DNA of 35,493 nt from Oligoflexia bacterium (lineage in GTDB: Bacteria; Bdellovibrionota; UBA1018): positions 1-35,493 of the forward strand of contig JAMPXZ010000008.1 in assembly GCA_023700925.1 (NCBI GenBank). The letters are read 5' to 3'. Shown one piece after another: positions 1 through 35,493 of the stretch (position 1 is its first letter; the number at the start of each line of letters is the position of its first letter). The notes under the pieces were generated by a model. The model was given only the letters and a program-made list of their open reading frames with translations, made no database searches and had not been told where the DNA came from. Both the position numbers and the translations under genes were made by a program.

Positions 1-621
1 AAGAGCGAAGCGGAGCTCGGCGAGCTCTGCGAGCAGGCGCTCGCTGGCACCGGTCTTCTGACCGGCTATCGCGCGCATCGCCCCTACATCGAGATCAAGG
101 TCTGGTGCGGGGAAGAGAACGTCTCCCGCCATGCCGCGGATTTGGCCCGACTCGAACAGGCCCTCTCGCCCTGGCTGGTCGCGCGAGGCGACGAAGATCC
201 GGCCGCGAACTTCCTTCGAACGCTCGCACGGGACGAGGAGATGGAGATCCTGGACGCCGCGTCCGGCGGCCTCCTGGCCGAGCGCCTCGGCCCGCTGCTC
301 AGACATCCGGAGTTCGCCCAGCAGGCGCAGTCACTGGTCCTGGCGACGGAATGGGCTATTCCATCGAGTCCCGAAGAATGGCTCGCGGCGGTGCTGACCC
401 AGGCCGACGAGGAGGCCATCACGCTCGCCCTTGCGGGCCCTGATCGGTCGGGGCGGTACTGGGTCGGGTTGCGGGAAGGAACGACGCTGCACCAGGAGAA
501 TATGCCCTCGCCCTATCCCACCACTCTGGCCTCGGATGAGCTCAACAAGCGCGGCCGGCGTTATGCGATCGAGGTGGCGTTCCGCATGTGGCGCCGTTGG
601 CTCGAAAATTCAGTGAATTAG
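1..621 (+). CDS. cinA: CinA-like protein (competence/damage-inducible, MoCF + PncC-like C-terminal domain), 5' truncated by window start; amidase motif degenerate
   Basis: Frame 1 is open from base 1 (KSEAELGELCEQALAGTGLLTGYRAHRPYIEIKVW...) to TAG/TAA at 621. ILDAASGGLLAERL aligns with the CinA/PncC AESCTGGLLAxRL motif, and LALAGPDRSGRYWVGL with TGIAGPxGGTxxKPVGxVxxGL. Confidence 0.65.
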   Translation, partial: KSEAELGELCEQALAGTGLLTGYRAHRPYIEIKVWCGEENVSRHAADLARLEQALSPWLVARGDEDPAANFLRTLARDEEMEILDAASGGLLAERLGPLLRHPEFAQQAQSLVLATEWAIPSSPEEWLAAVLTQADEEAITLALAGPDRSGRYWVGLREGTTLHQENMPSPYPTTLASDELNKRGRRYAIEVAFRMWRRWLENSVN

Positions 622-695
622 CGCCCTGAACCCCCGCTCCCGTGTCAGCTGCGACACAGCCTAATTAATCCTGCCTCTTTTGGTCAACTTTGATC

Positions 696-701
696 TATAA
701 T
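696..701 (+). promoter_or_regulatory. Candidate -10 box TATAAT upstream of subtilase gene
   Basis: Exact TATAAT in an AT-rich patch 45 nt before the ATG at 746; no convincing -35 seen. Confidence 0.35.
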
Positions 702-745
702 TATAGCAACCCATTCAGGGAAGACCCTGGAGCGCCATCTCACGT

Positions 746-2101
746 ATGTTCGAGCGTTTTCACCTCTATTTTTTGATCGGCGTCTGCGCCGTGAGCACCT
801 TATGCCTGTCGGGCTGTCGGGCTCGCGCGCCCGCCGAGGAGAACCCTTCGTGGACTCCCCAGCCCACGCCAACCGCGACGATCCGGCCGCTGCAGCTCGT
901 GCCAACGGGTTCGACCTCGCTTTCGATCGGTAAGCGCCTCCGCTTCTCCGTCTCGGGCGGAATTCCGCCTTACAGCTTCGCGAGCACCAGCGGCAGCGTC
1001 GGCGCGACCGGCGAGTTCCAGGCTCCCTATCACACCGACCTCGTGACGGTGACGGTGACCGATTCGCGCGGAGCACAGACGCAGACCCTCGTGTCCATCG
1101 TCGCGGGATCGCTGCTGCTGCCGAACGATCCGATGTTTTCGCTCCAAAGCGCCCTTTCACGCGAAGGCGACCAGGACATCGACGCGCCCGAGGCGTGGGC
1201 CCTCCATCAGGACTGCCGAAGCATCCTCGTCGCGGTGCTCGACTCGGGGATCGATACCGAACACCCGGATCTGGCGGCGAACCTCTGGACGAACCCGGAG
1301 GAGTCCTATGCGGACGGAGTCGACGGCGACGGCAACGGCTTCGCCGACGATAGCCACGGCTGGAACTTCGTTGGCGACAACAATGACATCATGGACGAGA
1401 ACCTGCACGGCACGCACGTCGCGGGGATCATCGGCGCCGTGGGCAACAACGGGATCGGCGTTTCGGGAGTCTGCTGGCGGGCCTCGCTCGCCGCGGTGAA
1501 GTTCCTCGATGCCGACGGAGTGGGGACCTCCTCGGATGCGGTGGACGCGATCGACTACGCGATCGGCATCGGGGCCAAGGTCATCAACGCCTCCTTCGGC
1601 GGCAACACCTACAATCAGGCGGTCAAGGATGCCCTCGACCGGGCGAACTCCGCGGGGATCCTGTTCGTCTCCGCCGCCGGCAATGAAACCTCGGACAACG
1701 ACACGATCGCGTACTATCCCGGCAACTACGATTCGCCGAACATCGTTACCGTCGCGGCCACGACCGAGACCGATTCGCTCGCCTCGTACTCCAACTACGG
1801 CGTCACGCAGGTGGACCTTGCCGCCCCCGGCTCGAACGTGCTCAGCACCTTTCCGACCGTCGCCACCCCCGAGATGGTCAGCCGCGATAAGACCTCCAAC
1901 TACGAACGCCTCAACGGAACCTCGATGGCCGCACCCCTGGTCGCGGGGGCGGCCGCGCTCGTCTGGAGCTTCGAGCCCGCGCTCACCCATCTGCAGGTGC
2001 GCGCGCGCCTGCTCGAACGGGCCGACCCGGTGACCGCTCTGGAAGGCAAGATCAGCGGCGCGCGACGCCTGAATCTCCGAAAGGCCATCTATGTCCCATA
2101 A
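746..2101 (+). CDS. S8 family subtilisin-like serine protease, lipoprotein
   Basis: Catalytic motifs VAVLDSGID (Asp), HGTHVAGIIGA (His), NGTSMAAPLVAGAAAL (Ser). Signal peptide with lipobox LSGC. Ig-like segment before the catalytic domain. Confidence 0.93.
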   Translation: MFERFHLYFLIGVCAVSTLCLSGCRARAPAEENPSWTPQPTPTATIRPLQLVPTGSTSLSIGKRLRFSVSGGIPPYSFASTSGSVGATGEFQAPYHTDLVTVTVTDSRGAQTQTLVSIVAGSLLLPNDPMFSLQSALSREGDQDIDAPEAWALHQDCRSILVAVLDSGIDTEHPDLAANLWTNPEESYADGVDGDGNGFADDSHGWNFVGDNNDIMDENLHGTHVAGIIGAVGNNGIGVSGVCWRASLAAVKFLDADGVGTSSDAVDAIDYAIGIGAKVINASFGGNTYNQAVKDALDRANSAGILFVSAAGNETSDNDTIAYYPGNYDSPNIVTVAATTETDSLASYSNYGVTQVDLAAPGSNVLSTFPTVATPEMVSRDKTSNYERLNGTSMAAPLVAGAAALVWSFEPALTHLQVRARLLERADPVTALEGKISGARRLNLRKAIYVP

Positions 2102-2825
2102 CGCCAGAACGGTTCGGAAGAAGCTCGCCCGCCAGAAGGTCATCCGCACCATCGGGCTGATGACCGCCACCCTCGGAATGATCGTTGCCGCGGGAATCCT
2201 CTCACTGCAGGCAACGCTTCAGAGCTTTCTCGAAAGAGACCTCCCCCGCCCGGAGTCCCCCGGGACACCCGCGGCGGTGACGGGCCCGGCGCAGCCGCTT
2301 CCTCCGCGAGAAAGCCGGCTCGAGAAGGTGGACGCGGGGCTTCGCCCCGGAAAATTTTTTACCGCGCCGCGGACGCCGTTTTTCAAGATCCTCAACGGCC
2401 AGCCCGTGGTCAGCGTCGCCGAGACCCGGCCCGACGGCCTGGGCAACTTCACCCGCGTCACGATCGTGAAAACGCAGCTCAAGTACCCCCTGATCCGCGT
2501 GGAAGACCGCCTTCGCTCCGCCCCGCCCGAAGGCTCGGACGAAGCGGCCGAGCAGCTCCTCGCGCGCACCGCGATGGTCGCGGATCACCTCATGCTGACG
2601 CCGAATCCGCAGGTCACCGAGGAGGACCTCACGCGACTGGTGGCGTCACTCAACGAAGAGGCCGGAAGCTCCCACTATGAGATCCGCCGCACGAATCCGA
2701 ACTCCCGGATCTTCCTCATCGCCTTCGACGGCACCTCACCGCAGGAGCTGGAAGAGGTTCGCGCGCGGATCAGCGCGACGGGCCTGGCCCGCGAGGTCGA
2801 GCCTGACTACCTCGTCCACAACTGA
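2091..2825 (+). CDS. Membrane-anchored protein with C-terminal S8-propeptide/I9-inhibitor-like segment
   Basis: N-terminal TM helix (IGLMTATLGMIVAAGIL). C-terminus ...SRIFLIAFDGTSPQELEEVRARISATGLAREVEPDYLVHN resembles the end of subtilase prodomains (VExxEPNYxV). Overlaps the protease stop by 11 bp. Confidence 0.6.
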   Translation: MSHNARTVRKKLARQKVIRTIGLMTATLGMIVAAGILSLQATLQSFLERDLPRPESPGTPAAVTGPAQPLPPRESRLEKVDAGLRPGKFFTAPRTPFFKILNGQPVVSVAETRPDGLGNFTRVTIVKTQLKYPLIRVEDRLRSAPPEGSDEAAEQLLARTAMVADHLMLTPNPQVTEEDLTRLVASLNEEAGSSHYEIRRTNPNSRIFLIAFDGTSPQELEEVRARISATGLAREVEPDYLVHN

Positions 2826-2851
2826 GAGGACCGCGGGTGCCCCACCGCGCT

Positions 2852-2880
2852 TTGACAAGGGGGCAGGCGCGCCCTATAGT
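2852..2880 (+). promoter_or_regulatory. Sigma70-type promoter TTGACA-N17-TATAGT
   Basis: Perfect -35 (2852-2857) and near-perfect -10 (2875-2880) at 17-bp spacing, 34 bp before the ATG at 2915. Confidence 0.75.
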
Positions 2881-2914
2881 GATCGCAGCGTAAACCCCCA
2901 TCGGAGATCACTCA

Positions 2915-3157
2915 ATGTCGGATCAAAACATGAAAGAAGAGCTCGAACGGCTGCGTGCCGAAAACGCGGCGCTCAAGAACACGAAGGCGAAGGGGCTTTC
3001 GCTGAAAATCAGCGAAAAAGGCGGTCTCTCGGTCTATGGCCTCGGGCGTTTTCCGGTGACGCTCTACAAGGAACAGTGGACCCGGCTCCTGGACATGGCC
3101 GAGGAGATCCGTTCCTTCCTCAAGGCCAACGACTCGCAGCTGAAGACCAAAGAATAA
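2915..3157 (+). CDS. Small conserved protein of unknown function (KGGLSVYGLGRFPVTLYKEQW motif)
   Basis: 80-aa ORF with ggag SD and a strong promoter upstream; coiled-coil N-terminus (ELERLRAENAALK) followed by a distinctive, recalled-as-conserved motif. Confidence 0.75.
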   Translation: MSDQNMKEELERLRAENAALKNTKAKGLSLKISEKGGLSVYGLGRFPVTLYKEQWTRLLDMAEEIRSFLKANDSQLKTKE

Positions 3158-3242
3158 GCCTTCCGCGGGTATGGCCGTTGCACCCTTTCCGTCCAGCGTC
3201 CGGAATTCACCGACGCACAAGACGCAAAGGGAGATTTTTGCC

Positions 3243-3515
3243 ATGGCCAATCCGAATCTTTCAGAAAAGACCGAGTCCACCGCGAGTTCGATTCGTGACG
3301 CATCCGAGCGCTTCGCGCGCGAGGCGAAGTCCGATGCGAAGGACATGATCAATGACGCCAGCGAGGCGGCGAGCGAATTCTACGATCGCGCGAGCCTCTG
3401 GGTGCAGGACAACTACGGCAAGAGCATCGCCATCGTGGCGACCCTCGCCGCCGTCGGCATGTTCGGCTACGTCCTGGGGCGCAACCAGCGCTCGAAGGAT
3501 TTCCCTCAACTCTGA
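3243..3515 (+). CDS. DUF883/ElaB-YqjD-like membrane-anchored protein
   Basis: Amphipathic helical N-terminus and C-terminal TM IVATLAAVGMFGYVLGR with a GR end, as in YqjD-like proteins. SD gggag before the ATG at 3243; the ORF-track start at 3171 is too far upstream. Confidence 0.75.
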   Translation: MANPNLSEKTESTASSIRDASERFAREAKSDAKDMINDASEAASEFYDRASLWVQDNYGKSIAIVATLAAVGMFGYVLGRNQRSKDFPQL

Positions 3516-3531
3516 ATCCAGGGAGCCGCAC

Positions 3532-3927
3532 ATGCAAAAGCCCCTGAAAAACCCCCTTCCTCCTTTGGGCGGGGCGGCAGCCTCGCTCAAGAAGATCATC
3601 CGGCTCCAGCGCGATCTCGCGGTCCTGGACCTGGAGATGCGGACCCTCCGCCAGGCACGGCGGCTGGCCTGGGGCGGCGCCGCGCTCACGCTGGCGGTGC
3701 TTGGGGTTTTTCACGGCTTTTTCTGGCTGTTCCAATGGCTCCAGTCTTCCGGCTGGTCTCCGGGAGCCCTGGCCGCGCTGGCTTTTATCGGCTTCGGGCT
3801 CCCGGCCGCCGCCCTGGGCGGCTGGGCCCTGCGTCCTTCCGGAGCCACTCCTCACCGAGGTGAATATGAAGCTGATCGAGCCGGTCCTGCCGGCGAACGA
3901 GGCGACGCGCCTCCGACTCGTAGCTGA
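3532..3927 (+). CDS. YqjE-like/phage-holin-like two-TM membrane protein
   Basis: Two hydrophobic helices (AALTLAVLGVFHGFFWLFQWL, ALAALAFIGFGLPAAALGGWAL), directly after the YqjD-like gene. Confidence 0.5.
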   Translation: MQKPLKNPLPPLGGAAASLKKIIRLQRDLAVLDLEMRTLRQARRLAWGGAALTLAVLGVFHGFFWLFQWLQSSGWSPGALAALAFIGFGLPAAALGGWALRPSGATPHRGEYEADRAGPAGERGDAPPTRS

Positions 3928-4237
3928 GCTCGAAGAGCAGAGAACGCTCCTTCAGGCCCATCTGATGGACGCGGTCCAGGCATCACTGGACTGGACGCGC
4001 CTGCAACGCTGGGTCGCGCACCATCCCGTCCAGACAGCGGTCCTCACGGTGACAGGCCTCGCCGTGCTGGCGAACGCCCAGAAGCGCGGGCGCCTGAAGC
4101 CGCTCGCGCGATCGTTGACACGCACCTGGGCGGCGCGCGGCGCCGCTCCGCTTGACGGACGCCGGGTGCTCTGCGAGGCTCCGATCGATGAGCGCGCAAT
4201 CCCTTCTGCCAGCCCACCTCTCCGGGCCCGCGGCTAG
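3866..4237 (+). CDS. Small YqjK-like or hypothetical protein
   Basis: ORF MKLIEPVLPANEATRLRLVAELEEQRTLLQAHLMDAVQASLDW..., overlapping its neighbours on both sides; YqjK-like by synteny and helical content. Confidence 0.45.
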   Translation: MKLIEPVLPANEATRLRLVAELEEQRTLLQAHLMDAVQASLDWTRLQRWVAHHPVQTAVLTVTGLAVLANAQKRGRLKPLARSLTRTWAARGAAPLDGRRVLCEAPIDERAIPSASPPLRARG

Positions 4238-4883
4238 CGGTCTCCAGGAGAACGAGCCGATCGCCCAGTTCGAGCTCGGGGGTCTCCACAACTTCGTTTA
4301 CCTGATCCTTGACTGGGCGACCCGACGCGCGGCGATCGTGGACCCGCAAAAGGATCTTACGGACCCGCTCGCCGCCTGTGAGCGTCACGGCTTCACCCTG
4401 GAGTCGATCCTCCTCACCCACACGCACCACGATCACACCGGAGGAGTCCGTGAGCTGCTCGGCCGATTTCCCGGGCTGACGCTGACTCTGGGCGAAAAGG
4501 ACCTTCATCGCCTGCGGGCGAGCGGCCGATTACGCCTCCTTCAGGCCGACACCGCCCTCGCGGTCGGAAGCCTTTCCGTCGACGCCTTCCCCACCCCCGG
4601 CCACAGCGCGGGCGCCTTCTGCTACCGGGTCAACGCCGGGCCCGGGTTCTTACTGACGGGTGACACCCTATTCATCCGGGACTGCGGCCGCACGGATCTC
4701 GAAACCGGAAGTACCGCCGAGATGTTCCGCTCCCTCCAGCGGCTGCGGGGGTTGGCGGCCGAGACCGTGATCCTGCCGGGCCATCACTACGCCCCGGAAT
4801 GCGCCTCCACGCTCGAGCGGGAGCTGCGCGAGAGCCCGCCCCTTCGCTGCCGGAACGAGGCGGAGCTGGCGGCCCTGCCCTAG
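4188..4883 (+). CDS. MBL-fold hydrolase, hydroxyacylglutathione hydrolase-like
   Basis: THTHHDHTGG, TPGHSAGA, LLTGDTLFIRDCGRTD and PGHHYAP motifs. Start taken at ATG 4188 (MSAQSLL...). Confidence 0.88.
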   Translation: MSAQSLLPAHLSGPAASGLQENEPIAQFELGGLHNFVYLILDWATRRAAIVDPQKDLTDPLAACERHGFTLESILLTHTHHDHTGGVRELLGRFPGLTLTLGEKDLHRLRASGRLRLLQADTALAVGSLSVDAFPTPGHSAGAFCYRVNAGPGFLLTGDTLFIRDCGRTDLETGSTAEMFRSLQRLRGLAAETVILPGHHYAPECASTLERELRESPPLRCRNEAELAALP

Positions 4884-4898
4884 TACCGCGGCAACTAG
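4880..4898. repeat. Dispersed repeat copy 1: CTAGTACCGCGGCAACTAG (near-palindrome)
   Basis: Shares 17 bp (CTAGTACCGCGGCAACT) with 25967-25983 and 13 bp with 15878-15890. Includes the TAG stop of the MBL gene. Confidence 0.7.
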
Positions 4899-4909
4899 CA
4901 AAATCGCCC

Positions 4910-4938
4910 TTGGGTTTCGTGGCAAGACACGCGAAAAT
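4910..4938 (+). promoter_or_regulatory. Candidate promoter TTGGGT-N17-GAAAAT, 6 nt before the ATG at 4945
   Basis: Hexamers at 4910-4915 and 4933-4938 with 17-bp spacing. Confidence 0.4.
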
Positions 4939-4944
4939 GGCGAA

Positions 4945-5712
4945 ATGCTGACGTTGACCCGTTCCTCCCCCCTGCGCCTTTCGCGCACCGAATCGCTTCG
5001 TTACGGAGCCGTCCTTCCGTGGCAGGCCCTGAAGCTGATCGCCCGGGACCGCGTGCTCCTGTTCTGGAGCGCCGTCCCGCTGCTGATCACCGTCGGGCTT
5101 TACACCTGGCTCCTGGGCTCACTCAAAGCGGCGGTCAAGGGCATGTGGCTCCACGCCTTTCTCAGCTGGGGCTGGAATCCCGGGGGGTTCGTCGCCGATC
5201 TCGTGCTCCTGTTTTCCGACCTCTTCGTCTTCCTGGCCGGGGCCCTGACTTTTTCGATCGCGGCCGGAATCGTGGCCTCGCCCTTCAATGATCTTCTGGC
5301 CGAAAAAACCGAGCCCCGCGCCACGCCCGTGCTGCCGCCGGTGCCCGCCCAATCCTTCCGAACCAAGGTGAGGCTCATCTGGGTGGATCTGCTCAAGGCG
5401 CTCGCGACCACGTCAGCCACCATCCTGGCGTTGCTGCTTTCGTGGATTCCCCTCGTCAATCTCGTGGCCTTTGCCGTGGCGCTTCTGCTGATGACCTTCC
5501 AGTACATCAGCTACCCGCAGACCCGCCGGGGGATCGGCTTGGGAGCCGGCCTCGGGTTCCTTTGGCGTCATTTCTACGCCTGCCTGGGCTTCGGCGCGGC
5601 GCTCTCCCTCTTTTACGCATTGCCGATCGTGTCGGTGCTGGCGCTTCCGGCGGCGGTCGTGGGCGGAACGCTGCTGGTCGCCCGCTCCGAGGGCGAGATC
5701 GGGCTCCGCTAG
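4945..5712 (+). CDS. EI24/CysZ-like integral membrane protein
   Basis: Multiple TM helices. Pattern GAVLPWQALKLIARDRVLLFWSAVPLLITV and IAAGIVASPFNDLLAEKTE is typical of the EI24 family. Confidence 0.75.
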   Translation: MLTLTRSSPLRLSRTESLRYGAVLPWQALKLIARDRVLLFWSAVPLLITVGLYTWLLGSLKAAVKGMWLHAFLSWGWNPGGFVADLVLLFSDLFVFLAGALTFSIAAGIVASPFNDLLAEKTEPRATPVLPPVPAQSFRTKVRLIWVDLLKALATTSATILALLLSWIPLVNLVAFAVALLLMTFQYISYPQTRRGIGLGAGLGFLWRHFYACLGFGAALSLFYALPIVSVLALPAAVVGGTLLVARSEGEIGLR

Positions 5713-5806
5713 GCCCCCGCGCCCGGGGCCAAGCGTCGGCAATTCCTGCCCATCGAGTTCGCTCCTTCTTCTTCCGATCGGTATCTGGAAGGAAGGGCCT
5801 CTCTCC

Positions 5807-6508
5807 ATGGAAGCGAGAAAATCTCCGTTTTGTCCCCGCACCGCGGCGCTCGTGATCGCCGTCGTGCTCACCCCGCTCAGCGGCTGCCGTTTCGGCAACA
5901 AGGTGGAGTACGCTCCGCCCCGCTACAAGGTCACCACCTATGAGACGGCGCCGCAGACGCTGACGTTCTGCGGTCTCGACTCCCGGCCTTGCCAGGCCGC
6001 CGCGACCAATCTTCTGCCCGATGACGTCTTCACCCAGATCATCACCGACCCGATGCTTCTGATCGAAGACTCGCAGCTCAAGCAAGCCGTCCTCGTTTCG
6101 AGCGAGGACACCTCGATGGGTTTCGATTATTCCAGCGGCAGCATCCTGTTCGGCGGCGAGACGAACCGGATCCTGGCCTGGACCGGCGAATGTGAAACCA
6201 CCCTGACCGGCCTGGTCGAAGGCGGCCTCAACGCGACGGCCCCCCACGCCGCCGGCGCCGCCGGCCGCGCGGAGCTGAAGCTCACGGTCACCCGCAAGTT
6301 CGAAGGCGCCAGCTGCGGCGAAGAGCTCTACGAGATGTACCAGTGCTACCTCGACGCCGCGAAATGCCCGGGTGCCAGCGAGTCCGATCATGCCGCGGCA
6401 CAGTCTTACGTCTCCTGGCTTTTCGGCGCTTACCTGCAGTCCGGGGCGCTCCTGCCCGAGGACCTGCCCGAGGTCCGCTCCGTCTCCTACGAAGTTTTCT
6501 ATCAGTAA
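5807..6508 (+). CDS. Predicted lipoprotein of unknown function
   Basis: Signal peptide ending LTPLSGCRF; Cys-containing exported body; SD ggaagg upstream. Confidence 0.7.
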   Translation: MEARKSPFCPRTAALVIAVVLTPLSGCRFGNKVEYAPPRYKVTTYETAPQTLTFCGLDSRPCQAAATNLLPDDVFTQIITDPMLLIEDSQLKQAVLVSSEDTSMGFDYSSGSILFGGETNRILAWTGECETTLTGLVEGGLNATAPHAAGAAGRAELKLTVTRKFEGASCGEELYEMYQCYLDAAKCPGASESDHAAAQSYVSWLFGAYLQSGALLPEDLPEVRSVSYEVFYQ

Positions 6509-6529
6509 GGCCTGTGATAGGCTCCGGCC

Positions 6530-7162
6530 ATGCGGCTTTCGAACAAGATCGTGATCGCGACGCAGAACCGGAGCAAGTTCGACGAATTCAAGGCTCTTTT
6601 CAACGCTTATCCGGAGATCGAGCTGGCGCGGGCCGACCAGCTCATCCGCAATGCGGACCTGCTGCGCTTCGGTGAGACTTTTGACACGTACCTCGCGAAC
6701 GCCCTCGCCAAGGCCCGGCTCGCGGGCAACGCCTGCCACCATCCCGTGATCGCCGACGACTCCGGACTCGAGGTCGAAGGGATCGGCTGGAAGCCCGGCG
6801 TCCGCAGCTTCCGCTATGCCGAGGCCCGGCCCGGCGTGCCGCAGGATCAGGCGAACAACGAGCGCCTGCTCAAGGAGCTCGGCCCGAACAAATCGCGCCA
6901 GGCCCGTTTCACCTGCACCCTGGTGCTGCTGATGGAAGGCATCCTGCTCCACGCCACCGGCGTTCTCGAAGGCACGATCGCCGAGGCGCCTCGAGGCGAA
7001 AACGGCTTCGGGTACGACCCGCTCTTCATTCCACGGGGCTCCACCAAGACCTTCGCCGAAATGAGCGATGGCGAGAAGAACTCCATTTCCCACCGCGGCA
7101 AGGCGCTGCACGAGCTCATGAGCCAGGTCAAAACCCACGGCATCGTCTTCGTGAAGCCCTGA
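6530..7162 (+). CDS. rdgB: RdgB/HAM1 non-canonical purine NTP pyrophosphatase
   Basis: IATQNRSKFDEFKALF, VIADDSGLEVEGIGWKPGVRS, GFGYDPLFIPRGSTKTFAEMSDGEKNSISHRGKAL motifs. Confidence 0.95.
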   Translation: MRLSNKIVIATQNRSKFDEFKALFNAYPEIELARADQLIRNADLLRFGETFDTYLANALAKARLAGNACHHPVIADDSGLEVEGIGWKPGVRSFRYAEARPGVPQDQANNERLLKELGPNKSRQARFTCTLVLLMEGILLHATGVLEGTIAEAPRGENGFGYDPLFIPRGSTKTFAEMSDGEKNSISHRGKALHELMSQVKTHGIVFVKP

Positions 7163-7166
7163 ATCC

Positions 7167-7952
7167 TCAGCCCGTGCCCGGCGTCCAGAAGAGCCGGTAA
7201 TAAAGCCATTTGAAATACTCGAGCATCGTCACACGCGTGCCGTGGACGCTCGAGCGCCATTCGCCCGCCTCGAAGGGCTCCTGAAACGCGGAAAGCGTCT
7301 GGATCTGGATCTCCTGGCCCACCGACTGGAACACACGCTGGAAAATAAAAGCCGAACGCCGCATGTGGTAGGGCGAGGTGACGAGCACGATCTTGGTCCA
7401 GCGCGAGCCGAGCGGCGTCGCGCTTGCCGGAACCGGTCCGAGCGCCTGACCGGCACCGGACTCCGGCGAGGCGGCCAGAAGGCGCGGCTCCGAAACGGGC
7501 AGCTGGCGGCTGATGTGACGGCCCAGCCAGCGGGCATTGGCCTCCGTGTTGAAGCTCTCGCGCTCGATCACGACGTACTCGGGCGGAATCACGTCGCGCA
7601 CGCCGCTGCGAAGCTGCCGCCGGAAAACAGCCCAGGTGGACTGCGGGCCCATGCCGGCGATGTACAGGACCGGAACGGGCGGCGGGGGCGGCTCTCCCGG
7701 CTGCGGCTTGCGGTGGCTGGCCTCCCAGTAGCGGTACCAGAGATCGCCTGCGGCGGCGATTCGGCCTCGGCCCCCGGCCAGACAGACGATCGCGTCGACG
7801 TCGGGAAGCCTCACCCCGTCCATCGTGTCGACGTAGTCATAAACCTCCCCTGCCAGCAGGTAGGGCAGGACGAGCAGACCGATAACCACGCCCGAAAAAA
7901 GCGCGAAAAGCTGGGGCAGATTCTTGCGGAAGCGGGCTCGCATCTTCATCAT
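7167..7952 (-). CDS. YdcF/ElyC-like DUF218 domain membrane protein
   Basis: N-terminal TM; VDAIVCLAGGRGRI and KIVLVTSPYHMRRSAFIFQRVF motifs. Confidence 0.8.
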   Translation of the reverse strand: MMKMRARFRKNLPQLFALFSGVVIGLLVLPYLLAGEVYDYVDTMDGVRLPDVDAIVCLAGGRGRIAAAGDLWYRYWEASHRKPQPGEPPPPPVPVLYIAGMGPQSTWAVFRRQLRSGVRDVIPPEYVVIERESFNTEANARWLGRHISRQLPVSEPRLLAASPESGAGQALGPVPASATPLGSRWTKIVLVTSPYHMRRSAFIFQRVFQSVGQEIQIQTLSAFQEPFEAGEWRSSVHGTRVTMLEYFKWLYYRLFWTPGTG

Positions 7953-8072
7953 GGTCGACTGGGATTGATCTTATCACCACTTTCCCAGATTTTCCGCCTT
8001 GCAAAAGGTTCAGGTTTCCACTACGGTGTGGACCCTCAGGCGATTTGAAAAGATTTCAGGAGATTTCAGGCC

Positions 8073-8300
8073 ATGGCTCGTTTTTGTGAATACTGTGAAA
8101 AAGGCCCGGTCACCGGTCACAAGGTGTCCCACTCGAACATCAAGACCCGCACCCGCTGGCTGCCGAACCTCAGTCGGATGAAAGCCGTCATCAACGGAAC
8201 CACTCGCACGGTGCGGATCTGCAGCCGCTGCATTCGGTCCGGTCTGGTTCAGCGCCCCGTAAAGCGCACCTACAAGCCGGAAACGACCAGCGCCAGCTAA
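8073..8300 (+). CDS. rpmB: 50S ribosomal protein L28 (zinc-binding C4 form)
   Basis: [33 protein letters not shown]...[12 protein letters not shown]; two CxxC pairs. Confidence 0.95.
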
Positions 8301-8328
8301 GCTAGCGCAGACATTAGATTTTGGTTTT

Positions 8329-8374
8329 GCAAAACCGGATCGCCCCGCGGGGGCCTTCCGGTTTTGCCTTTTTT
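8329..8374 (+). terminator. Rho-independent terminator between convergent rpmB and ridA
   Basis: GCAAAACCGGA ... TCCGGTTTTGC stem (8329-8339/8357-8367) with an inner GC stem, followed by cctttttta. Confidence 0.85.
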
Positions 8375-8759
8375 AGACAACCGCGATCGCTTCGATCTCG
8401 ACCAGCACGTCCCGCGGGAGCCGAGCGACCTCGATCGTGGAGCGCGCCGGCGGCACTTCCTTGAAGTATGAAGCATAGACCTGATTGACCTTCGGGAAGT
8501 CGCTCATCGACTTCAGGAAGATCGTCGTCTTGACGACATCCGAGAGGCCGGCGCCGGCGGCCTGGACCACCTCACGCAGATTATCCAGCACCCGCCGGGT
8601 CTGGCCTTCAATATCCGTCACCGGCACCTGGCCGGTCACGGGATCCAGCGGGATCTGCCCCGAACAGAAGAGCAGGCCTCCGGCTTGGATCGCCTGGCTG
8701 TAAGGCCCGATCGGCTCGGGCGCGCCTTTGGTCAGGATCGCTTTCTTGTCACTCGTCAT
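8373..8759 (-). CDS. ridA: RidA family reactive intermediate/imine deaminase
   Basis: PIGPYSQAIQAGGLLFCSGQIPLDPVTG, PARSTIEVARLPRDVLVEIEAIAV motifs. Confidence 0.93.
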   Translation of the reverse strand: MTSDKKAILTKGAPEPIGPYSQAIQAGGLLFCSGQIPLDPVTGQVPVTDIEGQTRRVLDNLREVVQAAGAGLSDVVKTTIFLKSMSDFPKVNQVYASYFKEVPPARSTIEVARLPRDVLVEIEAIAVV

Positions 8760-11040
8760 GGTTCTCTCTCTCCGTTTTCTTCCTCAGTTGAATCTCCATG
8801 GCCGTGATGGCGGCCATGTTCACGATGTCGTTCACATCAGAACCCTGTTGCAGCACGAAGACCGGCTTATTCATGCCGGTCAGGATCGGCCCGATCGCCT
8901 CGGCGGCCTCGAGCCGGGCCAGAAGCTTGTAAGCGATGTTCCCCGACTGCAGATCCGGGAAGATCAGCACGTTCGCATCGCCCGGGACGCGGTTGAACGG
9001 GTAGCTTTCGCGCGAGAGGTGCGGGACCACCGCGACGTCCGCCTGCATCTCGCCATCCACGCGAAGCTCGGGAGCGCGATGCTTGATGAGCTCCGTCGCG
9101 CGGCGAACCTTGAGCGCGTGGGCATGCCGGTTCGCGCCGAAGTTCGAGAACGAGAGCATCGCCACCCGGGACTCCTCGCCGGTGAAGTTCCGCGCGAACG
9201 CCGCCGTCTGGATCGCGATATCCGCGAGCGCCTCGTCCGAAGGGTCGATAGTCACCGTCGTATCGGCGAACCACAGGACGCGCTTCTTCTGAACCATGAG
9301 GTAGATCCCGGCGAGGCGTGAGCCCGGCTTGACCCCGATAGCGTGGATCGCGGGGCGCAACGTCTCGGGGTAACTCTGCGAGATCCCGCTCAGCAGCCCG
9401 TCGGCGTGGCCGAGCTCGACCATCATCGCCCCGAAGTAGTTGCTCTGCTTGATCAGCTGGCGCGCCAGCTCCAGCGTCACGCCCTTGCGCTGGCGCCGCT
9501 CATGGAGCGCGCGGGCATAGTCCTCGCTTCGCGGATCGGTCGAAGGACGCAGGACCGAAACGCCCCGCAGCGCCTCCTGAAGCCCGAGCTCCTCGATGAG
9601 CGCACCGACCTTCGCCTCGTTGCCCAGCAGAACGGGCTCGGCGATTCCTTCCTCGCGCATCAGCTGCGCCGCGCGGAGGATCTTCTCGTTCTCGCCCTCG
9701 GGAAGGACGATCGTCGCCCGCTCCTGAGGCTCACGGACGAGGCGTTTCTTGATTCCGCGCATGACGACATAGGTGGGCCCGAGCAGACTCTCGAGCTGAT
9801 CGCGATACTGGGACAGGTCGAGCGGCCGCCGTGCGACCCCGCTCGCCATCGCGGCCTCGGCGACCGCGGGCGCCACCCAGAGGAGCACTCGCCGGTCAAA
9901 AGGCTTCGGAATGAGGTACTCCCGGCCGAACGAAAAGCGCTGTCCCCCGTACGCGCGGGAAACGCTGTCCGGCACGTCCTCGCGCGCGAGCCGTGCCAAG
10001 GCCTGCACCGCGGCCATCTTCATCTCCTCGTTGATCGCGGTGGCGCGGGTATCGAGCGCGCCCCGGAAGATGGAGGGAAAGCCGAGCACGTTATTGACCT
10101 GGTTCGGGTAATCGGAGCGTCCGGTCGCGAGGATCGCGTCGGGCCGGACCTTGAGCACCTCCTCGGGCGGCACCTCCGGATCCGGATTGGCCATCGCGAA
10201 GACGATGGGATCGGGCGCCATGGTCCGGACCATCTCGACGGTGATCCCGTCCTTCACCGAAACTCCGACGAAAGCGTCGGCGCCCTTCATCGCGTCCGCG
10301 ATCGTCCGCGCGGCGGTAGCCGCGGCGAAGCGTTCCTTGTAGGGATTCATCCCCTCCGTGCGGCCCCGGTAAATGACCCCCTTGGAGTCGCACATGAGCA
10401 GGTTCTCGCGCCGCACGCCCAGAAGGAGGTAAAGATTCGCGCACGCGATCGCGGCCGCGCCACCGCCGCAGAAAACCACGCGTACCTCACTGATGTCCTT
10501 GCCCACGATCCGCAGCGCATTGAGGAAAGCCGCCGCGCTGATCACGGCAGTGCCGTGCTGATCATCGTGAAAGACCGGGATCTTCAGCCGCTTCTTGAGC
10601 TCCTCCTCGATGGTGAAGCACTCCGGCGCCTTGATGTCCTCGAGATTGATGCCGCCGAAGGTCGGCTCGAGCATCTCGCAGGCGCGGATCACGTCCTCGG
10701 GTTTGTCGGCCCGGAGCTCGATATCGAAGACGTCGATGTCGGCGAACTTCTTGAAGAGGATGCCCTTGCCTTCCATGACCGGCTTGGCGGCGTGCGGACC
10801 GATCGCGCCGAGGCCCAGTACCGCCGTGCCGTTCGACACCACCGCCACGAGGTTGCCCTTGGCGGTATAGTCGTAGACCCGCTCTTCCTGCTCGTGAATC
10901 ATCCGACAGGGCTCGGCCACGCCGGGCGAATAAGCGAGAGATAGATCCTGCTGAGTCGCGACGGGCTTGGAGGGAACAACCTCGATCTTACCCTTACGGA
11001 CCCGCGAGTGGTACTCCAGTGACTGTTGGTAGAGGTTCAT
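8749..11040 (-). CDS. maeB: NADP-dependent malic enzyme with C-terminal phosphotransacetylase-like domain
   Basis: 763 aa. [56 protein letters not shown]-like C-terminal half ([13 protein letters not shown]...[29 protein letters not shown]). Confidence 0.95.
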
Positions 11041-11222
11041 GGTTTTCCGTATTTTGCCGGGTATCGCACCGGCGCCTCGGTTCGGTGCCCCTACGCTACA
11101 ACCCTTCCCAAACGGCGTCCAGCCGAAGGCAGAAATCCAAGAAATTTGTGGGCTGACCGCATAAGGTATGGCATCTTTTTAATGCAGCCCATTAACGCGA
11201 AAGACTAAAAGAAAGGAAGCCC

Positions 11223-12491
11223 ATGAGAGGAGTTCCTCACAGCTTGAAGTGGCTCCCGCTCGCGGTGCTTCCGTCGCTGCTCTGCCCATCCCTGACGCGC
11301 GCGGACTTCACCACCCATCACTGGGAGAATCACCGTGCCGCGCCGAAGGTGCTCCAGGCCCGGCTGGAAGCCGCGTACCTCCTTTCCGACACCAACTTCG
11401 ATCCCGACGGGTTCCGCTACTATCCGGCGACTTTCTCGAGCTATCAGAAGCTGCAGACCGACCTCGACGCGACCTATGGCTTGAGCGCGCGTCTCGCGTT
11501 ATTCGGTCGCGCCTCGTGGGCCCGCATCGAGCTCAAAAGCACCAGCCGACCCGGCAACTCCTTTGGCCTCACCGACCAGACGCTCGGCCTGAACTTCCGG
11601 GTCCATCAGGGCTCCCCTGACGGACTCATCAGCGCCATTGATCTGCAGGCGCAAGGCGACTTCCCGCTCTACGACAACCAGACAACGGATACCGAGCAGA
11701 CGCCGCGCCTCGGCGACCAAACCCTGGACGGCACCATCGGCGCCTTCGTCACCGGCAAGCTCTACCGCGGCCGGGCGGGCGAGGTCAGCCTGACGGGCGG
11801 CGGCGGTTATACCTACCGAACGCGGGACTTCTCGGCGGCCCTGCCCTGGTCGATCGAGGCCGGCTTCGAGCCGGCCGCCGGCGGCTTCGGCGGTCAGCTC
11901 GGGCTCTTCGGCGTCGCCTCGCTCTCGACGGATCCTCGCGGCGAGAGCCTGCTGACCCCCGCGGCGCTCACCAGCGTCGGCACGGGCGGAAGCTACATGT
12001 CCGACGCGATCAACCCCTCGCTCGCGACGCTCCGCGGGCGGGTGACCTACGAGACGTCAAACGGTTTCGAGTTCTTCGCCGTGGCTTCCAGCACGGTCTT
12101 CGGCCGCTCGGCGCCGGGCGGCGTGCTGTTCGCCGGCGGCGTGCAGCTCAGCTTGGGCAAGAGCTCCGCGGCCAAGGATCCGGCCCTGATGTCCCCGCGC
12201 GAGTACGGCAAATCCAATCAGGGCCTGGTGAGCTATGCCTTCGAGGCCCGCGTGCTTCGGGTCAATGATCGCCTCAGCATGATCAAGCTCGACAAGGGCA
12301 GCGCCGAGGGCGTCGCCACGGGCCAGATCTTCGACATCTTCAGGGCCCAGGCCGATCGGACCGCCGGCGAGGCGGTGGCGCGGGCGCAGGTGACGAGCGT
12401 GAAAAGTGACGAAGCGGCGCTCACGATCGTGGAGTATTTCAAGGAAGTCTGGATCGAAGAGGGCTTCATCGCGAAGCGTCCCCTTCAATAA
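11223..12491 (+). CDS. Predicted outer-membrane beta-barrel protein with C-terminal FlgT-C-like domain
   Basis: Signal peptide; alternating beta-strand pattern; C-terminal VLRVNDRLSMIKLDKGSAEGVATGQIFDIFR...GEAVARAQVTSVKSDEAALTI. Confidence 0.65.
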   Translation: MRGVPHSLKWLPLAVLPSLLCPSLTRADFTTHHWENHRAAPKVLQARLEAAYLLSDTNFDPDGFRYYPATFSSYQKLQTDLDATYGLSARLALFGRASWARIELKSTSRPGNSFGLTDQTLGLNFRVHQGSPDGLISAIDLQAQGDFPLYDNQTTDTEQTPRLGDQTLDGTIGAFVTGKLYRGRAGEVSLTGGGGYTYRTRDFSAALPWSIEAGFEPAAGGFGGQLGLFGVASLSTDPRGESLLTPAALTSVGTGGSYMSDAINPSLATLRGRVTYETSNGFEFFAVASSTVFGRSAPGGVLFAGGVQLSLGKSSAAKDPALMSPREYGKSNQGLVSYAFEARVLRVNDRLSMIKLDKGSAEGVATGQIFDIFRAQADRTAGEAVARAQVTSVKSDEAALTIVEYFKEVWIEEGFIAKRPLQ

Positions 12492-12512
12492 CGTGCAACG
12501 GAGAAAACGAAT

Positions 12513-13235
12513 ATGAGGAAACACGTGGTTTTGCTGGCAGCCGGGGCGCTCCTGGTCTCCTCTTCCGCCTTCGCGGCGAAATTCAGCAACCAGTTCGTCG
12601 AGTTCGAGCTGCCGCCCCAGTGGAAGTGCAATCTCGAGGGCGCCGAATGGGTTTGCCAGAGCGAGGATGCGAACAAGAAGCGCGATGCGATCATCGTGCT
12701 CGCCGCCAAGCTCAAGGGCGAGCAGGACAGCCTGGACCAGTACCAGGCCTACCTCAAGATGCCGAAGAACTACACGAGCGTACAGGGCAAGACCGTGACG
12801 TCCGAAGCCAAATACGCCAAGACGACGTCCTTGAACAACCATCCTTGGGTCGACTCGCTCCACATGGAATCGGAGATTCCCGGCTTCTATACGCGCTACC
12901 TCGCGACGGTCAAAGAGGACATCGGCGTCCTCGTCACCTATTCGATCAACAAGGCGAAGTACCAACAGTACGTCGACCAGTTCGAGACGATGGTGAAGAC
13001 GCTCAAGGCGTTCCGGAAACCCGGCGGAATCAACCGCCCCGCGACGGATAATCTTTTCGACATTCAAAGACCGGCTGACCCTTCCGTCGGCACCGTCTTC
13101 CCCGGCGGCATGCCGCAAGGCGGCGCGGACGCTCCGAAACCCAAGCAGGAAGAGGACATGCCTCTGCTTCTGCTCGTGATCGGCGCGGCGGTCATCGGCT
13201 TCATCATCTGGCGCAAGAGGCGGAACGCCGACTGA
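12513..13235 (+). CDS. Exported protein with C-terminal TM anchor and basic tail, unknown function
   Basis: Signal peptide MRKHVVLLAAGALLVSSSAFAA; C-terminus MPLLLLVIGAAVIGFIIWRKRRNAD; SD ggag. Confidence 0.75.
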   Translation: MRKHVVLLAAGALLVSSSAFAAKFSNQFVEFELPPQWKCNLEGAEWVCQSEDANKKRDAIIVLAAKLKGEQDSLDQYQAYLKMPKNYTSVQGKTVTSEAKYAKTTSLNNHPWVDSLHMESEIPGFYTRYLATVKEDIGVLVTYSINKAKYQQYVDQFETMVKTLKAFRKPGGINRPATDNLFDIQRPADPSVGTVFPGGMPQGGADAPKPKQEEDMPLLLLVIGAAVIGFIIWRKRRNAD

Positions 13236-13335
13236 TCCGGACGGGCGAACCTCCGGCGCCCGGGCTCGCGAAAAAGGCATAATCCTTGCCCATTCGACGA
13301 GACCCGGATTAAATGCCTGATGGAGGTTCCCAACC

Positions 13336-14985
13336 GTGCCGCTTCACCCTTTTGCTGGCAAGCCCGCTCCCAAAGAGCTCCTGATCGACGCTCCGGCGCT
13401 GATCCGCGCCTATTCCGAAAGGCAGCCCGACTGGCGTGAGCCCGGTCAACGGGTCGCTTTCGGCACCTCGGGACACCGGGGAACCTCGCTCGACGGCAGC
13501 TTCAACCGGGCGCATATCCTGGCGGTGTCGCAGGCGGTCTGCGAGTACCGCGAGAAGGAGGGAATCACCGGCCCTCTCTTCTTCGGGATCGACACGCACG
13601 CGCTCTCGCGGCCGGCGCTCGAGACGGCGCTCGAGGTCTTCGTCGCGAACCGTACCGAGGTTTACATCGATCGGGATAACGGCTTCACCCCGACGCCCGT
13701 GATCTCGCACGCCATTCTCACGCACAACCGGGCCGCGGACGCGCGCCGCCTCGCTGACGGAGTGGTCATCACCCCTTCACACAATCCGCCCCAGGATGGC
13801 GGTTTCAAATACAATCCACCCAACGGCGGCCCGGCGGGCACGGAGATCACCGGCTGGATCGAGGGACGCGCCAACGAGCTGCTGCGGGAGGAGCTGCGCG
13901 GGGTGAAATCCGTTTCGCTCGAAAAGGCCCTTCAGGCTCCGAACCTCCACCGCCACGACTTCATCACGCCGTACGTGCAGGACCTTCGCAACGTCATCGA
14001 CATGGACGCGATCCGCGACGCCGGGATCCGCATCGGCGTCGACCCGCTCGGCGGCTCGAGCTTCGCGTACTGGGAGCCGATCGCGCGCACCTACGGCCTG
14101 AAGCTCGAGGTCGTCAATCCCAGCATCGATCCGACGTTCGGCTTCATGTGCGTGGACAAGGACGGCAAGATCCGCATGGACTGCTCCTCGCCCTACGCGA
14201 TGGCGAGCCTCATCGGCCTCAAGGACCGCTACGACATCGCCTTCGGCAACGATCCGGACTCGGATCGCCACGGCATCGTGACCCCGAGCGCGGGCCTGCT
14301 CAACCCCAACCACTACCTCGCGGTCGCGATCTCCTATCTTTTCTCGAACCGCCCCGGCTGGAAGTCCTCGGCCCGCGTGGGCAAGACGCTGGTCTCCAGC
14401 GCGATGATCGATCGCGTCGCGGCGAAGCTCGGGCGGAACCTTTCGGAAGTGCCGGTGGGCTTCAAGTGGTTCGTGGACGGACTGCTCTCGGGCGACTACG
14501 GATTCGGCGGCGAAGAGAGCGCGGGGGCCTCGTTCCTGCGCAAGGACGGCACGACCTGGACCACGGACAAGGACGGGATCATCCTTTGCCTGCTCGCGGC
14601 CGAAATCACCGCTAGAACAAGCCGTGATCCCGGGCAGCATTACCGTGAGCTGACCCGCGAGTTCGGCGATCCGGTCTATGAGCGCCTGGATGCCCCGGCC
14701 GACGCGCGCAGCCGCGAGATCCTCAGGAAGCTGTCCCCGGACGACGTCAAAGCGTCGACCCTGGCCGGCGAACCGATCCTTCAGAAGCTGACCCGCGCTC
14801 CGGGCAACGGCGCCTCGATCGGCGGCCTCAAGGTGGTCGCGCGGAACGGCTGGTTCGCGGCCCGCCCCTCGGGCACGGAGAACATCTACAAGATTTACAC
14901 GGAGAGCTTCCTCGGCAAGGAGCACCTCGCGCGCATCCAGCAGGAAGCGCAGGCCATGGTGCAGGCGGTCTTCGAGCGTACGTGA
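13336..14985 (+). CDS. pgm: Phosphoglucomutase (alpha-D-glucose phosphate-specific)
   Basis: GTG start; [73 protein letters not shown]. Confidence 0.96.
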
Positions 14986-15881
14986 GGATCCATAACCGCC
15001 TTCCGCTGCTGCTTTCCTGTCTGGAGAGGTGGGAACACCCGCCGGAGCTCCGCGACTTCGACCGGCGTTACTTCCGCCCGATGGAGAAGCTCCTCGGGCC
15101 CATGCTCGGCGACTGGGGCATCGGCCGTCCCGAGGCGCTTTATCGAGAGCTTCTGAAACTCGACTGGCCCGCCTACCGCGCGCACGTTCTTCAGCTGGCT
15201 CCCGAAAAGCAGGAGAAACGCATCCTCCGTCACGTCCGCTCGGTGGAGCGCCTCTTGGGCGTGCCGCTTCGCGGGGAAATCGTGCTTTTCGGCGCCTTCG
15301 AGATGATGGACGGCTATGCCCGCTTCGATCGGGGCCGACACCGCGTCTTTCTCGGACTCGACGAAATCCCCAGCCACCCGCGCTATCTCGACGTACTGAT
15401 CACGCACGAGCTGACGCATGTGGCGCGCGAAACGCTTGCGCCGGTCTGGGAAGGCTTCGGCCCGGACTCGGGCCTCAGCCTCGAGATGACCCACGAGGAG
15501 TTCACCCAGCGCCTCCCCGTGGTCGAGCACCTGTTCAACGAAGGCTTTGCCTGCGCCGTTTCCGAGACGCTCCTCCCCGGCCTGCCCGACTGGCTGTACG
15601 TCTACCAGACGCAAGAGGCGGCTCGCCTGATCCGCCGGCACGGCGCCGCGGTGAATCGCGCCGTTCACCGCGAGCTGCGGAAACCGGACGGGGGCGACTA
15701 CGGCCGGCTCTACGATTCCTCGAATTACCGGCCGCGGCTCCCCTTGTTCTGCCACTACGTGTGGGCGAGAGCCTGGGTGAGAGCCCTCATCGCCGAACAT
15801 GGCGACGGCAAACCCGCGGCGCTCCTTCGTCGGTGCTCGCGCGAGTTTCACCCGTCGGCGCTGCGGTTCCGCCTTCCCTAG
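14982..15881 (+). CDS. Putative zinc metallopeptidase (HExxH), DUF2268-like
   Basis: [15 protein letters not shown] motif and downstream [13 protein letters not shown] glutamate; GTG start overlaps the pgm stop. Confidence 0.6.
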
Positions 15882-15890
15882 TACCGCGGC
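15878..15890. repeat. Dispersed repeat copy 2: CTAGTACCGCGGC
   Basis: Exact 13-mer shared with 4880-4892 and 25967-25979; includes the TAG stop of the upstream gene. Confidence 0.7.
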
Positions 15891-15894
15891 CGGA

Positions 15895-15923
15895 TTGCCT
15901 GAACTCCGCCTAGCAGGTATAAG
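15895..15923 (+). promoter_or_regulatory. Candidate promoter TTGCCT-N17-TATAAG, 6 nt before the ATG at 15930
   Basis: Good hexamers at 17-bp spacing; the predicted TSS would fall on or next to the start codon. Confidence 0.6.
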
Positions 15924-15929
15924 AAAAGC

Positions 15930-16682
15930 ATGATCTTCATTACGGGTGCCAGCAGCGGTATCGGTGAGGCCACGGCCCGGGCCTTCGCCTCGCGAAAAAA
16001 AAACCTCATCCTGACGGCCCGCCGTCTCGACCGCATCCAGGCCCTCGCCCGCGAGCTTTCGGCCGCGTACGGGATCGAAGCGCACGCCTTCGCCCTGGAC
16101 GTCCGGGATCGCCAGGCGGTATCGGCGCTGGTCGAGTCGCGGAAGGAGCTCTTCAGCCGGGTCACGGTCCTCGTGAACAACGCGGGCCTCGCCAAGGGAC
16201 TCGATCCTTTTCACAGCGGCGCGATCGACGACTGGGAGCTGATGATCGACACGAACCTCAAGGGGCTCGTCTATGTGAGCCGCGCGGTCCTGCCGCTCAT
16301 GGTCGCCGCCGGCCACGGCCATATCGTGCACGTCGGCTCGATCGCCGGGCACTGGAATTATCCGAAAGGCAACGTCTACTCGGCCACCAAGGCCGGCGTC
16401 CACGCGCTGACCGAGTCGATGCGCCTGGACCTTTCGGGCACCGGCCTCCGCGTGACCGAGATCGCCCCGGGCATGGTCGAGACCGAGTTCAGCGAGGTGC
16501 GCCTCGGTGACCGCGACCGCGCGAAAGCCGTGTACGCGGGCATGAAGCCGCTCAGCGCCGCGGACGTGGCCGACACGATCCTGTGGGCCGTGGAAAGGCC
16601 CGCGCACATCAACATCCAGCAGATCGTCCTGTATCCGACCGATCAGGCCTCGCCGACGGTGGTCCACCGGCGAACGCCCTGA
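15930..16682 (+). CDS. SDR family oxidoreductase (YdfG-like)
   Basis: ITGASSGIGEATA, NNAGLAKG, VGSIAG, YSATKAGVHALTESM motifs. Confidence 0.93.
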   Translation: MIFITGASSGIGEATARAFASRKKNLILTARRLDRIQALARELSAAYGIEAHAFALDVRDRQAVSALVESRKELFSRVTVLVNNAGLAKGLDPFHSGAIDDWELMIDTNLKGLVYVSRAVLPLMVAAGHGHIVHVGSIAGHWNYPKGNVYSATKAGVHALTESMRLDLSGTGLRVTEIAPGMVETEFSEVRLGDRDRAKAVYAGMKPLSAADVADTILWAVERPAHINIQQIVLYPTDQASPTVVHRRTP

Positions 16683-16717
16683 GCCCGCTGGCGCCAGGTT
16701 GCCCAGCCACCTGATGC

Positions 16718-18037
16718 CTAGCGCGTCAGCATGGCCATGCCGAGCTTCTTCCGCAGCTCGCGCGGGGGCTTGGGCCCGAGCGCGAGAATACAGCGGCGCC
16801 CGTCACGCAGGAGCTTGCGCGCCACGCGCCGGATATCCCGGGGAGTGACGGCGTCGATCTGCTCGCAGACCTCTTCCGGCGAAACATAGCGCCCGAGAAA
16901 GAGCTCGTTGCGCGCGATGCTCGACATCCGCGACTCGGAGCTGTCGGACGAGAGCAGGATCGTTCCCTTGAGGTTATCCTTGACGACCTCGAGCTCCTCG
17001 GGCGTGAGGAGCTGCTTCTTGAGCTTCTCCACGCACTCCTCGATGAGCCGCAGGCACAGCGGCACCTGCTTGAGCCCCGTCGCGGCGTAGATCGAGAAGA
17101 TCCCCGAGTCGATGTGCGGGGAGAGATTCGAGTAAACGGTGTAGGCCAGCCCGTTCTTCTCGCGGATCTCCTGGAAAAGGGAGGAGCTCATCCCGCCCCC
17201 CAGATGAACGTTGAGCAGAAAGGCGGCAAAACGGTCGCGCGAGGAGTAGTTCGGGCCCTCGACGCCCCAGACGAGGTGCACCTGTTCGGTCGGCCGGACC
17301 ATCCACCAGCGTCCCTGATGAAGCTCGGGGGCGGGGACGAAGCCGAGTCCGTGCCGCGTGCCCTTGCGCGCCTCGCGCCCGGGCCAGGAGCCGCGCGTGA
17401 GGCGTCCGAGTTTTTTGAGCACCGCCTGATGGGTCACGTTGCCGGCGACCGAGATGATGATCTGATCGGGGCGGTAATGCCGGCGGAAGAACCGGAGCAT
17501 ATCCGCGCGGCTCATGCGGCGCACGCTGGTCTCGCTTCCCAGGATCGAGCAGCCGAGGCCATGGCGACCGTAGACCTTTTCAAAAAAGACGTCGTGCACG
17601 AGCTCCTCGGGCGACTCCTCGACCATGGAGATCTCCTGGAGAATCACCTTGCGCTCGCGCTCCAGCTCCGCGGCTTCGAAGTTCGAGTTCAGCACCACGT
17701 CGCTGAGGATCTCCATGCCGAGTCCCACGTCCCGGTCGAGCAGCGTGATGTGAAAGCACGTGTACTCGCGCGCCGTGAAGGCGTTGAAGTCGCCCCCGAC
17801 CTGATCCACCTCGCGCGCGATCTCGAGCGCCGAACGGCTCTCGGTCCCCTTAAACAGCATGTGCTCGAGGAAGTGCGAGACTCCCGCCTCGCGCCGCTCC
17901 TCGTGGCGGGCTCCGGCCTTCACCCAGAAGCCGATGGCGAGGCTGCGGAACTCGGGGAGCCGCTCCGTGAGAAGGGTCAGCCCATTTTTGAAAACCGTCT
18001 TGCGAAACCGGGGTTTCTTGCTGCGTCGTGCGGCCAT
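16718..18037 (-). CDS. M16 family zinc peptidase (processing peptidase-like)
   Basis: HFLEHMLFKGT inverted zinc motif; ENLKGTILLSSDSSESRM-type C-terminal region. Start chosen at MAARRSKKP (18037); the ORF track extends to 18058. Confidence 0.93.
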   Translation of the reverse strand: MAARRSKKPRFRKTVFKNGLTLLTERLPEFRSLAIGFWVKAGARHEERREAGVSHFLEHMLFKGTESRSALEIAREVDQVGGDFNAFTAREYTCFHITLLDRDVGLGMEILSDVVLNSNFEAAELERERKVILQEISMVEESPEELVHDVFFEKVYGRHGLGCSILGSETSVRRMSRADMLRFFRRHYRPDQIIISVAGNVTHQAVLKKLGRLTRGSWPGREARKGTRHGLGFVPAPELHQGRWWMVRPTEQVHLVWGVEGPNYSSRDRFAAFLLNVHLGGGMSSSLFQEIREKNGLAYTVYSNLSPHIDSGIFSIYAATGLKQVPLCLRLIEECVEKLKKQLLTPEELEVVKDNLKGTILLSSDSSESRMSSIARNELFLGRYVSPEEVCEQIDAVTPRDIRRVARKLLRDGRRCILALGPKPPRELRKKLGMAMLTR

Positions 18038-18106
18038 TACCCTAAGGTTAGCCCCCACGGGCCTAGCTGTCGATAGCGGCGGAGGAAAAGACCTTCCTGC
18101 CCCCGG

Positions 18107-18571
18107 TCAACGGAACTTGGCGTCCAGCACGATCGGAGCGATTTCGCGGGCCTCGGGCCGCGCGATTTTCCACGAGCCCCCCGTCTTCTTGAGCTGGAAA
18201 GTGACGACGCGCTCCTCCGGATGCACCGGCATGCGCGTTCCATGAATATCGCCCAGCGCCACCAGGAGATAGCGCACCTGGACTCTCGCCTCGCCGGCCG
18301 CGACCTCGGGCGGCAGGACCTCGTACTTCGACGCGATGAAGAAGGTGTCCTGCTGCGGCGGGTCCTCCCAGAGCGTGAACGCGCGGCGCTCGGCATCGAG
18401 CATTCCGGACCAGATGAAGCCGGAGGCGTCGCGAGAGCAGTAATACGCCACGACCTCCTCGGGCCGGGTGAAGGTGTTTTTCACGCGGAGCCGCTCATGC
18501 ATGAGCGGCTCTCCGAGCACGACGCCACCGAGGAGGAATCCCGCCACGAGCAGGGGCAAAAGCTTTCTCAT
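18107..18571 (-). CDS. Exported hypothetical protein
   Basis: Signal peptide MRKLLPLLVAGFLLGGVVLG; 4-bp overlap with the upstream gene (ATGA). Confidence 0.65.
   Translation of the reverse strand: MRKLLPLLVAGFLLGGVVLGEPLMHERLRVKNTFTRPEEVVAYYCSRDASGFIWSGMLDAERRAFTLWEDPPQQDTFFIASKYEVLPPEVAAGEARVQVRYLLVALGDIHGTRMPVHPEERVVTFQLKKTGGSWKIARPEAREIAPIVLDAKFR
18488..18511. repeat. 24-bp perfect palindrome GAGCCGCTCATGCATGAGCGGCTC
   Basis: Read directly; the sequence equals its own reverse complement. Confidence 0.9.
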
Positions 18572-20115
18572 CGCTCCACCCCTTTCACGCCGGCGGCGGG
18601 AGGGGTGGCATCGCTATAAACGCAGCCCTGGTTCGAGACGGGCTTCAGGCGAAGGACATGCAGGCCGGGCCGCACGAAGCGCTGGGACGCCTCCGGCGGG
18701 TCGGCGGTGAGCGGGAAGACCCGCTCGCGGACCTCCTTCGAGCCCTGCGAGGCGTCCAGCACCCCGGCCTTCATGAGCTTCGGATTGTAGGAGGTCACCA
18801 TGTAGACATAGCCGAGCGGATCCCAGCCCTGCCGGTACACGAGCAGGTCGCCGGCGGCGAGCTTCTCGCCAGCATAAACGTCGATGGCGTTGAACGCGTC
18901 GGCCGCCTTGCGCAGCTGTTCCCTGCGGGCCGGTTCGAACTTCGGCGGGTCCGGAAGCACTCCGCGCTTGCGGTAGCGCCAGATCGCCATGAGATCCAGC
19001 GAGGTGATCCCGGTCTTGCGCGCATCCACCGACAGCAGCGAGGACACGAGCTGCGAGCACTCCAGCGGCTTGCCGGGCGCGCGAAGGTCGCCATTGTGCA
19101 AAAGCGGAAGCGTCCGCTTCCCGCCCGAGCGCAGCGTAAGCTCCGGCAGCTGCACGAGCCGCAGCCGCGCGAGCGCCTTCTCGCGCTCGGTCTCGGGCAG
19201 GCCCGCATACAGCACGTAGCGATCCGCGAGACCATCGGGCCCGGCGACGCGCCTGCGCCCCATCGGCCCTCCGAAGACCTCGGCAAGCCCGGGACCGCGG
19301 GCCAGCGGATCGGGGCTCTTCAGCAGGGGATCAAAAGGCGTCAGTCCTCCATTCGGAAGCGCCGCCTCGCGCGCCAGCGTCTGCGCCGCCCACGACGCCT
19401 TGTCACGCGCGTTCAGGACCGTATTGCGAAAGCGCGTCCGATCCGCGGGCTCCAGGCCCGCCGTGGCGGCCGAGAGCGTCTCGAAATGCTCCGACAACGT
19501 CTGCACGGCCCGCTCAAAACGCTCGCCGAGCGCACCGGCCGGTAGCTGCGCGTAGGAATCCCCGAGCACCCGGTAATCCTGAAAGGCGGCTTCCTGGATT
19601 TCGCGCTGCGCTTCGCGCCCCCGCGCCGGCCACTCGAGGCCCTCCGCCTCGCTTGCGATGAGGGTCGCCTCGCGCGCCGCCGATGGCAGCCCCTTGCCTC
19701 CCGGGACGACTTTGTCCGGCGCCGTGGGCAGGCTGCGCGCCGTGCTCTCGGGAGCCGTCAGATCCGAGTAGTCGATGTTCTGGTCGCACTCCTGCTGCTC
19801 ACCCGTGCCACCGGCAGGCTCAAGAAGCACTGACTTGGATCCCACGGTGAGCTGGTCGCGCGAAACGCTCACCCGCGCCTCGCCGACTCTCACCACCGGA
19901 TTGCCGTTCTCATCCAGCTCGCCTTCGCTACGGAAGGAGGTTCCCCGGTTCACCTGGCGATCGCTCCCGTCCACGTAGAACGAGCGCGTGAGCGCCCCCG
20001 CCTTGAGACCGGGTTCGGTCAGCGCGGCGTAAGGCAGCAGCAGCGCCGCCGCAGCGACAAGCACGCTCCCACGCCAGTGCCAGCGGGGCGGTTTCTTACA
20101 TGCCCTTGCCGGCAT
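18568..20115 (-). CDS. Exported hypothetical protein with possible degenerate NlpC/P60-like C-terminal domain
   Basis: Signal peptide; C-terminal PLECSQLVSSLL ... AAGDLLVYRQGWDPLGYVYMVTSYN...VLDASQGSKEV loosely follows the NlpC/P60 layout. Confidence 0.6.
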   Translation of the reverse strand: MPARACKKPPRWHWRGSVLVAAAALLLPYAALTEPGLKAGALTRSFYVDGSDRQVNRGTSFRSEGELDENGNPVVRVGEARVSVSRDQLTVGSKSVLLEPAGGTGEQQECDQNIDYSDLTAPESTARSLPTAPDKVVPGGKGLPSAAREATLIASEAEGLEWPARGREAQREIQEAAFQDYRVLGDSYAQLPAGALGERFERAVQTLSEHFETLSAATAGLEPADRTRFRNTVLNARDKASWAAQTLAREAALPNGGLTPFDPLLKSPDPLARGPGLAEVFGGPMGRRRVAGPDGLADRYVLYAGLPETEREKALARLRLVQLPELTLRSGGKRTLPLLHNGDLRAPGKPLECSQLVSSLLSVDARKTGITSLDLMAIWRYRKRGVLPDPPKFEPARREQLRKAADAFNAIDVYAGEKLAAGDLLVYRQGWDPLGYVYMVTSYNPKLMKAGVLDASQGSKEVRERVFPLTADPPEASQRFVRPGLHVLRLKPVSNQGCVYSDATPPAAGVKGVER

Positions 20116-20884
20116 CCCGCGCCTCCGGTTCGCTGCTCATCAGGGGCTCGCTCGGGCTGCCCGCGGGCTTCATGAGATCCTGCACGGAGAAGATCGCCGG
20201 GGCCTTCGCCTTCAGCACTGGAATGGACGCCCTCGCCGTCGGGCAGTCACAGCTCACGACCGTGCGGAGGAAGCCGATCTGGTAGCAGCCCAGATACGAA
20301 ACCGAGGTGAAATCCAGCTTCGGGCAGCTCCGGCGGGCGCCGCTCGCGGGAGCGCTGTTCTCGAACTCGCAGCGTTTCCTCCCGTCGCTCTGGCCGGACA
20401 TGTACGAGTTCACGCAGCGCGCGAGATCGGCCGAAGTTTCCCCTTCCTTGCGCTTGAGCTCCTGCTCGATGCGCAGCGCCTGCAGCTCCAGGCCTTTGTA
20501 AAACGCGTCGATGCAGCACTGGAGCTTCTCGGCCGCGGCTTCGCCGCCTTCGGTTCCACGATAGTCCGAGCACGCCTTGAGCTTTGCCGTGGGCACGCTG
20601 GAAGAGGACTGGCTGAAGCGCAGCTGTGCCTGCCCTTTGAGCACATAGCCGAGCAGATAGTGCTGCCCTCCGAGCGCTTCGCGAAGACCGGAGTTCCACG
20701 CCTGCGGCGAACACGACTCGCGCGGCGACGGAAGCTCCTCCGCCGCGGGTATCGGGAGCTCGCAGAAAATTCCGTTCAGCACGTCGGAGCGACAAGGCGT
20801 CACCGGAGTCTCCGCGCCAACCCGCGACCCTCCGAGCGCCCCGGCTACCAGGACGGAAACAAGAACCCAGACCCTTGTCCGCAT
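20096..20884 (-). CDS. Exported cysteine-rich hypothetical protein
   Basis: Signal peptide MRTRVWVLVSVLVAGALGGSRVGA; about 12 cysteines in the mature part; 20-bp overlap with the next gene. Confidence 0.65.
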   Translation of the reverse strand: MRTRVWVLVSVLVAGALGGSRVGAETPVTPCRSDVLNGIFCELPIPAAEELPSPRESCSPQAWNSGLREALGGQHYLLGYVLKGQAQLRFSQSSSSVPTAKLKACSDYRGTEGGEAAAEKLQCCIDAFYKGLELQALRIEQELKRKEGETSADLARCVNSYMSGQSDGRKRCEFENSAPASGARRSCPKLDFTSVSYLGCYQIGFLRTVVSCDCPTARASIPVLKAKAPAIFSVQDLMKPAGSPSEPLMSSEPEARDAGKGM

Positions 20885-20902
20885 TTGATTCCCCCACTCT
20901 TG

Positions 20903-20931
20903 ATGATAAAGCGCGTCAAGATCGAGTTCAA
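20903..20931 (-). promoter_or_regulatory. Candidate promoter TTGAAC-N17-TATCAT for the three-gene exported cluster
   Basis: Reverse-strand -35 (20926-20931) and -10 (20903-20908), spacing 17 bp. Confidence 0.6.
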
Positions 20932-20978
20932 CTTCGATTTTCTTAAATATTAAGAGCTAAGTACTCGGAACTTATGGC

Positions 20979-22022
20979 TTATTTTCTGGCCTTTTTCCGT
21001 AATTTCCTCAGGCGCTTCTTCTTCTGATTTTTGAGGGAGCGCTCCACGAGCGGAAGGGTCTTTTTGAGGCGCGCGATGTGCACCACGCCCGTTCCGGGAA
21101 TCGTCAGCGGAGCCGTCGTCACGCCTATCACGATCCCGGTCACCGGCGCGCGAAGCTGGGTCACCGTCTTGCCGAAGGGGTTCAGGATCGAGCCGACGAG
21201 ATCGCCTTTGTAGATCAGGTCACCCGGCGCCGTCTCGAGATCCAGGATGCCGCCCTTCTCCGCGCGGAACCACTCGCTGGCCTTGACGATCACCTGAAAC
21301 GGCGGCCGTTTGCGGCCCGGCTCCGGCCACATCTTCATTTCCGAAAGCACATTGAGCACGCCCCGCAATCCCGCGAGCGAGACCCGCTTGGAGAAGCGCC
21401 CCGTCTCCCCCGCCTCGAACAGGATCGTCGGCACTCCCGCCTCAGTGGCTTCGCGACGGAGGGAACCCGGAACACCCGGCTGATGGACGAGCACCGCGGC
21501 GCCGAAGGCCCGCGCGAGCAGGCGCACCTGGGGATGAGTCATATCACCGCGGACGTGCGGCAGGTTCATCCGCCCGAACGCGGCGGTATGCAGGTCAATG
21601 CCGAAGTCGCACTTACGAACGATCTCGTTGAAAAGCCGGAAAGCCACGCGCTCGGCGTTGTTGCCACGCTTCTTGCCTGGGAAAAAGCGATTGAGGTCCC
21701 TGTTGTAATGCAGGTAACGGCTTTGCGTGAGGAAGCCGGGAATGTTCACGACCGGCACGGCGATCAGCGTGCCCGAGAGCTTCTCGTGGTCGATGTCGAA
21801 AATCAGGCGCCGGACGATGTCCGCGCCGTTGAGCTCGTCGCCGTGAAGCGCGGCGGTCACGAAAGCGGTCGGCCCGGGCTGGCGACCGCGAATAACGGTC
21901 ACCGGGATCTGGACGGAACCCGAGAGATAGGACTCCGACACCTTCAGGTAGATTTCCCTGGTTTCTCCGGCTGCTACCGGGATCCCGCTGATCGAAAACT
22001 CGGTGTTGCTTGAGTCCATCAC
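20979..22022 (-). CDS. Succinylglutamate desuccinylase/aspartoacylase (M14-like) family protein
   Basis: FVTAALHGDELNGADIVRRL, IDLHTAAFGRMNLPHVR, TILFEAGETGRF motifs. GTG start at 22022 or ATG at 22019. Confidence 0.88.
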   Translation of the reverse strand: MMDSSNTEFSISGIPVAAGETREIYLKVSESYLSGSVQIPVTVIRGRQPGPTAFVTAALHGDELNGADIVRRLIFDIDHEKLSGTLIAVPVVNIPGFLTQSRYLHYNRDLNRFFPGKKRGNNAERVAFRLFNEIVRKCDFGIDLHTAAFGRMNLPHVRGDMTHPQVRLLARAFGAAVLVHQPGVPGSLRREATEAGVPTILFEAGETGRFSKRVSLAGLRGVLNVLSEMKMWPEPGRKRPPFQVIVKASEWFRAEKGGILDLETAPGDLIYKGDLVGSILNPFGKTVTQLRAPVTGIVIGVTTAPLTIPGTGVVHIARLKKTLPLVERSLKNQKKKRLRKLRKKARK

Positions 22023-22027
22023 CTAAT

Positions 22028-22034
22028 TAATATA
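22028..22034. promoter_or_regulatory. Overlapping divergent -10 elements (TAATAT on +, TATATT on -)
   Basis: +: TAATAT 22028-22033, 6 nt before TTG 22040. -: TATATT 22034-22029, 6 nt before GTG 22022. Confidence 0.45.
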
Positions 22035-22039
22035 GAAAC

Positions 22040-23107
22040 TTGCCAAAGGAAGCCACCGTCTTGAAACGCAAAGCCGCCCCCCCGAAATCGGCTCGTAAGC
22101 CCAAGCTGCACCAACCCGAGGTGCTGCCTGCCGAAGAGACGGACGAGCTCGAACTCGAAGCCGAGCCGACCGAAGAGGAGATCGCGACGAGCCTGCCGGT
22201 GCCCGCGACGAATGCCGCGCGGGGGCCCGATGCCGCCGAGCCCGAGCTCAACGACTCCGACCTGGTCGCCGTCTCCCCTCACGACCCGTTCCGCCGCTAC
22301 CTCGAGGAGCTGCGTCGTTACCCGCTTCTGTCGCCCGAGGAGGAGTTCCACCTCGCCATGCGGCTGCGCGACCAGGGAGACCTGCAGGCCGCCAAGGTGC
22401 TCGTCTCCGCGAACCTCCGGCTCGTCGTGAAGATCGCCTTCGAGTACCGCACCATGTACTCCAACGTTCTCGACCTCATCCAGGAAGGGAACATCGGCCT
22501 CATGAAGGCCGTGTCGAAATTCGATCCCACCAAAGGGGCGCGCCTCGGCTATTACGCGTCATGGTGGATCCGGTCCTACATCCTGAAATACCTGCTCGAT
22601 AACTTCCGCCTGGTGAAAATCGGCACGACGCAGGCGCAAAAGAAGCTCTTCTACCATCTGATGCGTGAGAAAGAGCGACTCGAGGCGCAGGGCCTGCTCG
22701 CCGGGCCGAAGCTACTGGCCGAGAAGCTCAACGTCCGCGAGAAGGACATCGTCGAAATGGAGCAGCGCCTTTCGGGCCGCGGCGCCGAGCTCTCGCTCGA
22801 TGCTCCGGTCGATCGCGATGGCGAGAACCCCGCCCGCCAGGTGAGCTTCCTGCCCGATTCGGCGGAGGCGGCCGATGAGGTCCTGGCCCGCCAACAGCTC
22901 ATCCGGCTTCTTCAGGAGCGGCTCCCCCAGTTCGAAGAAACCCTCAATCCCAAGGAGGTCAAGATCCTCAGGGAGCGACTCCTGTCCGAAGAACCCAAGA
23001 CCTTACAGGAAGTTGCCGATCTTTACGGCCTCACCCGCGAACGGGCCCGCCAGATCGAGGCGAAAGTCATCGAGAAGCTTCGCGAGTTCCTGAAGCCCGC
23101 CCTTTAA
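22040..23107 (+). CDS. rpoH: RpoH/sigma-32-like RNA polymerase sigma factor with long acidic N-terminal extension
   Basis: DPFRRYLEELRRYPLLSPEEE, ANLRLVVKIAFEYR, LDLIQEGNIGLMKAVSKFDPTKGARLGYYASWWIR, TTQAQKKLFYHLM (RpoH box-like), C-terminal TLQEVADLYGLTRERARQIEAKVIEKLR. TTG start uncertain; in-frame GTG at 22199 is an alternative. Confidence 0.85.
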   Translation: MPKEATVLKRKAAPPKSARKPKLHQPEVLPAEETDELELEAEPTEEEIATSLPVPATNAARGPDAAEPELNDSDLVAVSPHDPFRRYLEELRRYPLLSPEEEFHLAMRLRDQGDLQAAKVLVSANLRLVVKIAFEYRTMYSNVLDLIQEGNIGLMKAVSKFDPTKGARLGYYASWWIRSYILKYLLDNFRLVKIGTTQAQKKLFYHLMREKERLEAQGLLAGPKLLAEKLNVREKDIVEMEQRLSGRGAELSLDAPVDRDGENPARQVSFLPDSAEAADEVLARQQLIRLLQERLPQFEETLNPKEVKILRERLLSEEPKTLQEVADLYGLTRERARQIEAKVIEKLREFLKPAL

Positions 23108-23210
23108 ATAGCCTTTACAATTAAAACCTTATCGGGTAGTTCCTGACGGAAATAGAACTAAGGACAATTGCAGTCATTTTCGACAGAAAGTTTATTAGGG
23201 ATTCATAGAC

Positions 23211-23489
23211 ATGGCTTCTCAAACCGAAACCAAGATCAAGAAAGCTGAAATCGTAAAGAAATACGGGACCACTGCTGGTGATACCGGCTCTCCGGAAGTT
23301 CAGGTCGCCCTTCTCACCTCCCGCATCAACGAGCTCAATCAGCACTTCGCGAAATTCGCCAAAGACCATCACTCGCGCCGCGGCCTTCTCAAAATGGTAG
23401 GCCAGCGCCGCCGCCTCTTGAACTACCTCAAGAGCAACGACACCAAGCGCTACGCGAAGCTCATTGAATCGCTTGAGCTCAGAAAGTAA
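23211..23489 (+). CDS. rpsO: 30S ribosomal protein S15
   Basis: [51 protein letters not shown]. Confidence 0.97.
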
Positions 23490-23491
23490 CG

Positions 23492-23529
23492 GCAGAGTAG
23501 CTCTGCGCGTTTGTTTTCTCCTTTTTTTT
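23492..23529 (+). terminator. Terminator/attenuator between rpsO and pnp
   Basis: GCAGAG-tag-CTCTGC hairpin followed by a T-rich tract (gcgtttgttttctcctttttttt). Confidence 0.65.
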
Positions 23530-23564
23530 ATTAGTCCCAAAAAAACACCCTTGAGGAGGGTCAT

Positions 23565-25889
23565 ATGATTCATCGTGTATCTTGTGAGATGGGCGGCAAG
23601 ACGCTCACCATCGAAACAGGTAAGCTCGCCAAGCAAGCCGACGGCTCCGTTTTCGTCAGCTACGGCGACACTCGCGTTCTCGTCACCGCCTGCTGCGCGA
23701 AAGAGCCCCGCGCTGGCGCGGATTTCTTCCCGCTGACGGTCGAGTTTTCCGAAAAATTCTACTCCGCCGGCAAGATCCCCGGCAGCTTCCTCAAGCGTGA
23801 AGGCCGCCCCACCCAGGAGGCGACTCTTTCCGCCCGCCTGATCGATCGCCCCATCCGCCCGCTTTTCCCCGAAGGCTTCTACTATGACACGCAGGTCGTG
23901 GCCACGGTGATGTCGCTCGATAAGGAAGCCGACGTCGATGTTGCCGCCGCGGTCGGCGCCTCGGCCGCGCTTCACATCTCGGACATCCCCTTCAACGGTC
24001 CCACGGCCGGCTGCCGCATGGGCCGGGTGAACGGCCAGTATGTCGTCAATCCCACCTGGGACCAGATCGACAAGGGCGAGACCGACATGGAGATCATGAT
24101 CGCGGGCACCAAGAACGCCATCATGATGGTCGAAGGCGGCGCTCGCGAAGTGCCCGAGGCCGACGTCCTCGAGGCCATCATCCGCGGTCATAACGAGATC
24201 AAGAAGGTCGTTCAGATCATCGAGGAGCTTCGCAAGCTCTGCGGCAAGGCCAAACGCGAATTCACGCCGGCGGCGGTCGAAGCCAGCATCAAGCAGAAGG
24301 TCGAGCAGCATGCCAAGCAGGCGCTGCACACCGCGCTTCGAACGAAGGACAAGGGCGCCCGTTACGACATGGTCGACAACGCCAAAAAAGCGGCGATCGA
24401 AGCCATCGTGACCGCGGACCTCAAGGAGAAGAATCCCGAGGCCGCCAAGAAGATGGAAGGCGAAGTCAAGTCGACTTTCGAGCTGCTCCAGTACAACATG
24501 ATGCGCGAGATGATCCTTACGGACAAAGTCCGCATCGACGGCCGTGACACCAAGAGCATCCGCCCGATCACGGTCGAAGCGGGCCTCCTGCCGCGAACCC
24601 ACGGCAGCGCGCTTTTCACCCGCGGGGAAACCCAGGTGATGGCCGCGGTGACGCTGGGCACGTCCGACGACGAGCAGATCGTGGACACGATCTTCCAGAA
24701 CTCCATGCGTAAGTTCATGCTCCACTACAACTTCCCGCCGTTCAGCGTCGGGGAGACGGGTCGCATGGGCGGACAAAGCCGTCGCGAGATCGGCCACGGC
24801 GCCCTGGCGGAGCGCTCGATCCGGGCGATGATGCCGGCGTACGACAAGTTCCCGTACACGGTTCGCATCGTCTGCGAGACGCTCGAGTCCAATGGCTCAT
24901 CGTCGATGGGCTCCGTCTGCAGCACCTCGATGGCGCTGATGGACGCGGGTGTTCCCTATCCGAAGCCGGTCGCCGGCATCGCGATGGGCCTGATCAAGGA
25001 GGGTTCCCGCGTCGCGGTTCTTTCCGACATCCTGGGTGACGAAGATCACCTGGGCGACATGGACTTCAAGGTCGCCGGCACCAAAGAAGGCGTGACCGGG
25101 ATCCAGATGGACATCAAGATCGAAGGCGTGGATGAGGCGATCATGAAGACCGCGCTCGCGCAGGCTCACGAGGGCCGGCTCCACATCCTCGGTGAGATGG
25201 CCAAGGCGATCGAGACGCCGCGCACGGAGATGTCCAAGTACGCTCCGCGCATCACGACGATCTCCGTCCCCGTGGACAAGATCCGCGAAGTCATCGGCTC
25301 AGGCGGCAAGGTCATCAAGGAGATCGTCGCCCAGACCGGTTGCAAGATCGACATCAACGACGACGGCAAGATCAATATCGCCACGAACGATGCGGCGGCC
25401 GCCCAGAAGGCCATCGACATCATCAAGGGCATCGTCGCCGAAGTCGAAGTCGGCAAGACCTACAAAGGCATCGTCAAGAAGATCGTCGATTTCGGCGCCT
25501 TCGTCGGCGTGATGCCGAACCAGGACGGCCTGCTGCACATCTCCGAGATCGCCCATGAGCGCGTGAACAGCGTGCTCGACTTCATGAAGGAAGGCGATGA
25601 GATCGAAGTGAAGGTCATCGAGGTCGACAAGTCCGGCAAGGTCCGGCTCTCCCGCAAAGCGCTGCTTCCGCCTCCTCCGGGTGGCGTGCCGCCGCGCTCG
25701 GGCGGCGGCGAAGGCCGCGGCGACCGGGATCGTGGCCCGCGCGGTGATCGCGGCGGCTATCGCGGCGATCGCGATCGCGGCCACCGCGGCGGTGACCGGG
25801 ACCGGGGTGATCGCGGCGGATCCGGCGGCGGAAGGCCGCAGGGTACGCAAGGCACGCCTCGTTCGGACGAGCCAGGCAATAACGACTAA
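23565..25889 (+). CDS. pnp: Polyribonucleotide nucleotidyltransferase (PNPase) with RGD/RG-rich C-terminal tail
   Basis: Two RNase PH domains, KH ([22 protein letters not shown]), S1 ([34 protein letters not shown]); rpsO-pnp synteny. Confidence 0.97.
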
Positions 25890-25914
25890 GCCTTTCAGCC
25901 TTTCAGCCTTTCAG
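25889..25914 (+). repeat. Short tandem repeat (AGCCTTTC)x3 + AG immediately after pnp stop
   Basis: Read directly: taagcctttcagcctttcagcctttcagtattg. Confidence 0.9.
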
Positions 25915-25929
25915 TATTGTTTCAAGAGA

Positions 25930-25960
25930 CAGGCGCCCTTCGGGGCGCCTGTTTTGTTTT
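25930..25960 (+). terminator. Rho-independent terminator of pnp
   Basis: CAGGCGCCC-TTCG-GGGCGCCTG followed by ttttgtttt. Confidence 0.92.
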
Positions 25961-25966
25961 CAGGGA

Positions 25967-25983
25967 CTAGTACCGCGGCAACT
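25967..25983. repeat. Dispersed repeat copy 3: CTAGTACCGCGGCAACT
   Basis: 17-bp exact match to 4880-4896. Confidence 0.7.
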
Positions 25984-25996
25984 CGTGCGGTGCCGG

Positions 25997-26377
25997 TCAC
26001 TCCGCGGCATCGACCGCGAAGACGAGGCCGCAGTCCGGGCACTCGCGCGCACTCGTTTGAAAGGTCGTGCCGCAGGCGGGACAGCGGGCCGTGTCCTTCG
26101 AGGGATCATAGACCTCCTCGTGCAGCTCGGGATTGACGTCGAGCCCCGCGTAATCGCGATCCCTTTCGCGGGCCATGAAGTCGCGGACCTTGGGGAGATC
26201 GTCGGTCAACGCCCAGACCTCCACGCGTGGACGGCATTTGCCGCCGGGACCACAGGTGTCCGGATTGCCCTTGAGCAGGAGCCGGACCCCGTCGCTTTCC
26301 TCGATTCGCGCCTGGATCCGCTTGGCTTCGTTGTACTCAAGCACGCCCAGCAGGACCTCTTGATCATTAGCTTCCAT
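25997..26377 (-). CDS. Small protein with DUF2007-like N-terminus and C-terminal zinc ribbon
   Basis: EVLLGVLEYNEAKRIQARIEESDGVRLLLKG...; ARCPACGTTFQTSARECPDCGLVF. Confidence 0.75.
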   Translation of the reverse strand: MEANDQEVLLGVLEYNEAKRIQARIEESDGVRLLLKGNPDTCGPGGKCRPRVEVWALTDDLPKVRDFMARERDRDYAGLDVNPELHEEVYDPSKDTARCPACGTTFQTSARECPDCGLVFAVDAAE

Positions 26378-26424
26378 CCGGCAGTCTCCTCAAGACGTGA
26401 GGATAGCAGACTGGCCGCGCAAGC

Positions 26425-27351
26425 TCAAAGCATGACCCAGTAGAGAGTCATCCCCACGGAGCTGGAACGCAGCGAGAGCTCCTGGGGATAAACATTCAGG
26501 AACGGGTTGACCGCCAGGTTCGGGGTGATTTCCCAGTTGAAGCCCGGCTCCAGGTCCGAGCCGAGGCTGGTGAACTGCCCCGGCCGGTTTCCGAAGAAGT
26601 GGCTGCCTTCCATCTCATACAGCAGCGTGAACGAGAGATTGTTCCGGAGCTGGTAGGACAGGAAGGGCGCCAGATAGCCTTCGAAGTCGTTGCCGTAGCC
26701 CTGCTTGCCGAAGTAGTTGTAGCGGACGGAGCCGAAGAGCGTCATCGCGACCGGCGAGCGGCCCACCTGCCAGGTAAGCGCCTGGAACGACTGGACCCCC
26801 GCGAGCATGTCGTTTTCGCGCGAGATCGTCGTCACGGGGAAATGAAACCGCACGTCCCCGTACAGGTTTACATACTCGGTGTTGATCAGCTTGCTGTGGG
26901 AGATCCGGAGGAACGGATCGCGCAACGCCAGCCGGCTGTTTCCGCTCGCCTCCCAGGTGAACTGTCCCGTCGGGATCACGCTGAGCGCGTCCGTGAGGTT
27001 CATCGCGATTCCGAGGTAGTTGCGCAGCTGCACGGGCCGGTCCGGATCCGGCACGCCGCGCGAGTCGGGCTGGTAGCGCGAGGCGCCCTTGAGGCTCGGG
27101 CCGTAGAAGATCGAATAATAGAGCAGATTGTACTTCTTCCGCCGTGGCGTCGCGACCGCCTCGCTCTGCCCGACCGGGCTCACGGCATCCGTACCGGTGT
27201 CCCAGGCCGCCGCGCCGCTCTCCCCCGCGTCGCGCGGCCACGGTGCCTCCATGGCCGATTCGGGCTGGGCCTGGGTGACTCCCGGATTTCCCAGAAAGCC
27301 CCAGACGAGGACAATGCACAAAAACGATCGCGGATCGAGTCGGCGTATCAT
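26425..27351 (-). CDS. Predicted outer-membrane protein (beta-barrel), unknown function
   Basis: Signal peptide; amphipathic strand pattern; aromatic-rich C-terminus ending GMTLYWVML. Confidence 0.65.
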   Translation of the reverse strand: MIRRLDPRSFLCIVLVWGFLGNPGVTQAQPESAMEAPWPRDAGESGAAAWDTGTDAVSPVGQSEAVATPRRKKYNLLYYSIFYGPSLKGASRYQPDSRGVPDPDRPVQLRNYLGIAMNLTDALSVIPTGQFTWEASGNSRLALRDPFLRISHSKLINTEYVNLYGDVRFHFPVTTISRENDMLAGVQSFQALTWQVGRSPVAMTLFGSVRYNYFGKQGYGNDFEGYLAPFLSYQLRNNLSFTLLYEMEGSHFFGNRPGQFTSLGSDLEPGFNWEITPNLAVNPFLNVYPQELSLRSSSVGMTLYWVML

Positions 27352-27373
27352 GTCGCGGTACCCCTTGGGCCGG

Positions 27374-28567
27374 TTAAAGCAAAGGGCTTGCCAGGGAAAT
27401 CACCACGCAGTCCTGTACGTTCGTCCCGGTCGGAGCGGCGGGAAAAAGAAGCTTCCAGTCGCGCAGGACGCGCGCCGTCTCGTGATTCTCCACGGCCCAG
27501 GCGAGCTTCGCGCGGCTCGCGGCCCCTCGCGAGGACAACGCCCTCCGCCGGAATTCGGCGCCGAGCAGGGCGCCCGAGGCGCCGGAAGTTCCATCCACGC
27601 CGTCGGAGCTCATGCAAAGAACTTCGAGCTCGTGCTTCTCGAAAACGTCAAAGAGCGCAAGCCCGAGCGCGGCAGCGAGATGCGACATCCGTCCGCCGCG
27701 GCGGGGTTTGCCGGAATGCTCCAAAGCCACGGCGGGCTCCCCTCCGAGGATCAGCACGCCGGATCGCCCTTCGGCGACGAAACGGCGCACCTGGCTCTCG
27801 AGGGTCTTCACCCACTGCTGCCAGGAGTCGACCCTGCCGCTCCCGGTCCAGAGGACGGGCTGCTGACGGCGCCGCGCTTCCGACGCGATCGCGGCCACGC
27901 AGGTCCGGTTATCCGCGAGAACGCGATGCGGAACCCCGCGCTCCCAGAAAGGACCGCTTCCCACCACCCCGGGACCGAAGGGATGAACATCGGAGATCAG
28001 CAGTACCCGCGCCCGGGTCCCAGGCGAGAGCCGCCGCAGCCACCGCGCCGCCCCGCCGTGCTTGAGGGCGCAGAGCCGGGATCGCTCCGCATTGAGCTGC
28101 TGAATCGAGAGCGGCAGGGCGTACAGGTGTTCGAGCCGCTCGCGCAGCTCCCGCCGCGGTACGGTCGGGACCCAGGCCAGCGATGAGGCCCCTCCCGAGA
28201 GGAAAACCCAGAGCTCGGTCACCCCGGACCGTCGGAGAGAATCGAAGAAATCGAGGATCGCTCCCCCGGCCTCAAAGCTTCCCGGACCCGGCAGCGGATG
28301 CTCGCCAAGGAACCAGCGTCCGCGCACCCCTCGCGCCGCTTTCGGGGGAGCATCCGGGGAAACCACCAAAAACGGCGAAGCGGCCTCCAGCCAGCCTTCG
28401 CCAAACGCGGCTTGCCAGGAGCGGGAAGCGGCCTTTCCCCAAAAAAGGAAGGCCCTCTTCCCCCCGCGGGGACTGCCGCCCAAAGCCGGGTTGCGGAAGA
28501 GCTCCCGCGGGTCAACCGCCCGGAGTCCCGCCCTCCAAAGAGGACTTCCTGTGTCTTGGATTTCCAC
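27374..28567 (-). CDS. Glycerate 2-kinase-like (DUF4147/MOFRL family) protein
   Basis: FLSGGASSL, LLISDVHPFGPGVVGSGP, MSSDGVDGTSGASGALL, PTGTNVQDCVV. The ORF extends to 28591 but would overlap the divergent gene; GTG at 28567 is plausible. Confidence 0.8.
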   Translation of the reverse strand: MEIQDTGSPLWRAGLRAVDPRELFRNPALGGSPRGGKRAFLFWGKAASRSWQAAFGEGWLEAASPFLVVSPDAPPKAARGVRGRWFLGEHPLPGPGSFEAGGAILDFFDSLRRSGVTELWVFLSGGASSLAWVPTVPRRELRERLEHLYALPLSIQQLNAERSRLCALKHGGAARWLRRLSPGTRARVLLISDVHPFGPGVVGSGPFWERGVPHRVLADNRTCVAAIASEARRRQQPVLWTGSGRVDSWQQWVKTLESQVRRFVAEGRSGVLILGGEPAVALEHSGKPRRGGRMSHLAAALGLALFDVFEKHELEVLCMSSDGVDGTSGASGALLGAEFRRRALSSRGAASRAKLAWAVENHETARVLRDWKLLFPAAPTGTNVQDCVVISLASPLL

Positions 28568-28584
28568 GCTATACTGAATATACC

Positions 28585-29583
28585 ATGACACACGACTTCG
28601 AGCCCATCTGGCACGTCGAGAGCGATGGCATCAAGAACGGTCCATTCACCCTCGACCGGATCCAGGAGCTTTTCGTCAAAGGCAAGTTCCGTCCGAATGA
28701 CCGCGTGACGGCAGCCCATCTCGGCGAACGCTGGATCACCGTGCAGGAGGCTTCCGAAGCGTATATGCGCCGGACCGCGACGGGAACCGTCCGTCTGCCG
28801 CCCCGTCCTCCCAAGGCGCCCCCCTCGCAACAGCCGCCCCGGGCCCCGCAAACGGATCAGCTCATGGGCCTGTTTGACGTCATCCAGAACGCCAAGTCCC
28901 GGCAAGCCAACCCTTTGGTTTCGGTTAAAGGCGCGACAGTCGGAAAAAGCTTCAAGATCCCCGGTCAGGTGTGGCTGATCCTTTCCATCACCGCGGTTCT
29001 CGGCGTCTCGATCACCGTAATCTACAGCCTCGTGCAGAAGTCCTCCCAGCTCGCTGACGTGAAGCCTGCCGCGGCCGTGAGCGGGGCCGGGACCGTGCAG
29101 ACGGTGCAGACCTCGCCGGCGCAGCCGGCCTTGAGCCAGCCCATCTCGGCCCAGCCGGCGGCCGCGGCCGTGCCGTCTTCGCAGCTTTCGCGTCCCAGCC
29201 TTGCACCCAACCTCCAGGCTCGCCCCCGCGGCCTCGGAGCGCCGTTGGGCAGATCCGCCCCCCTTCTCCGGGACGTGCGTGATAGCCGCGACAGTCGCGA
29301 CAGTCGCGACAGTCGCGACAGTCACGACAATCGCGATAATCGTGACAATCGCGACATCAAGGACAACCGGGATAACCGTGAACCCGAGCGGACGGACAGC
29401 AACGAGGACTGGCGCGCACGCGACGAGCGTGGCGAAGCGGTTCCGACCGATTCGAATCCCAATGCCCCGGGAGCTCATGGCGGAGACCCCGCCGCCCAGC
29501 CGGGCACACCGCCAAACCCGCCTTCCGAGGGCAACCCAAACCCGGAGAACCCCGAGCCGCCTCACAACCCCTCTGGACAGTAA
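28585..29583 (+). CDS. GYF-2 (DUF4339)-domain single-TM protein with (RDS/RDN)n repeat tail
   Basis: WHVESDGIKNGPFTLDRIQELFVKGKFRPNDRV...; TM VWLILSITAVLGVSITVIYSLV; repetitive Arg/Asp tail. The ORF-track start at 28183 is spurious read-through. Confidence 0.75.
   Translation: MTHDFEPIWHVESDGIKNGPFTLDRIQELFVKGKFRPNDRVTAAHLGERWITVQEASEAYMRRTATGTVRLPPRPPKAPPSQQPPRAPQTDQLMGLFDVIQNAKSRQANPLVSVKGATVGKSFKIPGQVWLILSITAVLGVSITVIYSLVQKSSQLADVKPAAAVSGAGTVQTVQTSPAQPALSQPISAQPAAAAVPSSQLSRPSLAPNLQARPRGLGAPLGRSAPLLRDVRDSRDSRDSRDSRDSHDNRDNRDNRDIKDNRDNREPERTDSNEDWRARDERGEAVPTDSNPNAPGAHGGDPAAQPGTPPNPPSEGNPNPENPEPPHNPSGQ
29278..29388 (+). repeat. 9-bp minisatellite-like repeat (CGCGACAGT consensus) encoding RDS/RDN tripeptides
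   Basis: Four exact cgcgacagt units flanked by degenerate units, all in frame. Confidence 0.85.
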
Positions 29584-29608
29584 GGCCGCCTTGGACTACC
29601 CAAAGAGG

Positions 29609-30268
29609 GTGGCACTCCAAAAGATAAAAACGCAGCAGGGCTTTTTCATGACCTTCGAGGGCACCGAAGGGGCGGGAAAGTCCACCTTGATCCGCGAAGT
29701 GGCGGCTCGCCTCCAGGAACAGGGCTATGCGGTCACTCTGACTCGCGAGCCGGGCGGCAGCCCCGTGGCCGAGCGCATCCGCGCCGTGATTCTCGAAGAG
29801 CCGATGGATCCTTGGGCGGAGCTTTTTCTCTACGAGGCGGCGCGTGCCGAACACCTCGCGCGGACCGTGCGGCCGGCCCTGGCCCTCGGCCACGTCGTGC
29901 TCTGTGATCGTTTCAGCGACTCCTCGCTGGCTTATCAGGCGCATGCGCGCGGACTCCCCTGGCCCAAGGTCAAGGCGCTGAACCAGGCGGCCACCCAAGG
30001 CCTCGCACCCGATATGACCGTCCTGCTCGACATCGATCCCGCCGTGGGACTGCGGCGCGCGCGTGATCCCAACCGCTTTGAAGATGAAGGCGTGGAATTC
30101 CAGAAAAAAGTCCGGAGCGGGTTTCTGAAATCCCGCCGCGAAGAGCCGCGCCGCTGGTTCACCGTCCGCGCCGAGAGCGGAACCCCGGCCCAGCTGGCCG
30201 AAAAGGTCCTGCGCGAATTCCACCAGCGCTCCTCCCAAAGTTCCCGAAAGCGGGCAAGCCGTGGCTAA
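29609..30268 (+). CDS. tmk: Thymidylate kinase
   Basis: FFMTFEGTEGAGKSTLIREV, LTREPGGSPVAERIR, LCDRFSDSSLAYQ motifs. GTG 29609 preferred over ATG 29648 because GFFMTFEG belongs to the conserved strand. Confidence 0.93.
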   Translation: MALQKIKTQQGFFMTFEGTEGAGKSTLIREVAARLQEQGYAVTLTREPGGSPVAERIRAVILEEPMDPWAELFLYEAARAEHLARTVRPALALGHVVLCDRFSDSSLAYQAHARGLPWPKVKALNQAATQGLAPDMTVLLDIDPAVGLRRARDPNRFEDEGVEFQKKVRSGFLKSRREEPRRWFTVRAESGTPAQLAEKVLREFHQRSSQSSRKRASRG

Positions 30269-31403
30269 GGCACCCAAGAGCGAGACCGCCGAGCAGCCCA
30301 ACCTCCTGCCCCTGCCTGAGGCGGTGATCGGCCATCACGGAAGCGAGGGGCTTTTCCCGGTCATGAAGGAATGGGCCGCGCAGAAAAAGATTCCGCCCGT
30401 GCTTCTGATCGCCGGAGTTCCGGGCGTCGGCAAACGTTCCATCGGCAACTTCCTGGCGCAGTGGATCTTGTGCGAAAAGGGGCCCTTCGGTCGGCCTTCC
30501 GCGGCGGAAGAAGAAACCGTTGATCTCTTTTGCGAACCCGCGCCGGCCCCCGCCACGTCAGACGCGGCATCGCCCCGTCCCTGCGGTCAATGCTCGAGCT
30601 GCCAACGCGCGCTCAAGGGGAACTGGGTCGATTTCACCGAGATTCTTCCCGAAGAAGGCCAGACCCTCAAGATCGATCAGTTCCGCGAGCTGAAAGCCAG
30701 CCAGGGTTTTGGCGCCCATGAGTCGGCGTACCGCGTGATCCTGATCCCGAACTCCGATCGGATGACCCCGCAGGCGGCCAACTCCATCCTGAAGCTTCTC
30801 GAGGAGCCGCCGCGCGGCTGGATCTTCTTTCTCACGGCGAGCGATCCGACGCTCCTGCTGCCCACGATCGTCTCGCGCTGCCAGAGCCTGCGGCTCAAGC
30901 CTTTCCGGACCGAGACAGTCGAAGCCCTGCTCGCCGAGGCCGGCGTCGCGCCCGCGCGACGGGCGGTCTGCGCGCAGCTCGCGCACGGAAGCTGGGGCAA
31001 GGCCCTGGAGCTCGCGCAGGACGAGAGCTGGGAAAAGCGCCGGGAGATCTTCGAGCTTCTGGTCCGGCCCGAAGACGCGATTTCGTCTCTCGTGGACTGG
31101 GCCGCGGCGGAGCCGCGCAACTTCGATCTGCTCCTGAGCCAGCTCGAACAGCTCACGGCGGACCTCATCCGGTGGAGCGCGGGCTCCACGCCACCCGACC
31201 AGTACGCCTGGCAAAACAGTGACGGCAAGGCCGCGCTCATCCAGCACGCCAAGACCCTGAGCCAGGGCGGGATCCCGCGGGCCCGCGACTTCTGGCTCGA
31301 AAGGGCCGAGCGCATCGCCCGCGCCCGCGGCGAGGCCCTTGCGCCCTTGAACCGCAAGGTTCTGATCCAGGATCTTCTCCTTCCCTGGCTGAGCGTGCGA
31401 TAA
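30261..31403 (+). CDS. holB: DNA polymerase III delta' subunit
   Basis: GVPGVGKRSIG, Zn-type CGQCSSC, ILIPNSDRMTPQAANSILKLLEEPPRGWIFFLTA, LLPTIVSRCQSLRL; GTG start overlapping the tmk end. Confidence 0.9.
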   Translation: MAKAPKSETAEQPNLLPLPEAVIGHHGSEGLFPVMKEWAAQKKIPPVLLIAGVPGVGKRSIGNFLAQWILCEKGPFGRPSAAEEETVDLFCEPAPAPATSDAASPRPCGQCSSCQRALKGNWVDFTEILPEEGQTLKIDQFRELKASQGFGAHESAYRVILIPNSDRMTPQAANSILKLLEEPPRGWIFFLTASDPTLLLPTIVSRCQSLRLKPFRTETVEALLAEAGVAPARRAVCAQLAHGSWGKALELAQDESWEKRREIFELLVRPEDAISSLVDWAAAEPRNFDLLLSQLEQLTADLIRWSAGSTPPDQYAWQNSDGKAALIQHAKTLSQGGIPRARDFWLERAERIARARGEALAPLNRKVLIQDLLLPWLSVR

Positions 31404-31410
31404 TCGAGTC

Positions 31411-32121
31411 ATGGTCTCCATCGAGGGAGTCGGCAAAAAATACGCCGAGCGCTGGGTGTTCCGCGGCGCGAAGCTGCGCGTGCGCGAGGGAGAGTCGGTC
31501 GTCCTGATCGGTCCCTCCGGCTCGGGCAAAAGCGCGCTCCTGCGACTCGTCGCGGGCCTGGAGACCCCGGACGAGGGCCGAGTCCAGGTCGCGACCCGGA
31601 ATATCGGGATGCTCTTCCAGAAGAACGCCCTTTTTGACTCCTTGACGGTGGAGGAGAACCTGCTCTTTCCGATGAAAGAGCGGAGCGGCCTCACCGGGGC
31701 GCCCGCCCGCGCCCGCGCCGCGCATTACCTCGACGCCGTGGGCCTGCGCGGCTGCGAGGAGCTTTATCCATCGGAGATCTCGGGCGGAATGCAGAAACGC
31801 CTGGGAATCGCCCGCGCGCTCGCGGCCAAGCCCGAGCTCCTGCTCTACGATGAGCCGACGGCGGGGCTCGACCCCATCACCTCGCGCACGATCATCGAGC
31901 TGATCCTGAAGCTGCGCAAGGAGGAGCGCTGCACCCTCCTCAGCATCACGACCGACATGCGGCGCGCCTACCAGCTCGCCGACCGGATCTTTCTCCTTGC
32001 ACGGGGCAACCTCGTCGAAGGCGGTACGCCGGAGCAGGTGCAGGCCACCACGGACCCGGCCCTGCGCCAGTTCGTGTACGGACTGCGTGAAGGCCCCCTC
32101 ACCGCGGAGGGCCTCGCGTGA
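31411..32121 (+). CDS. MlaF-type ABC transporter ATP-binding protein (subunit 1; H-loop His replaced by Thr)
   Basis: Walker A GPSGSGKS, Q-loop MLFQKNALFDSL, signature ISGGMQKR, Walker B LLLYDEPTAGLDP, H-loop region SITTDM; MlaF-like C-term DPALRQFVYGLREGPL. Confidence 0.9.
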   Translation: MVSIEGVGKKYAERWVFRGAKLRVREGESVVLIGPSGSGKSALLRLVAGLETPDEGRVQVATRNIGMLFQKNALFDSLTVEENLLFPMKERSGLTGAPARARAAHYLDAVGLRGCEELYPSEISGGMQKRLGIARALAAKPELLLYDEPTAGLDPITSRTIIELILKLRKEERCTLLSITTDMRRAYQLADRIFLLARGNLVEGGTPEQVQATTDPALRQFVYGLREGPLTAEGLA

Positions 32122-32894
32122 GCATCGCCTTCTGGGAAGTCTCCAAGGCCTTCGGCCCCAAGCAGGTGCTCGAGAACGTATCTTTCGACGTCGAGACGGG
32201 CCAGATCCTTTTCATCCTGGGCAAGAGCGGCGCCGGCAAATCAGTGATCCTCAAGCACATCGTCGGGGTGATGAAACCGGACAAGGGCGCGATCATCGTC
32301 GATGGCCAGAACGTCACCCGGAGCGACGCCGACGGGCTGGCGGACATCCGCCGCCGCTGCGGAATGGTCTTTCAGCACCCGGCGCTTCTGGATTCCCTGA
32401 CCGTGTACCAGAACGTCTCCTTCGGCCTGAGGACCCCGCAGTTCGCCCGGACCCTCAAGCGCCCGATGACCGAAGCGGAGATGCGCGTCCGCGTAATCGA
32501 GAAGCTCGCCCTCGTGCATCTGGATGCCGACGTGCTCGATCGCCTGCCGCAGGAGCTTTCGTACGGAATGCAGAAACGGGTTTCGCTCGCGCGGACGATC
32601 GCGCCCGAGCCGCGTTACCTGCTCTTTGACGAACCGACGACGGGTCTCGATCCCATCACCACGCGCGCGGTGAACGATCTGATCTCCGAGCTTTCGCGCA
32701 AGCTCAAGGTCACGAGCATCGTCGTTTCACACGACATGGCGTCGGCGCTCGAGGTCGCCAACCGGATCCTCGTCCTCGACCAGGCGAAGGTGCTCGCCTG
32801 GGGAACGATCGACGAGGTCAAGCGCTGCGACGAGCCGCTGGTGCGCGACTTCCTTTCAGAGACGCTCGGGCTCTCCCTGGCGGAGGCCCGATGA
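32118..32894 (+). CDS. MlaF-type ABC transporter ATP-binding protein (subunit 2; signature LSYGM)
   Basis: Walker A GKSGAGKS, MVFQHPALLDSL, LSYGMQKR, LLFDEPTTGLDP, VVSHDM. Overlaps the previous gene by 4 bp. Confidence 0.92.
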   Translation: MSIAFWEVSKAFGPKQVLENVSFDVETGQILFILGKSGAGKSVILKHIVGVMKPDKGAIIVDGQNVTRSDADGLADIRRRCGMVFQHPALLDSLTVYQNVSFGLRTPQFARTLKRPMTEAEMRVRVIEKLALVHLDADVLDRLPQELSYGMQKRVSLARTIAPEPRYLLFDEPTTGLDPITTRAVNDLISELSRKLKVTSIVVSHDMASALEVANRILVLDQAKVLAWGTIDEVKRCDEPLVRDFLSETLGLSLAEAR

Positions 32895-33673
32895 TTGGCG
32901 CGCTGGGCGGCTTTTTTCATGGGTTCCTCGGCGAGTTCGGCCGCTACTGCCTCTTCACCGCGGAGGTGGCCCGAACGATCCGGCGTACCCGGGGCAACCT
33001 CAAGCCGATCCTCGATCAGATCAGCCAGGTCTCGCTGCGTTCGCTGCCCACGGTGGCTTTTGCCGGCGTCTTCGTCGGCGCGATCCTGGTCCTGCAGTTC
33101 TACGACATGCTCCGGCAGTACGACGCGCAGATTTTTCTGGGCGGGCTGAACACCTCGGCCGTGGTCCGCGAGGTCGGGCCGCTGATCATCTCGTTCCTGC
33201 TCGCCGGCAAGATCGGCGCCTACAGCGCGGCGGAGCTGGGCACGATGCGGGTCACCGAGCAGATCGACGCCATCGAGTGCCTCGGGACGAACCCGATCCA
33301 ATACCTCATCGTTCCGCGCTTCATCGGGATCGTGATCTCGAGCATGCTGCTCCTGGTGCTCGGCCTCATGATCAGTGTCCTGGGTTCCATGGTGGTTGCC
33401 GAGTTCGCGTGCGGACTGAACTTCCTGCAGTACCTCTCGACCGTTCCCCGGTTCACGAGCGTCGGGACGCTGGGCGCCGGCCTGCTCAAGTCGGGAGTTT
33501 ACGGGCTGATCGTCGCCTCCGTGTCCTGCTTCTACGGCTATACCGCCACGGGCGGCGCCCGCGGCGTCGGGCGCGCGGTGACCCTCGCCGCGATCTACAC
33601 GAACCTCTACATCCTGGCCGCCAACTTCGCGATGTCGAGCATCCTGGACAATCTGGGGAAGCTTCTGCCATGA
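32891..33673 (+). CDS. MlaE-type ABC permease (subunit 1)
   Basis: EVGPLIISFLLAGKIGAYSAAELGTMRVTEQIDAIECLGTNPIQYLIVPRF; ATGA overlap with the upstream gene. Confidence 0.93.
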   Translation: MIGALGGFFHGFLGEFGRYCLFTAEVARTIRRTRGNLKPILDQISQVSLRSLPTVAFAGVFVGAILVLQFYDMLRQYDAQIFLGGLNTSAVVREVGPLIISFLLAGKIGAYSAAELGTMRVTEQIDAIECLGTNPIQYLIVPRFIGIVISSMLLLVLGLMISVLGSMVVAEFACGLNFLQYLSTVPRFTSVGTLGAGLLKSGVYGLIVASVSCFYGYTATGGARGVGRAVTLAAIYTNLYILAANFAMSSILDNLGKLLP

Positions 33674-34437
33674 GCGCCCAGGGACCGCTTCGCCGCGAAC
33701 TTGCCACCCTGCTCCTGGCCGCCCGGCTGCTTGGCCAAACCCTGGCTGCGCTCCCCGGCTCGGCAAGCCGCTGGCCCGAGACGCTCCAGGCCGTCGTTCA
33801 GATCGGGATCGGGAGCCTTCCGATCATCGTCCTGGCCACTGTGTTTGCCGGCCTCGTCGTGACCAACGAGATCTCCTGGCACATGGACCAGGCGCTCCAT
33901 ACGGTATCGATGATTCCAGGAGTGACGGGCCAGTTCATCCTCCGCGAGCTCGGGATCGCCATCCCCGCCCTGCTCCTCGTCAGCAAGGTCGGGGCCTCGA
34001 TCACCGCCGAGGTCGGAACGATGAAGGTCACCGATCAGATCGATGCCCTCAAGCTCCTCGGCATCGACCCGGTCAAATACCTCGTAGTGCCCCGCTTTAT
34101 CGCAACCGTGATCGCGAGCGCGTGCCTGACGCTCATCGCGATCTCGGTCACCCTCGGCTGCGCCCTGGTGATCGCGGTGATCCATCACAACTTCTCGGTC
34201 CTCGAGTACCTCAACGCGCTCCGGCCCTATGTGGGGGTAGGTGACGTCTTTCGCGCCCTGCTCAAGGGGACCGTCTTCGGAGCGGTGATCCCGGTCGTCT
34301 CGTGCGCCTACGGCCTCCGCTGCCAGGGCGGCGCCGAAGGCGTCGGCTCGGCGACCACCAACTCCGTCGTCACCTCGACCATGGCGGTGATCCTGCTCGA
34401 CTTCCTGCTGACCTACCTTTTCACGAGCGTTTTCTAA
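33670..34437 (+). CDS. MlaE-type ABC permease (subunit 2)
   Basis: RELGIAIPALLLVSKVGASITAEVGTMKVTDQIDALKLLGIDPVKYLVVPRF; ATGA overlap at 33670. Confidence 0.93.
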   Translation: MSAQGPLRRELATLLLAARLLGQTLAALPGSASRWPETLQAVVQIGIGSLPIIVLATVFAGLVVTNEISWHMDQALHTVSMIPGVTGQFILRELGIAIPALLLVSKVGASITAEVGTMKVTDQIDALKLLGIDPVKYLVVPRFIATVIASACLTLIAISVTLGCALVIAVIHHNFSVLEYLNALRPYVGVGDVFRALLKGTVFGAVIPVVSCAYGLRCQGGAEGVGSATTNSVVTSTMAVILLDFLLTYLFTSVF

Positions 34438-34531
34438 GCGAGCGGAAAGCGCCCGCGTCTCCGAAAGGCGATTTTGAAAGGCAGTTTTTGCCGACTTCAT
34501 GCGCGGGCGCCTCTCTGCTAACATGGAGACC

Positions 34532-35359
34532 ATGAAAATCTCCAACGAAGCGAAGGTCGGTGCTCTCGTCCTGGGCACGACCGCACTCGCCGTCGCCTTC
34601 GCCTGGGCCATTGGGATCCAGAATCCTTTCGCCGACAGCGTGAAGTTCCACGTCACCTACAACTTCGCGGGCGGCGTCGAGGTGGGCTCCCCCGTCCGCG
34701 TCTCCGGGATCAAGGTCGGCAAGGTCGAGCAGATCGAGTTCTTCGTCCCCGCCGAGCGCCAGAAGGTCGCGCACCAGGAGCCCGGGAGCGACGCCGTCTC
34801 GACCACCCAGGCAGTGCACCCGCTGCGCCTGCTCGTCTCCGTCCGCAAGGACGCCGCCTACGGCGTGCGCCACGACAGCCGTTTCTACATCAATATGGCC
34901 GGGATCATCGGCGAACGTTATGTCGAGATCACCCCGGGAAGCGTCGCCTCTCCCCGCATCCAGCCCGGCGAAGTCGTGGCCGGCATCGATCCCCCTCGCA
35001 TCGACCAGCTTATCTCGCAGAGCTTCGATCTCGCCGGCAAGATCAAGAAAGTCCTCGACGAAAATGAAGGCGATATCACGCGCTCGATCGAGCTGCTCTA
35101 CAAGCTCAGCGCCAACCTGAACCGCGCCCTCGAGGCCATCGACAAGAGCAAGGTCCTCAAGACCGATCTGTCGAAGCTGGTGGAGAATCTCATCGTCATC
35201 ACGGGCGATGTCCGCCGCCTCACCGAGAAAACCCGCACCCCCGAGGCCGACAAGACCCTCAAGCTCCTCTACGATCTGCTCTGGCGGCTCGAGCCGCTGG
35301 ATTCCCAGGGAATCCGCAAGTTCCTGCAGGATGAGGGCGTCAAGGTGAAGATGTTCTGA
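34532..35359 (+). CDS. MCE-domain protein (MlaD-like), single MCE domain
   Basis: N-terminal TM; FHVTYNFAGGVEVGSPVRVSGIKVGKVEQIEF, FYINMAGIIGERYVEITPG. In-frame ATGs at 34523 and 34532. Confidence 0.92.
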   Translation: MKISNEAKVGALVLGTTALAVAFAWAIGIQNPFADSVKFHVTYNFAGGVEVGSPVRVSGIKVGKVEQIEFFVPAERQKVAHQEPGSDAVSTTQAVHPLRLLVSVRKDAAYGVRHDSRFYINMAGIIGERYVEITPGSVASPRIQPGEVVAGIDPPRIDQLISQSFDLAGKIKKVLDENEGDITRSIELLYKLSANLNRALEAIDKSKVLKTDLSKLVENLIVITGDVRRLTEKTRTPEADKTLKLLYDLLWRLEPLDSQGIRKFLQDEGVKVKMF

Positions 35360-35390
35360 GGTGCGGCGAGGGATGCAAGCGTCCCCCTAC

Positions 35391-35493
35391 TCGCAACCGT
35401 ACTGCAGCCTCACGTAATGCAACTTCTCGAGGTCGCTTACCGGAAGCCCAAGAGTCTTCTTCATTCTGGAATCATTCATCGCGACCCGCACTC
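35391..35493 (-). CDS. Possible C-terminus of a convergent gene continuing past the window
   Basis: Reverse-strand open frame to the window edge: ...VRVAMNDSRMKKTLGLPVSDLEKLHYVRLQYGCE*. Too short to identify. Confidence 0.3.

What the first reader, a model, noticed from the sequence alone, without database searches (positions are those of the whole stretch)
746..2825. Split subtilase: propeptide-less lipoprotein protease overlapping a gene with a propeptide-like C-terminus
Seen: the S8 protease has an Ig-like segment (SIGKRLRFSVSGGIPPYSF...VGATGEFQAP), not a recognisable prodomain, before the usual mature start LPNDPMFSLQSAL...IDAPEAW. The next gene, overlapping by 11 bp, encodes a TM-anchored protein ending in FLIAFDGTSPQELEEVRARISATGLAREVEPDYLVHN, which resembles the end of an S8 prodomain (normally just before PNDP). 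Inference: the chaperone/inhibitor domain has been moved to a separate, translationally coupled membrane protein acting in trans on an anchored protease.
Basis: partly seen in the sequence, partly recalled or inferred. Interest (0 to 1): 0.68.

Follow-up and report, generated by a model that had tools for sequence, protein, structure and literature searches.

The report
Protease folding helper split into separate gene
In these Bdellovibrio-like bacteria the folding-helper and inhibitor piece that a protein-cutting enzyme normally carries on its own front end is encoded by a separate, overlapping gene with a membrane anchor, which would let the enzyme keep a lipid anchor of its own; relatives in another phylum still have the two pieces fused.

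Summary
Window 746-2101 encodes a lipoprotein S8 (subtilisin-type) protease with an Ig-like segment and no recognisable cis prodomain. Window 2091-2825, overlapping by 11 bp, encodes a single-TM protein. In Verrucomicrobiota the same TM + 'FKYPLIRVED' + 'MVADH...EPD[FY]' region sits fused directly before 'PNDPSF...DIDAPEAW' and the catalytic domain. The profile comparison is unambiguous (Prob 99.5, E 2.7e-23), and the two halves of that junction lie in separate genes here. The split pair recurs in 5 of 369 genomes of the phylum, in three families, with differing neighbours. AlphaFold2 gives the partner's C-terminus the beta-alpha-beta-beta-alpha-beta order of S8 prodomains. All five split proteases are predicted lipoproteins, against 1 doubtful case in 76 cis-prodomain proteases. 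My reading: moving the prodomain in trans lets the mature enzyme keep its N-terminal lipid. Docking was inconclusive in a single-chain co-fold; function is untested. Precedents for the principle exist (Aeromonas sobria ASP/ORF2; lipase foldases), so this is a new variant of a known kind.

The parts
746..2101 (+). S8 (subtilisin-family) protease gene, 451 aa, lipoprotein, no recognisable cis prodomain
   Evidence: ORF; Pfam PF00082 216.7 bits; nearest solved structure deseasin MCP-01, 3vv3, E 4.4e-80
746..817 (+). Lipoprotein signal peptide with lipobox LSG|C (lipidated Cys = C24); residue after C24 is Arg, not Asp
   Evidence: Sequence; lipobox present in all five split proteases (with L095/L111 as the fifth)
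878..1111 (+). Ig-like segment (about residues 45-122), related to repeats in other proteins of the same genome; absent in the G063 protease, so not the prodomain substitute
1118..1132 (+). LPNDP: the mature-enzyme side of the prodomain/protease junction, equivalent to PNDPSF in fused relatives
   Evidence: Junction table
1220..2023 (+). Peptidase S8 catalytic domain; D166 (1241-1243), H221 (1406-1408), N313, S393 (1922-1924)
1214..1216 (+). C157, conserved in all five split proteases but in 1 of 26 fused Verrucomicrobiota proteases; likely disulfide partner of C243 (1472-1474)
2091..2101 (+). 11-bp overlap of protease stop and partner start; 11 bp also in G001 and G200
2091..2825 (+). Trans pro-region protein, 244 aa, single-TM, homologous over nearly its whole length to the N-terminal pro-region of fused S8 proteases
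2145..2216 (+). Predicted transmembrane segment (about residues 19-42) after a Lys/Arg-rich N-terminus; most conserved part of the partner between the two congeners (76% over residues 1-49)
   Evidence: Sequence; helix 3-49 in the model
2373..2543 (+). 'KYPLIRVED' segment (about residues 95-151), present in the same place before the prodomain of fused proteases
   Evidence: Alignment A6
2544..2822 (+). S8-type prodomain (residues 152-244); strands and helices in order: strand 153-171, helix 177-190, strand 197-200, strand 208-211, helix 219-229, strand 233-240
2799..2822 (+). EPDYLVHN C-terminus: the prodomain side of the junction, ending where fused relatives run into PNDP

Best explanation
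The locus encodes a subtilase split into two proteins. The upstream gene makes a lipid-anchored S8 protease that lacks its prodomain. The downstream, overlapping gene makes the pro-region as a separate inner-membrane-anchored protein. Most likely the partner meets the protease as it emerges from the Sec translocon, templates its folding as S8 prodomains do, and holds its active site with its free C-terminal tail (EPDYLVHN), which mimics an already cleaved propeptide. The protease then leaves for its lipoprotein destination (probably the outer membrane), while the partner stays in the inner membrane, so spatial separation replaces propeptide degradation. A likely reason for the split is that an N-terminal prodomain cut off by autoprocessing would take the N-terminal lipid anchor with it; supplied in trans, it lets the mature enzyme stay lipidated. 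Shown here: homology, gene order, conservation, predicted fold and the lipobox association. Inferred: folding, inhibition, release and translational coupling.
For: Fused homologues of the partner: 33 of 195 Verrucomicrobiota genomes match, nearly always directly before S8 in one ORF. Profile comparison split vs fused Prob 99.5 / 100, E 2.7e-23 / 1.8e-46; fused vs Fervidolysin-type prodomains of the window's own phylum Prob 94.7, E 1.3e-8, co-linear. Both halves of the junction are present. Split pairs in G000, G001, G063, G084, G200 with different neighbours. Split proteases and partners together fall on one side of a branch, 89/86. Partner fold beta-alpha-beta-beta-alpha-beta with most 10-residue blocks of that domain at pLDDT 90-97. 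Lipobox in 5/5 split vs 1/76 cis-prodomain proteases. Purifying selection on the partner. Precedents: CspB prodomain supplied in trans restores folding, and its tail blocks the active site (PMC3567191); ASP needs ORF2, encoded just downstream, whose C-terminus binds the active site (PMC5638518); dentilisin PrtP loses its acylated N-terminal piece on activation (PMC8167434).
Against: Single-chain co-fold (made by reading through the overlap) was inconclusive: pTM 0.61, tail pLDDT 75 vs 78 for the partner alone. Foldseek against the PDB returned only generic ferredoxin-like and other folds at E >= 0.07, with no S8 prodomain among the 50 listed. The partner does not hit Pfam PF22148 or any other prodomain model directly, and split vs Fervidolysin-type profiles compared directly give only Prob 4. 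Other S8 proteases of this phylum lack a prodomain and have no detected partner (L004, L120, L131), so lack of a cis prodomain does not by itself imply need of one in trans. The lipobox association rests on one or few evolutionary events.
Confidence: 0.8

Rival explanations
1. The partner is chiefly a stand-alone inhibitor (I9-like) that protects the envelope from the protease, and the protease folds without it.
For: Stand-alone propeptide-like inhibitors of subtilases exist, e.g. in malaria parasites (PMC6993865). Propeptide-less S8 enzymes without a detected partner occur in the same phylum. The partner is kept at the membrane, where protection would be needed.
Against: Whole-length homology to the pro-region, including the upstream KYPLIRVED segment, which an inhibitor would not obviously need; cis prodomains of S8 enzymes normally do both jobs.
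Confidence: 0.15
2. Two ordinary genes side by side: the partner's prodomain-like fold is used for something else (as perhaps in the orphan copies beside trigger factor in Verrucomicrobiota, or between aconitase and succinate dehydrogenase genes in G065), and adjacency to the protease is incidental.
For: Orphan copies without a neighbouring S8 gene exist.
Against: The pair recurs in five genomes of three families with unrelated flanking genes, always with a protease that lacks a cis prodomain, while fused relatives join exactly these two parts.
Confidence: 0.04
3. The split is an artefact: a frameshift in the assembly or a pseudogene of an originally single gene.
For: One relative (G315) does have broken frames at an apparently fused locus.
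Against: Gene order is inverted relative to fused genes (protease first, pro-region second), so no frameshift could produce it; own start, own TM, dN/dS 0.28, and five genomes agree.
Confidence: 0.01

Closest known systems
Aeromonas sobria ASP / ORF2 (propeptide-deficient subtilase and its external chaperone)
   Same: Subtilase without a propeptide; helper encoded by the gene directly downstream; helper's C-terminus binds the active site and inhibits (PMC5638518).
   Different: ASP is an extracellular enzyme and ORF2 is not described there as membrane-anchored; here the client is a lipoprotein, the helper has a TM anchor, and it is demonstrably homologous to the cis pro-region of a fused S8 group. 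Homology to ORF2 was not tested.
Lipase-specific foldases (Lif / LipH)
   Same: Membrane-anchored steric chaperone in the periplasm; classed with subtilisin propeptides as steric chaperones (PMC3352829, PMC13381987).
   Different: Client is a lipase; no lipase-chaperone family hit for the partner at E <= 10 in Pfam.
Fused Verrucomicrobiota S8 proteases with the TM-KYPLIRVED-prodomain pro-region (e.g. L017, L061-L066)
   Same: Homologous pro-region and catalytic domain with the same junction motif.
   Different: One polypeptide, prodomain first, no convincing lipobox; in the split pair the order is reversed and the protease carries the lipid anchor and, in some, an Ig-like segment.
Stand-alone I9 / propeptide-like inhibitors (e.g. 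Plasmodium SUB1 propeptide-like protein, PMC6993865)
   Same: Prodomain-like protein encoded apart from the enzyme.
   Different: Not an operon partner and not a membrane-tethered replacement of a missing prodomain.
Dentilisin PrcB-PrcA-PrtP of Treponema denticola
   Same: Acylated subtilase needing an operon-encoded partner (PrcB) for its expression (PMC8167434).
   Different: PrtP keeps its own propeptide (residues 19-158) and loses its acylated end on activation; nothing there identifies PrcB as a prodomain.

Membership tests
Peptidase S8 (PF00082) | Catalytic domain match above curated cut-off, with Asp-His-Ser triad and oxyanion Asn | tested here: met
   216.7 bits vs 21.8; D166, H221, N313, S393 invariant among three split proteases
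Peptidase S8 zymogen organisation | N-terminal prodomain in the same polypeptide, before the catalytic domain | tested here: not met
   No prodomain hit in P0001; pro-region found in the downstream gene instead
S8 pro-region of the Verrucomicrobiota fused type | Profile homology over KYPLIRVED segment plus prodomain | tested here: met
   hhalign Prob 99.5, E 2.7e-23; 34-sequence alignment
Fervidolysin_NPro-like (PF22148) | Match to the Pfam model above cut-off | tested here: not met
   No match for P0002 at E <= 10; fused relative L017 reaches 16.8 bits against a cut-off of 21; profile link through fused relatives Prob 94.7
S8 prodomain fold | beta-alpha-beta-beta-alpha-beta ferredoxin-like domain with C-terminal tail | tested here: met
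   AF2 model, pLDDT 88 overall; topology shared with many unrelated ferredoxin-like folds, so not specific alone
External chaperone system of the ASP/ORF2 kind | Propeptide-less subtilase followed by its helper gene | tested here: met
   Gene arrangement in five genomes; that the helper is needed was not tested
External chaperone system of the ASP/ORF2 kind | Sequence or structural homology to ORF2 | not tested
   ORF2 sequence not retrieved; the structure paper (PMC4409271) is not held
External chaperone system of the ASP/ORF2 kind | Helper C-terminus docks in the active site | tested here: inconclusive
   Single-chain co-fold pTM 0.61, tail pLDDT 75; coordinates not available for inspection
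Lipase-specific foldase | Foldase family sequence match | tested here: not met
   No such Pfam hit for P0002

The most novel reading that the evidence does not exclude
A membrane-tethered subtilase foldase system of its own origin: fission and reordering of a fused zymogen moved the whole pro-region to the inner membrane, so that the protease can remain a lipoprotein and is activated by being moved away from its tethered inhibitor rather than by destroying a propeptide.
Probability: 0.5. Interest if true: 0.72.

Novelty: new variant of a known kind. Interest (0 to 1): 0.6.

Why it matters
Steric chaperones are usually part of the protein they fold. A natural gene fission with fused relatives still in existence gives a clean pair for asking what a prodomain must do in cis and what it can do in trans. 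It offers a simple reason for such splits (keeping an N-terminal lipid on a protease whose prodomain would otherwise cut it loose), and a possible activation mechanism by location (tethered inhibitor in one membrane, lipidated enzyme sent to another). It also gives a likely role to a protein family that Pfam and NCBIfam do not recognise.

Tried and rejected
Direct family scans of the partner (Pfam, NCBIfam, PDB by sequence): nothing significant. Short-frame Fervidolysin-type prodomains in related genomes (L031, L034, L045) looked like further split prodomains; they are proteases cut by contig ends. A co-fold alignment with all S8 and pro-region rows misaligned the pro-region rows onto the protease; trimming rows fixed it. 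Foldseek of the partner gave only generic hits. An S8-only tree did not unite the split proteases, which have long branches; the combined pro-region + S8 alignment placed them on one side of a branch, unstarred. The Ig-like segment as a prodomain replacement was rejected: it matches unrelated repeat proteins of the same genome and is missing in the G063 protease. G315 (L112) appears to be an in-cis relative with broken frames; it was left as it is.

Full report
What is there. Window 746-2101 (+) encodes a 451-residue S8 protease and 2091-2825 (+) a 244-residue protein; they overlap by 11 bp. Both frames have a strong coding signature and are conserved under purifying selection in a congener, where the overlap is also 11 bp. 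The protease starts with a lipoprotein signal (LSG|C), carries an Ig-like segment that resembles repeats in other proteins of the same genome, and has an intact catalytic domain. No prodomain family matches it. The second protein begins with a Lys/Arg-rich stretch and one hydrophobic helix and matches no known family.

The second protein is a displaced pro-region. An alignment of the partner from three genomes was used to scan 84,980 species genomes; besides Bdellovibrionota it found Verrucomicrobiota proteins in which the same sequence (TM helix, FKYPLIRVED segment, MVADH...EPD[FY]) lies directly before PNDPSF...DIDAPEAW (or a close variant) and the S8 catalytic domain of a single polypeptide. 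A broader search of 195 Verrucomicrobiota genomes found 33 with matches, almost all in long frames; checking the recovered loci showed the pro-region followed by S8, typically about 20 residues later. The junction in fused proteins reads EPDYI...PNDPxFxxLWGLHNTGQTGGxxDADIDAPEAW. In the window the partner ends with VEPDYLVHN and the protease's mature part begins LPNDPMF...DQDIDAPEAW: the two sides of one junction are in two genes. Profile comparison of the four then-known split partners with three fused pro-regions gives Prob 99.5, E 2.7e-23, and with 30 fused or orphan pro-regions Prob 100, E 1.8e-46 (those rows were aligned jointly, which favours the second figure). The fused pro-regions in turn match Fervidolysin-type prodomains of the window's own phylum co-linearly (Prob 94.7, E 1.3e-8), though the split ones alone do not reach this (Prob 4).

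Conservation of the pair. A search drawn on the whole phylum returned 369 genomes. Five carry the split pair: the window's genome, its congener, G063 and G084 (one family), and G200 (another family). In each, a lipoprotein S8 protease without cis prodomain is followed on the same strand by the TM-anchored pro-region. The overlap is 11 bp in G000, G001 and G200, and there are short gaps in G084 (about 4 nt) and G063 (about 42 nt). Flanking genes differ (for example uvrB in G063 and a ribonucleotide reductase gene in G084; recognised by eye), so the pair is the conserved unit. The split proteases share two Cys (C157 and C243); fused ones have a Cys at the first position in 1 of 26. A tree of combined pro-region and S8 sequences puts the split group on one side of a branch (89/86, not starred); it is unrooted, so the direction (fission rather than fusion) is inferred from the general rule that S8 prodomains are in cis.

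Predicted structure. AlphaFold2 on a 34-sequence alignment gives a confident model (mean pLDDT 88, pTM 0.67) whose C-terminal domain is beta-alpha-beta-beta-alpha-beta with a terminal strand and tail, the arrangement of S8 prodomains. A Foldseek search returned only generic folds at E >= 0.07, many of them ferredoxin-like, so topology agrees but is not specific. To test docking I folded the two proteins as one chain by reading the overlap with a +1 shift (the full read-through is shown; the chain folded starts at window 1100), with 10 protease and 30 pro-region rows. Both domains fold, but pTM is 0.61 and the C-terminal tail is no more confident than in the partner alone (75 vs 78). This neither shows nor excludes docking; rows were unpaired and shallow, and coordinates could not be inspected.

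Why split. All five split proteases have a lipobox. Of 76 proteases in the recovered loci with a cis prodomain (43 of the fused type, 33 Fervidolysin-type) one did, and that case is doubtful. The split group is one clade or nearly so, so this is not five independent events. The association has a mechanical reading: in dentilisin, whose propeptide lies behind an acylated N-terminus, activation cuts off the acylated 15-kDa piece and the mature protease is held by other lipoproteins (PMC8167434). Providing the prodomain in trans avoids that loss. None of the five has Asp after the lipidated Cys, so by the E. coli sorting rule (general knowledge) they would go to the outer membrane, away from an inner-membrane-anchored partner. 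Activation by separation follows as an inference only.

Precedent. A. sobria ASP needs ORF2, encoded just downstream, to mature; ORF2's C-terminus contacts the catalytic site and it inhibits with an IC50 of 84 nM (PMC5638518). CspB's prodomain restores folding when supplied in trans, and its C-terminal residues block the active site (PMC3567191). Lipase foldases are membrane-anchored steric chaperones classed with subtilisin propeptides (PMC3352829, PMC13381987). The principle is therefore known; what is new is a membrane-tethered version with a lipoprotein client and with still-fused homologues that show where it came from.

Limits. Function was not tested. Other S8 proteases in this phylum lack a recognisable prodomain without any detected partner (L004, L120, L131). 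Orphan members of the partner family exist (G065 between aconitase and succinate dehydrogenase genes; Verrucomicrobiota beside trigger factor), and their clients, if any, are unknown. The lipobox and TM calls are by pattern and inspection, not by a trained predictor.

Noticed in passing
L086:1141-1797 (in reverse-complement coordinates), L087:1150-1785, L089:1174-1752: Stand-alone TM-anchored members of the same pro-region family in Verrucomicrobiota, encoded beside trigger factor and (in two) a YbgC-like thioesterase, without a neighbouring S8 gene. Possibly orphan trans prodomains or a repurposed fold.
   Followed up: partly
L110:2823-3437 in reverse-complement coordinates (G065:C84): Orphan pro-region protein between an aconitase gene and succinate dehydrogenase genes; the same genome has a lipoprotein S8 protease without prodomain elsewhere (L116, frame 2808-3935), a candidate client.
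   Followed up: partly
L112:454-2752 in reverse-complement coordinates (G315:C43): A relative with the pro-region ahead of S8 whose frames are broken near the junction and by a stop inside the S8 part; pseudogene or assembly error.
   Followed up: no
L004, L120, L131: Short secreted S8 proteases with almost nothing before the catalytic domain and no detected prodomain or partner.
   Followed up: no
window 878-1111 and G000:C102, C66, C85: An Ig-like repeat (GGxPPYxF...G.F.AP...VTVTD) found in several large proteins of this genome and also present in front of the protease.
   Followed up: partly
window 2852-2880: Near-consensus sigma-70-type promoter (TTGACA-17-TATAGT, 11 of 12) just after the pair, upstream of the next small gene (2915-3157), suggesting that gene has its own promoter.
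   Followed up: no
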